Shown here in pieces: positions 1-64,000 of a stretch of 64,000 nt of DNA. Made by a program: the position numbers and the translations under genes. Source of the stretch: Haloplasmatales bacterium 4B (GTDB lineage: Bacteria; Bacillota_I; Bacilli_A; Haloplasmatales; Haloplasmataceae); contig NSKI01000002.1 of the NCBI GenBank assembly GCA_003586005.1, positions 1 to 64,000 on the forward strand, written 5' to 3'. The notes under the pieces were generated by a model. That model did not search any database and was not told the DNA's origin. It saw only the letters and a program-made list of their open reading frames with translations. Position 1 is the first letter of the stretch; each line of letters opens with the position of its first letter.

Positions 1-735
1 ATAAAAGTAAATTACGAATATGATGCATGGGGAAACATTGTAAATATTACAGATAATTCAGGAATAAATTTAAGTGAAATAAATCCATATCGATATAGAG
101 GTTATCGATATGATAATGAGACAGGCTGGTACTACCTAAATAGTCGTTATTATAATCCTGAGATAGGACGTTTCATAAATGCAGACGGGTTGATTGGAGA
201 GCCTGGAGATATCCTTAGCCACAATATGTACGCTTATGCGAAGAATAATCCAGTGATGATGGTTGATCCTAGTGGGTATTGGCCTAAATGGGCTAAAAAA
301 TTAGGGAAAGTAGTTAAGAATTTAACCGTTGTTGTTAATGTTTTTGAAACATTTTGTAGTTTTGTTGAAGTACACTATGAAAACAAATTTGAAAAGGACA
401 TTATTAGTGTAAAATATTCTGATGATGATGCAACAAATAAAGTTTATGAAAGTATAGATAATGCTATGAAAGATGCAATCAAAAAGAAAAATGCTCAAGA
501 ACCATGGTATAAACTTGGGGCGTCAATTCCACTTTTGGGGTTGCTGTTTAAATCTACTGATGAGTTACATGCTGAAGTAACATTTGATTATTCTTTATCA
601 CAAATTGAATATGAAATGAGCACAGCAAGATCTTATCAAACAAGTATAGAAATGCAAGGTGGAAGAATGCCTATTGATGTAGACGAATATGCAAAACAGA
701 GATATGATGTATGGTATCAATATTATATTAATTAA
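1..735 (+). CDS. RHS/YD-repeat polymorphic toxin, C-terminal end (5' truncated by window)
   Basis: The reading frame is open from the first base, so only the last 244 residues of a larger protein are visible. The first ~90 residues are an RHS repeat-associated core: a YEYDAWGN YD-repeat, then YRYRGYRYDNETGWYYL and RYYNPEIGRFINADG, ending at the NPVMMVDPSGY junction that typically marks release of the toxic tip. The ~150 residues after it are the variable C-terminal domain, which I do not recognise; it has a weakly hydrophobic start and a charged middle. By family knowledge such tips are contact- or secretion-delivered toxins. The next gene is a small membrane protein, the expected place for immunity. 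The core is duplicated at 1661-1888. Confidence 0.8.
   Translation: MKVNYEYDAWGNIVNITDNSGINLSEINPYRYRGYRYDNETGWYYLNSRYYNPEIGRFINADGLIGEPGDILSHNMYAYAKNNPVMMVDPSGYWPKWAKKLGKVVKNLTVVVNVFETFCSFVEVHYENKFEKDIISVKYSDDDATNKVYESIDNAMKDAIKKKNAQEPWYKLGASIPLLGLLFKSTDELHAEVTFDYSLSQIEYEMSTARSYQTSIEMQGGRMPIDVDEYAKQRYDVWYQYYIN
55..282 (+). repeat. RHS core repeat, copy A (partner 1661-1888)
   Basis: These 228 bases align without a gap to 1661-1888. The first ~115 bases are nearly identical; the rest has diverged. Both copies end at the SGYW junction, after which the two proteins are unrelated. This is the sequence through which an orphan tip could recombine into the parent gene. Confidence 0.8.
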
Positions 736-767
736 TTTAAATTAAACTAAAATTTAAAGGAGATTTT

Positions 768-1112
768 ATGAATATAACTAACTCATATAATAAAAAAGAA
801 AAATTGCTTATATCTTTTATTTGGTTAATTCAATATTTTAATATACTATTCTTTCCGATTTTAATAACAATAATATTATTAGTTAAATATAGAAATAAAT
901 CAGTTTATTTAAGCAAAGTATGTAAAAAAGCACTTAATTTTTCTTTATCTATAGTGATTTATTACTTAATAACTTTTATATTTGGATTTATTACAAATCA
1001 TACAAATTCTGATTATCTATTTTATATTTTTTTATTATTAACAATTTTATTTTTATTGTTTAGTAATATACTATTTTTAATTTATCCAATTATAGAAATT
1101 AAAAAAGCTTAA
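768..1112 (+). CDS. small multi-pass membrane protein, putative immunity protein
   Basis: This 114-residue protein has three or four hydrophobic segments (around residues 15-40, 55-75 and 85-110), separated by short Lys/Arg-rich loops. It starts 32 bases after the RHS toxin with a good ribosome-binding site (AAAGGAG, 7 bases before ATG). I recognise no family. Its position directly after an Rhs tip and its membrane nature suggest an immunity protein, possibly against an envelope-acting toxin. This is inference from context only; it could be an unrelated membrane protein. Confidence 0.5.
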   Translation: MNITNSYNKKEKLLISFIWLIQYFNILFFPILITIILLVKYRNKSVYLSKVCKKALNFSLSIVIYYLITFIFGFITNHTNSDYLFYIFLLLTILFLLFSNILFLIYPIIEIKKA

Positions 1113-1292
1113 CAAACAAGTGATTTCAAATGCCCCTATATTATTAATATTATTAAATAAGTTGAAAGATAGTTAAATACTATGTTCTATTGATAAAAAG
1201 GATAAATGTAAAAGCTTTTATATCCTGTCAGAAAATTGATTACTCTATTTGTCAATGAATTGCTCTCAAGTCTGTCATGTAGAAACTATATT

Positions 1293-1320
1293 ATTCGGAG
1301 CAGTTGTAACTGCCCCGAAT
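1293..1320. terminator. hairpin, possible terminator
   Basis: An 11-base stem (ATTCGGAGCAG against CTGCCCCGAAT, one A-C mismatch) encloses a 6-base loop and is followed by a short TTT on the + strand. It lies between the first toxin/immunity pair and the broken minus-strand gene and could end transcription from either side. The T-tract is weak. Apart from this hairpin and that broken gene I see nothing in 1113-1639. Confidence 0.4.
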
Positions 1321-1326
1321 TTTACA

Positions 1327-1527
1327 CTATAGAATAAATCTTATTGATATCTCATTCAACGCTAATTCTTGATTATCATCTATAATATTTCTTTTATAAA
1401 CACCATTATGATGGAGACTGTTTTCCTTACCACAATTAGGACATTTACTTGGTTTTTTAATCTTTTCCTCATTAACGTCATTGATATACTCTAAGATACC
1501 TTTTTAAACTTTAATAATTACTTGCAT
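1327..1527 (-). pseudogene. zinc-ribbon transposase-associated fragment (DUF6431-like) with an in-frame stop
   Basis: On the minus strand a ribosome-binding site (AGGAG) precedes ATG at 1527. The frame reads MQVIIKV, then a TAA stop, then continues in the same frame with GILEYINDVNEEKIKKPS and KCPNCGKENSLHHNGVYKRN before a final TAG at 1327. The CPxCG pair followed by HHNGVYKR resembles the N-terminal zinc-binding domain found at the start of certain transposases (DUF6431-type). One stop at codon 8 interrupts it, and no catalytic domain follows. I read it as the remnant of a mobile element gene. Confidence 0.5.
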
Positions 1528-1639
1528 AATATTCTCCTACTTAACTAATATAAAAATATTTCATCAAATTATTACATCTAGAAATACAAGTAAATTCTAC
1601 CTAAAGTGCAAATAGAGTATCGTATTTATTATCTTTATT

Positions 1640-2431
1640 ATGAAAGTTTACATTACTGACAATTCAGGAATAAATATAAGTGAAATAAATCCATATCGAT
1701 ATAGAGGTTATCGATATGATAATGAGACAGGCTGGTACTATCTGAACAGTCGTTATTATAATCCTGAAATTAGTAGATTTATAAATGCGGATGGATTAAT
1801 TGGTAAAACTGGAGATATATTAGGCCATAATTTATATAGTTATTGTCAGAATAATCCTGTTATGATGGTTGATTCTAGTGGGTATTGGAGCTGGAATAAA
1901 TTTTGGAAAGGTGCTGCAGCAACTGTGGTTGCTGTTGCAGTTGTTACGGCTATAGTTGTAACTGCTCCTGTTAGTTTACCAGTTGCTGCTCTAGCGGTTG
2001 CTGCTACCGCAACTACTGGTGCAGCGTTGACATACGGTTATGCCGAGGAAGAGACGATAGTAATGGATGCTTCTTATAACTTTTCAACACCATTTAAAAA
2101 GTTTAATGTTAAAGGAGGATTATCATTTGTGGTTGATTTTGAAGGGGGAAATATTGAGTTGTATGGACATGGAGGAGGATCCACAGGGATAGGATCTGGG
2201 TTTTCATATTCTGTCGGAAAGGTTGAAAATTATTCTGGTAAAGATTCATATGGTGGAGATTTCTTAAATGTAGGAGGTGGATTTGGCATTGGATATGATC
2301 ATTGCTATGATCCTAATAAACCTTGGGATAAAGCCCTAAAAGCAAACTCTTTAACATTTAGTATGGGTGGCGGAGTATATCAGGGATATGATAATTACTT
2401 TTCAATATTTCATTATAATTGGAGGGATTAA
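1640..2431 (+). CDS. orphan RHS-core plus variable toxin tip (Rhs-CT cassette)
   Basis: Only ~80 residues of RHS core remain, followed by a tip unrelated to the first toxin. The junction is NPVMMVDSSGYW. The tip starts with a long Ala/Val hydrophobic stretch (about residues 88-135), then ~125 residues rich in glycine and aromatic residues with repeated GGG motifs that look beta-stranded. The ATG at 1640 has no ribosome-binding site, and the large N-terminal YD shell is missing. The gene therefore looks like a displaced, probably silent cassette that could be swapped into the complete gene by recombination through the shared core. The toxin activity is unknown; the hydrophobic start could indicate membrane insertion. 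Confidence 0.65.
   Translation: MKVYITDNSGINISEINPYRYRGYRYDNETGWYYLNSRYYNPEISRFINADGLIGKTGDILGHNLYSYCQNNPVMMVDSSGYWSWNKFWKGAAATVVAVAVVTAIVVTAPVSLPVAALAVAATATTGAALTYGYAEEETIVMDASYNFSTPFKKFNVKGGLSFVVDFEGGNIELYGHGGGSTGIGSGFSYSVGKVENYSGKDSYGGDFLNVGGGFGIGYDHCYDPNKPWDKALKANSLTFSMGGGVYQGYDNYFSIFHYNWRD
1661..1888 (+). repeat. RHS core repeat, copy B (partner 55-282)
   Basis: Second copy of the RHS core segment, 228 bases, ungapped against copy A. The conserved DPSG junction of copy A reads DSSG here, so the motif has lost its proline. Confidence 0.8.
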
Positions 2432-2436
2432 AATAT

Positions 2437-2898
2437 ATGACTTTTGAATATAAAGATTATTACTCTTTATCTCTAAAAATCCCATTAGGATTATGTATAA
2501 TATTTTCTATTTTATTAATTATTATAATTATAAAAATAATTAATATTCCAAGTGATAAAGCAAAGTTCACGATATCTAACAGTATATCGATAATTATTCT
2601 AATATTACTCATATTATCTTTTGTCATGCGATTAGATTATGGTATACATTTGTTGTATGAAAATGAATATGATTATAAATCAATGTGTGGAAAAATTGAA
2701 ACTATTGAAGATGTCTATTTTTCACCAAGATATTATTATAATGATAAAGCAGTTCATGCTAAAATCATAACTATAGATGGAAAAAGATTATATTTTATGA
2801 CTAATGGAGAATTAGAAGTTGGAGATTATATAAAGGTTGAATATTTACCAAAGAGTACTTTTGTATTAAAAGTAGAACTTATACACGATTCTAATTGA
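2437..2898 (+). CDS. membrane protein, putative immunity to the orphan Rhs tip
   Basis: The start chosen is ATG 2437, which has GGAGGG ten bases upstream; an in-frame TTG at 2419 overlaps that site. The 153-residue protein has two membrane segments (about residues 14-35 and 48-67). A ~85-residue soluble C-terminus follows with alternating charged and hydrophobic residues, compatible with a small beta domain. It follows the orphan toxin tip by five bases, the usual arrangement of toxin and immunity genes. No family was recognised, so the role rests on position. Confidence 0.5.
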   Translation: MTFEYKDYYSLSLKIPLGLCIIFSILLIIIIIKIINIPSDKAKFTISNSISIIILILLILSFVMRLDYGIHLLYENEYDYKSMCGKIETIEDVYFSPRYYYNDKAVHAKIITIDGKRLYFMTNGELEVGDYIKVEYLPKSTFVLKVELIHDSN

Positions 2899-3011
2899 TT
2901 AAATTTTCTTTTCACTTTATCACTTATAATTATTATCGCGTGAAACTAGCAACACTACAATCTAAACACATGAAGATTGTAGAATCAACTTTATAGTTTG
3001 ATTTTACCAAA

Positions 3012-3131
3012 TCAAAAATTTTTATTACAACCTAAATCATTCGCTATTTGACCAAATGATTTCATACCTGAATTATATTCATTAATAGCTTTCAACTTAA
3101 CTTCTTTACTAAATTTAGTTTTTCTTCCCAT
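3012..3131 (-). pseudogene. IS3-family-like OrfA, N-terminal fragment
   Basis: On the minus strand ATG at 3131 opens MGRKTKFSKEVKLKAINEY followed by SGMKSFGQIANDLGCNK and a stop at 3012. This matches the first helix-turn-helix of IS3/IS150-type OrfA proteins, normally ~100 or more residues, cut here to 39. The bases upstream on that strand (about 3165-3200, with a GGGGATCATATC block on the + strand) may be the element's terminal repeat. No OrfB is present. The rest of 2899-3388 shows nothing else I can name. Confidence 0.55.
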
Positions 3132-3388
3132 AAGAAAAGATCCCTTTTCTGTAGTTAGTACAATTATTTATTTGCACTGTCTACTTTAAGGGGATCATAT
3201 CAATCCACAAGGGGGTCGTACATTACCGCAAAACTTTTATTTCGCGTAATACTAGGCATACTTACCCTCAAACACACGTCGAGAGCGTCGTTTTGCTAAG
3301 TCAAAAAATAAAAATAGCAGATTAAAGATGTCCAAATATAAAAGGGTTTCCCGACATTGAATAAATCATACAATTATTAAATTGATGA

Positions 3389-4595
3389 GTAAGCGTCAAA
3401 TAAATCGCGTTCAATAATAATGAACCCCATTACCACTAAACTTAACAGTTCAGGTAATGGGGTATTTTTTATTTATTAAATCTTATACTATTTGGTAGTG
3501 ACTTTGACCATGGTAATAATTTGTCTAAAGTGTCAATTTGATCGATTTCTATGTTTGGTATTTGTTCTAATAAATATTTCATGTAATCATAAGGTTTTAA
3601 TTTGTTCTCTTTTGCTGTTTCTACAATACTATAAATAACACTACTAGAACTAGCCCCTTTAGGGGTATTACTAAATAGCCATCCTTTTCTTCCTGTCACA
3701 AAGGGCCGAATGGTTCGTTCTGTTCTATTGTTATCTATCTCTAAACGACCATCTAGTAGATAATTGATTAAATAATCCCATTGATTAATCGCATATTGAA
3801 TTGCTTCACCAAGTTTACTTTTTGGTAAGGTAAGTAATGATTGTTCATTTAACCATGCTGAAAAACAGTCTAAAATTGGTTTGCTTTCTTCTAATCGGTA
3901 TTTTAGACGGTTTTCAATCGATAAATCCTTAATTTTACTTTCGATTTTATAAAGTTGGCTGATAAATTTTAAACCTTGATTCGCCTTCGTTCTAAATCGT
4001 TTGGAATTTTTAGGTAATGACTTAAGCGCATCAGTAAAATTACGTCTTGCGTGGGCAAAACATCCTATCCGTGTGATTCCTTCAAGGTTATTATATCCTT
4101 GATAACCATCAGTGTGTAAATATCCTTTGAAATCACTTAGGAATGTTTCAGGGTTTTTACCACTTCGCGAAGGTTGATAATCATATAAGATGATTGGTTC
4201 ATCATAGTACCCTGTTCGATAAACCCACATATATGACTTAGTTGTAGGGGCCTTACCAGGTTCATGCAACACTTGAACCGTCGTTTCATCAGCCATTAAC
4301 ACATTTTTTTGTACTAACAACTGATGCATTCGGTCATATAGTACTTTAAAGATATCTGCTGACTTAATCATCCAGTTTGCTAAGGTCTGCCTAGATAGAT
4401 TAATTCCTAAACGACTAAATTGTTGTTCCTGGCGATAAAGTGGTAATCCTAATGTATACTTTTGATCAATCACATACGCAAGTAGTGATGGGGAAGCCAT
4501 ACTACCTGGAATGGCACGTTTTGGTTTAGGTGCAACCATAACTGAAGTTTTATTCTCTTCATTTCCTTCAACTTCACAAGATTTGCAGGCATATA
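3389..4595 (-). mobile_element. IS66-family element remnant (right end intact, left end lost)
   Basis: GTAAGCGTC at 3389-3397 matches the GTAAGCG-type terminal repeat of IS66-family elements and lies ~75 bases beyond the transposase stop, where an end is expected. On the other side IS66 homology stops near 4595, inside the transposase zinc-finger region, and gives way to an IS21 remnant. The usual accessory genes tnpA and tnpB are absent, so the element cannot move on its own. Confidence 0.6.
3422..3466 (+). terminator. rho-independent terminator near the IS66 end
   Basis: The stem ACCCCATTACC pairs with GGTAATGGGGT across an ~18-base loop and is followed by ATTTTTT on the + strand. It faces the 3' end of the minus-strand transposase gene and probably stops transcription entering or leaving the element. 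Confidence 0.65.
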
Positions 4596-4620
4596 TTAAT
4601 GTCAATAGTAAATTCACCAA
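3469..4620 (-). pseudogene. tnpC: IS66 family transposase (TnpC), N-terminally truncated
   Basis: The protein matches the IS66 transposase from its zinc-finger end (YACKSCE) through the catalytic core. Visible core motifs are MADETTVQVL, YLHTDGYQGYNNL and the C-terminal DNNRTERTIRPFVTGRKGWLFSNTPKGA. These include the conserved Asp (ADET), the second Asp (TDGYQ) and the NxxER-type region. At 383 residues it is ~130-150 short of a full-length IS66 transposase. The first ~8 codons are not homologous and have no ribosome-binding site, so this is a 5'-truncated gene. An IstB fragment directly abuts the break. Confidence 0.8.
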
Positions 4621-4664
4621 TTTTGATTATGATAGATTTACCAGTTATGGTAATTAACTCATAA

Positions 4665-4866
4665 TCATTTTTTATTGGGTTCTATTTTTTCTATTTTATC
4701 TTTGGTTCTATATGATCTACCTACTATATTAATTATGTGTGAGTGATGAAGTAATCTATCTAGTATCGCATTTGCTAGAACACTATCACCAAATATTTCC
4801 CCCCATTTAGAAAGTGATTTATTTGTTGTAACGATAGTGGAAGTCTTTTCATAGCGTTTTGCAATT
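4665..4866 (-). pseudogene. istB: IS21-family IstB ATPase, C-terminal fragment
   Basis: The minus-strand frame reads AKRYEKTSTIVTTNKSLSKW, then GEIFGDSVLANAILDRLLHH, and ends in RSYRTKDKIE. This is the conserved C-terminal part of the IstB/DnaA-like helper ATPase of IS21 elements. Only ~65 of ~250 residues remain; Walker A and B are missing and the frame is closed upstream by a stop. It abuts the truncated IS66 gene, so insertion and deletion have stacked here. From ~4870 to 5080 I see only AT-rich spacer. Confidence 0.7.
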
Positions 4867-5082
4867 TATACTTTGATATAATCGTTAGACTTTTCATACA
4901 AGTATCTTTTTTGAGTAATCAGGAATTTTTAGACATAAAATGACATATTTCATTAATATTGTGATTTATAATTAATTTAGCCTAATAATTCAATTTTAGG
5001 CAATATTAAACATGTAATTACGATAAATGAAAAAAAGTTATCTATAGGAAGTTATATATTTATAACTATCTTTGTCTTTAAA

Positions 5083-5112
5083 TGTCGAATAGGTATATTA
5101 TAAAAATAGAAT
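5083..5112 (+). promoter_or_regulatory. Spo0A box and possible sigma-H promoter of spoIIA
   Basis: TGTCGAA at 5083-5089 is a perfect Spo0A box core. It is followed at once by AGGTATA (5091-5097), and GAAT lies at 5109-5112; these resemble sigma-H -35 and -10 elements but with a spacing a few bases short. In B. subtilis spoIIA is transcribed by sigma-H RNA polymerase with Spo0A~P. The box is ~65 bases before the spoIIAA start. Confidence 0.5.
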
Positions 5113-5153
5113 ATGTTAAATTTGATTTATAATATCAAGTGGGAGTGAGTTGT

Positions 5154-5504
5154 ATGAGTTTATCAGTTTATTTATTTATTAAAGCTGATACACTATTTGT
5201 AAGGCTGAGTGGTGAGCTAGATCACCATACATCCTTTCAATTACGTGAAAGAATTAATTCTTTAATGGATCAGTATATTGTTAAAAACATTATCTTTAAT
5301 TTAAAGAAATTATCTTTTATGGACAGTAGTGGAATTGGTGTGATACTTGGTCGTTATAATCTTGTAAAAAGAAATAAAGGAATTATAATTGCTTGTGATT
5401 TAAATTCTACAATTGAAAAAATAATCAAAATATCAGGATTATATAAAATACTGGTTATTACTGAAAGTGAAGAGCAAGCATCAAAGTACTTGGGGGTGGC
5501 TTAA
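5154..5504 (+). CDS. spoIIAA: anti-sigma F factor antagonist SpoIIAA
   Basis: This STAS-domain protein of 116 residues is the size of B. subtilis SpoIIAA. Its unphosphorylated form binds the anti-sigma factor SpoIIAB and frees sigma F in the forespore; SpoIIAB inactivates it by phosphorylating the serine in MDSSGIG, visible near residue 55. ATG 5154 was preferred over GTG 5139 because the GGGAGTG ribosome-binding site lies between them. It is the first gene of the spoIIAA-spoIIAB-sigF operon, with spoIIAB beginning at the very next base. Confidence 0.93.
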   Translation: MSLSVYLFIKADTLFVRLSGELDHHTSFQLRERINSLMDQYIVKNIIFNLKKLSFMDSSGIGVILGRYNLVKRNKGIIIACDLNSTIEKIIKISGLYKILVITESEEQASKYLGVA

Positions 5505-5951
5505 ATGTCTATAAGAGAAAATCATGCTGAAATTATATTTGATGCCATTAGTGAGAACGAGGCCTTTGCACGGATTGTTGTTTCTGGTTTTATTATGCCC
5601 ATTGATCCAACAATAGATCAATTAAATGAATTTAAAACTATTGTTTCTGAGGCTGTAACCAATTGTGTTATCCACGCTTATGAAAATAAGGGAGGGAAAA
5701 TAAAACTAATTTTAGATTGTTATGATAATGAAATTACCATGGCGATAATCGACTATGGAAATGGTATAGGTGATATTGATCAAGCCAAAGAATTATTTTA
5801 TACATCTAAACCAGAAGAAGAACGGACAGGTATGGGACTTACTATTATGGAAGTTTTTTCTGATGAATTTTATATCCATTCAAAATTGGGCGAAGGAACA
5901 ATAGTTAAGGTGAAAAAACACATTATTAATAGTCAACAGGAATATGCTTAA
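5505..5951 (+). CDS. spoIIAB: anti-sigma F factor SpoIIAB (serine kinase)
   Basis: A GHKL-type ATPase of 148 residues that holds sigma F inactive in the predivisional cell and phosphorylates SpoIIAA. The N-box EAVTNCVIHAYE, the G1 box DYGNGIGD and the G2 box TGMGLTIME are all present in order. It starts immediately after the spoIIAA stop, with GGGGGTGG inside spoIIAA as the ribosome-binding site, so translation is probably coupled. It overlaps the start of sigF. Confidence 0.95.
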   Translation: MSIRENHAEIIFDAISENEAFARIVVSGFIMPIDPTIDQLNEFKTIVSEAVTNCVIHAYENKGGKIKLILDCYDNEITMAIIDYGNGIGDIDQAKELFYTSKPEEERTGMGLTIMEVFSDEFYIHSKLGEGTIVKVKKHIINSQQEYA

Positions 5952-6615
5952 TATGATTGAAAAAGCAGAAACAAAGTTAATTGAAGATAATTACAAATTA
6001 GTGTGGTCTGTTGTTAACAAGTTTCATTATTTGCGAGCTGAAAAAGAGGACTTATTTCAATCAGGTTGCATTGGTTTAATTATGGCAGCAAAAAAGTTTG
6101 ATGTTTCCCGGGGAAATGCCTTTTCAACATTCGCAATCCCGTATATTTTAGGGGAGATAAAAAACTATTTACGAAATAAAAATCATATTAAAGTTAGTAA
6201 AAAGATTCTTTCTTTACAAAGAAAAATTAATAAAGTTATCGAATTTGATGGTAATATTTCAATTAATGATATTGCTAAGAAACTAGATATTCCCTATGAA
6301 GATGTTGTTATGAGTTATAACAATAATTATAATAAAGCCTTATCTTTAGAAAATAATATATTTGAAGATAACAAGACTTCACTCAGTGATATGAAAACGA
6401 TTGATAATAAATATGATATTGATAAAAGTAATTTAGAAATTAAAGATCTTGTTAAGCAGTTTTCACAAGTAGAAAAGAAAATCCTGTTTTATCGGTTTTA
6501 TTATGGATTTAACCAAAATGAAACTGCAATGCAATTAAAAATATCGCAATCTAAAGTATCACGATTAGAAAAGAAAATTACAAATGAGTTTAGAAAATAT
6601 TATATGATTGAATAA
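5944..6615 (+). CDS. sigF: RNA polymerase sigma-F factor (SpoIIAC)
   Basis: A sigma-70 family protein of 223 residues, somewhat shorter than the B. subtilis protein (255). Region 2 (EKEDLFQSGCIGLIMAAKKFD, then STFAIPYILGEIKNYLR), region 3 and the region 4 helix-turn-helix (FNQNETAMQLKISQSKVSRLE) are all visible. It directs forespore-specific transcription after septation. The ATG at 5944 overlaps spoIIAB by eight bases. The only Shine-Dalgarno-like sequence (CAGGA, 5937-5941) is better spaced for the in-frame ATG at 5953, which may be the true start. A strong terminator follows. Confidence 0.93.
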   Translation: MLNMIEKAETKLIEDNYKLVWSVVNKFHYLRAEKEDLFQSGCIGLIMAAKKFDVSRGNAFSTFAIPYILGEIKNYLRNKNHIKVSKKILSLQRKINKVIEFDGNISINDIAKKLDIPYEDVVMSYNNNYNKALSLENNIFEDNKTSLSDMKTIDNKYDIDKSNLEIKDLVKQFSQVEKKILFYRFYYGFNQNETAMQLKISQSKVSRLEKKITNEFRKYYMIE

Positions 6616-6662
6616 AACTTACCAAGTCTATTTGAATAGATAATGTGTAAGTTTTTTTTTCA
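6614..6662 (+). terminator. terminator of the spoIIA operon
   Basis: AAAACTTAC pairs with GTAAGTTTT across an internal ~22-base region and runs into nine or more T residues. It overlaps the sigF stop and separates spoIIA from spoVA. Confidence 0.8.
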
Positions 6663-6717
6663 TAATTTTATTAAATACGACAAATATTATAAATAGGTTA
6701 ATTCAAGGAGGAATTAT

Positions 6718-7155
6718 ATGAATAAAGATTACTCTAAAATAATTAATAAAAATGCTGTAAAACCTAAATATTTTAAAAATTCATTTTTAGCGTTTATTGT
6801 TGGTGGTAGCGTTGGTGTATTTGGTCAAGCACTTATAGATTTATACGTAAATGTATTTGAAGTGGATAAAGTTAACGCTAATTCATTAATGTTAGTTACA
6901 TTAATATTAATAGCCGCGCTAACAACTGGTTTGGGAATTTATGATTACTTTGGTCAATTTGGTGGAGCTGGAGCTTTTGTACCGATTACTGGCTTCTCTA
7001 ATTCGATGACTAGTGCGGCATTAGAAGGTAAAAGCGAAGGTATAACTTTAGGAATAGGTGCTAGTATGTTTAAATTAGCTGGAAGTGTTATTGTCTTTGG
7101 AGTAGTGTCTGCTTATATATTAGGACTAATTCGCTATATCTTCTTTATGTCTTAG
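6718..7155 (+). CDS. spoVAC: stage V sporulation protein AC
   Basis: SpoVAC is an inner-membrane component of the channel that takes dipicolinic acid into the forespore and releases it at germination. The 145-residue protein shows the family signature FLAFIVGGSVGVFGQALIDL near the start, YDYFGQFGGAGAFVPITGFS in the middle, and four hydrophobic segments. The RBS is AAGGAGGAATT. It opens a spoVAC-AD-AE-AF operon. SpoVAA and SpoVAB, present in B. subtilis, are missing, as in clostridia. The AT-rich leader has a CATAATT...CAAATATTA pair that could be a sigma-G-type promoter, but the match is weak. Confidence 0.94.
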   Translation: MNKDYSKIINKNAVKPKYFKNSFLAFIVGGSVGVFGQALIDLYVNVFEVDKVNANSLMLVTLILIAALTTGLGIYDYFGQFGGAGAFVPITGFSNSMTSAALEGKSEGITLGIGASMFKLAGSVIVFGVVSAYILGLIRYIFFMS

Positions 7156-7167
7156 GAAGGTGATAAT

Positions 7168-8178
7168 ATGAAAAAGCAAGCAACATATGAATTAAACAGT
7201 GGTGTGTATATAAAAGGTACAGGAACATCTGTTGGACCCCTAGAAAAAGCAGGCCCTTTAGGTGAATATTTTGATCGGAACCATGAAGATAATTATTGTG
7301 GTGAAAAAAATTGGGAAACTGCTGAACAAAGATTATTAGAAGATGCAATAACTATTTCAATAGCTAAATCAGGATTACATGATGAAGATATTGATTTGGT
7401 GCTTGCAGGAGATCTTATAAATCAAAATGTAATCAGTAATTATGTCATGCGTGACCATGACATACCCTTTTTAGGCATGTATGGAGCCTGTTCAACATCT
7501 ATGCAAACCTTACTTACTGCAGCCTTGCTTATTAGCAATGGACAATTTAAACATGTTATTTCTGCTGCTAGTTCTCATAATTCGACTGCTGAACGTCAAT
7601 TTAGATATCCTACAGAATATGGTGGACCAAAGCCTGAAACAATGACATATACCGTAACTGGAGCAGGTTCAGCTGTTGTAACTAATGTTAAAAGTGATAT
7701 TAAATTAACTTCCGTTACTATTGGTCGAGTTATCGATAGTAAACAAAATAATCCAAACGATATGGGAAGTGCCATGGCACCAGCAGCAAGTGATACAATA
7801 ATAAGACATTTAAAAGACTTAGATATAAAACCAAATTATTATGACATGATTGTTACAGGTGATTTATCTAAAGTTGGAACTAAAATCCTCCTAGAGATAA
7901 TGAAAGAAGAAGGAATTGATATCGAAAATATACATGATGATTGTGGTAAACTCATTTACACTGAAGACCAACCTGTTTTTGCTGGTGGAAGTGGTTGTGC
8001 GTGTTGCGCGGTAGTTACATTTGGATATATAAAAAACTTACTTGATACAAATAAAATAAAACGGGTTTTAGTTGTAGCTACAGGAGCATTACTAAATCCT
8101 GTAATGATGCTCCAAAACGAAACCATTCCTTGTATTGCTCATGCTGTTGCATTTGAAAAAGTAAACGAAAATAATTAA
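7168..8178 (+). CDS. spoVAD: stage V sporulation protein AD
   Basis: SpoVAD has a thiolase-like fold and binds dipicolinic acid at the membrane face of the SpoVA channel. The 336-residue length is typical. Family blocks are visible: GVYIKGTGTSVGPLEKAGPLG at the N-terminus, FLGMYGACSTSMQT with the thiolase-position cysteine, ERQFRYPTEYGGPKPE, and the late GGSGCACCAVVTFGYI. It lies 12 bases after spoVAC with GGAAGGTGAT as ribosome-binding site. Confidence 0.95.
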   Translation: MKKQATYELNSGVYIKGTGTSVGPLEKAGPLGEYFDRNHEDNYCGEKNWETAEQRLLEDAITISIAKSGLHDEDIDLVLAGDLINQNVISNYVMRDHDIPFLGMYGACSTSMQTLLTAALLISNGQFKHVISAASSHNSTAERQFRYPTEYGGPKPETMTYTVTGAGSAVVTNVKSDIKLTSVTIGRVIDSKQNNPNDMGSAMAPAASDTIIRHLKDLDIKPNYYDMIVTGDLSKVGTKILLEIMKEEGIDIENIHDDCGKLIYTEDQPVFAGGSGCACCAVVTFGYIKNLLDTNKIKRVLVVATGALLNPVMMLQNETIPCIAHAVAFEKVNENN

Positions 8179-8190
8179 AGAGGTGGAAAC

Positions 8191-8541
8191 ATGATTTATT
8201 TGAACGCATTTTTGGTAGCAGGTGGAATTTGTGTAATAGGGCAATTACTAGTAGATATTTTTAAATTGACACCTGGTCATGTTACTAGTTGGTTTGTTGT
8301 CGTAGGAGCAGTACTGGATTCTTTTAATATTTATGACAATTTAGTTAAATTTGCTGGTGCAGGCGCACTAGTACCAATTACAAGTTTTGGGCATTCATTA
8401 CTTCATGGTGCTTTAAGTAAAGCAGAAGAAATGGGAGTAGTTGGAATTGGGATGGGTATGTTTGATTTAACAGCAAGTGGTATTACAGCGGCAATTATTT
8501 TTGCCTTTTTAGTCGCCATAATCTTTAAACCAAAAGGATAA
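8191..8541 (+). CDS. spoVAE: stage V sporulation protein AE (SpoVAEb type)
   Basis: A 116-residue membrane protein with the same [18 protein letters not shown] motif that SpoVAC carries in related form, and three or four hydrophobic segments. It forms the dipicolinate channel together with SpoVAC. It is spaced 12 bases from spoVAD with AGAGGTGG as RBS. The B. subtilis operon also has a soluble SpoVAEa, which is absent here. Confidence 0.93.
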
Positions 8542-8555
8542 GAAAGGAGGGTATT

Positions 8556-9998
8556 ATGAAGTATAATAACCCACTTCCTATTTCAAAAAAAATTGAAGAG
8601 AATTATGAACTTATAAAGAACATGATTGGAATAGATGTTAGCTTTGATACAGGTTATAGAGAAATATTAGTTAAAAATGTTAAAGTACAAATTTATTATG
8701 TTACTGGTCTTTGTGACACAGGATACATCATTAGATTGATAAGGGAATTATTGTATCTAGGTGAAGATGATGTTATTTTAAATAAACAATCATTTGAAAT
8801 TGTCGGTAATCATATAGCGGCTAATCAAGTCGAAATAACTGATGATATCAATAAATTGGTTAAAGCAGTTTTATCTGGTTTAATTGGGATAATAGTTGAA
8901 AATAATAATAAAGCTTATATTGTTGATGTCAGAAATTATCCTGGTAGACAGCCTGAAGAACCAGAAACAGAAAAGGTGGTAAAAGGTAGTCGTGATGGAT
9001 TTACTGAAAACATAATTATTAATACTGGTTTATTAAGAAGGAGAATAAGAGATCCTGAATTAAGAAATGAAATATTTCAAGTTGGTAAATATTCAAAAAC
9101 AGATGTATGCTTATGTTATATCAAAGGTATTAGTGATGAAAAACTAGTTAATAAAATCCGGAAAAAAATCCAAAATGTAGAAGTTGATGAACTAATAATG
9201 GCTGATAAACAACTTGAAGAGTTGATTGTAAATCAACGTTTTAACCCTTACCCAAAAGTAAGGTATACAGAACGACCAGATATATTAGCGACACATTTAT
9301 ACCAAGGCCAAGTAGGAATAATGGTTGATACATCACCTAGCGTGATTATTGCTCCAACAACTTATTTTGAATTACTCCAACATGTTGAAGAATATCGGCA
9401 AACACCTATTGTCGGTTCATATTTAAGAATAATTCGTACAGGCGGTGTTTTAACTTCACTTTTTTTGGTTCCATTGTGGATGCTCCTTGTTTATCATCCT
9501 GAATTATTACCTGAGAATTTAGCTTTTATTGGACCTAAAGAGAAGGGTTCAATACCAATTATAGTTCAAGTAATTTTAGGAGAAATAGGAGTTGAATTTT
9601 TAAGAATGGCAGGAATTCATACTCCTACGGCCCTATCAAATGCTTTAGGTATTTTAGCTGGTATTTTAATAGGGCAAATAGCAATTGACGTTGGCTTATT
9701 TTCTCCTGAAGTAATTTTATATATATCTGTTTCAATAATAGGAACATATGCAACCCCTAGTTATGAATTAGGCTTAGCTAATAAAATTGGGAAATTATGT
9801 ATTATCATCTTAACATATTTCCTTGGACTATATGGATTTTTAGGAGGAGTTGCCTTTTATTTCATTTATTTAGCGTTTAATACAAGTTTTGGGAAGCCTT
9901 ATTTATACCCATTAATTCCCTTTAACTTTAAAGAATTTCTAAATATTTTTATAAGAGTAGACCAAAATTTTAAAAAGCAAAAAGATCAAACTAATTAA
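8556..9998 (+). CDS. spoVAF: SpoVAF / GerA-family spore germination protein
   Basis: A 480-residue protein of the GerAA/GerBA/SpoVAF family. The N-terminal ~280 residues are soluble (RDGFTENIIINTGLLRRRI and YTERPDILATHLYQGQVGIM are family blocks). The C-terminal ~180 residues contain about five membrane helices, with FLRMAGIHTPTALSNALGIL among them. It is the last gene of the spoVA operon, as in B. subtilis, which favours SpoVAF over a nutrient receptor A subunit. It probably helps germination signalling or channel opening at the spore inner membrane. Confidence 0.9.
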   Translation: MKYNNPLPISKKIEENYELIKNMIGIDVSFDTGYREILVKNVKVQIYYVTGLCDTGYIIRLIRELLYLGEDDVILNKQSFEIVGNHIAANQVEITDDINKLVKAVLSGLIGIIVENNNKAYIVDVRNYPGRQPEEPETEKVVKGSRDGFTENIIINTGLLRRRIRDPELRNEIFQVGKYSKTDVCLCYIKGISDEKLVNKIRKKIQNVEVDELIMADKQLEELIVNQRFNPYPKVRYTERPDILATHLYQGQVGIMVDTSPSVIIAPTTYFELLQHVEEYRQTPIVGSYLRIIRTGGVLTSLFLVPLWMLLVYHPELLPENLAFIGPKEKGSIPIIVQVILGEIGVEFLRMAGIHTPTALSNALGILAGILIGQIAIDVGLFSPEVILYISVSIIGTYATPSYELGLANKIGKLCIIILTYFLGLYGFLGGVAFYFIYLAFNTSFGKPYLYPLIPFNFKEFLNIFIRVDQNFKKQKDQTN

Positions 9999-10010
9999 TA
10001 AGATATAGGT

Positions 10011-10046
10011 AAAAACATCACTATAAAAAAGTAGTGATGTTTTTAT
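10011..10046 (+). terminator. terminator of the spoVA operon
   Basis: AAAAACATCACTA pairs with TAGTGATGTTTTT around a short A-rich loop; the T-run on the 3' arm makes a classic rho-independent terminator, just after the spoVAF stop. Confidence 0.85.
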
Positions 10047-10061
10047 AACTATTTTTTTAGT

Positions 10062-10091
10062 TTGACAAAATGAAGGTACTAAAGGTAAAAT
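10062..10091 (+). promoter_or_regulatory. sigma-A-type promoter of scpAB
   Basis: TTGACA (10062-10067) and TAAAAT (10086-10091) are 18 bases apart, in the short gap between the spoVA terminator and scpA. Confidence 0.6.
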
Positions 10092-10107
10092 ATGATGAGG
10101 TGATAAA

Positions 10108-10869
10108 ATGGAGTATAAAGTAAAAATTGATGAATTTGAAGGACCATTAGATTTATTATTATATTTAATTAAAGAAGCGAAAATTTCAATAGATAAAATA
10201 AATGTTTCTGAGATTACTCAACAGTATATTAATTTTATTCATGAAATGGAAAACTTAAACTTAGAAATTGCTAGTGAATATTTAGTTATGGCAGCTTACC
10301 TAACATTTATTAAAAGCAAGATGATGTTACCAAAGGCTAATATTGATAACGAAGATATTGATTTTGAAGAAAATCCAGAAGAAAAATTAAAGAGACGTTT
10401 AAAATTATATAAATTATTTAAAGATATAATACCATATTTTGAAGAACAAGAAAGAACTCGTGGTAATTTTATAACTAAAATTCCAACAGATTTGTCATCT
10501 GAATTTAAATTAGAAACAAAAGAAATATTAGAAAAAAATGCCTCTGTTTATGATTTGTTAAGTGCCTTTAATAAAGTGATGCGAAGATATATCCTTCATA
10601 AGCCTTTAAAGACAAAAATTAGGCAACAATCAATATCAATCGATGAAAGAATTATTGAGCTAAAATCAATTCTTAAAACTAAAAATCATCTTATATTTAC
10701 TGAATTATTTAATGATGAAACAACAAAAGAGTTTATTATTGTTACATTTATGGCAGTGCTAGAATTATCAAAAGAAAAGATCATTAAAATTAATCAAGAC
10801 CAACTATTCGATGATATTTACTTAGACTATATTGAAAAAAATGAAGCAGGAGTTGAGTATAATGAATAG
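10108..10869 (+). CDS. scpA: segregation and condensation protein A (kleisin)
   Basis: ScpA bridges the SMC ATPase heads with ScpB and is needed for chromosome compaction and segregation. The N-terminal block FEGPLDLLLYLIKEAKISI is diagnostic, and the C-terminal winged-helix region (LIFTELFN, FIVTFMAVLELSKEK) is intact in the 253-residue product. RBS GATGAGGTGAT. scpB overlaps its end by eight bases, so the two are translationally coupled. Confidence 0.96.
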   Translation: MEYKVKIDEFEGPLDLLLYLIKEAKISIDKINVSEITQQYINFIHEMENLNLEIASEYLVMAAYLTFIKSKMMLPKANIDNEDIDFEENPEEKLKRRLKLYKLFKDIIPYFEEQERTRGNFITKIPTDLSSEFKLETKEILEKNASVYDLLSAFNKVMRRYILHKPLKTKIRQQSISIDERIIELKSILKTKNHLIFTELFNDETTKEFIIVTFMAVLELSKEKIIKINQDQLFDDIYLDYIEKNEAGVEYNE

Positions 10870-11440
10870 AACCCAAATGTTAGCGGCACTTGAAGGATTA
10901 CTTTATATCGCAGGAGATGATGGATTAAAACCTGAAGAAATTGCATCATTTTTTGAAATCGCAGTAGATGAAGCAAATGATTTAGTTGAATCATTAAGTG
11001 ATATGTATGATAATTCTATCAGGGGCATCACGATAATAAATACAGCAAATAGTTATAAAATGACAACTAAAAAAGAATTTATTGAGATGTACCGTAAGCT
11101 ATATGTTGATATAAATAAATCAAAATTAACAAACGCTACATTAGAAGTATTAGCAGTTGTAGGCTATAAACAACCTATAACACGTGCTGAAATTGAAGAT
11201 ATTCGTGGGACTAATTCCGATAATATTATAAGAAGACTACTTGCAATGTCTTTAATTAAGGAAATAGGAAGGTTAGATACACCAGGTAGGCCTATAATCT
11301 ATGGTACAACTAATGATTTTCTCGATTATTTTAACCTATCTTCTTTAGAAGAATTACCTGAACTATTAGATAATATCGATATAGATGAAGAAATGGAACA
11401 AGATCTTTTCAGTAATTTAGCTAAATTTGATATAAAATAA
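10862..11440 (+). CDS. scpB: segregation and condensation protein B
   Basis: Partner of ScpA in the SMC condensin complex, with two winged-helix domains. The family motif TLEVLAVVGYKQPITRAEIE is followed by RGTNSDNIIRRLL and GRLDTPGRPIIYGTT. ATG 10862 (MNRTQML) was chosen over the in-frame ATG 10832 because AGGAG lies nine bases before it; this gives 192 residues. A terminator follows at once. Confidence 0.95.
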   Translation: MNRTQMLAALEGLLYIAGDDGLKPEEIASFFEIAVDEANDLVESLSDMYDNSIRGITIINTANSYKMTTKKEFIEMYRKLYVDINKSKLTNATLEVLAVVGYKQPITRAEIEDIRGTNSDNIIRRLLAMSLIKEIGRLDTPGRPIIYGTTNDFLDYFNLSSLEELPELLDNIDIDEEMEQDLFSNLAKFDIK

Positions 11441-11472
11441 AAGGAATTCAAAATTTGAATTCCTTTTATTTT
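11437..11472 (+). terminator. terminator after scpB
   Basis: AAAAGGAATTCAAA pairs with TTTGAATTCCTTTT with almost no loop, followed by ATTTTA. It contains the scpB stop codon region. Confidence 0.8.
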
Positions 11473-11559
11473 AAGAATTTGTATATCTGTTTTTTAACAT
11501 AATTTGTCTATTCATCATTTTATTAGTTTCATTTTCATATAATTTTTTAGGTGATACAG

Positions 11560-12663
11560 ATGAAAAAACTGATAAGTGCTCTAATATTAATGAGTTTAAT
11601 ATTACTATTAAAAACAAATCAAGTTCAAAGTGTTCCTAATACTAGTGTTAGTGCTGAATGTGCTATATTAATAGAGGCTCAAAGCGGACGAGTGTTGTAT
11701 GATAAAAATATCCATGTGCAAAGACCAATTGCATCAATTTCTAAAATTATGACTGCAATTATTGCGATTGAATATGGCAAACTAGATGAATATGTTACCA
11801 TAAGTAAAAAAGCAAGTATGCAAATAGGTTCATCACTATATTTGCCAGAGGGTGAAGAAGTTTTACTAAAAGACTTAATTTATGGTCTATTACTTAGAAG
11901 TGGTAACGATGCAGCTATGGCGATTTCTGAATTCGTCGCAGGTGATGTAGAAAGTTTTGTAGTTTTAATGAATGAAAAAGCAAAATTATTAGGCTTGCAT
12001 AATACAACCTTTGAAAATCCTTCAGGTTTAGATGAAAGCAGTAGAAATATTTCAACAGCTTATGATATGGCAATAATATCAAAGTATGCGATGGATAACC
12101 CATTATATAGAGCTATTAATAATACTTCTGTTCATCGAGCAAAAACAAAGGCTGATAGCTATTATGTGTGGGGGAATAAACATAAGTTAATAAAAGGTTA
12201 TGATTTTATTATAGGTGGTAAAACAGGGTACACAAAATTAGCTAAAAGAACTTTAGTAACTGTCGCTAAAAAAAAAGACATGGAATTAATCGTCGTGACA
12301 TTAAATGGCCCTGATGATTGGAATGACCATCTGAAATTATTTGATTATGGGTTTGCAGAATATGAAATGAAACTACTTTTTAATAAAGGTATTTTTGAAG
12401 TCAAAAAACTAAATCAAATTTTTTATGTTGATGATAATATAACCTATCCAATGAGAGATGATGAATTGAATGAATTTAAAATTGTGATTGATTTTAAGGA
12501 ATTAGATGAGGTTAGTCACCTATTGCTAGTTAAAAATGAAAAAATTGTATTTAAAAAAGAAATCAAAAAATATGATGTTTCCAATAGTGTTCTAAATGAT
12601 AGTTTTACTATTGTTGATTTATGGGATGGAATGATGGATATTGTTCGTGATATATTACGGTAA
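11560..12663 (+). CDS. dacB: D-alanyl-D-alanine carboxypeptidase, sporulation PBP5* (DacB) type
   Basis: A secreted serine DD-carboxypeptidase that trims the peptidoglycan stem peptide. Residues 1-25 form a signal peptide. The catalytic triad motifs are all present: SISK (SxxK), SGN (SxN) in LLRSGNDAAMA, and KTG in GGKTGYT. The C-terminal ~90 residues are the family's beta domain. ATG 11560 (AGGTGA five bases upstream) was preferred to GTG 11551. In B. subtilis dacB is cotranscribed with spmA and spmB and acts in the mother cell on spore cortex cross-linking. The same order here supports dacB rather than dacA or dacF; the protein alone would not separate them. Confidence 0.9.
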   Translation: MKKLISALILMSLILLLKTNQVQSVPNTSVSAECAILIEAQSGRVLYDKNIHVQRPIASISKIMTAIIAIEYGKLDEYVTISKKASMQIGSSLYLPEGEEVLLKDLIYGLLLRSGNDAAMAISEFVAGDVESFVVLMNEKAKLLGLHNTTFENPSGLDESSRNISTAYDMAIISKYAMDNPLYRAINNTSVHRAKTKADSYYVWGNKHKLIKGYDFIIGGKTGYTKLAKRTLVTVAKKKDMELIVVTLNGPDDWNDHLKLFDYGFAEYEMKLLFNKGIFEVKKLNQIFYVDDNITYPMRDDELNEFKIVIDFKELDEVSHLLLVKNEKIVFKKEIKKYDVSNSVLNDSFTIVDLWDGMMDIVRDILR

Positions 12664-13253
12664 ATAAAGTTTGGATTTTTTTATTTATTATCGGTATTGG
12701 TTTTGCCATTTATAATAATAAAATTATTGAAGTAAACAACGCCCTATTGAGTGCCCCTCAAGATTCGATTAGTATTATTCTTAATTTAACTGGGTTATAT
12801 ATCCTTTGGAGTGGTCTGTTAAGAATTGCTAAAGATAGTGGATTGATAGATGTATTCGCAAAGCGTATTTATTTCATCACTAAATTTCTATTTCCAGAAC
12901 TACCAAAAGACCATGACGTTCATGGGTATATTGCTAGCAATATAGCCGCTAATATATTGGGATTAGGGAGTGTTGCAACACCACTAGGTATAAAGTCTAT
13001 AGAAGAAATGAAAAAAATTAACAATAATAAGGATACTGCAAGTAGGTCGATGATTACACTCATTTTATTAAATTCTTCATGTTTGACTCTTCTACCTACT
13101 ACAATAATTTCCTTAAGAAAAATATACGGGAGTAATGAGCCATCAAATGTAATGCCATATATAATTATAAGCACTATTTTATCTACTATTTGTGCTTTGA
13201 TAATAGATAGAATATTCTACCGTATTAATAAAAACAAATTCATTGGGAAGTGA
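12654..13253 (+). CDS. spmA: spore maturation protein A (probable ATT start)
   Basis: SpmA and SpmB are membrane proteins needed for full spore core dehydration. Homology begins at VNKVWIFLFIIGIGFAIYN, coded from 12660, well before the first ordinary start codon in frame (TTG 12747, MSAPQDS). The frame is closed by TGA at 12648, and between it and 12747 there is no ATG, GTG or TTG in frame. ATT at 12654, overlapping the end of dacB, is the best candidate start. The product then has ~199 residues with four or five membrane segments and GLYILWSGLLRIAKDSGLID near residue 50. A TTG start would delete the first transmembrane helix. Confidence 0.85.
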   Translation: MTVNKVWIFLFIIGIGFAIYNNKIIEVNNALLSAPQDSISIILNLTGLYILWSGLLRIAKDSGLIDVFAKRIYFITKFLFPELPKDHDVHGYIASNIAANILGLGSVATPLGIKSIEEMKKINNNKDTASRSMITLILLNSSCLTLLPTTIISLRKIYGSNEPSNVMPYIIISTILSTICALIIDRIFYRINKNKFIGK

Positions 13254-13258
13254 TGGCT

Positions 13259-13768
13259 ATGAGTATAACTGTTTACGTCATTCCAGTACTAATATTATGC
13301 TTAATGGTTTACGCTTTATATAAAAAAGTTAATGCATATGATAGTTTTATAAAGGGAGCCAAAGAAGGTGCTAAGTATGCCTTTGAAATTTTACCTTATA
13401 TAGCTAGTATGATAATCGCAACAGCAGTTTTTAAAAGTTCTGATTTTTTAAATACATTAGTATCATTTTTAAACTTTGCTCAGAAAATAAATTTAGACAT
13501 TTTAACTTTGATGTTTTTTAAACCAATCTCAGGTACAGCAAGTTTAGCAGTTTTAACTGAAATATTTAAAACATATGGGCCTGATAGTTATACAGGTTAT
13601 TTTGCATCAACAATTCAAGGAAGTACAGATACAACACTATATATAATTACCGTTTATTTTGGAGCTGTAGGCATTAAGGATATAAAATATGCCTTAAAAG
13701 CAGGTATTTTAGTGGATATCATGTCTTTTATAATAACTTTTTTTGTTGTTAGATATCTATTTTTTTAA
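13259..13768 (+). CDS. spmB: spore maturation protein B
   Basis: SpmB-type membrane protein of 169 residues with a nucleoside-recognition (gate-like) fold: YALYKKVNAYDSFIKGAKEG near the start, then KPISGTASLAVLTEIF and QGSTDTTLYIITVYFGAVGI. It acts with SpmA in spore core dehydration. ATG 13259 has GGGAAG eight bases upstream; the in-frame ATG 13253, overlapping the spmA stop, is too close to it. It is the last gene of dacB-spmA-spmB. Confidence 0.93.
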   Translation: MSITVYVIPVLILCLMVYALYKKVNAYDSFIKGAKEGAKYAFEILPYIASMIIATAVFKSSDFLNTLVSFLNFAQKINLDILTLMFFKPISGTASLAVLTEIFKTYGPDSYTGYFASTIQGSTDTTLYIITVYFGAVGIKDIKYALKAGILVDIMSFIITFFVVRYLFF

Positions 13769-13820
13769 GCATTAATAATGGCTAAATTTATAATTATTTA
13801 ATGTAACTGAAATTATTTCA

Positions 13821-13849
13821 TTGTAAAAAAGCATGTTTTAGAATAAAAT
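13821..13849 (+). promoter_or_regulatory. sigma-A-type promoter of rluB
   Basis: TTGTAA (13821-13826) and TAAAAT (13844-13849) are exactly 17 bases apart, ~30 bases before the rluB start. Confidence 0.5.
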
Positions 13850-13880
13850 AAATAGTGTTAACAAGAATGAAGGTGAAATA

Positions 13881-14642
13881 ATGGAAAGATTACAAAAAGT
13901 TATTGCTAAAAGTGGAGTTACTAGTAGAAGGAAAGCTGAAGACTTAATAAAAGCAGGCAAAGTCAAAGTTAATGGTAAAGTTGTAAATGAGTTAGGATTA
14001 AAAGTAACTGACAAGGACTTAGTAGAAGTTAATAATATGAAAATTGAAACTGAAGAAAAAGTCTATTACATTATAAATAAACCTGCAGGTTGTATATCTG
14101 CTTTTTCAGATGATAAAGATAGACGTGTTGTTGTTGATTATTTGCGTTCAAGAGGTGTTCAAGAAAGAGTTTATCCTGTAGGCAGACTTGACTACGACAC
14201 AACGGGGGCACTGATTCTCACAAATGATGGAGAACTTGCAAATTTACTAATGCATCCCCGAAATGAAATAAACAAAATTTATTTAGTAAGATGTGTTGGT
14301 ATAGTAAATAGTGTTGGGTTAGCGAAATTACGAAAAGGAATTGATTTAGGCAGTTTTAAAACTGCTCCCGCAAAAGTGGAGTTAGTTAGCGTTGATAAAG
14401 CTAATAATTCCTCACAGGTAAGAATTACAATTCATGAAGGTAAATATCATCAAGTGAAATTAATGTTTGAAGCTATTTCTCATCCTGTTAAAAAATTAAG
14501 ACGAGAAATGTATGCTTTTATAAATGTTTCAGGACTAAAACCTGGGGAGTTTAGACGCTTAAAAATACATGAAGTAAAACAGTTATATGTATTGGCTACT
14601 TATAAAGAGAAAAAAACAAATTATCGTATAAGAAGATATTAA
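13881..14642 (+). CDS. rluB: 23S rRNA pseudouridine synthase, RluB type
   Basis: A 253-residue RsuA/RluB-family pseudouridine synthase that modifies 23S rRNA (position 2605 in E. coli numbering for RluB). The N-terminal S4 RNA-binding domain (LQKVIAKSGVTSRRKAEDLI) is followed by the catalytic motif GRLDYDTTGALILTNDGE with the essential Asp, and by the EGKYHQVKLMFEAI block. In B. subtilis the rluB (ypuL) gene also follows spmB. RBS GAAGGTGA. Confidence 0.93.
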   Translation: MERLQKVIAKSGVTSRRKAEDLIKAGKVKVNGKVVNELGLKVTDKDLVEVNNMKIETEEKVYYIINKPAGCISAFSDDKDRRVVVDYLRSRGVQERVYPVGRLDYDTTGALILTNDGELANLLMHPRNEINKIYLVRCVGIVNSVGLAKLRKGIDLGSFKTAPAKVELVSVDKANNSSQVRITIHEGKYHQVKLMFEAISHPVKKLRREMYAFINVSGLKPGEFRRLKIHEVKQLYVLATYKEKKTNYRIRRY

Positions 14643-14683
14643 GAAAAGAGCTCAAAAACTTTAGTGTTTTGAGCTCTTTTCTT
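14641..14683. terminator. bidirectional terminator between rluB and the minus-strand gene
   Basis: AAGAAAAGAGCTCAAAAC pairs perfectly with GTTTTGAGCTCTTTTCTT around a six-base loop. The A/T-rich outer arms provide a T-tract on both strands, serving rluB and the convergent gene at 14695. Confidence 0.9.
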
Positions 14684-14694
14684 AATATAATAAA

Positions 14695-15231
14695 TTATGC
14701 ACCTATTCTCGGATAATCAGCAACTTTTCCTTCAAAAATTAATTTTGCTTCTTCAACTTTTTCAAAATCTGTTGGCCTTATTAATGAAAAATCTTTGTTG
14801 AATTGAATAATTTGATTTAATTGTAGGATTTCAGCTACAAACTGTGAACAGAAATAATAATTTTTTCGGTTAAATTTAAAACCAAACATAATTGTAAAGA
14901 TACCAATGTAATTATATTTATATTCATCTTGTTTTTCAATAAATTCATAAATAGAATTTTTAAGATGAATATATTTCTCTTCAGTTAATATTAACTTATA
15001 TACTTTACATCTTGCATTCTTATGCAACTTATATATACCATAATCTATTCCTTCTTGAACAAATCCACCGCCAATTGGAGAAAAGGGATTTTTTCGACCG
15101 AAACTATAAAATTTAGTTAAACTTTTATCTAGACCGATTGAAACATGACTATATTTTGCTCTTGTATAGAATTTGATAATATTCGATATAAATGTACCTG
15201 AATGACTCATAATTATGTATATTTCTTTCAT
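14695..15231 (-). CDS. permuted NlpC/P60-like (YiiX/YebB-type) cysteine hydrolase
   Basis: The 178-residue protein has the circularly permuted papain-like layout: His first, in KYSHVSIGLD (His29), then Cys late, in YYFCSQFVAEIL (near residue 129). Family members hydrolyse amide, ester or thioester bonds, and some act on cell wall or lipids; the substrate here is unknown. There is no signal peptide, so it is cytosolic unless exported otherwise. Upstream are two tandem Spo0A boxes and an extended -10, so it is probably switched on at entry into sporulation. RBS AGGTGGTATA. Confidence 0.7.
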   Translation of the reverse strand: MKEIYIIMSHSGTFISNIIKFYTRAKYSHVSIGLDKSLTKFYSFGRKNPFSPIGGGFVQEGIDYGIYKLHKNARCKVYKLILTEEKYIHLKNSIYEFIEKQDEYKYNYIGIFTIMFGFKFNRKNYYFCSQFVAEILQLNQIIQFNKDFSLIRPTDFEKVEEAKLIFEGKVADYPRIGA

Positions 15232-15258
15232 TATACCACCTGTAAATCAACTTAAGTA

Positions 15259-15310
15259 ATTATAGCATAAAAAGTTAAACTTTTGTACTATTTTTCGACA
15301 TTTTTCGACA
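15259..15310 (-). promoter_or_regulatory. tandem Spo0A boxes and sigma-A promoter for the 14695-15231 gene
   Basis: On the + strand TTTTTCGACA occurs twice in direct repeat (15291-15310); on the minus strand each is a perfect TGTCGAA box. Downstream on that strand lies TGCTATAAT, an extended -10 at 15259-15264, with the boxes ending just upstream of the expected -35. This geometry is the one seen at Spo0A-activated sigma-A promoters. Confidence 0.6.
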
Positions 15311-15423
15311 ATACAAGTAGAAAATTATCCTCGATATTCTCTAGATTTTTTTTCGAATTTTACCATTAACAAAAACTATTCTTAAATAGGATTGTAGAAA
15401 AATATTGGTATAATTTAGAAAGT

Positions 15424-15488
15424 CAATAAAAAAAGGCTGATAATAATCAGCCTCACTGATAATAATCAGCCTCACTGATAATAATCAG
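15424..15488 (-). terminator. hppA terminator within three tandem 19-bp hairpin repeats
   Basis: CTGATAATAATCAG starts at 15437, 15456 and 15475, a strict 19-base period; each copy is a small hairpin (CTGAT-AATA-ATCAG). Read on the minus strand, the last one is a proper terminator: GGCTGAT-TATT-ATCAGCC followed by seven T residues. The other two copies sit between it and the hppA stop. Confidence 0.75.
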
Positions 15489-15503
15489 TCTCAAATATTT
15501 AAT

Positions 15504-17639
15504 TTATCCAATTAATCCTGTACCGAATAACGATGCAAAAACTAACGCTACAATTGTCATTAATTTAATTAAGATATTGATTGATGGGCCAGAAGTATCT
15601 TTAAATGGATCACCAACAGTGTCACCAACAACAGCTGCTTTATGTTCATCAGATCCCTTACGTCCCTCAGCTTCAATATATTTTTTAGCATTATCCCATG
15701 CACCACCGGCATTAGACATGAATATTGCCATCATTATACCACTAGCAAGAGCACCAGCTAACAATCCACCTAAAGCTGCAGCTCCTAAGATATAGCCAGT
15801 TAGTAAGGGTGCAGCAACTGCTAATAAGCCTGGAAGTAACATTTCTCTAATTGCTGCTCCTGTAGATATAGCAACACATTTAGCGTATTCAGGTTTAGCT
15901 TTACCTTCCATGATACCAGGTATTTCTTTAAATTGACGACGAACTTCCTCAATCATATCAAAAGCAGCTTTTCCTACAGAACTCATAGTCATTGAAGAGA
16001 ATAAGAATGGTAACATTGCCCCAATTATTAATCCAACAACTACTTTAGGTTCTAATATATCTACTGTTCCTAATTTGGCAACTTGAGCGTATGCTGCAAA
16101 TAATGCTAGAGCAGTCAAAGCAGCAGAACCAATCGCAAATCCTTTTCCGATAGCAGCAGTAGTATTTCCAACTGAATCTAATTTATCAGTAATACTACGA
16201 ACTTCTTTAGGTAGTTCAGCCATCTCGGCAATTCCACCAGCATTATCAGCAATAGGACCATAAGCATCAACAGCTACAGTATTTCCTACAATTGATAACA
16301 TTCCTACAGCAGCTAGTGCTATCCCATAAAGACCTGCAAATTGATAACTTACTATTGTTCCAATACCAATTACTAATACAGGAAAAGCAGTTGAACTCAT
16401 TCCTACAGAAAGCCCTGATATAATAGTTGTAGCAGCACCTGTTTTAGATTGTTCAACAATTTTTTTAACAAAACGATGGTCTCCAGAAGTATAAATTTCA
16501 GTTAATATACCAATTATTAAACCAACTAGTAGACCAGAAGCAATAGCAGCAAATGGTTTATAAGAATCAAAGAATAAATAACTTAAAGCTAATGAAGATG
16601 CTAATACTAGAAATGCACTTACATAAGTCCCCATTTTTAGAGATTTATGTGGATTGCTTTTTTCATTGGCTCTAACAAAAAATGATCCTAAGATAGCAGA
16701 AATTATTCCAAGAGTTGCAATTATTATTGGAAATAAAGCAAATTCTGCTTTAGCTAATGCCATAATTTTCTCATCAGCGAAATCATACCCATTTAATATA
16801 GGTTGTAGAGGGTTTCCATCAAATTTTAACGCATCACTGATAAATTGACTTACTGTTGTAATTCCTAGAGTAATAGCTGCGATAATTGAACCAACGTAAG
16901 ATTCAAATAGGTCAGCACCCATTCCGGCAACATCCCCAACATTATCCCCAACATTATCAGCGATTACAGCTGGGTTACGAGGATCATCTTCAGGAATTCC
17001 AGCTTCAACTTTACCAACTAAGTCTGCGCCTACATCAGCAGCTTTTGTATAAATACCTCCACCAACGCGTCCAAATAAGGCAATTGATGAAGCTCCTAGA
17101 CCAAAGCCATTAATTACATCTTGAATATTTATGTCTTTATTTTCGATAATCAAGGTTTCAATTAAATAAATAAAGCTTATTCCAAATAAGCCTAAGCCTA
17201 CAACGCACATCCCCATAACTGAACCACCACTAAATGCTATTGATAATGCTTTATTCATTCCACTTTCTTTAGCAGCTGCGGCAGTACGTGCATTTGCATT
17301 TGTAGCAGCTCTCATTCCAATATAACCAGCTAGAGCTGATAGCAATGCACCTAACAAGAAGTTAATGGCTGTCAACCAAGCGTTTAAAGGAGTAACAGTT
17401 TCTGACTGTGTAAAAAATCCTATAACTAAAAACAAGAGTCCTGCAAAAATGATTAGAACCTTGTACTCCTTAGATAAAAATGCCATTGCACCTTCTTTTA
17501 TATATGACTGGATTTCGATCATTCTCTCGGTACCTTTAGGTGCCTTATTAATTCTTCTATAAAGAACAATGGCATAAAGAAGACCAATAATACCAACAGC
17601 AATAGCTGCATAAATTAAATAAATTATGTTGCTTGTCAT
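15504..17639 (-). CDS. hppA: membrane-bound ion-pumping pyrophosphatase, K+-dependent type
   Basis: This 711-residue, ~16-helix pump hydrolyses pyrophosphate and exports H+ or Na+ across the membrane. The substrate site motif [20 protein letters not shown], followed by [20 protein letters not shown], is intact, as is the second acidic cluster ([19 protein letters not shown]) near the C-terminus. Alanine in [10 protein letters not shown], where K+-independent enzymes have lysine, places it in the K+-dependent subfamily, which includes both Na+ and H+ pumps; I cannot tell which ion is moved. It is transcribed alone, divergently from the repeat-protein operon. RBS GGAGGAGAAA. Confidence 0.95.
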
Positions 17640-17682
17640 GTTAAATTTCTCCTCCTAAATTATTTAGATACTTAACATAAGA

Positions 17683-17711
17683 ATTATAGCAAAATTTGTA
17701 TGTATAAGCAA
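17683..17711 (-). promoter_or_regulatory. sigma-A-type promoter of hppA
   Basis: Minus-strand TTGCTT (17706-17711) and an extended -10 TGCTATAAT (TATAAT at 17683-17688) are spaced 17 bases, ~45 bases before the hppA start codon. Confidence 0.65.
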
Positions 17712-17781
17712 ATATTTATAAATTTTTTTATTTATTTATATATAGTATGTTAAAGAAATTTTTAATTAATGCAAAAATCTA

Positions 17782-17810
17782 TTATAAAGTGAGTTAAAAT
17801 ATGCTATAAT
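17782..17810 (+). promoter_or_regulatory. extended -10 promoter of the repeat-protein/cmk operon
   Basis: TGCTATAAT (TATAAT at 17805-17810) is an extended -10 element, with a poor -35 (TTATAA) 17 bases upstream. It lies 32 bases before the start codon at 17843, in the divergent hppA intergenic region. Confidence 0.55.
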
Positions 17811-17842
17811 TCTTAGTGATATATTTTTAAAGGGTGATTTAA

Positions 17843-19747
17843 ATGAGTACAATTAATAATGTAGTCAATTCAGATAAACAAAAAAAAATCAAGTTACCAC
17901 ATATGTTTCAATGTAATGAAGAAACTTATGTTCATGAAGATAGTGACGAGGTTATACACCAACATCAAATAAATTTGTCGAAAATTGCGAAAAGTTATCG
18001 TAGTTATCAAGACAAAAATACTAAAGGAAATTCTTTAGCAAGTAGTGCAAAGAACTTAGGAAATATAAGTTGTAATGATATAACAAAATCTTTATATGAT
18101 TATTTAGGTGAGTTAAAAGCTATATATTCAAATAAAAACAAGATTAATATCAATGATTCACATGATATTAATCAAACAAAGATTGATATGAACCAAGACA
18201 AGCTTGATATTAATCAAAACAAGTTTGATATTAATCAAGATAAACTTGATATGAACCAAGACAAGCTTGATATTAATCAAGACAAGCTTGATATGAACCA
18301 AATTATAAATGATACACAAAATTTCAATCAAGACAAGCTTGATATTAATCAAAACAAGTTTGATATTAATCAAGATAAACTTGATATTAATCAAAACAAG
18401 TTTGATATTAATCAAGATAAACTTGATATGAACCAAGACAAGCTTGATATTAATCAAGACAAGCTTGATATGAACCAAATTATAAATGATACACAAAATT
18501 TCAATCAAGACAAGCTTGATATTAATCAAAACAAGTTTGATATTAATCAAGATAAACTTGATATTAATCAAAACAAGTTTGATATTAATCAAGATAAACT
18601 TGATATGAACCAAGACAAGCTTGATATTAATCAAAACAAGCTTGATATGAACCAAATTATAAATGATACACAAAATTTCAATCAAGACAAGCTTGATATT
18701 AATCAAGACAAGCTTGATATTAATCAAGACAAGCTTGATATTAATCAAAACAAGTTTGATATTAATCAAAACAAGTTTGATATTAATCAAAACAAGTTTG
18801 ATATTAATCAAGATAAACTTGATATTAATCAAGATAAACTTGATATTAACCAAGACAAGCTTGATATAAACCAAATTATAAATGATACACAAAATTTCAA
18901 TCAAGACAAGCTTGATATTAATCAAGACAAGCTTGATATTAATCAAGACAAGCTTGATATTAATCAAAACAAGTTTGATATTAATCAAAACAAGTTTGAT
19001 ATTAATCAAAACAAGTTTGATATTAATCAAGATAAACTTGATATTAATCAAGATAAACTTGATATTAACCAAGACAAGCTTGATATAAACCAAATTATAA
19101 ATGATACACAAAATTTCAATCAAGACAAGCTTGATATTAATCAAGACAAGCTTGATATTAATCAAGACAAGCTTGATATTAATCAAGACAAGCTTGATAT
19201 TAATCAAGACAAGCTTGATATTAATCAAGACAAGCTTGATATTAATCAAGACAAGCTTGATATTAATCAAGACAAGCTTGATATTAACAAGGAAAAATTA
19301 ATTGAGGATGTAGTTTTAGATAAAGGTATATCTGCTCATAATAATGAAGAAAGTAAAGGTTATTATGAAGATTTTGAAAACAAATTGGATTTAGATGAGA
19401 TTATAAAATCATCTGAAAAAGAAATTCATAATACTAAAGATCAGAAATTATTATTGAAGAATTTAATAAATGATATTAATATTAATTCTCCAAGCAATGC
19501 ATTCTATGATAGTTCTAATTTTGACAAAAATATTAAATCAATGCTTAAAGATACAGATGATAAAAATAATGGTGATATGGATGGACAAGACTATTATCTT
19601 GAAGATGATGATATGATAAAGAGAAGATTTCCATTTATAATAATTTTGATTGTTATTTCGCTAATAATTGTAGGATATATATATAAGGATATAATTATTG
19701 AACAAATAGAAAAACTAAATATTCAAGAATTATTGGAAAAATTTTAG
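17843..19747 (+). CDS. heptad-repeat, C-terminally membrane-anchored protein of unknown function
   Basis: This 634-residue protein has a ~108-residue N-terminal region without a signal peptide. Then come 372 residues made of 46 seven-residue units (consensus INQDKLD, with the variants INQNKFD and MNQDKLD) broken by five copies of the ten-residue spacer NQIINDTQNF. A ~130-residue acidic tail follows, with one transmembrane helix (FPFIIILIVISLIIVGYIY) about 25 residues from the end. This predicts a tail-anchored protein with a long cytosolic repeat arm. The hydrophobic residues are spaced 2 and 5, not the 3 and 4 of a classic coiled coil, so the fold is unclear. The RBS is AAAGGGTGAT and cmk follows after eight bases. 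I recognise no family. Confidence 0.75.
   Translation: MSTINNVVNSDKQKKIKLPHMFQCNEETYVHEDSDEVIHQHQINLSKIAKSYRSYQDKNTKGNSLASSAKNLGNISCNDITKSLYDYLGELKAIYSNKNKININDSHDINQTKIDMNQDKLDINQNKFDINQDKLDMNQDKLDINQDKLDMNQIINDTQNFNQDKLDINQNKFDINQDKLDINQNKFDINQDKLDMNQDKLDINQDKLDMNQIINDTQNFNQDKLDINQNKFDINQDKLDINQNKFDINQDKLDMNQDKLDINQNKLDMNQIINDTQNFNQDKLDINQDKLDINQDKLDINQNKFDINQNKFDINQNKFDINQDKLDINQDKLDINQDKLDINQIINDTQNFNQDKLDINQDKLDINQDKLDINQNKFDINQNKFDINQNKFDINQDKLDINQDKLDINQDKLDINQIINDTQNFNQDKLDINQDKLDINQDKLDINQDKLDINQDKLDINQDKLDINQDKLDINQDKLDINKEKLIEDVVLDKGISAHNNEESKGYYEDFENKLDLDEIIKSSEKEIHNTKDQKLLLKNLINDININSPSNAFYDSSNFDKNIKSMLKDTDDKNNGDMDGQDYYLEDDDMIKRRFPFIIILIVISLIIVGYIYKDIIIEQIEKLNIQELLEKF
18167..19282 (+). 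repeat. coding 21-bp tandem repeat with 177/219-bp higher-order period
   Basis: The unit GATATTAATCAAGACAAGCTT and close variants repeat in frame 46 times; many copies contain a HindIII site. Spacers beginning AATTATAAATGATACAC lie at 18301, 18478, 18655, 18874 and 19093, giving higher-order periods of 177, 177, 219 and 219 bases, a difference of exactly two units. The last eight units are identical, a sign of recent expansion. Confidence 0.95.
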
Positions 19748-19755
19748 GAGGAATC

Positions 19756-21828
19756 ATGGACTTTATTAATGTAGCAATTGACGGGCCAGCAGGTGCAGGT
19801 AAGAGTACGATTGCAAAAAAATTAGCTAAAGAGCTTAAGTTTGTTTATGTTGATACAGGGGCAATGTATCGGGCGATAACATATTTGGCTTTAAAATTAA
19901 ATATTGATATTAACGACGAAACAACCTATTGCTTTTTAGATAATATTGACTTGAAATTAACTAAAGATGATAAAGTTTTATTAAATGGCGAAGATATTTC
20001 TAAGGAAATAAGGGAACAAGATGTAACAGCTGCAGTTTCACTAGTCTCATCAAAAAAAGTTGTCCGTGATAAGATTGTACCTATGCAGCGACTAATGGCA
20101 GAAGAAGCTAATGTTATAATGGATGGAAGAGACATAGGAACAAATGTTTTAAAAGATGCTACATTCAAATTCTTTTTGACCGCATCTGTAGAAGAAAGAG
20201 CTAATAGAAGGTATTTACAGTTAAAATCAAATCAAAATGTTGATTTAGAGAAAATTAAAGAAGAGATTATTAAACGTGATAATTTTGATACATTTCGTGA
20301 ATTAAATCCACTAAGGAAAGCTCAAGACGCTATTGAAATTGACTCATCAAATCTTAGAATTGATGAAGTCGTAAACAAATTAACAGGTATTATTTTAGGG
20401 AAGGTGAAACACATGAATGATAATGAAATCTACAATATTGAAAAATTTAGAGTTGGACAAACTATAGAAGGAGAAGTAATTGAAGTTACTGACCAAGAAG
20501 TAATTGTAAATTTTAACTATGCTACCGAGGGAAGAATTTACCTAAATGAACTTACTTTTGAAAAAGTTGAAAAGGCTACCGATTTATATAAAGTGGGAGA
20601 TACAATTCAAGCAAAAATAAAAAAAATAAATGATGAAGTTGCTTTGTTATCACGTCTTGATATTGAAAAAGGACAAAGTTTACGTAAAATAGAAAATAAA
20701 TATAACCATAAAAGCACTGTCACAGGTAAGGTTCTAAGTGAACAAAAGGGTGTTTTTATTGTTAATGTTTATGGATATAATTGTATTATGCCTAAGAGTG
20801 AAGTAGACCCTGACTTTAATTTTGATCAAAATTCTTTATTAGAAAAATCTATTAAAGTAAAAATTATTGAAATTAAGCAAGATCGAAGAAACACAAAAGT
20901 AGTTGTTTCAAGAAAAATAGTTATCAAGCAAGAATTATTTAAAGAAAGATTAAAAACTTATAAAAATATTGAAAAAGACGCTATTTATGAAGGTCAAGTA
21001 GTTAGAATTGAAAAGTATGGGTTACTAGTTGTTGCTAACTCATATCAAGGGTTAGTTCCTTTAAGAGAAATATCTCATTTACCATTTGCTGATATTAATG
21101 ATGTTGTTAAAATTGGCGATAAAGTAAATGTTAAAGTAATTGATAAAAATGACGATAAACTCCAAGTTTTATATTCAATTAAAGCACTACTACCAAAGCC
21201 ATGGGAAGTAGTGGGAGAAAGCATTAAAGATGGAGATGTTATTGAGGGTGAAGTTGTAAGATTAACTGACTTTGGGGCTTTTGTTAACGTGTATCCTTTT
21301 GTAGATGGATTACTTCATAAAAATGAGTTCTCTTATAATCCTTATGTTAATATGTTTGACCATCTTGTTGAGGGTCAAAAAATAACTGTTAAGGTAAATT
21401 ATATTGATGTTAATCGTGAAAAACTATCTTTATCAGTTCGGGCATTAAAAGAGGATCCATGGTATACATGTAATTTAAAACAATTTGATATTGTAGATAT
21501 GAAAGTTATAGATTTTATTGATAATGACGCAATAGTTGAATATGTAGAAGATGTTGTGGGATTATTAACAAAAAATCATGTGACAAGCGAAAGAAGAATA
21601 ACTAAAGCTGAGGATGAGTTAACAGTTGGACAAACTATAAAAGTTAAAGTTATTAATTTTAACCCTAACGATAGAGATATGCTTGTCAGTATTCGTCGTA
21701 TAAAAGATGATGAGGAAAGGCAAGAGTATGTAAAATACATGAAAAAACAAAATGAAGTTAAAAATGATACATTAGGTGACATGTTTGGGGATAAGTTAAA
21801 ACAATTGCTAGATGATGAAAACAAATAA
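19756..21828 (+). CDS. cmk: cytidylate kinase fused to ribosomal protein S1-like domains
   Basis: Residues 1-~215 are a CMP/dCMP kinase: Walker A GPAGAGKST, VDTGAMYRAI, IMDGRDIGTNV and the R-rich lid. Residues ~220-690 carry about five S1 RNA-binding domains (for example GQTIEGEVIEVTDQEV, GDVIEGEVVRLTDFGAFVNV). In B. subtilis these are two neighbouring genes, cmk and ypfD (rpsA-like). Here they share one frame, joined at LGKVKHMNDNE with no stop. The S1 part probably binds mRNA at the ribosome; the kinase part feeds pyrimidine nucleotide synthesis. An internal ribosome-binding site and ATG at the junction could also yield S1 alone. It follows the repeat-protein gene and precedes der. Confidence 0.93.
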   Translation: MDFINVAIDGPAGAGKSTIAKKLAKELKFVYVDTGAMYRAITYLALKLNIDINDETTYCFLDNIDLKLTKDDKVLLNGEDISKEIREQDVTAAVSLVSSKKVVRDKIVPMQRLMAEEANVIMDGRDIGTNVLKDATFKFFLTASVEERANRRYLQLKSNQNVDLEKIKEEIIKRDNFDTFRELNPLRKAQDAIEIDSSNLRIDEVVNKLTGIILGKVKHMNDNEIYNIEKFRVGQTIEGEVIEVTDQEVIVNFNYATEGRIYLNELTFEKVEKATDLYKVGDTIQAKIKKINDEVALLSRLDIEKGQSLRKIENKYNHKSTVTGKVLSEQKGVFIVNVYGYNCIMPKSEVDPDFNFDQNSLLEKSIKVKIIEIKQDRRNTKVVVSRKIVIKQELFKERLKTYKNIEKDAIYEGQVVRIEKYGLLVVANSYQGLVPLREISHLPFADINDVVKIGDKVNVKVIDKNDDKLQVLYSIKALLPKPWEVVGESIKDGDVIEGEVVRLTDFGAFVNVYPFVDGLLHKNEFSYNPYVNMFDHLVEGQKITVKVNYIDVNREKLSLSVRALKEDPWYTCNLKQFDIVDMKVIDFIDNDAIVEYVEDVVGLLTKNHVTSERRITKAEDELTVGQTIKVKVINFNPNDRDMLVSIRRIKDDEERQEYVKYMKKQNEVKNDTLGDMFGDKLKQLLDDENK
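20401..20415 (+). promoter_or_regulatory. internal ribosome-binding site and start at the cmk/S1 junction
   Basis: AAGGTG (20401-20406) stands six bases before an in-frame ATG at 20413, exactly at the boundary between kinase and S1 domains. It looks like the original start of a separate S1 gene that lost the stop codon before it, and it may still be used. Confidence 0.6.
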
Positions 21829-21849
21829 AAGTATTGCAGGTGAAAACTT

Positions 21850-23157
21850 ATGTTACCAGTAGTTGCAATAGTGGGTCGCCCTAATTGTGGGAAGTCTACT
21901 ATATTCAATAGAATTATCGGTCAGAGGTTATCTATAGTTGAAGATACACCAGGAGTGACTAGGGACCGAATCTATGCTAAAGGTGAGTGGTTAGGTAAAG
22001 AATACAACTTAATCGACACAGGTGGTATAGATTTATCTAATGAACCATTTTTATCACAAATTAAACAACAAGCAGAAATTGCCATTAATGAAGCTGATGT
22101 TATACTATTTGTTTGTAATGTACGCGATGGAGTTACTGCAGCAGATGAATATGTCGCAAATATGTTGTTTAAAAGTGATAAAAGAATCATTTTGGTTGTT
22201 AATAAAGTTGATGATATTAGTTTCAAGGAAAATGTGTATGAATTTTATTCATTAGGTTTTAGTGATATAGTGGCTGTTTCATCAACGCACGGAATTGGTA
22301 TTGGCGATTTATTAGACATGATCAATCAAAAACTACCAGAAAAAAAAGACATTCTCTATAGTGAGGATACAATTAAATTTTGTTTAATTGGTAGACCTAA
22401 TGTTGGAAAGAGTTCTCTCACAAACGTATTATTAGGTGAAGAAAGAGTTATTGTAAGTGATATTGCTGGTACAACTCGCGATGCTATTGATACAAAATTT
22501 GTTAAAGATGGACGCGATTATGTTGTAATTGATACAGCAGGTATGCGTAAAAAAGGCAAGATTTACGAGGCAACAGAAAAATACAGTATTATAAGAGCGA
22601 TGGCAGCTATTGATCGAAGTGATGTCTGTGTTATTGTTTTAAATGCTGAAGAGGGAATAATTGAATATGATAAAAGAATCGCTGGGTTTGCTCATAATAA
22701 TAATAAAGCAGTAATCATTTGTGTTAATAAATGGGACACAATAAAGAAAGATGAAAAAACAATGAAACTTTGGATTCAAGACATTCGTAAAGAATTTCTT
22801 TTTCTAGATTATGCGCCGATTATTTTTGTAAGTGCAAAAGAAAATAAACGTGTACACACTTTATTTGAACCGCTTCAAAAAACTTTTGATAATTATACTC
22901 GAAGGGCAACAACAAATGTATTAAATGACATTATTTTAGATGCAGCAAGTTTAAATCCAGCACCAAAACATAATGGTGGTAAGATAAGAATTTATTATAT
23001 TACACAAGTTGGTACAAAACCACCGACGTTCGTTCTATTTGTCAATAACGCTAATTATTTACACTTTTCATACGAACGCTTTTTGGATAATAAATTAAGG
23101 GAAAATTTCGATTTTATTGGTACGCCAATAAAAATTATTGCTAGAAATAGAGATTAA
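21850..23157 (+). CDS. der: ribosome assembly GTPase Der (EngA)
   Basis: Der has two tandem GTPase domains and a KH-like C-terminus and is essential for 50S subunit maturation. G domain 1 has [21 protein letters not shown] and NKVD; G domain 2 has [21 protein letters not shown] and NKWD. The 435-residue length is normal. It starts 22 bases after cmk-S1 with a CAGGTGAA ribosome-binding site, in the same order as B. subtilis. Confidence 0.97.
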
Positions 23158-23171
23158 GAAGGTGGGATAAT

Positions 23172-24173
23172 ATGAGTACTATAACAATTGTTGGAGCTGG
23201 AAGCTGGGGAAGTGGTTTATCGCTTATTTTAGCTGACAATAAAAATTTGGTTAAGATATATGACCTTGACAAAGATTTAATAAAGGAAATTAATTCTTCA
23301 CACACAAATGAGCGGTATTTACCAGGGTCTAAATTACCTAATACAATTGTCGGTTACACAGATTTAAAATCAGCCTTAGAAGGTAGTGAAGTAGTTTTAA
23401 CGGTAGTACCTACGAAAGTAATGCGACAAGCATTAAAAAGTGTTAATGAAGCATTAGATCATGAGGTTGTCTTTGTTAATGCTAGTAAAGGCATTGAGCC
23501 AGTTAGCTTCAAACGTGTTTCTGAAATTGTTTTTGAAGAAATCGCTCCAGAAAAAATTAAAGGTTTTGTGGCATTGACAGGACCTTCTCATGCTGAAGAA
23601 GTAATAAAACGACAATTAACAGTTGTCTCAAGTGCAAGCGATGATTTAGAACTTGCTAAATTTGTTCAAGTGTTATTTAATAATGATGAGTATTTTCGAG
23701 TTTATACTTTAAATGATTTGATTGGTGCAGAACTTGGTAGTTCTTTGAAAAACATTATCGCCTTAGCAGCTGGTATTCTAAATGGACTAGGATATGGGGA
23801 TAACGCTAAAGCAGCACTAATTACTAGAGGATTAGCTGAAATGCGTCGTTTAGCTGTTAAAGCAGGTGCAAAAGAAGAAACATTGTTTGGTTTAACCGGA
23901 ATTGGTGATTTAATAGTTACAGCGACTAGTTTACATAGCCGCAACTATCAAGCAGGTTTAAAAATTGGTAGCGGGAAAAACTTGCAAGAAACTTTAGCTT
24001 CGATGACAATGGTAGTAGAAGGCGTTAGAAGTTGTGAAGCTGCTTATCAATTTGCCAAAGAATTACATGTTGAAATGCCAATAACATTCGCCGTTTATGA
24101 TGTGTTATTTAATCAAAGAGAACCTAAAGATGCAATAAAAGAACTTATGCAAAGAAATTTAAAATCAGAATAA
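23172..24173 (+). CDS. gpsA: NAD(P)-dependent glycerol-3-phosphate dehydrogenase
   Basis: This enzyme reduces dihydroxyacetone phosphate to sn-glycerol-3-phosphate for phospholipid synthesis. The 333-residue protein starts with the Rossmann motif GAGSWGSGL. It carries TGPSHAEEV, the catalytic lysine region LGSSLKNIIALAAGI and the C-terminal GLTGIGDLIVTATS signature. It is 15 bases from der with RBS AAGGTGGGAT, as in the B. subtilis der-gpsA pair. Confidence 0.96.
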   Translation: MSTITIVGAGSWGSGLSLILADNKNLVKIYDLDKDLIKEINSSHTNERYLPGSKLPNTIVGYTDLKSALEGSEVVLTVVPTKVMRQALKSVNEALDHEVVFVNASKGIEPVSFKRVSEIVFEEIAPEKIKGFVALTGPSHAEEVIKRQLTVVSSASDDLELAKFVQVLFNNDEYFRVYTLNDLIGAELGSSLKNIIALAAGILNGLGYGDNAKAALITRGLAEMRRLAVKAGAKEETLFGLTGIGDLIVTATSLHSRNYQAGLKIGSGKNLQETLASMTMVVEGVRSCEAAYQFAKELHVEMPITFAVYDVLFNQREPKDAIKELMQRNLKSE

Positions 24174-24233
24174 AGTAACATAACCTTCTCAATTGTCATA
24201 TTCTATTATGAATTAATTGTAGGAGGTTTTATT

Positions 24234-24470
24234 TTGTTTAAGAATGTTTTTGATGAAATTAATAAGAAATCTAATGTCGATAAAGACACCATTTTTAATA
24301 TTGCAGATAGTATAAAAAATGCAAATTTAAGTGATGAAGTGGTTTTAAGAAAATTAATAAAAGATATAGCGAAAGTCGCTAATAAACCTGTTTCTAAAGA
24401 ACTAGAAGATAAAATAGTTAAAAAAGTTAAAAAAGATGGAGTTCCAAAAAACATGAAAGACTTGTTTTAA
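24234..24470 (+). CDS. spoVIF: SpoVIF-family sporulation protein (yphE-position gene)
   Basis: This 78-residue protein matches the stage VI sporulation protein F family: an N-terminal FDEINKKSNVDKDTIFNIAD, then VVLRKLIKDIAKVANKPVS and KELEDKIVKKVKKDGVPKNM. B. subtilis SpoVIF is needed for coat assembly and spore resistance. A small gene (yphE) sits at this position between gpsA and spoIVA in B. subtilis. The start is TTG at 24234, eight bases after a perfect AGGAGG; no ATG is available. A strong terminator overlaps the stop. Confidence 0.8.
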   Translation: MFKNVFDEINKKSNVDKDTIFNIADSIKNANLSDEVVLRKLIKDIAKVANKPVSKELEDKIVKKVKKDGVPKNMKDLF

Positions 24471-24518
24471 AAAACTTAGGTAATTCTAAGCACTACATAG
24501 AATTACCTAAGTTTTTTA
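24469..24518 (+). terminator. terminator after spoVIF
   Basis: AAAAAACTTAGGTAATTCTA pairs perfectly with its reverse complement 3' of a nine-base loop and ends in TTTTTT. It closes the cmk-der-gpsA-spoVIF unit. Confidence 0.92.
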
Positions 24519-24680
24519 ATTTTTTTATTGAAAAAGTCATGAAAGACATTAAATTTTTATAAAAAAGCAAAAAAAAAGTACTAAATTAGAATTTATAATT
24601 AAATTTTTTCGATATTCTTGAATAAATAGCCAAATTAAAAAATATAATGTTGTGAGAAGAATTAGAAAGTGAGGAGTATT

Positions 24681-26153
24681 ATGAGCGAAGAATATATTCG
24701 TGATATTGTAGAACGTACATCCAAAGAACTTTACTTAGGGGTTGTTGGACCTGTACGTTCAGGGAAATCTACTTTTATTCGTAAATTTGTTGAAGCAATA
24801 ATTTTGCCAAATATTACTGATGAAGATTTGTATAAAAAAGTTGTTGATGAACTGCCACAAGCAGCTGATGGTAGAACAATTATGACAACAGAACCTAAGT
24901 TTATCCCTAATCAAATTATTAGTATTAACATGGATGATTTAGAGGTAAAGGTTCGTTTAGTAGATTGTGTAGGTTATGTAATTCCTAATTCTAAAGGATA
25001 TGCAGATGAAGATGGCCCAAGAATGGTTCACACACCATGGTTCGAAGATCCGATTCCTTTTAAAGATGCTGCTGAAATAGGAACAAAAAAAGTAATTGAA
25101 GATCATTCAACTATTGGTATAGTTATGACTTCAGATGGTTCAATATGTGATTTTTCTAGAGAAGATTACATTGAGGCTGAAGAAAGAACTATTAGGGAAT
25201 TAAAACAATTAGATAAGCCTTTTATTGTAGTTTTAAATAGTAGACATCCACAAAAACAAGAAACAACTAATTTAAAAGAAGAAATTATGCAAAAATATGA
25301 TGTTCCAGTACTTCCTGTTTCGGTAGAAAATATTTCGTTGAGTGATGTCAACAGAGTATTAAAAGAAGCATTATACGAATTTAAAATCAAAGAATTAAAT
25401 ATTAAAGTGCCTAGTTGGATTAGCGTATTAAATGATAGTCATAGTGTTAAAAAGGAATTTGATAATGTTATTCAAAATGTTAGCGATGAATATCAAAAAT
25501 TACGCGAAGTAAATAAGATTGTCGATACTTTAAAAACAAATGAATTTATCAATGATGTTCAACTAACAGCTGTCGATCCAGCAGTCGGCTCAGCTGAGAT
25601 TACAGTAATTTGTAAGGATGAACTATACAATGATATTATTGAATCAATAGTTGGCCATAAACTAGATGATAGAGGAGAATTTATTTCTTTACTACAAGAT
25701 TATAGTCAAGCAAAACGTGAATTTGATAATTTTAGTTCTGCTTTACAAATGGCTAGACAATCAGGTTATGGTATTGCTACACCTAAAATTGAAGATATGC
25801 GACTTGATAAACCAGAGGTTGTTAAGCAAGGTTCAAGATTCGGTGTTAAATTACGTGCAATTGCGCCATCTATTCATATGATTAAGGTTGAAGTTGAATC
25901 AACTTTTGAACCAATTATTGGTTCAGAACAACAAAGTCAGGACTTAATTAATTATATAATGCGTGACTTTGACAAAGATTCATTATCTGTGTGGAAATCT
26001 GAAATATTTGGTAGAACACTAGATTCTTTAGTAGTTGATGGTATCAACGCTAAGTTGTTTGTATTACCAGATAGTGCAAGGCAAAAGTTCCGTGATACAC
26101 TTGAAAAAGTGATAAATAAAGGACGCGGAGGCCTAATTGCAATTATTTTATAA
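24681..26153 (+). CDS. spoIVA: stage IV sporulation protein A (coat morphogenetic ATPase)
   Basis: SpoIVA polymerises by ATP hydrolysis on the outer forespore membrane and forms the base of the spore coat. The 490-residue product has the Walker A motif GPVRSGKST near residue 20, MTTEPKFIP and VRLVDCVGY as switch regions, and a conserved C-terminal region (RGGLIAIIL at the end) that in B. subtilis contacts SpoVM. ATG 24681 with GTGAGGAG upstream was preferred to GTG 24669. It is expected to be sigma-E dependent; a GATATT (24610) could be part of such a promoter, but the -10 is poor. Confidence 0.95.
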   Translation: MSEEYIRDIVERTSKELYLGVVGPVRSGKSTFIRKFVEAIILPNITDEDLYKKVVDELPQAADGRTIMTTEPKFIPNQIISINMDDLEVKVRLVDCVGYVIPNSKGYADEDGPRMVHTPWFEDPIPFKDAAEIGTKKVIEDHSTIGIVMTSDGSICDFSREDYIEAEERTIRELKQLDKPFIVVLNSRHPQKQETTNLKEEIMQKYDVPVLPVSVENISLSDVNRVLKEALYEFKIKELNIKVPSWISVLNDSHSVKKEFDNVIQNVSDEYQKLREVNKIVDTLKTNEFINDVQLTAVDPAVGSAEITVICKDELYNDIIESIVGHKLDDRGEFISLLQDYSQAKREFDNFSSALQMARQSGYGIATPKIEDMRLDKPEVVKQGSRFGVKLRAIAPSIHMIKVEVESTFEPIIGSEQQSQDLINYIMRDFDKDSLSVWKSEIFGRTLDSLVVDGINAKLFVLPDSARQKFRDTLEKVINKGRGGLIAIIL

Positions 26154-26213
26154 TTGAAATGGAATAATTCAAGTATAAAATAAAAAAAAAGATGAAAAAT
26201 ATAAACATAGATA

Positions 26214-26242
26214 TTGTATATTGTCAAAAATTATGTTATATT
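26214..26242 (+). promoter_or_regulatory. sigma-A promoter of hbs
   Basis: TTGTAT (26214-26219) and TATATT (26237-26242) are 17 bases apart, and the -10 is extended by TG at 26234-26235. It lies ~31 bases before the HU start codon, consistent with a highly expressed gene. Confidence 0.65.
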
Positions 26243-26272
26243 AATTGAGTCACATATAAAGGAGGCGTAGTT

Positions 26273-26545
26273 ATGAACAAATCACAATTAATTACTGAAG
26301 TATCAGAAAAATCAGAAATGAAAAAGAAAGACGTAGAGCTGATAGTCGACACTATGATTAACGCAATTTATGATCGTTTAAAAGCTAAAGATAAGGTGAC
26401 TATCTCAGGTTTTGGAACATTTGAAACAAAACACCGTCAAGAACGAAATGGAGTTAACCCTAAAACTGGAGAAAAAATTATTGTGACAGAAGCTATTCTA
26501 CCAATTTTCAAAGCTGGTAAGACATTTAAAGAAGAAGTTAAATAA
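26273..26545 (+). CDS. hbs: DNA-binding protein HU
   Basis: A 90-residue nucleoid protein of the HU/IHF family, bound to and bending DNA as a dimer. It starts MNKSQLITEVSEKSEMKKKD and has the GFGTFETKHRQERNGVNPKT region, in which the beta-arm tip NP intercalates DNA. RBS AAAGGAGGC, own promoter and own terminator. Its place after spoIVA matches B. subtilis. Confidence 0.97.
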   Translation: MNKSQLITEVSEKSEMKKKDVELIVDTMINAIYDRLKAKDKVTISGFGTFETKHRQERNGVNPKTGEKIIVTEAILPIFKAGKTFKEEVK

Positions 26546-26567
26546 TCATTTAAAGGGTAACTTTTTG

Positions 26568-26600
26568 CCTACTACTTAAATTACTTAGTAGTAGGTTTTT
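26568..26600 (+). terminator. terminator of hbs
   Basis: CCTACTACTTAA pairs with the downstream ACTTAGTAGTAGG (small loop) and is followed by TTTTTATTATT. Confidence 0.85.
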
Positions 26601-26671
26601 ATTATTTTTAATAATAAAACTAATTTTTGCAAATATAATGGTAATAGATATAATTTTTAAGGTGGTTTTAA

Positions 26672-27265
26672 ATGAATAATTTGATTAAGAACCTCACTTT
26701 TCTTATTTTCTTTACCATTTTATTTATGATAATGAATAAATTCAATTTACTTTATTGTTTTGAAACAAGTTTGATGCGCATTGCCCTACCAGAACAAAAT
26801 AGATTGGGAATTAATATTATCGATAGCACATTTAAAAACCATTATTATGATAAACAAGATTATCACAATAGCATTACAGACATTAGTATAGAACGATTTA
26901 TTCAACTTGTAGAGGATAATGAATTAAGGTTAGCTAGAAACGCAAGGCTTCATAATATAAATGATTGTAATAATTTCAAATATTTAAGTAAGGATGGAAG
27001 ATTTGAATACATTGTTAAAATTGAAAAAGATGTCAATGGAAATATTATCTTTAAAGAAATAGTAACTGACTCAATTAACAGGGGGACCTATAATTTTTTT
27101 AATCAAAGTGGTAATTTTTGGCAGCGTAGTTTCCATCACTTTGATGTTATTTTTTGGTTGCTCTATGGCACTAGTAATCAAGATGCATCGACTATTTGCT
27201 GGCGTCTTAATGTTTATTTTAAATCAGAATCTAAATGTGGAGGATTGATAGTTAATGAAAGTTAA
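26672..27265 (+). CDS. membrane-anchored or secreted protein of unknown function
   Basis: This 197-residue protein begins with one hydrophobic segment (residues ~8-28: LTFLIFFTILFMIMNKFNLL), a signal anchor or long signal peptide. The rest is polar, rich in Asn, Asp and aromatic residues, and would lie outside the cell. I recognise no family. It overlaps the following WG-repeat gene by 11 bases, so the two are probably coexpressed and may work together. TTGCAA (26627) and TATAAT (26649), 16 bases apart, form a likely promoter. Confidence 0.55.
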   Translation: MNNLIKNLTFLIFFTILFMIMNKFNLLYCFETSLMRIALPEQNRLGINIIDSTFKNHYYDKQDYHNSITDISIERFIQLVEDNELRLARNARLHNINDCNNFKYLSKDGRFEYIVKIEKDVNGNIIFKEIVTDSINRGTYNFFNQSGNFWQRSFHHFDVIFWLLYGTSNQDASTICWRLNVYFKSESKCGGLIVNES

Positions 27266-28619
27266 TTTCATCTTCACTCTGATATTATTAATAGTTTCTA
27301 TTATTTCCATATTTATCACAAAAAGTACGAATGAATTTGATAAAGACTGCAAAGTTAACGGTCATCTTAGTTCCACACTTGATGTAATATTACCCTTTTC
27401 ATGCAATCAAAAGGCAAATGGCTATGTTAATTTAAATGGTGATATTATCTTAATCTCTGAAAATTGGTCTCATACTAGTATATTCGCCGATAATAATTTC
27501 GCAATTGTGACTAATTATGAAAATAAAGATGCCATAATTAATAAATTAGGAAAATATATCTTGAATTTTAAATACGATGAAATTATTTATTTAGGAAATA
27601 ATTTTTATTTCATTAAAAAAGAAGAAAAAGATGATGATAAATACTATTTAGGGAAATATAAATTAGGAAGCATCAATTTAAAAGAGGTACTTTATGAATA
27701 TATTTATGATTTTTCGGGTGGACTTGCTGCTGTTGTAATTGAAGATAGTGATAAAATAGGTTACATTGATACATTTGGTCAAATCGTAATTCCGGCGATT
27801 TATGAACGGAATCCACAAATAAAACATCAGTTTATTAATAAATTGGCTGTTGTAATAAAAAATGGTAAATATGGAGTTATAAACGATAAAAATGAAGTTG
27901 TAGTGCCATTTAAATATGATTATATTCAAGCTGATGATTTTAGTGATAAATACATAAAATATAGTTTAAATGGTAAATGGGGCGTAATGGATAATAGTTA
28001 TAATGAAGTAATACCGCCAATATATGAATCAATCGGGAATGATTCTTTTGACATCGTATCAGTTAGTTATGATAATAAGGTTTATGCTTTTTTGAATTTG
28101 AAATCGAAAATGTTAATTACAGACTTTATTTACAAAAGAATTATTAATGATCAATTTATTGAGAAGTATAACTATTTCCAAAATAATTATGCTGTTGTGT
28201 CTAAAGATAGCGTAAATATTAATTTATTAAACATATCCGGAAATGAAACTTTTGAGGAAGACTATCTTGGTATAAAAATTATAAATAATGAGTATATTCT
28301 TTTGAAAACCGAAGAAAATTTATTTTGTTTATATAATTTATATACAAAAACAATCTTAGAATTTAGTGGGATAGATATTCTGGTTTACCCAAAATTTAAT
28401 GTACTAGCAGTTTTAAAAGAAAAGTATGTTGATGGTGCAAGTGTTTATTTGTTATTTGATTTCTTAGGAAATGAAATAATTTCAGATTTAAAAGTATATG
28501 ATGATATGGTTATTAAAAATATTGAAGGTAAAAATTATTTATATTTTATTGGTGAAATAAATAATAAATTATTTAGTTCTTATTTTGATGAGTCAATGAA
28601 CATAATATGGTTGCCATAA
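27255..28619 (+). CDS. WG-repeat (KWG) protein with N-terminal membrane segment
   Basis: The 454-residue protein starts with a hydrophobic segment (VNFIFTLILLIVSIISIFI), placing the rest on the outer face of the membrane or in the medium. WG-type repeats follow, seen as GYIDTFGQIVIPAIYE, KYGVINDKNEVVVPFKYDYI and KWGVMDNSYNEVIPPIYESI between about residues 165 and 260, with degenerate copies on both sides. WG repeats are thought to mediate binding, but no specific ligand is known. Its start lies inside the end of the preceding unknown gene, with GGAGG ten bases upstream. Confidence 0.75.
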   Translation: MKVNFIFTLILLIVSIISIFITKSTNEFDKDCKVNGHLSSTLDVILPFSCNQKANGYVNLNGDIILISENWSHTSIFADNNFAIVTNYENKDAIINKLGKYILNFKYDEIIYLGNNFYFIKKEEKDDDKYYLGKYKLGSINLKEVLYEYIYDFSGGLAAVVIEDSDKIGYIDTFGQIVIPAIYERNPQIKHQFINKLAVVIKNGKYGVINDKNEVVVPFKYDYIQADDFSDKYIKYSLNGKWGVMDNSYNEVIPPIYESIGNDSFDIVSVSYDNKVYAFLNLKSKMLITDFIYKRIINDQFIEKYNYFQNNYAVVSKDSVNINLLNISGNETFEEDYLGIKIINNEYILLKTEENLFCLYNLYTKTILEFSGIDILVYPKFNVLAVLKEKYVDGASVYLLFDFLGNEIISDLKVYDDMVIKNIEGKNYLYFIGEINNKLFSSYFDESMNIIWLP

Positions 28620-28650
28620 ACTTCCTTAAAAATCATTTTAAGGAAGTTTA
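28617..28650 (+). terminator. terminator of the WG-repeat gene
   Basis: AAACTTCCTTAAAA pairs with TTTTAAGGAAGTTT around a four-base loop; followed by ATATATT, so the T-tract is weak. It includes the stop codon end. Confidence 0.75.
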
Positions 28651-28710
28651 TATATTAATAAAAGCTAAATTGTGTTAAAATAGATAGAGAAATTAATATG
28701 GAGTGATGTT

Positions 28711-29847
28711 ATGCGTTATATAAGCAGTGGCCATTCACATGGTGAACAAATCACAATAATCATTGAGGGAATACCTAGTAATTTATCAATAGATATTAAA
28801 AAGATAAATGAAGAACTGAAAAAAAGGCAAAAAGGATATGGGCGTGGTCAAAGGATGCAAATTGAACATGACCAAGCCCAAATTTTAAGTGGAGTTTTGT
28901 TTGGTAAAACTACAGGGGCTCCGATTGCAGTTGTGGTAAAAAATAAAGATTATCAATTTCATCTACAATATATGGAACCATTTGCCCATGATTTAACTAA
29001 TTATAATCCTATTAAAGTTCCTAGACCTGGGCATGCTGACTTAGTTGGCGCTATAAAATATAATTTTCGAGATATGCGTTTAGTTTTTGAAAGAGCATCG
29101 GCAAGAGAAACTGTTTCAAGAGTTGTTGTTGGTGCAATCTGTAAACAGATTTTAGCTTTATTAAATATAGAAACATTATCATATGTTAAAAATATTGGCG
29201 GTATTAGCTGTAAAATTGATTTTGATAAAACTTATATAGAAAAGTCATTAGTTAGTATGCCAAGTAAAACTGCTAGTGAAAAAGCGATGGAATTAATAGA
29301 TGAAACAATGTTAAAAAGGGACACTTTAGGAGGGATATGCCAGGTTGAGGTTAATAATGTTCCTGTAGGGCTTGGTAGTTTTGTTACTGATGAAACAAAA
29401 CTTGATGCTAAAATAGCAAGCAGTGTAATGAGCATTCAATCATGCAAAGGTGTTGAATTTGGAGATGGTTTTGAGTTAAGTAATTATTTTGGTAGTCAAG
29501 CTCATGATGAGATTAGTTATGAGGATGGTTTTACACGTCAAAGTAATCATTATGGTGGATTTGAAGGTGGAATGACTTCAGGTATGCCGATTATATTAAA
29601 AGCCGTTTTTAAACCAATTCCAACTTTGATGCAACCACTTCAATCTGTAAATATCGATACAAAAGCTAAAACTGCGTCCCATATTGAAAGAAGTGATGTC
29701 TGTGTGCTTCCTGCAGCTGCAATAATATGTGAACATACTGTAGCAATCGAAATTACAAAAGCCTTAATTACTCAATTTACTTCTGATACAATTGAACAAT
29801 TAATAGATGCTGTTTTTAATTATCAAAAATACACAAAGAGGTTTTAG
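28711..29847 (+). CDS. aroC: chorismate synthase
   Basis: The last shikimate pathway enzyme converts EPSP to chorismate with reduced FMN. The 378-residue protein carries SGHSHGEQ at the start, RGQRMQIEHDQ, FGKTTGAPIA, PRPGHADLVG and RASARETVSRV, all FMN or substrate contacts. It is first in aroC-aroB-aroA (B. subtilis aroF, aroB, aroE). aroB follows after one base. Confidence 0.97.
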   Translation: MRYISSGHSHGEQITIIIEGIPSNLSIDIKKINEELKKRQKGYGRGQRMQIEHDQAQILSGVLFGKTTGAPIAVVVKNKDYQFHLQYMEPFAHDLTNYNPIKVPRPGHADLVGAIKYNFRDMRLVFERASARETVSRVVVGAICKQILALLNIETLSYVKNIGGISCKIDFDKTYIEKSLVSMPSKTASEKAMELIDETMLKRDTLGGICQVEVNNVPVGLGSFVTDETKLDAKIASSVMSIQSCKGVEFGDGFELSNYFGSQAHDEISYEDGFTRQSNHYGGFEGGMTSGMPIILKAVFKPIPTLMQPLQSVNIDTKAKTASHIERSDVCVLPAAAIICEHTVAIEITKALITQFTSDTIEQLIDAVFNYQKYTKRF

Positions 29848-29848
29848 T

Positions 29849-30901
29849 ATGAAAAAACTTAATGTTGAAGTACTAGAATCGAAATATTCTGTTTTTATTG
29901 GTGATTGTTTAGCTAAAATAAATGAATTCATCAAGGAAGATCAGAAAGTTATTATTATTACCGATGATACAGTTAAAAATTTACATTTACAGAAATTAAA
30001 AAAAGAGATAGGTGTTAACGCATACATCTATTCATTGGGTAAGAATCCTGAAACAGCTAAATCTTTAGAGATATATGGAAATTGTGTTTCATTTTGTTTA
30101 AATCATTATTTTGATCGAGACATTGTAATTATCGCTTTTGGTGGTGGGGCCGTCGGTGATTTTGCTGGATTTTTTGCTTCAACTTATAAACGGGGTGTTA
30201 AGTTTATTAATATCCCTACAACGCTTTTAGCTCATGATAGCGCAATTGGTGGTAAAACAGCTTTAAACTTCAATAATATAAAAAATGTTATTGGGACTTT
30301 TTATCAACCTGAGGTTGTAATATATCATCTTGAATTTTTAAAAACCCTACAGACAAAAGATGTATTATCAGGATTTGGTGAAGTATTTAAACATGATCTC
30401 TTAAATGATGGTTATTTGTTAAATGAAATAATAAATGTGGATATTAATTTAAATGATCTAATTATAAATGAAGAATTAATGGAAGAAATATTATACCGCT
30501 GTATTTTAGTTAAAAAAGTCTATATTGAATCAGATATTTACGATAAATTAGGAAGAAGACAATACTTGAATTTTGGGCATACATTAGCCCACGCTATTGA
30601 AATTTTATATGATTATTCGCATGGTGAAGCTGTTAGCTTAGGTATTTGTTTTGACATGTTTATTTCTGGTAATAAATTTTATAAAATTTTTTATAAACGA
30701 CTGAAAAAATATGGTTACTTTAAACAAATGCTTGATTTTAATGTCGAAAAAATTATTGAAATCATGAAAAATGATAAAAAAAATAATTTGGGTGATTTTA
30801 AATTTATTGGTTTGAAATCCTATGGCTGTCCATATGAAATAATATTAAAGACAGATGAAGTCTTTGATTTTTTAAACAGTTTTAAGATGGTGATTGAATG
30901 A
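29849..30901 (+). CDS. aroB: 3-dehydroquinate synthase
   Basis: AroB forms 3-dehydroquinate from DAHP using NAD+ and a divalent metal. The 350-residue protein has GGGAVGDFAGFFASTYKRG (NAD binding), PTTLLAHDSAIGGKTA and FGHTLAHAIE with the metal-binding His. ATG 29849, seven bases after AGAGG and one base after the aroC stop, was chosen over an upstream in-frame codon inside aroC. Its end overlaps aroA by four bases (ATGA). Confidence 0.96.
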   Translation: MKKLNVEVLESKYSVFIGDCLAKINEFIKEDQKVIIITDDTVKNLHLQKLKKEIGVNAYIYSLGKNPETAKSLEIYGNCVSFCLNHYFDRDIVIIAFGGGAVGDFAGFFASTYKRGVKFINIPTTLLAHDSAIGGKTALNFNNIKNVIGTFYQPEVVIYHLEFLKTLQTKDVLSGFGEVFKHDLLNDGYLLNEIINVDINLNDLIINEELMEEILYRCILVKKVYIESDIYDKLGRRQYLNFGHTLAHAIEILYDYSHGEAVSLGICFDMFISGNKFYKIFYKRLKKYGYFKQMLDFNVEKIIEIMKNDKKNNLGDFKFIGLKSYGCPYEIILKTDEVFDFLNSFKMVIE

Positions 30902-32157
30902 GACTTTACGGAGAATTGATAATTCCAGGTGATAAATCCATTACACATAGAGCTATTATGTTTAATGCGATTAGTGAAGGAATTGCTACTATCACAAATT
31001 ATTTAAAAAGTGCTGATATTTTAACAACGATAAATATTTTAAAAAATCTCGGAGTAGAAATCGAAATATTAGAAGATAGATTAGTTATAAATGGGAAGGG
31101 ATTTATCGGACTAAAAAAACCCAATATAGCCCTTGATTGTCAAAACTCAGGAACAACTGCTAGGCTGATGATGGGACTTTTAAGTGGATTGGATTTTGAA
31201 GTTGAGTTAATTGGTGATAAGTCCCTTTCTAAACGACCAATGAAGCGGGTTACAAGATTTTTAGAAAAATTAGGTATAAATACTCAACTTACAGATGATA
31301 ACTACCTACCTGCTCAAATAAAGCCCTCTAGTGTTTATGGAAATGAAATATTTCTTGATGTAAGTAGTGCCCAGGTTAAATCAGCTTGTATCCTCGCTGC
31401 TTTAAAATGTAAGAGTTTATCGATAATTCATGAAATAAGCAGTTCAAGAAATCACACAGAATTAATGCTTAAATATATGGGAGCTGATATTTCTGTTTAT
31501 GGCTTAGATATTTGTGTCTCAGGGAGGAACTTATTAAAAGCAAGAAATTTCTTTATTCCAGGTGATATTTCCTCAGCGGCATTCTTTATTGTAGGCTGTT
31601 TAATAACGCCAAATAGTGAAATTTTAATTAAGAATTGTGGCTTTAATCCGACAAGAACTGGTATTATAAAAGTTCTTGATATGATAAACGCAAATTATCA
31701 AATCAGAAATAAACACCTAGAGGCTTATGAAATTGTAGGTGACTTATATATTAATTATACTGATAATTTAAAACCATTTACAATTAATAAAGAAATTGTA
31801 TCCTTTCTAATTGATGAAATCCCCATTCTTACTCTCCTTGCTACTCAAATAAAGGGAACATCTGTAATAAGTGATGCTAATGAATTACGAGTAAAGGAAT
31901 CAGATAGAATTATTTCTACTTCAACAGAACTTAAAAAACTAGGAGCAGATATTATAGAAACTAATGATGGGATGATAATTCATGGGAAGAGTAAGCTAAT
32001 TCCTAACAAAGTAGAAACTTATAATGATCACCGTATAAGCATGATGTTAAAGATTGCTAGGTTAATTTGTGAAGACATTGAAATAAATGATGATAAAAGT
32101 GAGAATATTTCTTATCCTAATTTTGAATATGATTTAAATAAACTGTGTAAATATTAG
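30898..32157 (+). CDS. aroA: 3-phosphoshikimate 1-carboxyvinyltransferase (EPSP synthase)
   Basis: This enzyme transfers enolpyruvyl from PEP to shikimate-3-phosphate. GDKSITHRA, LDCQNSGTTARLMMGLL, SSAQVKSACILA, DEIPILTLLAT and NELRVKESDRI are all present in 419 residues. The alanine-lacking GTT motif (NSGTTARL) resembles Bacillus and class II enzymes, but I do not assign inhibitor sensitivity. It overlaps aroB by ATGA and ends the aro operon. Confidence 0.96.
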   Translation: MRLYGELIIPGDKSITHRAIMFNAISEGIATITNYLKSADILTTINILKNLGVEIEILEDRLVINGKGFIGLKKPNIALDCQNSGTTARLMMGLLSGLDFEVELIGDKSLSKRPMKRVTRFLEKLGINTQLTDDNYLPAQIKPSSVYGNEIFLDVSSAQVKSACILAALKCKSLSIIHEISSSRNHTELMLKYMGADISVYGLDICVSGRNLLKARNFFIPGDISSAAFFIVGCLITPNSEILIKNCGFNPTRTGIIKVLDMINANYQIRNKHLEAYEIVGDLYINYTDNLKPFTINKEIVSFLIDEIPILTLLATQIKGTSVISDANELRVKESDRIISTSTELKKLGADIIETNDGMIIHGKSKLIPNKVETYNDHRISMMLKIARLICEDIEINDDKSENISYPNFEYDLNKLCKY

Positions 32158-32171
32158 TAATTTATCTACGT

Positions 32172-32199
32172 CTCCCTACATAAATTTGAGGTAGGGAGG
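32172..32199 (+). promoter_or_regulatory. hairpin covering the ribosome-binding site of the 47-residue gene
   Basis: CTCCCTAC (32172-32179) is the exact complement of GTAGGGAG (32191-32198), with an 11-base loop. The 3' arm contains the GGGAGG ribosome-binding site of the small gene at 32207, so folding would hide it. No T-run follows, so it is not an ordinary terminator for aroA. Confidence 0.5.
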
Positions 32200-32206
32200 T
32201 AATATA

Positions 32207-32350
32207 ATGGGTAATCCGATTTACGTTATATTATTGTTGTTTATTCCAGTTGTTGTAGTAACAAGTTATGTTTATGTATCTAAACGTCGTTATGAAAGAG
32301 CGCGCATTCATAGGAAGTCAAGATACATTATAAGAAGGAAACATCGATGA
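32207..32350 (+). CDS. small basic single-pass membrane protein (47 residues)
   Basis: ATG 32207 follows GGGAGGT by six bases. The 47-residue product has one hydrophobic helix (residues ~5-24: IYVILLLFIPVVVVTSYVYV) and then a tail in which 14 of 23 residues are Arg, Lys or His, so the tail should stay in the cytosol. Its TGA stop overlaps the dapB start (ATGA), which implies translational coupling. Coding status rests on the RBS, the overlap and the composition. Function unknown; a membrane-linked role beside cell wall and lysine genes is possible but unproven. Confidence 0.65.
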   Translation: MGNPIYVILLLFIPVVVVTSYVYVSKRRYERARIHRKSRYIIRRKHR

Positions 32351-33018
32351 AAATCGTAATTAATGGAATAACTGGTAGGATGGGCGCGTTTTTATTTGAC
32401 TATTTAAGCAATAGACCTGAGTATAAAGTAGTTGCAGGTATTTCAAGACAAAGCCTTGACCTAGGTATTAATATTTATTATGATATAAAATCATGTTTAG
32501 AAAATGAAGAAATTGATACTTTAATTGACTTTTCATTTTATCCGAATTGTCTTGATACAGTAAAGCAAGCACTTATTAATAATGTTAATGTTATAAGTGG
32601 TACTACTGGTTATAAGAAATATGATGGTCAACAAATTAATTATTTAGCAAAAAAACATCAAGTAGGGGTGATTATTTCACCAAATTTTTCGATGGTTAAT
32701 AAAGAAATTGAAGAATTAACAATCGGTATTAAAAATTATTTACCTTATGTAGAAATAATCGAAGAACATAATATCCATAAAAAAGATAAACCTAGCGGGA
32801 CGGCTAAATATTTTGCAAAATTATTAGATGTCGAACCAGATAAAATCCATTCGATAAGAATACCAGGTGTAATTGCAAACCATCATATTTTATTTGCTGA
32901 TTTAAACCAAAGTATAACCTTATCTCATAAAATTCATGATCGACAAGCATTTATTAACGGAATTGAACATGCTATAATTGAAGTAACTAATTATAATACT
33001 ATACAAATAATGATATAA
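32347..33018 (+). CDS. dapB: 4-hydroxy-tetrahydrodipicolinate reductase, short form
   Basis: DapB reduces the product of DapA on the path to diaminopimelate, lysine and, in spore formers, dipicolinate. The Rossmann motif NGITGRMG, the SGTTGY motif, SPNFSMV and the substrate loop HNIHKKDKPSGTAKYFA are all intact. At 223 residues it is ~40 shorter than the B. subtilis enzyme (267), with tighter loops. Its start overlaps the 47-residue gene by four bases. Confidence 0.93.
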   Translation: MKIVINGITGRMGAFLFDYLSNRPEYKVVAGISRQSLDLGINIYYDIKSCLENEEIDTLIDFSFYPNCLDTVKQALINNVNVISGTTGYKKYDGQQINYLAKKHQVGVIISPNFSMVNKEIEELTIGIKNYLPYVEIIEEHNIHKKDKPSGTAKYFAKLLDVEPDKIHSIRIPGVIANHHILFADLNQSITLSHKIHDRQAFINGIEHAIIEVTNYNTIQIMI

Positions 33019-33029
33019 AAGGTGATAAG

Positions 33030-34184
33030 ATGAGTCGAATAGAAGATGCTAAAATAATTATTGAAACACTTGTTGATAATGGCTATGATGCATTTATTGT
33101 TGGAGGATATGTAAGAGATAAGCTATTAGATATAGAAACAAATGATATAGATATCGCCACAAGCGCAACCCCAGATGTAGTAGAAAATTTATTTTCAAAA
33201 ACTATATTAACTGGTGTTAATCATGGTACTGTTACGGTTGTAATAAATAACGCTAATTATGAAGTAACAACATTTAGAACTGAAAATGATTATCTTAATA
33301 ATAGAAAACCAACAGCGGTTAATTTTGTCTCAAGTTTATTTGAAGATGTTAAAAGACGTGATTTCACTATGAATGCCCTTGCTTTAAACCTTAGTGGAGA
33401 AATTATTGATTATGTTTCTGGGAAAGAAGATATAAAAAACAAATTAATTAGAACAGTAGGCAATCCATTTGAACGTTTTAGTGAAGATGCTTTAAGAATG
33501 CTTAGGGCTTTTCGTTTTGTTTCTTTACTAGGTTTTGATATCGAATCGGAAGCACTTAAGGCGATTAATAAAAATAGTGATTTAATAAAAAATATATCTT
33601 TAGAAAGAATAATAAAAGAATTTGAAGCTTTGGTAAGAGGAAAGGATTTTCTTAAAGCAATTAAATTAATGAAAAAAACTAATTTCCACATATCCATGCC
33701 ATATTTTAATAAGGGAATTGATGTTATAGCGGATAAAGAATTTGTTCCTCTTGATTTTTATGAGTTTTTAACAATTTGCGCTGTAGTTGATGAAGATGAT
33801 TTGATTGAAAATTTACCAATTTTAAAACTATTAAAAAAAGAAATCAGAATTGTTTATGAAATGTATACTTTAAATATAACGAATTTTACTAACCCAATTC
33901 TTTTTAGAAATGGATTGAGAAACTGTTTAATGACAAATAAATTAAATGTTTATTTACGTAATAATGATGATAAGTCAAAAGAAATTATCGAAATGTATCA
34001 AACAATGCCTATAAAAAAACAATGTGATTTAAAATTTAAAGGTGATGAGATTATTTCGTTATATGAAAAAACACCTGGGTCTTGGATAAGTGAAATACTT
34101 GATGATATTTGTTTAAATGTTTTATTAGGTCATCTAGAAAATGATTATGAAAAAATTAGGCAATATTTATTATCAAAGAAATAA
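33030..34184 (+). CDS. cca: CCA tRNA nucleotidyltransferase
   Basis: A class II nucleotidyltransferase that adds or repairs the CCA end of tRNAs. GGYVRDKLLDIETNDIDIAT holds the metal-binding DxD. VTTFRTENDY, RRDFTMNALAL and EDALRMLRAFRF follow in the usual order, with a helical C-terminal body; 384 residues in all. It is 12 bases after dapB with RBS AAGGTGATAAG. The dapB-cca proximity also occurs in B. subtilis. The protein could act only on part of the CCA; sequence reading alone does not tell. Confidence 0.93.
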   Translation: MSRIEDAKIIIETLVDNGYDAFIVGGYVRDKLLDIETNDIDIATSATPDVVENLFSKTILTGVNHGTVTVVINNANYEVTTFRTENDYLNNRKPTAVNFVSSLFEDVKRRDFTMNALALNLSGEIIDYVSGKEDIKNKLIRTVGNPFERFSEDALRMLRAFRFVSLLGFDIESEALKAINKNSDLIKNISLERIIKEFEALVRGKDFLKAIKLMKKTNFHISMPYFNKGIDVIADKEFVPLDFYEFLTICAVVDEDDLIENLPILKLLKKEIRIVYEMYTLNITNFTNPILFRNGLRNCLMTNKLNVYLRNNDDKSKEIIEMYQTMPIKKQCDLKFKGDEIISLYEKTPGSWISEILDDICLNVLLGHLENDYEKIRQYLLSKK

Positions 34185-34235
34185 ACTTATGTTATAATTA
34201 TTTTACATCATTAATTTACTAGGAGATGGATAATT

Positions 34236-34922
34236 ATGACAGATCCATTTATAAAGAAACTAATTAATAATCGTTTAATAAATGTGAAAGATTATATAAT
34301 TAATCATTATGTGGAATTAGAACTAGATGAAGTAGCAACAATGCTGCTATTACATATTTATAATTTATCAGAGCAAGGTATTCAATTTTTATCTATTAAT
34401 TCTTTAAAAGAAAAAATGTCGATTGATTTTGTTAGATGTGCTGATCTTGTATTAAAGTTAGTTAATTTAAATTTACTAGCTTTTGATATTGTAGTAGATA
34501 ATAATGGAAAAACTAAAGAAAAATTTACCTTAGAACCACTTTATCAAAAAATTGTTAAAGATTTAATGCAAGAAAATAATAAAATTATTCAAGTCAACCA
34601 TGAGAATGAAGCTAGTGAATTAGCTAATTTAATTGAAAGTGAATTTGGTAGGACTTTATCAGCTTTTGAAATCCAAATGATTACTTCATGGATTGAAAGT
34701 AATTTTGATATTCAACTTATCAAATTAGCTTTAAAAGAAGCAATTTTGTCAAGAGCTTATAATTTAAAATATGTGGACCGAATTCTTTTAACTTGGAAGC
34801 AAAATAATATTAAATCTGTAGAACAAGCCTTAGAATATACTAAAACTTTTAAGCGCTATGAAGCACCTAAAAATAATGTTGTAAATAAAAATGAAGAAGT
34901 ATATGTTTCATGGATGAAATAA
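34236..34922 (+). CDS. dnaD: DNA replication initiation protein DnaD
   Basis: DnaD remodels origin DNA and helps load the helicase at initiation and restart. The 228-residue protein has an N-terminal winged-helix domain and the C-terminal DnaD/DnaB domain (FGRTLSAFEIQMITSWIESN, then LIKLALKEAI and the ILLTWKQNNI end motif). It overlaps nth by 13 bases, as the two are adjacent in B. subtilis. TTATAATT at ~34192 may be part of its promoter. Confidence 0.92.
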   Translation: MTDPFIKKLINNRLINVKDYIINHYVELELDEVATMLLLHIYNLSEQGIQFLSINSLKEKMSIDFVRCADLVLKLVNLNLLAFDIVVDNNGKTKEKFTLEPLYQKIVKDLMQENNKIIQVNHENEASELANLIESEFGRTLSAFEIQMITSWIESNFDIQLIKLALKEAILSRAYNLKYVDRILLTWKQNNIKSVEQALEYTKTFKRYEAPKNNVVNKNEEVYVSWMK

Positions 34923-35545
34923 AGAGACGAATTATTAATGTATTTGATAAGATGTTTCCTAAAGCTTTTTGTGAATTAAATTATCGTAATCATTTTGAAC
35001 TGCTTGTTGCAGTAATATTATCAGCACAAACAACAGATAAAGCTGTTAATAAAGTTACCAAAAACTTGTTTCAGAAATTTTCAACGCCAGAAGAATTCGC
35101 TTGTGCAAGTGTAGAAGCTATTGAAAATGAAATTAAACATCTTGGGTTATATAAAAATAAAGCTAAAAATATTAAAAAAATGAGCCAAATGTTAATTAAA
35201 CAATATTATTCGAAAATTCCTGATACTATGGATTTATTAATAAAACTACCCGGAGTAGGTAGAAAAACAGCTAATGTGATGTTATCTGAAGCTTTTAGTA
35301 AAAGTGCATTTGCTGTAGATACTCACGTTGAAAGAGTTAGTAAAAGATTGCAAATAGCTGAGGAAACTGATTCACTAATAATAGTAGAAAGAAAACTAAA
35401 TGCTTATTTTCCTGAAGAATTGTGGAGTAAACTTCATCATCAAATGATTTTTTTTGGGAGATATCATTGTTTAGCTAGAAATCCTAAATGTAATATATGT
35501 GATTTAAAAAACGTTTGTAAATATTACATAGAAAATAAGATATAA
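34910..35545 (+). CDS. nth: endonuclease III (DNA glycosylase/AP lyase)
   Basis: Nth removes oxidised pyrimidines and cuts the abasic site. The helix-hairpin-helix LPGVGRKTANVML contains the catalytic Lys; the catalytic Asp is in AVDTHVERVSKRL. The C-terminal iron-sulfur cluster cysteines follow the C-x6-C-x2-C-x5-C pattern (CLARNPKCNICDLKNVC). The length of 211 residues is normal. The start overlaps dnaD. Confidence 0.96.
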   Translation: MDEIKRRIINVFDKMFPKAFCELNYRNHFELLVAVILSAQTTDKAVNKVTKNLFQKFSTPEEFACASVEAIENEIKHLGLYKNKAKNIKKMSQMLIKQYYSKIPDTMDLLIKLPGVGRKTANVMLSEAFSKSAFAVDTHVERVSKRLQIAEETDSLIIVERKLNAYFPEELWSKLHHQMIFFGRYHCLARNPKCNICDLKNVCKYYIENKI

Positions 35546-35552
35546 AAATTTG

Positions 35553-35579
35553 ATGTCATATATTAATGACATTTTTTTT
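35553..35579 (+). terminator. weak terminator between nth and folC
   Basis: ATGTCAT pairs with ATGACAT around a six-base loop and is followed by seven T residues, which end just before the folC ribosome-binding site. Confidence 0.6.
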
Positions 35580-35592
35580 AGGAGTGAAAATA

Positions 35593-36885
35593 ATGTTTGA
35601 AACAAAATCTCAATTTTTGAATTGGTTATCTACACAAAATAAGTTTTCAATCAAACTACATTTAACAAGGGTTAAAAGAGCATGTGAGCTACTAGGAGAA
35701 CCACAAAAAAAATTAAAAACAATTCATATTGCAGGAACTAATGGCAAAGGGTCTACTTGTAATTATATAAGTAGTTTACTGATATCTTCAGGTTTTAAAG
35801 TAGGTATGTATATTTCACCATATATTATTACTTTTAATGAGCGTATTCAAATTAATAAAGAATACATTAGTGATGAAGATTTAGTAAGCTGTGCTAATGA
35901 AATTATGCCCGTTATTGAACAAGTTGAACAGGAAATGAAAGATGAAATGACAGAGTTTGAAATTATAACTTTATTGTCTTTTATTTATTTTAATCACAAG
36001 GATGTTGATTATGTAATATATGAAGTTGGCCTTGGTGGTAGATATGATGCTACTAATGTTATTAAGCCAATTGTTACTGGAATTACTAATATTTCATATG
36101 ATCATATGGGAGTTTTAGGAGATACGTTAGAAAAAGTTGGATATGAAAAAGTTGGAATCGCAAAACCAAACACAACGCTCTTTACTACAGAAGAAAATGC
36201 TTCAGTATTAAATATTTTTGAAAATTATTGCGAAGAAGTAAGTTCTAAACTAGAAATTATCTCAATGGATGAAGTAAATAATTATTTGATGAGTAATCAT
36301 GGCATGAAGTTTAATTACCATAATTTAGATTTATTTATCCCAATGTTAGGACTACATCAATTAAAAAATGCCCTACTTGCGTTAAAAATTTATGAGTTTT
36401 TAATGAATGCGCGAAAGTTCACGGTTTTAGACGAATATATATATAATGGGCTGCTGAATTCAAAATGGGGTGGACGTTTAGAAATTATTCGAAAAAATCC
36501 CCTTGTTATAATCGATGGTTCACATAATATCGATGGAGTTAAAACTCTATCAAACGCTATGAAGTATTATTTAGACCAAGGTTATAAAATAAAAACGATT
36601 TTTGCAGCTTTAAGTGATAAAGAAACGGATAAAATGTTGAGTTTATTACAATCTATAAGTGTGCATTTAACCTTGACTAGTTTCAATTATTACCGTGCAA
36701 ATACAGCGGTTAATTTGTATGAACAAACAAATAAAATTAATGTAAGTTTTAATGAAAATTATTTAGAGGTTTTAACAGAGGCAATGAATAATGTCAATGA
36801 GGATGAATTATTACTTATTACAGGTTCATTATATTTTATCGCAAAAGTAATTAATTTTTTTAAGACGCTTGACAAAGATTGCTAA
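35593..36885 (+). CDS. folC: folylpolyglutamate synthase / dihydrofolate synthase
   Basis: FolC adds glutamate to dihydropteroate and/or folates, with ATP. The 430-residue Mur ligase-fold protein has HIAGTNGKGSTCNYI (P-loop), YEVGLGGRYDATN, TNISYDHMGVLGDT and VIIDGSHNIDGV in the C-terminal domain. ATG 35593 with AGGAGTG upstream was preferred to ATG 35566, which lies inside the terminator. It is followed by the SPOR-domain gene, as folC precedes the comC/spoIIB region in B. subtilis. Confidence 0.95.
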   Translation: MFETKSQFLNWLSTQNKFSIKLHLTRVKRACELLGEPQKKLKTIHIAGTNGKGSTCNYISSLLISSGFKVGMYISPYIITFNERIQINKEYISDEDLVSCANEIMPVIEQVEQEMKDEMTEFEIITLLSFIYFNHKDVDYVIYEVGLGGRYDATNVIKPIVTGITNISYDHMGVLGDTLEKVGYEKVGIAKPNTTLFTTEENASVLNIFENYCEEVSSKLEIISMDEVNNYLMSNHGMKFNYHNLDLFIPMLGLHQLKNALLALKIYEFLMNARKFTVLDEYIYNGLLNSKWGGRLEIIRKNPLVIIDGSHNIDGVKTLSNAMKYYLDQGYKIKTIFAALSDKETDKMLSLLQSISVHLTLTSFNYYRANTAVNLYEQTNKINVSFNENYLEVLTEAMNNVNEDELLLITGSLYFIAKVINFFKTLDKDC

Positions 36886-36930
36886 TATATTCTGCATTTA
36901 TGTGTTAAAAATAAGCCATGAGGTGATAGA

Positions 36931-37542
36931 ATGAAGAAATGGTTTAATTCTGATTCACGTGTTTTTTTTAACATTATATTAGCATTAATCGTGGGTATCA
37001 TTTTTGGGAATTTTTTAGGAGGTAGCATGTTAAAAAATGATGCGATTTATGCAAATGCGAATAATTATACTGATGATGTCTATCTTCTTCAATCTGGAGC
37101 ATATTACAATGAAGAAACAGCTATGAGCGCTTTAGAGGAAATGAAATTATTAGGGTTAAATGGAATTGTAGTTAGAGAGCGTAATAATTTTAATGTTTAT
37201 CATGGAATCTCTACGAAAATTAGTAGTTTTGATTCATACACAAAAATTCTTCAAGACAATGATATTAATTACTTAATTAAATCACGAAAATTATATTATA
37301 TGTTAAATGATCTTGATCCTAGTTCAAGAGAATATGAGTTTTATTATGGTAGTATCAACTATTACTTGTCATTAATCCATAATAGAAATGTAGTTATTCA
37401 AGATGAATATATTAATCAAGTGAGTGAAGTTAATTTAGAGTTATTTAATAATTTGAATTTATTAAATGAAAGTATTAATACTGATTTAGCTCTGCTATAT
37501 AAACTTTATGTTTATAAGAATTTAGTAGATATCTTATTATAA
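36931..37542 (+). CDS. SPOR-domain membrane protein, likely SpoIIB counterpart
   Basis: This 203-residue protein has one transmembrane helix near the N-terminus (FFNIILALIVGIIFGNFLGG). A SPOR-like domain follows (VYLLQSGAYYNEETAMSALE and LGLNGIVVRERNNFNVYHGI, residues ~50-100), then a ~100-residue helical tail. SPOR domains bind denuded peptidoglycan at septa. It lies between folC and radC, exactly where B. subtilis has spoIIB, a SPOR protein that guides septal peptidoglycan hydrolysis during engulfment. Sequence similarity beyond the SPOR domain is not evident, so I leave the symbol blank. Confidence 0.65.
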   Translation: MKKWFNSDSRVFFNIILALIVGIIFGNFLGGSMLKNDAIYANANNYTDDVYLLQSGAYYNEETAMSALEEMKLLGLNGIVVRERNNFNVYHGISTKISSFDSYTKILQDNDINYLIKSRKLYYMLNDLDPSSREYEFYYGSINYYLSLIHNRNVVIQDEYINQVSEVNLELFNNLNLLNESINTDLALLYKLYVYKNLVDILL

Positions 37543-37568
37543 AAACCGCAAAATTTGCGGTTTTTTTA
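37543..37568 (+). terminator. terminator after the SPOR-domain gene
   Basis: AAAACCGCAAA and GCGGTTTTTTT form a compact stem-loop with a built-in T-tract, directly after the stop codon. Confidence 0.85.
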
Positions 37569-37638
37569 AATAGAAAATAAATAAAAAAAATAATATTTAA
37601 CGTATATAAAATTATAAATAAAATATAAAGGAGCTTAT

Positions 37639-38322
37639 ATGTTTAATTATTTAATTAAAGAAATACCAAAAGATGAAAGACCTAGAGAGAAATTGGAACT
37701 AAAGGGTCCAAAGATGCTAAGTAATTATGAGTTGATTGCGATATTACTTAGAACAGGGTCTTATAAAAAATCAGCAATTATTCTAGCACAGGAAATATTA
37801 GAAAAAACCCCCAATTTATATGCATTAAGAAATATTTCACTAGATGAATTATTAAATATAAAAGGGATTGGTAAAGCGAAAGCAATTCAAATTTTAGCTG
37901 CTATTGAATTAGGGCAAAGAACAAATAACTATATTTTAGAAAGAGGAATTCAAATCAAATCACCAATTGATTGTGCTGAATATATAGCTGAGGAGGTAAG
38001 GACATTAGAACAAGAACATTTTATCGGAATATATTTAGATGTTAAAAATCGGATATTAGCTAAAAAAACATTGTTTATAGGTTCATTAAATAAAGCACTA
38101 GTCCATCCTAGAGAAGTATTTAAAGAAGCTTTTAAACATGGATGCGCATCCATTATTGTATGCCATAATCACCCTAGTGGTGACCCTACACCAAGTAATC
38201 AAGATATTTCATTAACAAGAAGGCTTATGGAAATAGGAGAACTAATGGGAATTGAAGTTTTAGATCACATTGTGATAGGAACCGATGGATATATAAGTAT
38301 GAGAGAAGAGAAGTACATATAG
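37639..38322 (+). CDS. radC: RadC family JAB1/MPN-domain protein
   Basis: A 227-residue RadC/YsxA protein with an N-terminal helix-hairpin-helix region (LLNIKGIGKAKAIQILAAIE) and a JAMM-type metal site ([14 protein letters not shown], with the upstream Glu). The family role is unclear; an early link to DNA repair is disputed. It is the intact parent of two degenerate 3'-end copies further right (39018-39188 and 40901-41123). In B. subtilis mreB follows radC; here accessory genes do. Confidence 0.93.
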   Translation: MFNYLIKEIPKDERPREKLELKGPKMLSNYELIAILLRTGSYKKSAIILAQEILEKTPNLYALRNISLDELLNIKGIGKAKAIQILAAIELGQRTNNYILERGIQIKSPIDCAEYIAEEVRTLEQEHFIGIYLDVKNRILAKKTLFIGSLNKALVHPREVFKEAFKHGCASIIVCHNHPSGDPTPSNQDISLTRRLMEIGELMGIEVLDHIVIGTDGYISMREEKYI

Positions 38323-38400
38323 AGTTACACTGTGAGAGTTAAATATGTTAATATTAGAAGAAAAAAGCGAGGAGTGATAAGGTTATTTTTAATTTGGACA

Positions 38401-38443
38401 ATTAAAAAACCATGATAAAAATAAATTATCATAGTTTTTTTAA
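38401..38443. terminator. bidirectional terminator between radC and the RidA-like gene
   Basis: AAAAAACCATGATAA pairs with TTATCATAGTTTTTT apart from one mismatch, with A/T tracts at both outer ends serving the + strand (radC side) and minus strand (RidA side). Confidence 0.75.
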
Positions 38444-38451
38444 CTCAGAGA

Positions 38452-38817
38452 CTAGCCTTTAAAAGCTATGGCATCAAGTTGAAATTGAAGCCCATCTTGT
38501 CCACCACGGTGAGCGAATTCTGTTTGAATCGATTTTCGTGCTGGATACTTACCTTTAAACCTTTCTTTGATTATCTTTTCCATTATTGGTATATTCCAAA
38601 CATCTCTAAACAAGCAATCAATCTTTACGACTGATTCTAAAGTTAAACTGATTGATTTTAGTCTCTCATTCAAATGATCAAATGCACCATTAATTTGATT
38701 TTCAATGGACTGACCAATGTTGCCTACACAGTAACTTATGAAAACAAAATTGCCTGCCTCAACAATTCCAGAATGTCCCCATTCCTCATTTACGTCATTT
38801 CTTACAATTTCTCTCAT
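38452..38817 (-). CDS. RidA-family (YjgF/YER057c) protein
   Basis: The 121-residue protein matches the RidA/Rid family. A trimeric chorismate-mutase-like fold is suggested by the spacing of GNFVFISYCVGNIGQSIENQ, LTLESVVKIDCLFRDV and PARKSIQTEFAH, the last holding the conserved Arg of the enamine deaminase site. Authentic RidA removes reactive enamines made by PLP enzymes; several Rid subfamilies lack that activity, and this one looks divergent, so no symbol is given. It stands alone on the minus strand between the radC gene and the first radC remnant. RBS AGGAGGATAATT. Confidence 0.8.
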   Translation of the reverse strand: MREIVRNDVNEEWGHSGIVEAGNFVFISYCVGNIGQSIENQINGAFDHLNERLKSISLTLESVVKIDCLFRDVWNIPIMEKIIKERFKGKYPARKSIQTEFAHRGGQDGLQFQLDAIAFKG

Positions 38818-39017
38818 GTAATTATCCTCCTACTATATTCTTATTACATAATATCCTATAAATAAATCACAATAATTATATCATAAGAAACTCCTATCTT
38901 ATATAGAATCTTAATTGAAAGTTACTTTTTTATTGTTATATATAATAATCTTTAAATTCAATCATAAAGATTAAAGTCAGAGGAAGATGGTACATGCTTT
39001 AAGTACTTGGAAATAAT

Positions 39018-39188
39018 GCATTAATCATTGTTTGTCATAACCATTCAAGTGGCGACCCTACACCAAGTAATCAAGATATTTTAAGAAGGCTTATGGAAAT
39101 AGAAGAACTAATGGGAATTGAAGTTTGAGATTACATTGTGATAGGAACCGATGGATATATAAGTATGAGAGAAGAGAAGTGTATATAG
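39018..39188 (+). pseudogene. radC 3'-end remnant, copy 2
   Basis: The frame reads [20 protein letters not shown], then [16 protein letters not shown], a TGA stop, then DYIVIGTDGYISMREEKCI. It matches the last ~55 codons of radC (38322 end) at the base level. It has a six-base deletion (SL-T region), a Pro-to-Ser change in the JAMM motif and an in-frame TGA. There is no start codon. The bases before it (38840-39017) show nothing I can identify. Confidence 0.85.
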
Positions 39189-39224
39189 CTTCTCTTTTAT
39201 AATTTATTACAAATAATTCAATAT

Positions 39225-39231
39225 TTCGACA
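39225..39231 (-). promoter_or_regulatory. Spo0A box before the InlB-repeat gene
   Basis: TTCGACA on the + strand (TGTCGAA on the other) is a perfect Spo0A box core in an AT-rich setting, 66 bases before the start codon at 39297. Single copy; orientation and role uncertain. Confidence 0.35.
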
Positions 39232-39296
39232 AAATTTGTGTGCTTTTTTTTTGAAAAAATGATAGAATTTAGAAAATAAGGGAAGGGGATTTTATT

Positions 39297-40490
39297 ATGA
39301 AGAGAAAAATCATTTTATTATTTTTTACTTTTTGTTTATGTATTATTTCAATTAATTTCAATGTGCAAGCAGAAGAAATTAAAGATAATAATAACGATGA
39401 AATTATTGTCTTTGAATCTGTTTCCTATTATGAAATGACTTATGAAAATGGTACACTTAAAGAACAAAGAAAACTAAATAAAAAGGATTATGAAGCTAAA
39501 GTTAAAAAAGAAAAAGCAAAAAGAAATAAGGCAGAGAAAGAAAAAACAAATCCATTATACAATCAGTTTTAATAGTAATGGTGGTACTCCTGTATCGTCA
39601 ATAGTGGAATTACCTGGGCTACAGCAACAAAGCCAACCGACCCAACTAAAACAAATTACGTTTTCGGAGGATGGTATAGTGATAGTTCTTTAACTCAACC
39701 ATATACATTTACAACAATGCCTTCATATAGCATAACATTATATGCTAAATGGCTCGAAAAAGATTTAATTGTTAATGGTACTGGGGGACCAATAGATGTA
39801 AATTGTAATAGTGAATATTATGATTTTTGCCAAGGATCAGTTATTACAACGAGGAGTATAACTAAATTAGTTACAACCGTTTCACTCAATCCAAATTCTA
39901 GAACAGGTTTACATGTAAAGAATGAATTAACGTGGACTGAACCACCCACTTATTCAGTTAAGGATTTTAGCGGAATTGGATATCATCCAGTTTATGTTGA
40001 TTCAAATAGAGAAACAATTGAAGCAGAAATAAGGGTCTATTACCATGACTATGAAGGTATTTATGATATTAGTTATGATAATTACTATTATAGTAATCAA
40101 GATCACAAATATATGTTTGAAATAGATCCTAATGGAGCTATAATATGGAATATTGAAAAAGTATATATAAACGGATTCATAAATGGTCATCCATCAGGTC
40201 CAGCTATATTTAAAGATGGCGAAGCAGTAATGCCATTTTATATTGATACAGTTGTGTACACTTTAGAAAATGATTTTGATTTATTAGGTGATTATGCATC
40301 ATATAATAATTTGAATAAACTTCCTTTTTGGGGAGATTATAGACATACGTATCCTGATGTTAATTTTTCTTTTGATGGTTTAACATTAAGAGCATATTAT
40401 GATAAAATACAAGTATTTCTAGGAGTAAAAATAACACCTACTATTTCTGCTGATAGCTCAAGGAAGAATGATATTGAAATTTATTTTTAA
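39297..40490 (+). pseudogene. secreted InlB B-repeat protein split by two compensating frameshifts
   Basis: A signal peptide (MKRKIILLFFTFCLCIISIN, cleavage near VQA-EE) and a Lys/Glu-rich linker run in one frame to a stop at 39572. One InlB B-repeat (Listeria-Bacteroides type) continues first in the +1 frame (YTISFNSNGGTPVSSIVELP). From 39618 it returns to the original frame (KTNYVFGGWYSDSSL, then MPSYSITLYAKW). The remaining ~245 residues are an unrecognised extracellular domain. The likely slip points are an A6 run near 39542 and GGG at 39616; removing one A and adding one G restores a single ~398-residue protein. Either the gene is broken or the sequence has two homopolymer errors. RBS GGGAAGGGG. 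Confidence 0.7.
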
Positions 40491-40502
40491 GGAGAGTTTA
40501 TT

Positions 40503-40733
40503 ATGGTAAAGTTTTATAAAATATTTTCTATAACGCAATTTATATTAATATTAATGTCATTATTTGGATTAATTTCAATCATTATACCTGGACCTATAGA
40601 ACAATCCGCAGGTTCGGATATTGAATATTTTTTTGTATATGTTAAAATCTTAAAATTAGGATTATCATCAATTATTCTTATTTTATTATGTATTTTTATA
40701 GAATTAAAAATCAAAAATCTTACAAATAAATAG
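40503..40733 (+). CDS. small two-helix membrane protein
   Basis: This 76-residue protein has two transmembrane segments (residues ~8-30 and ~48-68) joined by a short acidic loop. It starts 12 bases after the InlB-repeat gene with AAGGAGAG as ribosome-binding site, so the two were presumably cotranscribed. No family recognised. A terminator follows at 40771. Confidence 0.5.
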   Translation: MVKFYKIFSITQFILILMSLFGLISIIIPGPIEQSAGSDIEYFFVYVKILKLGLSSIILILLCIFIELKIKNLTNK

Positions 40734-40770
40734 ATAATTATATAAAAATTAAAATAAAACATACTACAGG

Positions 40771-40798
40771 AGTCATATTTTATGACTCATTTTTTATT
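40771..40798 (+). terminator. terminator after the two-helix membrane protein
   Basis: GAGTCAT pairs with ATGACTC around a short T-rich loop, followed by ATTTTTTATT. Confidence 0.75.
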
Positions 40799-40900
40799 AT
40801 CGCTATAAACCGCAATCAAGAAATATAATATTATTTTCTTAACACACAAAAATCTTATACTTTTATATATTAAGATTATCCCTATAGGTATTGTCATCAT

Positions 40901-41123
40901 AGTCCATCCTAGAGAAGTATTTAAAGAAGCTTTAAAACATGGAGGTGCATTCATTATTGTATGCCATAATCATCCTAGTGGCGACCCTACACCAAGTAAT
41001 CAAGATATTTCACTAACAAGAAGGCTTATGGAAATAGGAGAACTAATGGGAATTGAAGTTTTAGGTCACTTAGTCACAGAAAGTGATTGATATATAAGTA
41101 CGAGAGAAGAGAAGTATATATGA
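40901..41123 (+). pseudogene. radC 3'-end remnant, copy 3
   Basis: The frame reads [20 protein letters not shown] then [20 protein letters not shown] and [13 protein letters not shown] before an in-frame TGA, then YISTREEKYI and stop. It corresponds to radC from codon ~154 to its end and starts abruptly at AGTCCATCC with no start codon. Identity to the parent at the base level is high, so the duplication is recent. 41124-41405 holds only AT-rich sequence and a strong ribosome-binding site at 41145 before an 11-codon reading frame, which I do not call a gene. Confidence 0.88.
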
Positions 41124-41405
41124 TTCAAATTTATTTTAATTAAAAGGAGAATAATAATGTTTTATTATTTTTTTGGACCATATTTCACTTGACAATAATT
41201 GGACATTCCTAATAAAAATAATAGATTTCTACAATACATAAATGATAAACTTAATATGTAGTGGAGATTTCATGATATTTAGATATTTCTATAGTGCTAT
41301 ATGTTATGAATCTTTAGCGTTAATAGATATTTGAATTGAGTAATACATTAATTCTTTTAGTGGTAAATTAATATATAAATTAACAAATTTATAGAGGGGG
41401 TTTAT

Positions 41406-41954
41406 ATGATTTGCAAGAAAGGTAGAATTTTAATTAGATATATGAATGATGAAATAAATGATTTTCTTCTTATGTATAAATGGTTAAATAATCAAGAAAT
41501 ACTTAAATATTATGAAGGACGAGATAAACTTTTTACAATGGACAAAATAATTGATAAATATAAAAATAGAACAAATGGATGTGACATTGTTAAATCTTGC
41601 ATATTTGAATATAATCATTTACCTATTGGCTATATTCAATATTATCCAATAGATGAAAAAGAATATAATGAATATGGTTATAAAGACGAAGGTATAATTT
41701 ATGGAATTGATTTGTTTATTGGAAATACAAATTATCAAAATAAAGGACTAGGAGCGCAAGTTATTAATTGTTTAATTCAATATATTAGATTAAATATAAA
41801 GCCAAATAAAATTGTTATTGACCCCCGTGTCGAGAATAAAAGAGCTATCCGCTGTTATGAAAAATGTGGTTTTGAATTTAAAAAGATAATACCAAAACAT
41901 GAACTTCATGAAGGACTATATCATGATACTTATTTAATGGAATTTATAATTTGA
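41406..41954 (+). CDS. aminoglycoside 6'-N-acetyltransferase-like GNAT protein
   Basis: This 182-residue acetyl-CoA-dependent acetyltransferase resembles the AAC(6')-Ie domain of staphylococcal AacA-AphD along its length. Shared blocks are MYKWLNNQEILKYYEGRDK, PIGYIQYYPID, EGIIYGIDLFIG, NYQNKGLGAQ (acetyl-CoA loop), IVIDPRVENKRAIRCYEKCG and PKHELHEGLYHDTYLMEF. The likely reaction is acetylation of the 6'-amino group of aminoglycosides, but a native non-drug substrate is equally possible. It has its own ribosome-binding site (GAGGGGG) and follows a radC remnant, suggesting acquisition. Confidence 0.75.
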   Translation: MICKKGRILIRYMNDEINDFLLMYKWLNNQEILKYYEGRDKLFTMDKIIDKYKNRTNGCDIVKSCIFEYNHLPIGYIQYYPIDEKEYNEYGYKDEGIIYGIDLFIGNTNYQNKGLGAQVINCLIQYIRLNIKPNKIVIDPRVENKRAIRCYEKCGFEFKKIIPKHELHEGLYHDTYLMEFII

Positions 41955-42060
41955 GAGAAGTTTAAATTTACTTCTCTTTCTTTTTGTAAATATCCATTTT
42001 CTTTGATAATGAATGAATTGATTTTTTTTTGAATATAAATATGTATAAGGAGGTGGAATT

Positions 42061-42915
42061 ATGGTTAATCAATTATATTTGTTGCTTATTTTACCTGTCT
42101 GTTTTATTGTCTATAGTATATATACCTTGAAAAATAACGATATTACTGATGAATTAATGATCTTTATTAGAAGAATATACTATTCTTTATGTGTATTACT
42201 TATTGTATTAATTATAATTTCCATTGAACCTAGTTATGATATTTCAACAAATCCACTAGGAATTCCTAGTACATATTGGCTAATTTTATTAACCTTTATC
42301 GTAGGAATATTAATTGCTATTATTTTTGATTTTCTGATAATTTCAGCATCAGGTATAAAAGAAATTTCTTTTGGGTGGGCTAAAGTTACAAAAGCAGAAA
42401 TCAAAAGTAATATAAAGGAACAAGTTAATAATATAAACTATATAACACAATTAATAGATGCTGAGTATGAAGTGATTCAAAGTATAGAAGAATATTTAAT
42501 TAGTCAAAAAATAGTTGAAAAAGTCTCTGAAATATTTGATGATTTTCCATATGAAGATGAATTAGTTGCCTTTATTGATTATTTTTATCAACATTGTGAA
42601 AAAATAAAAAGAGTTAAATATATACATATAAATGAACAATATAAACATGATATAAAAAAGGAATATAAATTTTCTCAGTCAACAATAAAGATAATTGAAA
42701 AAAGTATAAAGCTAAATAAATCGTCATTAATTAAAGAAAAGAATTATAATTTGTTTTTTCCATATAAATTGTTTTCTAATGAAATGATATTAATTATTGT
42801 TCAATCAAATGAAGTAATTTATGAAATAGAACAAAGGTTTATTTTGAATTTATTAAAAATATTTGAAAATTACTTAGTAAATTATTTTAATGACTATTTA
42901 ATTAGCAAAAATTAA
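42061..42915 (+). CDS. three-helix membrane protein with large cytosolic domain, unknown function
   Basis: The 284-residue protein has three hydrophobic segments (about residues 4-22, 40-58 and 72-96). A ~185-residue soluble part follows, rich in Ile, Glu, Lys and Tyr and predicted largely helical. No motif is recognised. It has an AAGGAGGTGG ribosome-binding site. Its neighbours are the acetyltransferase and a 50-residue basic protein, both accessory, so it is probably part of the same acquired segment. Confidence 0.5.
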   Translation: MVNQLYLLLILPVCFIVYSIYTLKNNDITDELMIFIRRIYYSLCVLLIVLIIISIEPSYDISTNPLGIPSTYWLILLTFIVGILIAIIFDFLIISASGIKEISFGWAKVTKAEIKSNIKEQVNNINYITQLIDAEYEVIQSIEEYLISQKIVEKVSEIFDDFPYEDELVAFIDYFYQHCEKIKRVKYIHINEQYKHDIKKEYKFSQSTIKIIEKSIKLNKSSLIKEKNYNLFFPYKLFSNEMILIIVQSNEVIYEIEQRFILNLLKIFENYLVNYFNDYLISKN

Positions 42916-43015
42916 CTAATTTTGTACAAATTTTGAAAAATTAGAAAAATATGTATAAACAATTTAAAAAAGCAACATAATGTATATTAGTATGTTAATA
43001 AAGGTGAACAATTAT

Positions 43016-43168
43016 ATGAGTAAAGATTTAAATAAATATTGTGAAGATATTAAAAAAATAAAAAAACAGGGTGGAGTGAAATCTCAGAAAGTAGATATAG
43101 CTTACTCAAGTGATGATCCATTAGTAAAAAGTTATAAAAAAGTGGAACAATTATTAAAAAAAATGTAA
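43016..43168 (+). CDS. small basic protein, unknown function
   Basis: The product starting at ATG 43016 has 50 residues (MSKDLNKYCEDIKKIKKQGG onward), no hydrophobic segment and a C-terminal KSYKKVEQLLKKM helix. AAAGGTG lies nine bases upstream of this ATG; an earlier in-frame ATG at 42980 has none. The even spread of charged residues suggests a real small protein, but no family was recognised. Confidence 0.4.
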   Translation: MSKDLNKYCEDIKKIKKQGGVKSQKVDIAYSSDDPLVKSYKKVEQLLKKM

Positions 43169-43177
43169 TTAGTACTG

Positions 43178-43207
43178 AAAAGAAGTTTACATAAAGCTTC
43201 TTTTTTG
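43178..43207 (+). terminator. weak terminator after the small basic protein
   Basis: AAGAAGTTT and AAAGCTTCTT form an imperfect stem followed by TTTTTT. 43208-43410 shows only AT-rich spacer before the xdh promoter. Confidence 0.5.
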
Positions 43208-43413
43208 CTTTTTGATGTTGGCTTTACATGTGTTTTTCAATTATAAAGCGATTCTGAGGATATAAATGAAATGTTAGAATTTTAATAGTTTTTTTATTGT
43301 AGGATCTTTAGGTTTATGCTTAAATTTATTGGCGTTTGTGATAGATTATTATAATAGTGACTAAAAATAAACAATCTTTATGAGAATAACTTAACCGTTG
43401 TCCATTTTAATTG

Positions 43414-43467
43414 TTGAATATTGAAAGCGTTATTGTTATAATATAATTATAGATTGACTAATCAATC
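43414..43467 (+). promoter_or_regulatory. xdh operon promoter with cre-like site and operator palindrome
   Basis: TTGAAT (43414-43419) and TATAAT (43437-43442) are 17 bases apart. Between them TGAAAGCGTTATTG (43422-43435) fits 12 of 14 positions of the CcpA cre consensus. Just downstream, over the expected transcription start, GATTGACTAATCAATC (43452-43467) is a perfect palindrome with 6-base half-sites; related copies lie at 47205 and 54723. The last is a candidate operator for the TetR protein at 52973. Confidence 0.7.
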
Positions 43468-43513
43468 GAATGTAATTTTTAATATATACTAATTTATAAT
43501 AGGGAGGGTTAAA

Positions 43514-45805
43514 ATGAGTAATAAAGTAATTGGTAGTAGCGTTAATCGGCTTGATGCAGTTGCTAAAGTTACAGGTAAAGCAAAATATGCTGATGATTTT
43601 TTTGAACGTGATATGCTTATTGGTAAAGTACTAAGAAGTCCATATGCTCACGCAATAATTAAAAATATTGATATAAGTAAGGCGAAAGCATTACCAGGAG
43701 TTGAAGCTGTACTTACTCACAATGATTTACCAAAAATACAGTTTGCAACAGCTGGTCATCCTTGGTCGTTAGATCCAAGTCATCGTGATGTTGAAGACAG
43801 ACTAATTTTAACTGACAAGGCTCGTTTTGTTGGTGACAGTATCGCAGCAGTTGTAGCTAAAGATGTTTTAACCGCTGAAAAAGCATTGAAATTAATTGAA
43901 ATTGAATATGAGGTGCTTCCTCATGTATTAGAACCAGAAGAAGCTATTAAACCTGGTGCACCTGTAATTCATTCTGAAAAACCAGATAATATTATTAGTT
44001 CATTTGGACCAGAATTTGGAGATGTTGAGTCAGACTTTAATAATGCTTTTCATGTTTTTGAGGGAAAGTATGAAACAAGCATTGTTCAACACTGCCAATT
44101 AGAGAATCAAACGGCTTTTAGCTATACTGATACAGATGGTCGGATTGTTATTGTTTCATCAACACAAATTCCTCATATCGTTAGAAGAATAGTCGGTCAA
44201 GCCTTAGGAATTTCTTGGGGTAAGATTAGAGTTATAAAACCTTATATTGGTGGTGGATTTGGAAATAAACAAGATGTCATAGTTGAACCTTTAGTTGTTG
44301 CTATGTCATTAGCTGTTAATGGTAGACCAGTTCGTTATGCTCTTACTAGAGAAGAATGTTTCATAGGTACTAGAACAAGGCATGCTATGAAATTTGAATT
44401 TAAAACAGCGGTATCTAAAGAAGGTAAGTTAATAGCTGTAAGCATTAATGCTTTATCAAATAATGGAGCTTATGCTTCTCATGGTCATTCAATTATCATG
44501 AGTGCGAGTAGTAAATTTAGACCTTTATATAATTTTAAATCAATTAAAGTTACTCCTAAAACAGTTTACACTAATTTACCAACTGCTGGAGCTATGAGGG
44601 CTTACGGTGTACCACAAATCTTTTTTGCCTTAGAAAGTCATCTAGATGATATTGCTTTGAAATTAAATTTAGATCCGATTGAATTTAGGAAACAAAATTT
44701 AATTAATGTCGGACATGTAGATCCATTAACTAAAGTTAAAGTACGTTCTTTTGGAATCTTAGAATGTATTGAAAAAGGTAAAGAATTAATAAAATGGGAT
44801 GAAAAGAAGAAAAATTATGAAAAACAATCTGGAGATAAGAAAAAAGGAATAGGTATGGCTTGCTTTAGCTATTTTTCAGGTACTCATCCTGTTAGTTTAG
44901 AATTAGCTGGAGCGAGAATTGTGATGAATCAGGATGGTTCAATTCAACTCCAAGTTGGAGCTACAGAAATTGGTCAAGGAAGTGATACCGCATTAGCACA
45001 GATGGCTGCAGATGTACTTGGTATTTCCTTTGATATGGTTCACGTTATATCTTGTCAAGATACTGATATTACTCCTTTTGATACAGGGGCCTATGCTTCT
45101 AGGCAAACTTTTGTTGCCGGTGCCGCAGTTAAAAAAGCAGCGTTAGAAGTAAGAAAAAAAATTTTAACAATAGCTAGTAAAAAGGTTGGGCTTAATATTG
45201 ATGAATTAGATATAATTGATGCTAATATTATTGAGAAAAACCTTGGAAGTATCGTTTGTTCACTAGAAGATGTCGCAATGGAATCATATTACGACAGAAT
45301 TAATGCTTCTCCGATTACAAGTGATACCTCAGTTAATATTCGAACAAATGCACCTGCTTACGGAGTAACATTTGCTGAAGTTGAAGTCGATATGAAAACT
45401 GGAAAAATTGAGGTTCTTGAAATTTATAATGTTCATGATTCTGGTGTTATTATTAATCCAAAACTTGCTGAAGGGCAAGTTCATGGTGGAGTGAGCATGG
45501 GATTGGGTTATGCTTTATCAGAGCAAATGCTTTTTGATAAGGAAACTGGCAAACCATTAAATAATAATTTACTTGATTATAAGCTACAAACTATTTTAGA
45601 TACTCCTAAAATTGGTGTCAGCTTTGTAGATACTTATGATGCAGGTGGCTCTTTTGGTCAAAAATCATTGGGTGAAAATCCAACAATTTCACCAGCACCA
45701 GCGATTCGTAATGCTGTTTTTAATGCTACAGGAGTTGCTTTTAATAAAATACCAATGAATCCACAAGCAGTTTTTGAAAAATTTAAAGAAGTAGGTTTAT
45801 TGTAG
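43514..45805 (+). CDS. molybdenum hydroxylase (xanthine dehydrogenase family), molybdopterin subunit
   Basis: The 763-residue large subunit binds the molybdenum cofactor and hydroxylates a purine or related heterocycle. It starts with the short domain GSSVNRLDAVAKVTGKAKYA. The Mo-pterin motifs YIGGGFGNKQD, GAMRAYGVPQ, GATEIGQGSDTALAQMAAD and DTGAYASRQTF follow, and the active-site Glu is in SLGENPTISPAPAI. Downstream are its FAD and 2Fe-2S subunits, a three-gene arrangement. The substrate cannot be read from sequence; the island context points to xanthine, hypoxanthine or another purine breakdown intermediate. RBS AGGGAGGG. Confidence 0.9.
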   Translation: MSNKVIGSSVNRLDAVAKVTGKAKYADDFFERDMLIGKVLRSPYAHAIIKNIDISKAKALPGVEAVLTHNDLPKIQFATAGHPWSLDPSHRDVEDRLILTDKARFVGDSIAAVVAKDVLTAEKALKLIEIEYEVLPHVLEPEEAIKPGAPVIHSEKPDNIISSFGPEFGDVESDFNNAFHVFEGKYETSIVQHCQLENQTAFSYTDTDGRIVIVSSTQIPHIVRRIVGQALGISWGKIRVIKPYIGGGFGNKQDVIVEPLVVAMSLAVNGRPVRYALTREECFIGTRTRHAMKFEFKTAVSKEGKLIAVSINALSNNGAYASHGHSIIMSASSKFRPLYNFKSIKVTPKTVYTNLPTAGAMRAYGVPQIFFALESHLDDIALKLNLDPIEFRKQNLINVGHVDPLTKVKVRSFGILECIEKGKELIKWDEKKKNYEKQSGDKKKGIGMACFSYFSGTHPVSLELAGARIVMNQDGSIQLQVGATEIGQGSDTALAQMAADVLGISFDMVHVISCQDTDITPFDTGAYASRQTFVAGAAVKKAALEVRKKILTIASKKVGLNIDELDIIDANIIEKNLGSIVCSLEDVAMESYYDRINASPITSDTSVNIRTNAPAYGVTFAEVEVDMKTGKIEVLEIYNVHDSGVIINPKLAEGQVHGGVSMGLGYALSEQMLFDKETGKPLNNNLLDYKLQTILDTPKIGVSFVDTYDAGGSFGQKSLGENPTISPAPAIRNAVFNATGVAFNKIPMNPQAVFEKFKEVGLL

Positions 45806-45821
45806 AAAGGGGGAAATTTGC

Positions 45822-46697
45822 ATGTATAATATAACAAATATTTTAGAACCCATCACTTTGAATGAAGCCTTAAGAATGTATAGTGATAATCCCAAATTAA
45901 AGATCATTGCAGGAGGAAGTGATGTTCTAATACAGCTTAATCATGGTAAATTTGATGATGTAGAGTTACTTAGCCTTAGGAAAATAAAAAATTTAAATAA
46001 TATAAGTTTACTAGAAGATGGTACTATTTCAATTGGAGCGATGTCATCATTTTCAAATACCTTTAGAAATGAAATAATAAATAAATATTTGCCGGTTTTA
46101 ACTGAAGCTGCTGTTTCTATGGGAGGTCCACAAATTCGTAATATGGCAACCATTGGTGGGAACATTTGTAATGGTGCTGTTTCTGCTGATAGTGCCCCTA
46201 CTCTGTTTTCATATAACGCCTTCTTAAAATTAGTTAGTATAGATAATATAAGAATGGTTCCAATTAATGATTTTTATGACGGTCCTGGTAGAGTTAAACT
46301 ACAACCAGGTGAAATATTAACAGAAATTTTAATTACCAAAGAAAATTATCATAAAATGACAGGTAATTATATAAAATTTAGTAATAGAGAAGCAATGGAT
46401 ATTGCCATGCTAAGTGTTGCTGTTATTTGTAATGTTGAAAATGGAGTATTTAATGATTTAAGAATTTCCTTAGGTGTTAGTGCGCCAACACCAATCCGCT
46501 GTTATGATGCTGAAAACTATGCTAAAGGAAAAAGTTTCAGTAAAGAAACTATTGAAACTATCGGTCAGTATGCCAAAAAATCTGCAAAAGCCAGAAATTC
46601 GTGGCGTGGTTCAAAAGCTTACAGAGAGCATTTAATTAATATTCTTTCACAAAGAGCAATTAAAGAAGCTATTAAAAGAGCAGGAGGTAAATGTTAA
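45822..46697 (+). CDS. molybdenum hydroxylase FAD-binding subunit
   Basis: This 291-residue medium subunit has a PCMH-type FAD domain: IAGGSDVLIQLNHG near residue 30, and IRNMATIGGNICNGAVSADS, the FAD pyrophosphate loop. The C-terminal CO-dehydrogenase flavoprotein domain follows (VSAPTPIRCYDAENYAKGK). It shuttles electrons from the 2Fe-2S subunit to NAD or another acceptor. It is placed between the large and iron-sulfur subunits and ends at the base where the iron-sulfur subunit starts. RBS AAAGGGGG. Confidence 0.92.
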   Translation: MYNITNILEPITLNEALRMYSDNPKLKIIAGGSDVLIQLNHGKFDDVELLSLRKIKNLNNISLLEDGTISIGAMSSFSNTFRNEIINKYLPVLTEAAVSMGGPQIRNMATIGGNICNGAVSADSAPTLFSYNAFLKLVSIDNIRMVPINDFYDGPGRVKLQPGEILTEILITKENYHKMTGNYIKFSNREAMDIAMLSVAVICNVENGVFNDLRISLGVSAPTPIRCYDAENYAKGKSFSKETIETIGQYAKKSAKARNSWRGSKAYREHLINILSQRAIKEAIKRAGGKC

Positions 46698-47155
46698 TGA
46701 AAAAAATAAGCATGATTGTTAATGATAAACAATATGACATTGAAGTTGATTTAAAGGAATCACTACTTGAAGTATTGCGGGATAAATTATATTTTACTGG
46801 GGTTAAGCAGGGATGTTCTGTTGGAGAATGTGGAGCTTGTACAGTTTTAATTGATGGAGAAGCGGTTAATTCTTGTATATATTTAGCAGTCTGGGCAGAT
46901 GGCAAGAAAATTACTACAATTGAAGGGGTTTCTAAAAATGGTGAATTATCAAATGTTCAACAAGCCTATATTGATGAAGGGGCTATTCAATGTGGTTTTT
47001 GTACACCAGGGTTAGTTTTGACAACTACTGCCCTAGTAGAAAGTGGTAAGGATTATAGCGATGAAGAAATTAAACGGGAAATTTCTGGACACTTATGTCG
47101 CTGTACGGGGTATCAAAAAATCTTTAACGCTGTAAAAAAATCTTTAAATAAATAA
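46697..47155 (+). CDS. molybdenum hydroxylase 2Fe-2S subunit
   Basis: The 152-residue small subunit carries two 2Fe-2S clusters. The plant ferredoxin-type ligands are in GCSVGECGACTVLIDG with a further Cys in VNSCIY; the second cluster uses QCGFCTPGLV and GHLCRCTGYQ. ATG 46697 (nine bases after GGAGG, overlapping the previous stop) was chosen over ATG 46691. It completes the three-subunit hydroxylase, and its transcript probably ends in the gap before 47174, though I see no clear terminator. Confidence 0.93.
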   Translation: MKKISMIVNDKQYDIEVDLKESLLEVLRDKLYFTGVKQGCSVGECGACTVLIDGEAVNSCIYLAVWADGKKITTIEGVSKNGELSNVQQAYIDEGAIQCGFCTPGLVLTTTALVESGKDYSDEEIKREISGHLCRCTGYQKIFNAVKKSLNK

Positions 47156-47173
47156 TTTTTTTAAAAGGTAGTA

Positions 47174-47220
47174 TTGACAAAGTATAATTACTATAATAAA
47201 ATTTGATTAACTAATCAATC
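47174..47220 (+). promoter_or_regulatory. ygeW promoter and operator
   Basis: TTGACA (47174-47179) and TAAAAT (47197-47202) are 17 bases apart. GATTAACTAATCAATC (47205-47220) follows directly, matching the 43452 palindrome at 15 of 16 bases; here TTGATTAACTAATCAA (47203-47218) is also a perfect palindrome. A repressor bound there would block the start site. Confidence 0.7.
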
Positions 47221-47256
47221 AAATTTATAATTAATAATTAATAGGGGAGAGTACTC

Positions 47257-48453
47257 ATGGAAGAGTTAAAAAAATTAATTGAAAAAATTAAAAATCTTAA
47301 TTATCAAAACATGTACAATGAAGATTTTTTATTAACATGGGAAAAAACTAATGATGAGATTGAATCTGTATTTACAGTTGCCAAGATCCTTCGGAAAATG
47401 CGTGAAAATAACATCTCTTCTAAGATTTTTGATAGTGGTTTAGGTATTTCTGTATTTCGTGACAATTCAACAAGAACTAGATTTAGTTTTGCTAGTGCAT
47501 GTAACTTACTTGGATTAGAGGTTCAAGACCTTGAAGAAGGTAAATCACAAATCGCTCATGGTGAAACTGTTCGTGAAACTGCAAATATGATTTCTTTTAT
47601 GGCTGATGTTATTGGAATAAGAGATGATATGTTTATTGGTAAAGGAAATACATATATGCGTAATGTATCACAAGCAGTTCAATCTGGATATGATGTGGGA
47701 GTACTTGAGCAGCGTCCAACATTAGTGAATTTACAATGTGATATTGACCACCCTACTCAAAGTATGGCAGATATGGCTCATTTAATTGACCACTTTGGTG
47801 GCGTTGAAAATCTTAAGGGTAAAAAAATTGCTATGACGTGGGCTTATTCACCATCATATGGGAAACCATTATCTGTTCCACAAGGTATTATTGGCTTATC
47901 GACAAGAATGGGTATGGAAGTAACATTAGCTCACCCTGAAGGTTATGATTTAATGTCAGAAGTAGAACAAATTGCTAGAGAAAACGCAGCTAAAAGTGGT
48001 GGAAAGTTTATTAAAACAAATTCTATGCAAGAAGCCTTTAAGGATGCTGATATTGTTTATCCTAAAAGTTGGGCCCCTTTCGCCGCTATGGAAAAACGGA
48101 CAAATTTGTATGGTGAGGGAAAATTTGAAGAAATAAAAGTGCTTGAAAAAGAACTACTAGAGCAAAATGCAAAACATAAGGACTGGGAATGCACAGAAAG
48201 CATGATGGAGTTAACTAACGGTGGGAAAGCTTTATATTTACATTGTTTACCAGCTGATATTACTGATGTAAGCTGTAAAGAGGGTGAAGTAGCTGCTTCA
48301 GTATTTGATCGCTATCGAACTCCGTTATACCGTCAAGCAGGTTATAAACCCTATGTTATTGCTGCAATGATGTTTTTAAGTAAGGTTAAAAATCCTGTTG
48401 AAACGATGAAACTACTTATTGAGAAAAGTAAGGAAAGATTTTCAGGCAAATAA
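47257..48453 (+). CDS. ygeW: knotted carbamoyltransferase YgeW
   Basis: A 398-residue member of the aspartate/ornithine carbamoyltransferase family, of the YgeW group. The carbamoyl phosphate loop is FRDNSTRTRFSFAS, with DIDHPTQSMADM and LHCLPADI further on. YgeW is not an ordinary ATCase or OTCase; it is always found in purine/ureide catabolic islands and is thought to phosphorolyse a ureido intermediate, giving carbamoyl phosphate. No carbamate kinase gene is inside the window. RBS AGGGGAGAG. Confidence 0.92.
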   Translation: MEELKKLIEKIKNLNYQNMYNEDFLLTWEKTNDEIESVFTVAKILRKMRENNISSKIFDSGLGISVFRDNSTRTRFSFASACNLLGLEVQDLEEGKSQIAHGETVRETANMISFMADVIGIRDDMFIGKGNTYMRNVSQAVQSGYDVGVLEQRPTLVNLQCDIDHPTQSMADMAHLIDHFGGVENLKGKKIAMTWAYSPSYGKPLSVPQGIIGLSTRMGMEVTLAHPEGYDLMSEVEQIARENAAKSGGKFIKTNSMQEAFKDADIVYPKSWAPFAAMEKRTNLYGEGKFEEIKVLEKELLEQNAKHKDWECTESMMELTNGGKALYLHCLPADITDVSCKEGEVAASVFDRYRTPLYRQAGYKPYVIAAMMFLSKVKNPVETMKLLIEKSKERFSGK

Positions 48454-48459
48454 AAAAAT

Positions 48460-48494
48460 AATGGAGTTGTATAATGGTGTACACTCCATTTTTA
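48460..48494 (+). terminator. hairpin between ygeW and ygfK (partial terminator or attenuator)
   Basis: AATGGAGT (48460-48467) pairs with ACTCCATT (48483-48490), with extra TGTA/TACA-like pairing inside, and TTTTAG follows. The T-tract is short, so some transcripts may read through to ygfK, 22 bases further on. Confidence 0.55.
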
Positions 48495-48512
48495 GAATTG
48501 GAGAGATAGAAA

Positions 48513-51500
48513 ATGAGTGACAAGATGCATCCAATTAATTTTAAGAGCTTAATAAATTGGATAACTAATGAACTAAATGAACACAGCACGATATTTGGTA
48601 TTCATAAAAATAAATTTTATAGAAATAAAAGTGGGAATAAGGTAGTGGTGTTAGGAGAAGAATTAGCATCTCCAATAGGTCCAGCTGCTGGTCCTAATAC
48701 CCAGCTAACTCAAAATATTATTTCGGCATATTTAACTGGGTCTCGTTTTATTGAACTTAAAACTGTCCAAATTTTAGATGGGGATGATTTGCCAGTTGCG
48801 AAACCTTGTATTGAAGCAAATGATGAAGGCTATAACGTTGAGTGGTCTACAGAGCTTAAAGTAACTGAAGCATATGATGAGTATATCAAAGCTTGGTTTT
48901 TGCTGCATGTACTAATGAAAGAACTTAACTTAAGTAAAGATAGAGATTTTATGTTTAATATGAGTGTAGGATATGACTTAGGAGGAATTAAATCGCCTAA
49001 AATTGATGCCTTTATAGAAGGGATGCGTGATGCGAGTAAGACAAGAATTTGGGATGAGTGTAGAGAAATTATAGCTTCAAAAATTGAATTGTTTTCTAAC
49101 TTTACTTTAGCTGATTTAGATCTGATTTCACCCATTATATGCCCATCCATTACTTTATCTACTCTTCATGGGTGTCCACCTCAGGAAATCGAGAAAATCG
49201 CAAATTATTTGCTAAAAGAAAAAGGGTTGCACACATTTATTAAAATGAATCCAACTCTTTTAGGTGAAAAATATGTTAGAGATACACTTGATAAAATGGG
49301 CTATAATTATATAACCTTAAATGGACATCATTTCATAGCTGACTTACAATATGAAGATGGAATAGCCATGTTACGAAGGCTAAAAGCTGTAGCTTCTGAA
49401 GTTAATTTAGAAATTGGTGTAAAGTTGACAAATACATTGCCAGTTAAAATACTGAATAATGAATTACCAGGGGAAGAAATGTATATGTCTGGTAGAGCCT
49501 TATTTCCACTAACAATTTCTTTAGCAAGCAGACTAGTTGAAGACTTTAACGGTGATTTGCTGATATCATATTCTGGCGGTATCGATTATTTTAATGTTGA
49601 TAAGATATTAGCAACAGGTATAAAGCCAATTACTTTTGCGACAACTTTACTTAAACCAGGTGGCTATGAAAGAATAACTCAGATGGCTAATAAAATTGAA
49701 AAAATACTTACGGGGTCTACTACAGCTATTAAAATTGATATTCTAAAAGATTTAGCAGAATCTGCTTTGAATGATAAACATCATCTTAAAGGATTAAGAC
49801 CAGTAAAGAGCCGTAAAATTGAAAGTCACTTACCACTTTATGATTGTGCGATATCACCATGTAAAAGTGGATGTCCAATAAACCAACAAATTCCGGAGTA
49901 TTTGGCAAAAATAAGTGAAAAGAAGTATGATGAAGCCTTTTCGATAATAGTTAATGACAATTCATCACCATTTATAACAGGTACAATTTGTGATCATAAT
50001 TGTCAATATAAATGTAGTCGACTTGATTATGATGAATCAGTATTAATAAGAGATATGAAAAAGTTAGCTGCAAAAAAAGCTCAAGATAGTTATCTTGAAA
50101 ACTTAGTTCCTAAAGATGTTTTATCAGAAAAAAAAGTAGTTGTTATTGGGGCAGGCGCAGCAGGTTTAGCTGTAGCACTTTTTTTAAGACGAAATGGCAT
50201 AGATGTTACTGTTATGGATAAAAGGAATAAAGCATATGGTTTAATTGAACATGTTATACCTGAGTTTAGGATTTCTTCAGATATTATAAGTAAGGATTTA
50301 GAACTTGTTAAAAGAAATGGCGTTAAATTTAAATTTGGAGTCAATGAAAATTTTGATATTGAGGCTTTGAAAAAAGATTATGATTATATTGTTTTAGCAA
50401 TTGGAGCAGGAATTTCAGGCCAAGTTGATTTAAAAACTGGTAATGATTTAGCAATTAATGCTCTTACCTTTTTAGAAGAACTAAAAAAGGATAAAAGTAA
50501 TGTAAGCTTAGGAAAACACGTATGTATAATTGGTGGCGGAAATGTGGCTGTAGATGCAGCACGTGTAGCTAAACGGGTAACAGGTGTTAGAAGTGTATCG
50601 ATTGTTTACAGAAGAACAAAGGAGTTTATGCCAGCAATCCGTGAAGAAGTTAATTTAGCACTTTCTGAAGGCATATTGTTAAAAGAATTATTATCTCCAA
50701 TAGAAATTAAAGACGGAAAACTTCATTGTATTAAGATGGAATTAGGTAAGCGGGATGCTAAAGGAAGAAAAACTCCTATCTCAACTGGAAAGACAGTTAT
50801 TATGGAAGCAGATTCAGTAATTGTAGCCGTTGGAGAGAAAATTGATAGTGAAATACTTGTTAAAAATGGAATTGAATTAGATAGTAATAGTTTCCCTAAA
50901 GTAAATACTTTATGTGAAACAAATATAGAAAATGTATATGTAGCTGGAGATGTGAAAAAAGGACCTGCTACTGTTGTAAAAGCGATAGCTGATGGTAAAG
51001 TTGTAGCTAAAAGTATTTTAACTAAAATTGGTATAAATCCAGATTTTGAAAAAATGCCAATTTCTCTAAATGAGGAAACAATATATGATAGAAAAGGCAT
51101 TTTATGTGACCCACTTTTAAATGAAGTAGAGTCTAAGCGGTGTTTAACTTGTAATAAAATATGTGAATTATGTGTTGATGTATGCCCTAACAGAGCTAAT
51201 ATACTTATTAAAGTTGGCGAAAATCATCAAATAATTCATGTAGATGGACTGTGTAATGAATGTGGTAATTGTGGCGTGTTCTGTCCTCATGTGGGTAATC
51301 CATATCAGGATAAAGTAACCGTATTTTGGAATGAAGGGGACTTTTTAGATAGTAAAAATGTTGGTTTCATGGTTACCGATAAAGATAAGGGATTATGTAA
51401 AGTTAGAACAGAAGATGGAATGATCGTAACTTATACATTAGGGCAACTTGACGTAGTTTCAAAAGAAATGGCTGCTATGATAAGTTGTTGCTTAGAAAAT

Positions 51501-51518
51501 TATCGTTATATTTTATAA
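48513..51518 (+). CDS. ygfK: YgfK, multidomain iron-sulfur flavoprotein of purine catabolism
   Basis: The 1001-residue protein matches YgfK, often labelled a putative selenate reductase subunit but now linked to purine catabolism. Residues ~1-430 resemble dihydroorotate dehydrogenase TIM barrels. Residues ~450-880 are a GltD-type domain: cysteines in CAISPCKSGCPINQQIPEYL, FAD motif GAGAAGLAVALFLRR, NAD(P)H motif GGGNVAVDAARVAKR and AGDVKKGPATVVKAI. The end has two cysteine clusters of ferredoxin type (CLTCNKICELCVDVCPN, CNECGNCGVFCPH). It probably moves electrons between NAD(P)H and a reduced pathway intermediate. RBS GGAGAG. Confidence 0.92.
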   Translation: MSDKMHPINFKSLINWITNELNEHSTIFGIHKNKFYRNKSGNKVVVLGEELASPIGPAAGPNTQLTQNIISAYLTGSRFIELKTVQILDGDDLPVAKPCIEANDEGYNVEWSTELKVTEAYDEYIKAWFLLHVLMKELNLSKDRDFMFNMSVGYDLGGIKSPKIDAFIEGMRDASKTRIWDECREIIASKIELFSNFTLADLDLISPIICPSITLSTLHGCPPQEIEKIANYLLKEKGLHTFIKMNPTLLGEKYVRDTLDKMGYNYITLNGHHFIADLQYEDGIAMLRRLKAVASEVNLEIGVKLTNTLPVKILNNELPGEEMYMSGRALFPLTISLASRLVEDFNGDLLISYSGGIDYFNVDKILATGIKPITFATTLLKPGGYERITQMANKIEKILTGSTTAIKIDILKDLAESALNDKHHLKGLRPVKSRKIESHLPLYDCAISPCKSGCPINQQIPEYLAKISEKKYDEAFSIIVNDNSSPFITGTICDHNCQYKCSRLDYDESVLIRDMKKLAAKKAQDSYLENLVPKDVLSEKKVVVIGAGAAGLAVALFLRRNGIDVTVMDKRNKAYGLIEHVIPEFRISSDIISKDLELVKRNGVKFKFGVNENFDIEALKKDYDYIVLAIGAGISGQVDLKTGNDLAINALTFLEELKKDKSNVSLGKHVCIIGGGNVAVDAARVAKRVTGVRSVSIVYRRTKEFMPAIREEVNLALSEGILLKELLSPIEIKDGKLHCIKMELGKRDAKGRKTPISTGKTVIMEADSVIVAVGEKIDSEILVKNGIELDSNSFPKVNTLCETNIENVYVAGDVKKGPATVVKAIADGKVVAKSILTKIGINPDFEKMPISLNEETIYDRKGILCDPLLNEVESKRCLTCNKICELCVDVCPNRANILIKVGENHQIIHVDGLCNECGNCGVFCPHVGNPYQDKVTVFWNEGDFLDSKNVGFMVTDKDKGLCKVRTEDGMIVTYTLGQLDVVSKEMAAMISCCLENYRYIL

Positions 51519-51528
51519 GGAGGTAAAT

Positions 51529-52857
51529 ATGTTGCTGATTGGAAACGGGTTAGTTATAACTAGAGACAATGCTAGACCAATTATTGAAAATGGTTGTGTT
51601 GTCATTGATGGTAAGAAAATTGTAGAAATCGGATTAACAAAAGCCCTAAAAGAAAAATACTCTGTTAAAAGATTTATTGATGCTAAAGGTAAACTTATTA
51701 TGCCTGGATTTATTAATACCCACATGCATTATTATAGTACGTTCGCAAGAGGAATGGCTAACGATTCCCCCCCGGCAAAAAAGTTTTCTGATATACTAAA
51801 AGGGTTGTGGTGGCGTCTTGATAAAGTATTAACTTTAGAAGATGTTTACTATAGCTCCCTAATACCGATGATTGAACAAATAAAATGTGGTGTAACTACA
51901 GTTTTTGATCATCATTCAAGCCCAAATTTTGTCACTGGAAGTTTATTTAAAATTGCTGAAGCTGCTAAAAGAATCGGAATTCGTAGTAATTTGTGTTATG
52001 AAACATCTGATAGAGATGGTGAAACGATTGTCGATCAAGCTATTGCTGAGAATGTCGATTTTATAAAATACTGTAATAATTTAAATGATGATATGCTTAA
52101 AGGTATGTTTGGATTACATGCATCAATGACTATTTCAAATAAAACACTTGTAAAGTGTTTAGCTGCTAGTAATTCATTAAATTCCGGGTTTCATGTTCAT
52201 TGTGCTGAAGGAATTGAAGACTTAGAAGATGCAAAAAAACTATATGGTAAAGGTGTTATTGAAAGATGGCACGATACAGGGGTATTATCCGATAAAACTA
52301 TTGCAGTTCATTGTATTCATATAAATGATGTAGAAATGGATATGCTTAAAGAAAAAAATACTATAGTAGTCCATAATCCTGAATCAAATATGGGCAATGC
52401 AGTAGGTGTTGCTTCAGTTCTTAAAATGCATGAAAAGGGGATTCTCTTAGGACTAGGAACTGATGGATACACTGCTGATATGATGGAATCCTATAAGGTA
52501 GGAAACCTAATTCATAAACATGTTTTTGGTGATTCAACTGTAGCTTGGGGAGAAATTCCAGAGATGTTGTTTGATAATAATCGAGTTATAGCAGAAAGAT
52601 TTATAGGTAATGAAATTGGTATTTTAAAACCTGGTGCACTAGCTGACTTAATTATTGTTGATTATGATTCTCCAACCCCAATTAATGAAAGTAATATTAA
52701 TAGCCACTTGTTATTTGGGATTAATGGTCGCTTTGTTGATACAACTATTATTAATGGAAAAGTAATTATGGAAGATAGAAAACTTGTTAATATCGATGAA
52801 GAGAGTATTTTAGCAAAAAGCCGTGAATTAGCTAAAAAAGTTTGGCAACGTTTTTAA
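51529..52857 (+). CDS. ssnA: SsnA-type amidohydrolase
   Basis: A 442-residue metal-dependent hydrolase of the SsnA group, the same length as E. coli SsnA. Metal ligands are visible in NTHMHYYSTFARGM, HVHCAEG and AVHCIHINDVE, with the catalytic Asp in GLGTDGYTADM. It always accompanies ygfK in selenium-linked purine islands and is presumed to deaminate or open a ring intermediate; the exact substrate is unknown. It is ten bases after ygfK with a strong AGGAGGTAAAT site. Confidence 0.92.
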   Translation: MLLIGNGLVITRDNARPIIENGCVVIDGKKIVEIGLTKALKEKYSVKRFIDAKGKLIMPGFINTHMHYYSTFARGMANDSPPAKKFSDILKGLWWRLDKVLTLEDVYYSSLIPMIEQIKCGVTTVFDHHSSPNFVTGSLFKIAEAAKRIGIRSNLCYETSDRDGETIVDQAIAENVDFIKYCNNLNDDMLKGMFGLHASMTISNKTLVKCLAASNSLNSGFHVHCAEGIEDLEDAKKLYGKGVIERWHDTGVLSDKTIAVHCIHINDVEMDMLKEKNTIVVHNPESNMGNAVGVASVLKMHEKGILLGLGTDGYTADMMESYKVGNLIHKHVFGDSTVAWGEIPEMLFDNNRVIAERFIGNEIGILKPGALADLIIVDYDSPTPINESNINSHLLFGINGRFVDTTIINGKVIMEDRKLVNIDEESILAKSRELAKKVWQRF

Positions 52858-52864
52858 GACTTAA

Positions 52865-52893
52865 TTGACTGAAAAGCACTTTTAAGGTATTAT
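52865..52893 (+). promoter_or_regulatory. promoter of the tetR-mocA-mogA unit
   Basis: TTGACT (52865-52870) and TATTAT (52888-52893) are 17 bases apart, 80 bases before the TetR start. I do not see the 16-bp operator palindrome here. Confidence 0.55.
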
Positions 52894-52972
52894 TTAATTA
52901 ACAAGAAATTGAATAATTCTTAGGATATAAGTAATATATTTGAAAGAATTTATAAATAGAAAGAGGTCTATT

Positions 52973-53554
52973 ATGTCTAAAAACATTACAAAAAAAATAC
53001 TTGATGCGACTTTAGAAGTTATTGCCAGGGAAAAAATTAGTGGAACAAGGATGCATTTAATAGCTAAGGAAGCAAATATGAGCCAATCTAATTTACATTA
53101 TTATTATCCAACTAAAAATGACTTATTAATTACTCTCATGGATGAACTTCAAAAAAGGTTTTCTGAGAAAAGAGTAGAATCAGTGGATTTAAAAAATAAA
53201 TCACTAAATGAAAATATTAGTGGCTTATTTATGGAAAAAAGCGATGTTATCTTAAATCATAAGAAGGTAGATTATGCTCAGTTTGACTATTGGGTTCAAG
53301 GTACTGTTGATCATAATATAAAAGAAAAATTTCAAAAAAGTTTTAACGAATGGCGAAATAATATTACTGAGGTATTATCAACGAGCGAAGCTTATAAAAA
53401 TATTAGTTCAAGTATTCAAGAAATGTTACCATTTATAATGGTGTCATTAATGATGGGGGCATCTATGCAATATCTAATCGATGAAGAAAAATTTGATTTA
53501 GATGAATATTTTAAAGTAGCTAAAAAGTTAATTCTTCAAATATTCCAAGCATAA
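52973..53554 (+). CDS. TetR/AcrR-family transcriptional regulator
   Basis: The 193-residue protein has an N-terminal TetR helix-turn-helix (ISGTRMHLIAKEANMSQSNL, then HYYYPTKNDLLI) and a helical ligand-binding C-terminus. It sits inside the purine island between ssnA and mocA. The palindrome GATTGACTAATCAATC and its variants occur at three island promoters, which makes this protein the natural candidate to bind them, perhaps with a purine intermediate as inducer. ATG 52973 with AAAGAGG upstream was chosen over a TTG at 52940. Confidence 0.88.
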   Translation: MSKNITKKILDATLEVIAREKISGTRMHLIAKEANMSQSNLHYYYPTKNDLLITLMDELQKRFSEKRVESVDLKNKSLNENISGLFMEKSDVILNHKKVDYAQFDYWVQGTVDHNIKEKFQKSFNEWRNNITEVLSTSEAYKNISSSIQEMLPFIMVSLMMGASMQYLIDEEKFDLDEYFKVAKKLILQIFQA

Positions 53555-53560
53555 GGTGTG

Positions 53561-54145
53561 ATGAAAGTGATTAATGCAATTATTATGGCATCAGGATATA
53601 GTAGAAGAATGGGAACAAACAAGTTATTACTCCCTTACAATGGTAAAACTCTAATCGAACATACATTGGATAATGTTTGCAGTTGTAATTTTTATAATAC
53701 TATTTTGGTAGCGAAAGATTTGGAAATTCTTGCTTTAGGAAAAAATAGAGGAATGAAGACAATTAATAATACTGAAGCAGTTAGAGGTCAAAGTGAAACC
53801 ATTAAATTAGGAATTAATAACTTGCCTGAGGCGATGGGGTATGCATTTTTTACTGGAGATCAACCTTTAATGAATAGTAAAACAATTAAATATTTAATAG
53901 ACTGCTTTAAAATGGATTATAATTTTATTGTTGCTCCAAGCTATAGAGGGGAAAGAGGAACACCAGTTATATTTCCACGTGTGTATGTAAAGGAACTTTT
54001 ATCTTTGCGAGGAGATAAAGGTGGAAGAACTGTAATACAGGCCAATCTTGATAAGGTAAAATATGTTGATTTGAAAGAAGCACATTTACTTTGGGATATT
54101 GATACAAAAGCAGATTACGAAAAACTTATTAATATGAAAGTGTGA
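53561..54145 (+). CDS. mocA: MocA-type molybdenum cofactor cytidylyl/nucleotidyltransferase (YgfJ-like)
   Basis: The 194-residue protein has the nucleotidyltransferase signature MASGYSRRMGTNKLLLPYNG, the TGDQPLMNSKTI Asp motif, GERGTPVIFP and the DIDTKADYEKL end. MocA attaches CMP to molybdopterin for xanthine dehydrogenase-type enzymes; the YgfJ relative sits in the E. coli purine island. It serves the two molybdenum hydroxylases here. The start is uncertain: ATG 53561 is close to AAGGTG, whereas GTG 53567 is better spaced. Confidence 0.85.
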   Translation: MKVINAIIMASGYSRRMGTNKLLLPYNGKTLIEHTLDNVCSCNFYNTILVAKDLEILALGKNRGMKTINNTEAVRGQSETIKLGINNLPEAMGYAFFTGDQPLMNSKTIKYLIDCFKMDYNFIVAPSYRGERGTPVIFPRVYVKELLSLRGDKGGRTVIQANLDKVKYVDLKEAHLLWDIDTKADYEKLINMKV

Positions 54146-54151
54146 GATATT

Positions 54152-54643
54152 ATGTTTACAGTAGGAATTATTACAGCAAGTGATTCTGGCGCAAATGGGA
54201 AAAGGGTCGATAAAAGCGGACAAGTGATTCGAGAAATTGTTGAATCATTTGGTTACAAAGTAGTTCATTATGTATTAGTGCCTGATGAAATACCTACATT
54301 GGAAAAAGAAATGATTTATATGGCAGATGAGTTAAAGGTTAATTTGATCTTAACTACTGGAGGAACTGGCTTTAGTAACAGAGATGTAACTCCAGAAGCT
54401 ACAAAAAGAGTTATCACAAAAGAAGCAATTGGAATATCTGAAGCTATAAGATACTATAGTCTGCAAATAACACCAAGAGCAATGCTTTCTAGGGGGATAT
54501 CAGGAATTCGTGGAGAAACGCTTATTGTTAATTTACCTGGAAGCCCCAAGGCTGTTAAGGAAGCTTTAGATTTTATTCTTGATTCATTACATCATGGATT
54601 AGAAATATTATTGGGTAAAACTTCTGAATGTGCTAGTAAATAA
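54152..54643 (+). CDS. mogA: molybdopterin adenylyltransferase-like protein (MogA/MoaB family)
   Basis: This 163-residue MogA/MoaB-fold protein has GIITASDSGANGKRVDKSG near the start and TTGGTGFSNRDVTPEAT, the molybdopterin-binding loop, followed by the conserved LPGSPKAVKEALDFI. It activates molybdopterin by adenylation before metal insertion. It lies six bases after mocA and ends the tetR-mocA-mogA unit. Whether it is MogA or MoaB in function is not resolved by sequence. Confidence 0.9.
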   Translation: MFTVGIITASDSGANGKRVDKSGQVIREIVESFGYKVVHYVLVPDEIPTLEKEMIYMADELKVNLILTTGGTGFSNRDVTPEATKRVITKEAIGISEAIRYYSLQITPRAMLSRGISGIRGETLIVNLPGSPKAVKEALDFILDSLHHGLEILLGKTSECASK

Positions 54644-54653
54644 ATTTAATTAT

Positions 54654-54740
54654 TAAAAGCGCTTGCAATATATTATATTTATCAAAATGAAGTTTCATTT
54701 TGATAAAAAATTATTTTAGTTATACTAACTAATCAATCAA
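54654..54740 (+). promoter_or_regulatory. ygeY operon control region: cre-like site, 24-bp palindrome, operator
   Basis: Three signals lie in order. TAAAAGCGCTTGCA (54654-54667) resembles a CcpA cre site at 12 of 14 positions. 54681-54704 is a perfect palindrome with 11-base arms (ATCAAAATGAA) and a two-base centre. TTGATA (54700-54705) and TATACT (54721-54726), 15 bases apart, are a possible promoter. TACTAACTAATCAATC (54723-54738) shares its right half with the operators at 43452 and 47205. Confidence 0.6.
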
Positions 54741-54761
54741 ATTTATTAGGAGGGAATTTAA

Positions 54762-55985
54762 ATGAACAAAATTTATTATAAAAAAGAAATATATGAATGT
54801 GCTAAAAAATACAAATCAGAAATGTCAAAGTTTCTAAGGGATATGATCGCTATACCCAGTGAATCATGTGATGAATTGGAAGTTGTTCTTAGAATAAAAA
54901 AAGAGATGGAAAAAGTAGGATTTGACAAAGTTGAAATAGACCCAATGGGAAATATCCTTGGATATATTGGCCATGGAAAACATATAATTGCCATGGATGC
55001 TCATATCGACACTGTAGGTATCGGCGATAAGAATTTATGGGAACATAATCCTTATGAGGGTTATGAAGATGATGAGGTAATCTATGGTAGAGGTGGTTCA
55101 GACCAAGAGGGCGGAATGGCTGCAATGGTTTACGCCGGTAAAATTATCAAGGACTTAAATTTAGAAGCTGATTATACCCTTATTGTTACTGGAACAGTTC
55201 AAGAAGAAGACTGTGATGGTTTATGTTGGCAATATATAATAAATGAAGACAAAATTAAACCAGAGTTTGTTGTAATTACAGAACCAACTTCTATTAACAT
55301 ATATCGAGGTCATAGAGGTAGAATGGAAATTAAAATTACAACACATGGAGTTAGCTGTCACGGTTCAGCGCCTGAAAGAGGCGATAATGCAATCTTAAAA
55401 ATGGCACCTATCTTAAATGAATTAAGAGCCTTAAATGAAAACTTGCATTATGATCCATTCTTAGGTAAAGGTACTTTGACTGTTTCTGAAATATTCTTTT
55501 CTTCACCTTCTAGATGTGCTGTAGCTGATGGTTGTACAATTTCAGTTGATAGAAGACTTACAGATGGCGAGACTTGGGAGTCAGCAATTCAAGAAATTAA
55601 AAATTTACCAGCAGTTAAAGCTGCAAATGCTGATGTTGAGATGTATACATATGAAAGACCATCATATACAGGATTAGTGTACCCAACTGAATGTTATTTC
55701 CCAACTTGGGTTTTACAAGAGGATCATGCTGCATGTCAAACATTAGTGAAAAGTTATCGAGACTTATTTAATTGTTCACCAAAGGTTGATAAATGGACTT
55801 TCTCAACTAACGCTGTTTCAATTATGGGAAGATACGGAATTCCTTGTATTGGTTTTGGGCCAGGACATGAAGATCAGGCTCATGCTCCTAATGAATTAAC
55901 ATGGAAGGATGAAATCGTAAAATGTGCTGCAATGTATGCACTTATTCCAATAACGTATGTTACTGATTTTATTGAAAAAGTTTAA
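54762..55985 (+). CDS. ygeY: YgeY family selenium-metabolism-linked M20 hydrolase
   Basis: A 407-residue peptidase M20-type metallohydrolase. Zinc ligands are in [30 protein letters not shown] and VQEEDCDGL, followed by the dimerisation domain and a late [15 protein letters not shown]. YgeY is a constant member of these purine islands, where it is thought to cleave a ureido or amide bond of a ring-opened intermediate rather than a peptide. RBS AGGAGGGAA; it heads the second large operon, running at least to guaD. Confidence 0.92.
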
Positions 55986-55997
55986 GTAGGTGAAGTA

Positions 55998-57230
55998 ATG
56001 AGAAAGATTAAACGTTTAAGATGCTCAAAATGTGGTAGTACATATGGTGAGGAAGTAATGTATTATTGTCCTTACTGTGGACCATCAGGAACTTTAGAAG
56101 TTGTTTTTGATATACCACATGTAAAAAAGAAATTAACTAAAGAATATCTTCAAGATAATAAAAATCATAATATTTGGCGTTACTTACCAATCTTACCTCT
56201 AGATGGTTTACAAGGAGCTGCTCCATTACAGATTGGTTTTACACCAATTTATAAATCCAAAAGACTAGAGGAGTTATTAAAGATAAAAAATGTTTATTTA
56301 AAAGACGAGGGTAGAAATCCAACTGCATCTTTTAAGGACCGGGCATCGGCTGTAGGTGTAGCTAAAGCTATAGAATTACAAAAAGATGTAATTTGTGTTG
56401 CATCTACTGGTAATGCCGCCTCATCTCTTTCGGGCTTTGCTGCTTGTATGGGCATCAAAAATTATATTTTTGTTCCCAAAACAATACCTGAAGGGAAACT
56501 TGCTCAACTTTTAGTATTTGGCAGCAAAGTTATTTTAGTTGATGGAGACTATGATAAAACATTTGAAATCTGCCTAGAGGCAGTTGAGCATTTTGGTTGG
56601 TATAACAGAAGTTGTGCCATTAATCCTTACCTTGTTGATGGGAAAAAAACAGCTGCCTTTGAAATTTGCGAACAACTTAAATTTAATGTGCCTGATAAAG
56701 TAATAATGTCAGTAGGCGATGGTTGTTCAATATCCGGTGTTTGGAAAGGATTTAAAGAATTTTATGAACTTGGTTTAATAGATAAATTACCAGTCATGGT
56801 ATCGGTACAAGCCGAAGGGGCGAATCCGGTAAACAGAACTTTTAGAAAAAAAACAAGAGAATTCGATTATCAATTGCCACAAACAATCGCAGATAGTATT
56901 TCTGTTGGAATACCAAGAAATGGTTATAAAGCACTTAACACGTTAGAAGAAAGTAATGGAATTGCTGTTGATGTAAGTGATGATGAAATATTAACAGCAA
57001 TGACAACTCTTGCAAGACATACTGGCGTATTTGGTGAACCAGCAGGAGTAACTGGTTTTGCCGGGCTAATAAAACTTGTTGAAAGCGGTGCTATCGGTAA
57101 TGATGAAAGTGTAGTTTTAATTGTTTCAGGTAGTGGCTTAAAAGATATAAAATCAGCACAAAAAGCTGTTTCTAAACCAAAATTAATAAAACCAGATATA
57201 AATATTCTAATTAATTATCTTAATGAATAA
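55998..57230 (+). CDS. threonine synthase-like PLP enzyme with N-terminal zinc ribbon
   Basis: The 410-residue fold-type II PLP protein starts with a zinc ribbon (CSKCGSTYGEE, then YYCPYCGPSG). Its PLP lysine is in NPTASFKDRASAVG, its phosphate loop in ASTGNAASSLSGFAA. It resembles threonine synthases, but the island has no other threonine pathway genes. It occupies the place of ygeX, the diaminopropionate ammonia-lyase in other islands, to which it is not closely similar. A beta-elimination or replacement on a 2,3-diaminopropionate-type intermediate is a reasonable guess. RBS TAGGTGAAG. Confidence 0.75.
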   Translation: MRKIKRLRCSKCGSTYGEEVMYYCPYCGPSGTLEVVFDIPHVKKKLTKEYLQDNKNHNIWRYLPILPLDGLQGAAPLQIGFTPIYKSKRLEELLKIKNVYLKDEGRNPTASFKDRASAVGVAKAIELQKDVICVASTGNAASSLSGFAACMGIKNYIFVPKTIPEGKLAQLLVFGSKVILVDGDYDKTFEICLEAVEHFGWYNRSCAINPYLVDGKKTAAFEICEQLKFNVPDKVIMSVGDGCSISGVWKGFKEFYELGLIDKLPVMVSVQAEGANPVNRTFRKKTREFDYQLPQTIADSISVGIPRNGYKALNTLEESNGIAVDVSDDEILTAMTTLARHTGVFGEPAGVTGFAGLIKLVESGAIGNDESVVLIVSGSGLKDIKSAQKAVSKPKLIKPDINILINYLNE

Positions 57231-57253
57231 ATAATTTATAAGAGGTGTACCTA

Positions 57254-58735
57254 ATGAATAACTTAATTGATTTAAAAATAAATGAAAAGCAACTTAAAAA
57301 TTCTATTGAAATCGCTAAAAAAAGAAATATTATTATTCCAACGTTTGCGCAAATGAAGGACCCTAAAAAAATTCCAGAAAAAGTTAAAACAAAATTAAAA
57401 AATACAGGTTTATGGGATATTGATCCAATTAATCTCTTTAGAATTACGTGGAAGAATGAAGCGGTAAAATCAGGTGGTTTATATAATGAGTTACCAAATT
57501 ATATTGAGATCCCACCTGAAATCACAGGTATAAAAGCTAGGGTCTTAGCGATGGCAGGAAAGTATTTTCCAATTGGAGCTCACAAGGTGGGTGCTAGTTT
57601 TTCTTGTTTGGTTCCGCGGCTAGTTACAGGGCAATTTGATCCTAAATATCATGAAGCTGTTTGGCCATCTACGGGTAATTATTGTCGTGGTGGAGCGTAT
57701 AATTCAACTTTATTAGGCTGCAAATCAATAGCGATATTACCTGAAAACATGAGTAAAGAACGTTTTGAATGGTTAAAAAAAGTTGCTGGAGAAGTTATCG
57801 CTACTCCAGGGTGTGAAAGCAATGTAAAAGAAATATACGACAAAACTTGGGAACTCAGAAAAACTCGCGACAATGTTGTAATATTCAATCAATTTGGGGA
57901 ATTAGGTAATCATTTATGGCATTATGAAGTAACTGGTAATGCAATGGAAGAAATGGTTAAGGCAGAAAAGGGTCCAAACGATAAAGTTGCTGGAGTATGT
58001 TTAACATCAGGTTCAGCTGGGACATTAGGAAGTGCTGATTATATTAAAGAGAAGTATCCAAACGCAAAAATCGCTGTTGGAGAAGCGCTACAATGCTCAA
58101 CTCTACTTAATAATGGGTTTGGCAATCACCGAATTGAAGGTATTGGTGATAAGCATGTACCTTGGATTCATAATGTTAAAAATACGGATATGGTTATCGC
58201 AATTGATGATTATGACAGTTTAGCTTTATTTAGACTCTTTAATGAATTAGCTGGACACGAATATTTGCAAGGACTAGGTGTAGCAAAAGAATTAATTGAT
58301 AAACTATCTTGGGTGGGTATCTCAGGTGCTGCTAATATTCTTTCTTGCATTAAATTTGCTAAATATTATGAACTTACTGAAAATGATATCCTCTTAACTG
58401 TCCTTACTGATTCAGCTGAAATGTATCAATCAAGATTAACTGAAATGGAAAAAGAAAAAGGTAGTAAATATGACATAAATGATGCGGCCATAGATCACAA
58501 TCGTTATGTTTTAGGTATTGGAACTGATTCGATGGAAGAGTTAACATACCAAAGTAAAAAAAGAATTCATAACTTGAAATATTATACATGGATTGAACAA
58601 CAACAATATGAACTCGATGATCTTAACGCCCAGTGGTATGACTATGATAATTATTGGGGTAAATTACATCAAATGGGACCTGATTTAGATAAATTGATTG
58701 AAGAATTTAATGAAAGAACAGGTCTTTCTAAATAG
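57254..58735 (+). CDS. second fold-type II PLP-dependent enzyme (large form)
   Basis: The 493-residue protein has the PLP-lysine motif PIGAHKVGAS, a glycine-rich phosphate-binding region (LTSGSAGTLGSADY), PSTGNYCRGGAYNST and SWVGISGAANIL. It belongs to the tryptophan synthase beta/cysteine synthase superfamily but is longer at both ends, and I cannot name a subfamily. It follows the first PLP enzyme by 23 bases, so they probably act in the same branch. ATG 57254 is six bases after AGAGGTG, preferred to GTG 57245. A lyase step releasing ammonia is plausible but unproven. Confidence 0.75.
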   Translation: MNNLIDLKINEKQLKNSIEIAKKRNIIIPTFAQMKDPKKIPEKVKTKLKNTGLWDIDPINLFRITWKNEAVKSGGLYNELPNYIEIPPEITGIKARVLAMAGKYFPIGAHKVGASFSCLVPRLVTGQFDPKYHEAVWPSTGNYCRGGAYNSTLLGCKSIAILPENMSKERFEWLKKVAGEVIATPGCESNVKEIYDKTWELRKTRDNVVIFNQFGELGNHLWHYEVTGNAMEEMVKAEKGPNDKVAGVCLTSGSAGTLGSADYIKEKYPNAKIAVGEALQCSTLLNNGFGNHRIEGIGDKHVPWIHNVKNTDMVIAIDDYDSLALFRLFNELAGHEYLQGLGVAKELIDKLSWVGISGAANILSCIKFAKYYELTENDILLTVLTDSAEMYQSRLTEMEKEKGSKYDINDAAIDHNRYVLGIGTDSMEELTYQSKKRIHNLKYYTWIEQQQYELDDLNAQWYDYDNYWGKLHQMGPDLDKLIEEFNERTGLSK

Positions 58736-58753
58736 GTTAAGGAGGGGTTCTAT

Positions 58754-60139
58754 ATGGGAATTTTGCTAAAAGGTGGGAATATTATTACTGCTACCGATTC
58801 CTATTATGCAGATATTAGAATTGAAGGGGAAAAAATTGTTGCTATTGGAAGTGATATAACACAAAGTGATGATGAAGTAATTAGTGCTAAGGGAAGTTAT
58901 ATATTTCCTGGTGGCATTGATAGTCATACTCATTTTGGTTTAGACGTTGGATCAACAGTTACTGCTGATGATTTTTATAGTGGAACAAAAGCTGCAATTG
59001 TAGGAGGAACAACGACAATATTAGATTACGCTACCCAAAATAAAGGTGAAACACTACAAGGGGCATTGAAACAACAGTTTGAAAAAGCAGAAGATAAATG
59101 TTTTTGCGATTATGGTTTTCATATGGGTATTACTGATTGGAATGAATTTGTAAATAGCGAAATGGCTGATATGGTAAATGTTGGGATAACTTCATTTAAA
59201 TTATATATGGCTTATAAAAAAACACTTCAAGTCGATGATGGAATTATCTATAAGGCCTTAAAAAGAAGCAAAGAACTTTCGGCTTTAATTGCATTTCACT
59301 GTGAGAATGGTGATATTATCGAGGTATTAATTGATGAAGCACGAAAAAATAATTATAAATCACCAATATATCATGCCTTAACAAGACCAGTAAATGTTGA
59401 AAGGGAAGCTATTGCTAGACTACTTGAAATAGCAGAATTGGTTGATACTCCTGTATATATTGTTCATCTTAGTTCTAAAGCAGGAATGGATTGCATATTG
59501 GATGCTAAAAAACGAGGGGTTAAGGTTTATGTAGAAACTTGTCCCCAATATCTACTATTAGATGAATCATACTATAAAGGTATAGATGTTAATTCTTTTG
59601 AAGGTGCTAAATACGTAATGTCACCACCGCTTAGAAAAACAAGTGATAATTTGGCATTATGGAAGGGGTTAAGTTATGGTGATATATCGATTGTGGGAAC
59701 AGATCATTGCTCTTTTAATTATATTGGTCAAAAAGACATCGGCCTTACTGATTTTAGTAAAATTCCTAATGGGGCACCAGGTGTAGAACATCGAATAGCT
59801 CTCCTATACACTTATGGAGTACTCACTGGTAAAATAAATATTAACCAAATGGTTGCCTTGACTTCAACGGATGCTGCTAAGGTGTTTGGAATCTTTCCTA
59901 AGAAAGGCACTATAGCTGTTGGTAGTGATGCTGATATTATCGTTTGGGACAAAGATTATATTGGGGAAATTAGTGCAAAAACACAAACTCAAAATGTTGA
60001 TTACACTCCTTATGAAGGTTTTAAACAACATGGAAGAGTAAAATATGCCTTTTTACGCGGGGAAATGGTAGTAATAGATGGAAATGTTAAAATAATTAAA
60101 CCAACTGGTAAATACCTGCATCGAATAAATGGGAGGTGA
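58754..60139 (+). CDS. hyuA: D-hydantoinase/dihydropyrimidinase family (HyuA)
   Basis: A 461-residue cyclic amidohydrolase, close in size to E. coli HyuA. Metal ligands appear in GGIDSHTHFGLD, the carboxylated Lys in SFKLYMAYKK, His in IAFHCENGD and VYIVHLSSKAG, and the catalytic Asp in GTDHCSFN. It opens a hydantoin or dihydropyrimidine-like ring; in the island it should act on a five- or six-membered ring derived from the purine. RBS AAGGAGGGG; its last codons contain the ribosome-binding site of xdhD. Confidence 0.92.
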   Translation: MGILLKGGNIITATDSYYADIRIEGEKIVAIGSDITQSDDEVISAKGSYIFPGGIDSHTHFGLDVGSTVTADDFYSGTKAAIVGGTTTILDYATQNKGETLQGALKQQFEKAEDKCFCDYGFHMGITDWNEFVNSEMADMVNVGITSFKLYMAYKKTLQVDDGIIYKALKRSKELSALIAFHCENGDIIEVLIDEARKNNYKSPIYHALTRPVNVEREAIARLLEIAELVDTPVYIVHLSSKAGMDCILDAKKRGVKVYVETCPQYLLLDESYYKGIDVNSFEGAKYVMSPPLRKTSDNLALWKGLSYGDISIVGTDHCSFNYIGQKDIGLTDFSKIPNGAPGVEHRIALLYTYGVLTGKININQMVALTSTDAAKVFGIFPKKGTIAVGSDADIIVWDKDYIGEISAKTQTQNVDYTPYEGFKQHGRVKYAFLRGEMVVIDGNVKIIKPTGKYLHRINGR

Positions 60140-60144
60140 TAAAG

Positions 60145-62694
60145 TTGTTTGAATTTAATTTAAATAGTAAAAAGGTAGTATTTGAGGAAGATATAAACTT
60201 TCTTGAATACTTAAGAGAACACGCCAACTTTACTTCGGTAAAGAATGGGTGTGGAGAAGGGGTGTGCGGTGCCTGTATGATCCTTGTAGATGGCAAACCT
60301 ACAAGGGCTTGTATCTTAACAACATCAAGTGTTAGTGGAAAAAACATCTTGACAATTGAAGGACTATCACAGTTTGAAAAAGAGGCTTATAGTTGGGCTT
60401 TTGCTCAAGCAGGAGCTGTACAATGTGGATTTTGCACTCCGGGAATGATTATTAGCGCTAAAGGATTGATAGACAATAACTCAAATCCATCAAAAGAAGA
60501 TATTAAAGCTGCAATCAAAGGAAATATTTGTCGCTGTACAGGATATGTTAAGATAATTGAAGCAATAAAATTGGCTGCGACTTGTATTAGTTCAGGGAAA
60601 ATAATAATTAGAAAAAAATTCTCTGGGAAAATTGGCGAAAGAATTCCGAGAATTGATGCCAAAGATAAGATATTAGGTATCGCACAATTTGTTGATGACA
60701 TGAAAATTAATGACATGATATATGGGTCTGCATTAAGATCAATTTATCCTCGTGCTAGAGTATTAAGCATTGATATTGATGAAGCATTAAAACATCCCGA
60801 TGTTGTTGCAATCATTACAGCCAAGGATATTCCAGGTAATAGATTTATTGGTCATATTGTAAAAGACTGGCCAGCTTTGATTGCTATTGGTGAAGAAACA
60901 AGGTATTTAGGTGATTCGGTGGCACTTGTTGCTGCAAAAAATAAACAGTCATTAACTGAAATTAAGAATTTAATTAAGGTAACTTATGAAGAATTAAAGC
61001 CCATTAGTAGTCCGGCTATGGCCATGAAAGCTAGTTCACCGAAAATACATGAGTCCGGAAACATTTTGAAAGTAGAAAGAGTAAAAAGAGGCAATGTTGA
61101 AGAAGCATTTAAAAATTCAAAATATGTACTCACAAATCATTATTCTTTGCCTTTTACAGAACATGCTTTTTTAGAACCTGAAAGTGCTCTGGCATTGCCA
61201 GATGGAGAAGGCATAACAGTATACACTGGATCGCAAGGAATTTATGATGAACAAAGAGAAATTTCAGAACTACTGGGATTACCAAAGCATTTAGTTAGAA
61301 CAATTAGCAAATATGTTGGTGGTGGTTTTGGTGGGAAAGAAGATATGAGTGTTCAACATCATGCAGCTTTACTTTCTTGGTATACAAAAAAACCTGTTAA
61401 AGTAACATTAAGTCGAAAAGAAAGCATTATAGTTCATCCAAAACGGCATGCTATGGAAATTACAGCAACCACATCTTGCGATGAACTAGGGAATATTACC
61501 GCCTTTAAGGCATCAATTGTAGCCGATACTGGGGCATATGCTTCATTAGGAGGACCAGTTTTACAAAGAGCATGTACCCATGCAGCGGGTCCATACAGAT
61601 GCCCAAATGTTGATATTGAAGGAATGGCTGTTTATACAAATAATCCTCCTGGGGGAGCCTTTAGAGGTTTTGGAGTGACACAATCTGTTTTTGCTAGTGA
61701 GTGCAATTTAAATCTTTTGGCAGAAAAAATAGGGATATCTGCATGGGAGATTAGGTATAGAAATGCAATATTACCCGGGCAAGTACTACCAAATGGGCAG
61801 ATTGCCGATAATGGCACAGCTATAAAGGAAACACTAGTTGCTCTCAAGGAAGAATATGAAAAACATAAATATTCTGGAATTGCCTGCGCTATGAAAAACT
61901 CTGGTTTAGGTGTAGGGGTTCCAGATTTTGGAAGGTGTAAGCTAGTAATCAAGGATGGTTTGGTTCATATAAGAACAAGTGCTGCTTGTATGGGGCAAGG
62001 GGTAGCTACAATAACTAGCCAAATTGTTTGTGAAACAACTGGACTTTTACCAGATGACATAATTGTAGATGCACCTGATTCATTCCTTACCCCAGATTCA
62101 GGAACTTCAACTGCATCTAGGCAGACTTTATTTACTGGTGAAGCTACAAAATTAGCCGCATTAAAACTTAAAGAACGCTTATTAAAAAATTCATTAGTAG
62201 AACTTGAATCAATTGAATTTTATGGAGAGTATCAAGGGATTACTGACCCCATTAATTCAAGTAAAGACCACCCAATAAGTCATGTTGCTTATGGATATGC
62301 AACACAATTAGTAATATTAGATAATGATGGAAAATTAGAAAAAGTAATAGCAGCGCATGATGTAGGAAACGCTATTAATCCAACAAATGTTGAGGGGCAA
62401 ATTGAAGGTGGAGTTGTTATGGGATTAGGGTATGCCTTAACAGAAGATTATCCGCTTATTAATTCAGTTCCAAAGGCAAAATTTGGTACTTTAGGATTAT
62501 TTAAATCAAAAGATATTCCAGAAATTAAAACGATAATAATTGAGAAAAATACTTCGGATTTAGCATACGGTGCAAAAGGAATTGGGGAGATTACTTCTAT
62601 ACCTACAGCTCCTGCTGTTCAAGGAGCTTACTATAAGTTTGATGGTAAGTTTAGATTAAAGCTTCCACTTGAAGGAACGTTTTATCGTAAATAA
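60145..62694 (+). CDS. xdhD: selenium-dependent xanthine dehydrogenase-type enzyme (XdhD/YgfN)
   Basis: The product has 849 residues and fuses the 2Fe-2S subunit (residues 1-~155: GCGEGVCGACMILVDG, QCGFCTPGMI, NICRCTGYV) directly to the molybdopterin domain. The latter has YVGGGFGGKEDM, GAFRGFGVTQ, AACMGQGVATIT, SGTSTASRQTL and the active Glu in GAKGIGEITSIPTAPAV. There is no FAD domain. Family members carry a labile selenium atom at the molybdenum centre, not selenocysteine; no in-frame TGA is present. TTG 60145, seven bases after GGAGGTG, is the preferred start. GTG 60136 overlaps the hyuA stop and the ribosome-binding site. Confidence 0.92.
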   Translation: MFEFNLNSKKVVFEEDINFLEYLREHANFTSVKNGCGEGVCGACMILVDGKPTRACILTTSSVSGKNILTIEGLSQFEKEAYSWAFAQAGAVQCGFCTPGMIISAKGLIDNNSNPSKEDIKAAIKGNICRCTGYVKIIEAIKLAATCISSGKIIIRKKFSGKIGERIPRIDAKDKILGIAQFVDDMKINDMIYGSALRSIYPRARVLSIDIDEALKHPDVVAIITAKDIPGNRFIGHIVKDWPALIAIGEETRYLGDSVALVAAKNKQSLTEIKNLIKVTYEELKPISSPAMAMKASSPKIHESGNILKVERVKRGNVEEAFKNSKYVLTNHYSLPFTEHAFLEPESALALPDGEGITVYTGSQGIYDEQREISELLGLPKHLVRTISKYVGGGFGGKEDMSVQHHAALLSWYTKKPVKVTLSRKESIIVHPKRHAMEITATTSCDELGNITAFKASIVADTGAYASLGGPVLQRACTHAAGPYRCPNVDIEGMAVYTNNPPGGAFRGFGVTQSVFASECNLNLLAEKIGISAWEIRYRNAILPGQVLPNGQIADNGTAIKETLVALKEEYEKHKYSGIACAMKNSGLGVGVPDFGRCKLVIKDGLVHIRTSAACMGQGVATITSQIVCETTGLLPDDIIVDAPDSFLTPDSGTSTASRQTLFTGEATKLAALKLKERLLKNSLVELESIEFYGEYQGITDPINSSKDHPISHVAYGYATQLVILDNDGKLEKVIAAHDVGNAINPTNVEGQIEGGVVMGLGYALTEDYPLINSVPKAKFGTLGLFKSKDIPEIKTIIIEKNTSDLAYGAKGIGEITSIPTAPAVQGAYYKFDGKFRLKLPLEGTFYRK

Positions 62695-62715
62695 TGCATT
62701 GATTGGAGGGAATTT

Positions 62716-64000
62716 ATGCAAGAAATTTATGCTGTAAAGGGAAACATAATTTATACAAAAACTATTAGTGAGTATACGATATGTGAGAATGGATATGTTG
62801 TTGTTTTAGGTAAAAAAGTAAAAGGTGTTTATGAGAAACTAGATGAAGAGTTAAGCAATATTAAAGTGCTTGACTATGGTGATGCAATTATTATTCCAGG
62901 GTTTGTAGATCTTCATGTTCATGCACCACAATTTGCAAACATCGGTCTAGGTCTAGATAAGGAGCTAATGCCTTGGCTTGAGGCATATACCTTTCCAGAA
63001 GAAGGTAAATATAATGATGTAAATTATGCTAAAGAAGTGTATTCACATTTCGTGAGAGATCTCTGGAAATGTGGGACTACAAGGGCTAGTGTTTTTGGTA
63101 CTATTCACAAGGAAGCTACGAAGTTATTAATGGATTTATTTGCCGAAGCAGGTTTGGGAGCATATGTTGGTAAAGTCAATATGAACAGAAATTCACCAGA
63201 CTATTTAACAGAAGATACACAGGCTTCTATAACTGATACTTTAGAAATGTTGAATGAATATAAAAATAAATATGAACTTGTTAAACCGATTATAACGCCT
63301 AGATTTGTCCCAAGTTGTACTATCGAATTATTAAAGAGTCTTGGTGATTTAGCGAAACAAACTATTACGCCAGTACAATCACATTTAAGTGAAAATTTAG
63401 GCGAAATTAGTTTTGTCAAAGATTTACATCCAGATGCGAGAAATTATGCCAATATTTATGATGAAGCAGGATTATTTGGGGATGTTCCGACTATAATGGC
63501 TCATTGTGTATTAGTAAATGAAGAAGAAATCGAATTAATGGTTAGAAAAAGAGTGTTTGTTGCTCATAGTCCGAATTCTAATTGTAATTTATCAAGTGGT
63601 ATTGCACCAATACGAAGATTAGTTACAAGAGGCGTTCCGGTAGGACTTGGTAGTGATGTGTCAGGTGGGCATAATTTATCGATGATGAGTGTGATTGTAA
63701 GTAGTGCTCAAGTATCAAATATTAAATGGATTGAAAGTAACAGAGTTGATAAACCTTTTACTACTGCTGAGTTATTTTATTTAGCAACAAAAGGTGGCGG
63801 GAAATTCTTTGGAGAAGTAGGAAGTTTTGAAAGCGGATACGAATTTGATGCATTAATTATTGATGATAGCAATTTACCAACCTTTAGACCATTATCTATT
63901 GAAGAAAGACTACAAAAGTTTATTTATACTGGTGATGACAGAAATATTATTGACCGATTTGTTGCTGGAAAGAAAATAACAGAACCAAATTGTTATTTGA
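62716..64000 (+). CDS. guaD: guanine deaminase (3' end beyond window)
   Basis: 428 residues are visible from ATG 62716 (GGAGGGAA upstream), and the frame is still open at the last base. The amidohydrolase metal sites are PGFVDLHVHAPQ, SHLSENLGEI and MAHCVLVNEEE, with the late Asp in GLGSDVSGGHNLSM. The early PQFANIGLGLDKELMPWLEAY block is typical of guanine deaminase. It converts guanine to xanthine, the entry substrate for the hydroxylases in the island. The last visible residues (NCYL) are near the expected C-terminus of the family. Confidence 0.9.
   Translation, partial: MQEIYAVKGNIIYTKTISEYTICENGYVVVLGKKVKGVYEKLDEELSNIKVLDYGDAIIIPGFVDLHVHAPQFANIGLGLDKELMPWLEAYTFPEEGKYNDVNYAKEVYSHFVRDLWKCGTTRASVFGTIHKEATKLLMDLFAEAGLGAYVGKVNMNRNSPDYLTEDTQASITDTLEMLNEYKNKYELVKPIITPRFVPSCTIELLKSLGDLAKQTITPVQSHLSENLGEISFVKDLHPDARNYANIYDEAGLFGDVPTIMAHCVLVNEEEIELMVRKRVFVAHSPNSNCNLSSGIAPIRRLVTRGVPVGLGSDVSGGHNLSMMSVIVSSAQVSNIKWIESNRVDKPFTTAELFYLATKGGGKFFGEVGSFESGYEFDALIIDDSNLPTFRPLSIEERLQKFIYTGDDRNIIDRFVAGKKITEPNCYL

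Follow-up and report, generated by a model that had tools for sequence, protein, structure and literature searches.

The cmk-S1-der-gpsA operon of Haloplasmatales bacterium 4B begins with a gene whose product carries a long series of seven-residue repeats and ends in a hydrophobic helix, which raises the question of what such a protein does and what its repeats contribute. The gene lies in a 64,000-nucleotide stretch of DNA (hereafter the window), and a preliminary description had rightly placed it at the head of the operon but had treated the heptad arm as the essence of the protein. Here, we define the family to which the protein belongs, trace the origin and predicted shape of its repeats, and compare it with proteins encoded at the same position across the class. 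The analysis leaves as the main puzzle the uncharacterised anchor protein rather than its repeats.

Consistent with the preliminary description, which had recognised no known family, searches of Pfam, NCBIfam, PHROGs and PDB sequences returned low-complexity or chance matches only, and none of these families fits. A PHROG tape-measure match (2e-24) was rejected as it falls almost wholly within the repeats, and the super-repeat had no match in a phage collection. A literature search on the gene adjoining cmk in syn3A or Mycoplasma yielded nothing useful.

The family immediately 5′ of cmk

Using the C-terminal 148 residues as query, we found an orthologue immediately 5′ of cmk in 7/7 other Haloplasmataceae genomes, where the preliminary description had suggested looking for homologues of the non-repeat flanks. 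The orthologues are about 229–266 residues long, apart from one of 462 residues (G005), and none of the seven contains heptads; the view of the arm as the core of the protein is therefore not supported. Alignment of the eight proteins revealed an N-terminal peptide in which H20 and F22 are invariant (8/8), and a helical core module of about 57 residues with the family consensus NIDEIIKTSEQEI..KDQK.LLK.LIDDIN..S....YDDS.FE.NI..II. The window protein has the peptide, the module and the C-terminal transmembrane (TM) helix, and its heptads occupy the place of a linker that in its relatives is acidic and varies in length. The non-repeat C-terminal part, previously put at some 130 residues, measures about 150.

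Table 1. Features of the tail-anchored protein gene and its surroundings in the window.
Feature	Position	Strand	Basis
Extended −10 promoter element TGCTATAAT, followed by conserved leader to start codon	17802–17810	+	Family comparison
Tail-anchored protein gene	17843–19747	+	Single ATG-initiated open frame, 634 aa, 0 internal stops; orthologues 5′ of cmk
N-terminal peptide IKLPHMF	17888–17908	+	Alignment of eight; consensus [IK][KR]xPHMF[QR]
Heptad array	18167–19294 (aa 109–484)	+	INQDKLD-type units; run broken by five NQIINDTQN spacers
Helical core module, NKLDLDEIIKSSEKEI...MLKDT	19379–19555 (aa 513–571)	+	Best-conserved alignment block; faint f11 match
C-terminal TM helix, KRR before, 18-residue tail after	19628–19690 (aa 596–616)	+	Hydrophobic stretch; AlphaFold2 helix
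cmk-S1 fusion gene	19756–21828	+	Pfam Cytidylate_kin and S1; 8 bp past tail-anchored gene

A profile of the family matched 8/8 Haloplasmataceae genomes, whereas 387 others of the class gave no convincing match; the window gene, itself included in the profile, scored E values of 4.6e-37 and 1.6e-30. The window protein is a fast-evolving, membrane-anchored member of the family defined here, whose genes, so far unannotated, keep their position at the start of a core operon in Haloplasmataceae. The tail anchor that had been proposed is borne out by the C-terminal hydrophobic stretch, modelled as a TM helix in both of our AlphaFold2 models (pLDDT about 80), and the lack of a signal peptide supports the earlier view that the bulk of the protein would be cytosolic. 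The orthologue model is otherwise helical or disordered, its one TM helix being fairly confident.

The surroundings of the gene are conserved as well. All six family genes read are preceded by a TG(T)GCTATAATT element and by the greater part of the leader TGATATATTTT(T)AAAGGGTGATT. The tail-anchored gene and cmk are 8 bp apart in 5/6 loci measured and 20 bp apart in the remaining one, both genes lying on the same strand in the window. The cmk and S1 parts form one fused gene in five family genomes, including that of the window, and are separate neighbours in three, which means that the fusion is not a constant feature. In one pair of genomes omega was 0.19 for the tail-anchored gene versus 0.06 for cmk-S1, with 0.56 in a more distant pair; by this measure the tail-anchored gene is constrained, yet evolves faster than its neighbour.

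Elsewhere in the window, two forward-strand ORFs (190–735 and 1640–2431) contain RHS/YD-repeat core ends (SRFINADGLIGKTGDILGHNLYSYCQNNPVMMVD type). A small ORF for a membrane protein comes after each of them, and these pairs are possibly polymorphic toxin tips with immunity genes. Downstream of a pyrophosphatase gene lie three copies of a palindromic-looking 19-bp tandem repeat (CTGATAATAATCAGCCTCA; 15437–15493).

The heptad array and its predicted shape

The array comprises exactly 46 in-frame units of the INQDKLD type (pattern [IMF]N[QK][DNTE]K[LFI]D), the number given by the preliminary description. The 73-residue super-repeat described there is present in two copies only, the super-units of the first half of the array being 59 residues long. 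Tandem Repeats Finder scored the 177- and 219-bp super-units at 1295–1488 and the 21-bp units at 185–341. At the DNA level, two 219-bp super-repeats are identical at 219/219 positions, two 177-bp super-repeats match at 176/177, and the longest stretch repeated exactly in direct orientation is 318 bp; these near-identical copies indicate that the array grew recently, as had been suspected. Because of the 318-bp exact repeat, the copy number depends on the quality of the source assembly (77 contigs) and could be off. A whole-genome scan found no second occurrence of the heptad pattern in the host, and a search of 197 further genomes of the class gave no match to the super-repeat. The heptads are a recent, in-frame, single-species expansion inside the linker, and they offer a clean natural case in which a linker of tens of residues has lengthened to about 376 and the gene has been retained.

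AlphaFold2 (six sequences) modelled the array as two helices, residues 130–350 and 361–493, with a block pLDDT mostly of 60–90 and dips to 35–50 in places; global confidence was low in both single-chain models (pTM 0.16 and 0.23). The array is accordingly predicted by the model to be a long helix, and the solenoid suggested earlier finds no support. The helical hydrophobic moment of the heptad is low (0.44, against 1.49 for a classical heptad), in keeping with the helix geometry pointed out in the preliminary description. Its further statement that the repeats are unlike coiled coils is not supported, since the heptad DDLRVNY of the Helicobacter pylori fucosyltransferase (FucT) has the same spacing and register and a moment of 0.46; low amphipathicity hence does not exclude a coiled coil. 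If helical throughout, the array would probably self-associate as a polar-core coiled coil, perhaps two-stranded or trimeric, with L at a and N at d.

The restriction of the heptads to one species of eight, together with the near-identity of the DNA units, would also fit repeats that expanded neutrally within a linker that is disordered, devoid of any structural role, and a composition with a net charge of −38 across 376 residues would suit a disordered chain. However, all 46 units keep the frame free of stops, the regular units differ by conservative substitutions (I/M/F, L/F, D/N), and the predicted helix reaches a block pLDDT of 90, and we consider a purely neutral array rather doubtful. 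At the other extreme, the array could be under selection as a filamentous arm or molecular ruler that fixes a distance by its length, a role reported for the heptads of H. pylori FucT (PMC3858298, PMC5358919). The FucT-like register, the membrane-proximal position and the considerable reach of a fully helical array speak for a ruler, but the seven orthologues manage without heptads, there is no enzyme domain to position, and the PDB match of the heptads to FucT (5zoi) is weak (E 0.93). Selection for arm length is therefore unlikely.

We consider it on balance probable that the window protein is a cytosolic adaptor, tethered to the membrane and equipped with two contact sites, in which the heptads serve as a length-tolerant spacer. 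The C-terminal helix would insert in the membrane with the N-terminus inside and the C-terminus outside, and the cytosolic part would offer the PHMF peptide and the membrane-proximal helical module as contact sites, joined by a linker that is free in sequence and length. An in-frame 21-bp unit would have multiplied by slippage or unequal crossing-over, inflating this linker to 46 heptads. Helical throughout, it would form a rod of about 56 nm, holding the N-terminal site well away from the membrane, and the rod itself would not be the working part. Both the adaptor role and the topology are what we infer from these features. The structural or translation/membrane role suggested in the preliminary description is possible.

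Candidate partners within the family and across the class

One conceivable partner of such an adaptor is the MreB-based contractile cytoskeleton of Haloplasma, to which the protein might serve as a tether. H. contractile is described as contractile and as having seven MreBs (PMC8432965), and most family genomes hold several MreB genes, five of them in one cluster in the window genome. Yet two genomes without MreB, G002 (99% complete) and G007, keep the gene 5′ of cmk, which disfavours the link and makes an MreB tether very improbable. The only MreB match in G002 is a weak one, in a 604-residue and probably DnaK-like frame. With respect to the envelope, H. contractile is described as wall-less and as lacking murE and murF (PMC7301438), and the window genome encodes three transpeptidase proteins. 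The window also holds sporulation genes, spoIVA among them; those on the forward strand at 5139–8541 look by their sequence like spoIIAA/AB, sigF and spoVAC/AD/AE, in a family whose type species is described as wall-less.

Beyond this family, we read the gene that precedes cmk in 60 genomes from the class, in addition to earlier loci. Ten other sampled families (f2, f4, f6, f7, f8, f11, f13, f17, f18 and f19) encode a tail-anchored protein there, and eight (f3, f9, f12, f14, f16, f20, f21 and f22) have an rluB-like pseudouridine synthase instead, where readable; positional counterparts exist in mycoplasma-like genomes. The window protein shares position and tail anchor with these class-wide proteins. 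When the cytosolic parts were compared profile to profile with hhalign, f13 with f19 was the only pair to score above shuffles. The core profile of Haloplasmataceae (f1) placed the five f11 proteins at the top of 29, in one register and at 7.2–3.8 bits, with about 5/2900 shuffles exceeding 7.2 bits, and the whole-length profile matched the f11 genome G074 (domain E 0.0015). On these profile scores homology between f1 and f11 is probable; the link to the remaining cmk-upstream families is positional only.

Among the 38 upstream proteins (36 tail-anchored and two soluble ones from f15), 28 carry [ST]RxxK/R within their first 30 residues, against 2.2 expected on shuffling, a pattern picked after viewing the proteins. 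The motif resembles the GpsB-binding motifs SRxxR(R/K) and TRxxYR (PMC6335420), and the families bearing it are those with DivIVA/GpsB-family matches. In many genomes with a tail-anchored gene before cmk, a small DivIVA/GpsB-like gene follows cmk on its contig at a distance of a few kb; in several families (f4, f7, f13 and f15) the small DivIVA-like gene lies about 4–15 kb downstream.

Within Haloplasmataceae the picture differs. The window protein lacks an N-terminal [ST]RxxK/R, and within the family it occurs only in two members, as TRSFR at residue 41–42, and in a third, at an unrelated site. No GpsB with the N-terminal binding domain is recognisable in the window genome, whose single DivIVA-like ORF is diverged (291 aa, E 0.0015, profile positions 29–114; G000:C74:30210–30458). 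DivIVA-like proteins of 269–309 residues are common to Haloplasmataceae, and in most of them the profile match begins at about position 25. As the N-terminal motif is absent and only a diverged DivIVA-like protein is present, the GpsB idea cannot be carried over directly to this family.

In a wider scenario, the genes before cmk across the class could form a single family of tail-anchored adaptors, ancient and evolving extremely fast, whose N-terminal [ST]RxxK/R motif would dock GpsB to the membrane, with Haloplasmataceae having lost recognisable GpsB and the DivIVA N-terminal domain and having rewired the protein, which in this species was stretched into the rod of about 56 nm. We regard this scenario as possible but tentative. 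The ancestral role, speculatively, might have been to dock envelope or division machinery through GpsB, a role lost or rewired in Haloplasmataceae. The class-wide version of the family gains in GpsB a concrete candidate partner.

Comparison with known systems

The closest parallel to the heptads is the tail of H. pylori FutA/FutB (PDB 5zoi), whose perfect heptads follow LxINxDx, with L-R-V-N-Y-D-D set against L-D-I-N-Q-D-K in the window protein. Both share the register L-x-I/V-N-x-D-x, a low helical moment and a varying copy number. For binding the membrane, the fucosyltransferase is known to have only an amphipathic tail. It differs in having an enzyme domain, which the window protein lacks, and in repeat number (4–12 reported in two strains versus 46), and the two are not homologous. 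The FucT heptads are reported to act as a length-setting element in dimers (PMC3858298, PMC5358919).

For the anchor protein itself, there is a likeness to YpbE and YrrS of Bacillus subtilis, bitopic partners of GpsB (PMC6335420). They are N-in membrane proteins with a cytosolic N-terminus, the topology predicted for the window protein, and they share an SRxxR-like N-terminal motif with the class-wide cmk-upstream proteins. The window protein differs in that it has neither this motif nor a LysM or DUF1510 domain outside the cell, and the connection is one of resemblance.

MacP, an accessory of a streptococcal cell-wall synthase, is small and cytosolic and is anchored by its C-terminus, a build that recalls the window protein. 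One f13 protein faintly matched the MacP model NF038277 (NCBIfam; E 0.024), but its 15.1 bits fall far below the cut-off of 45, and the window protein had no match to the model in the NCBIfam search.
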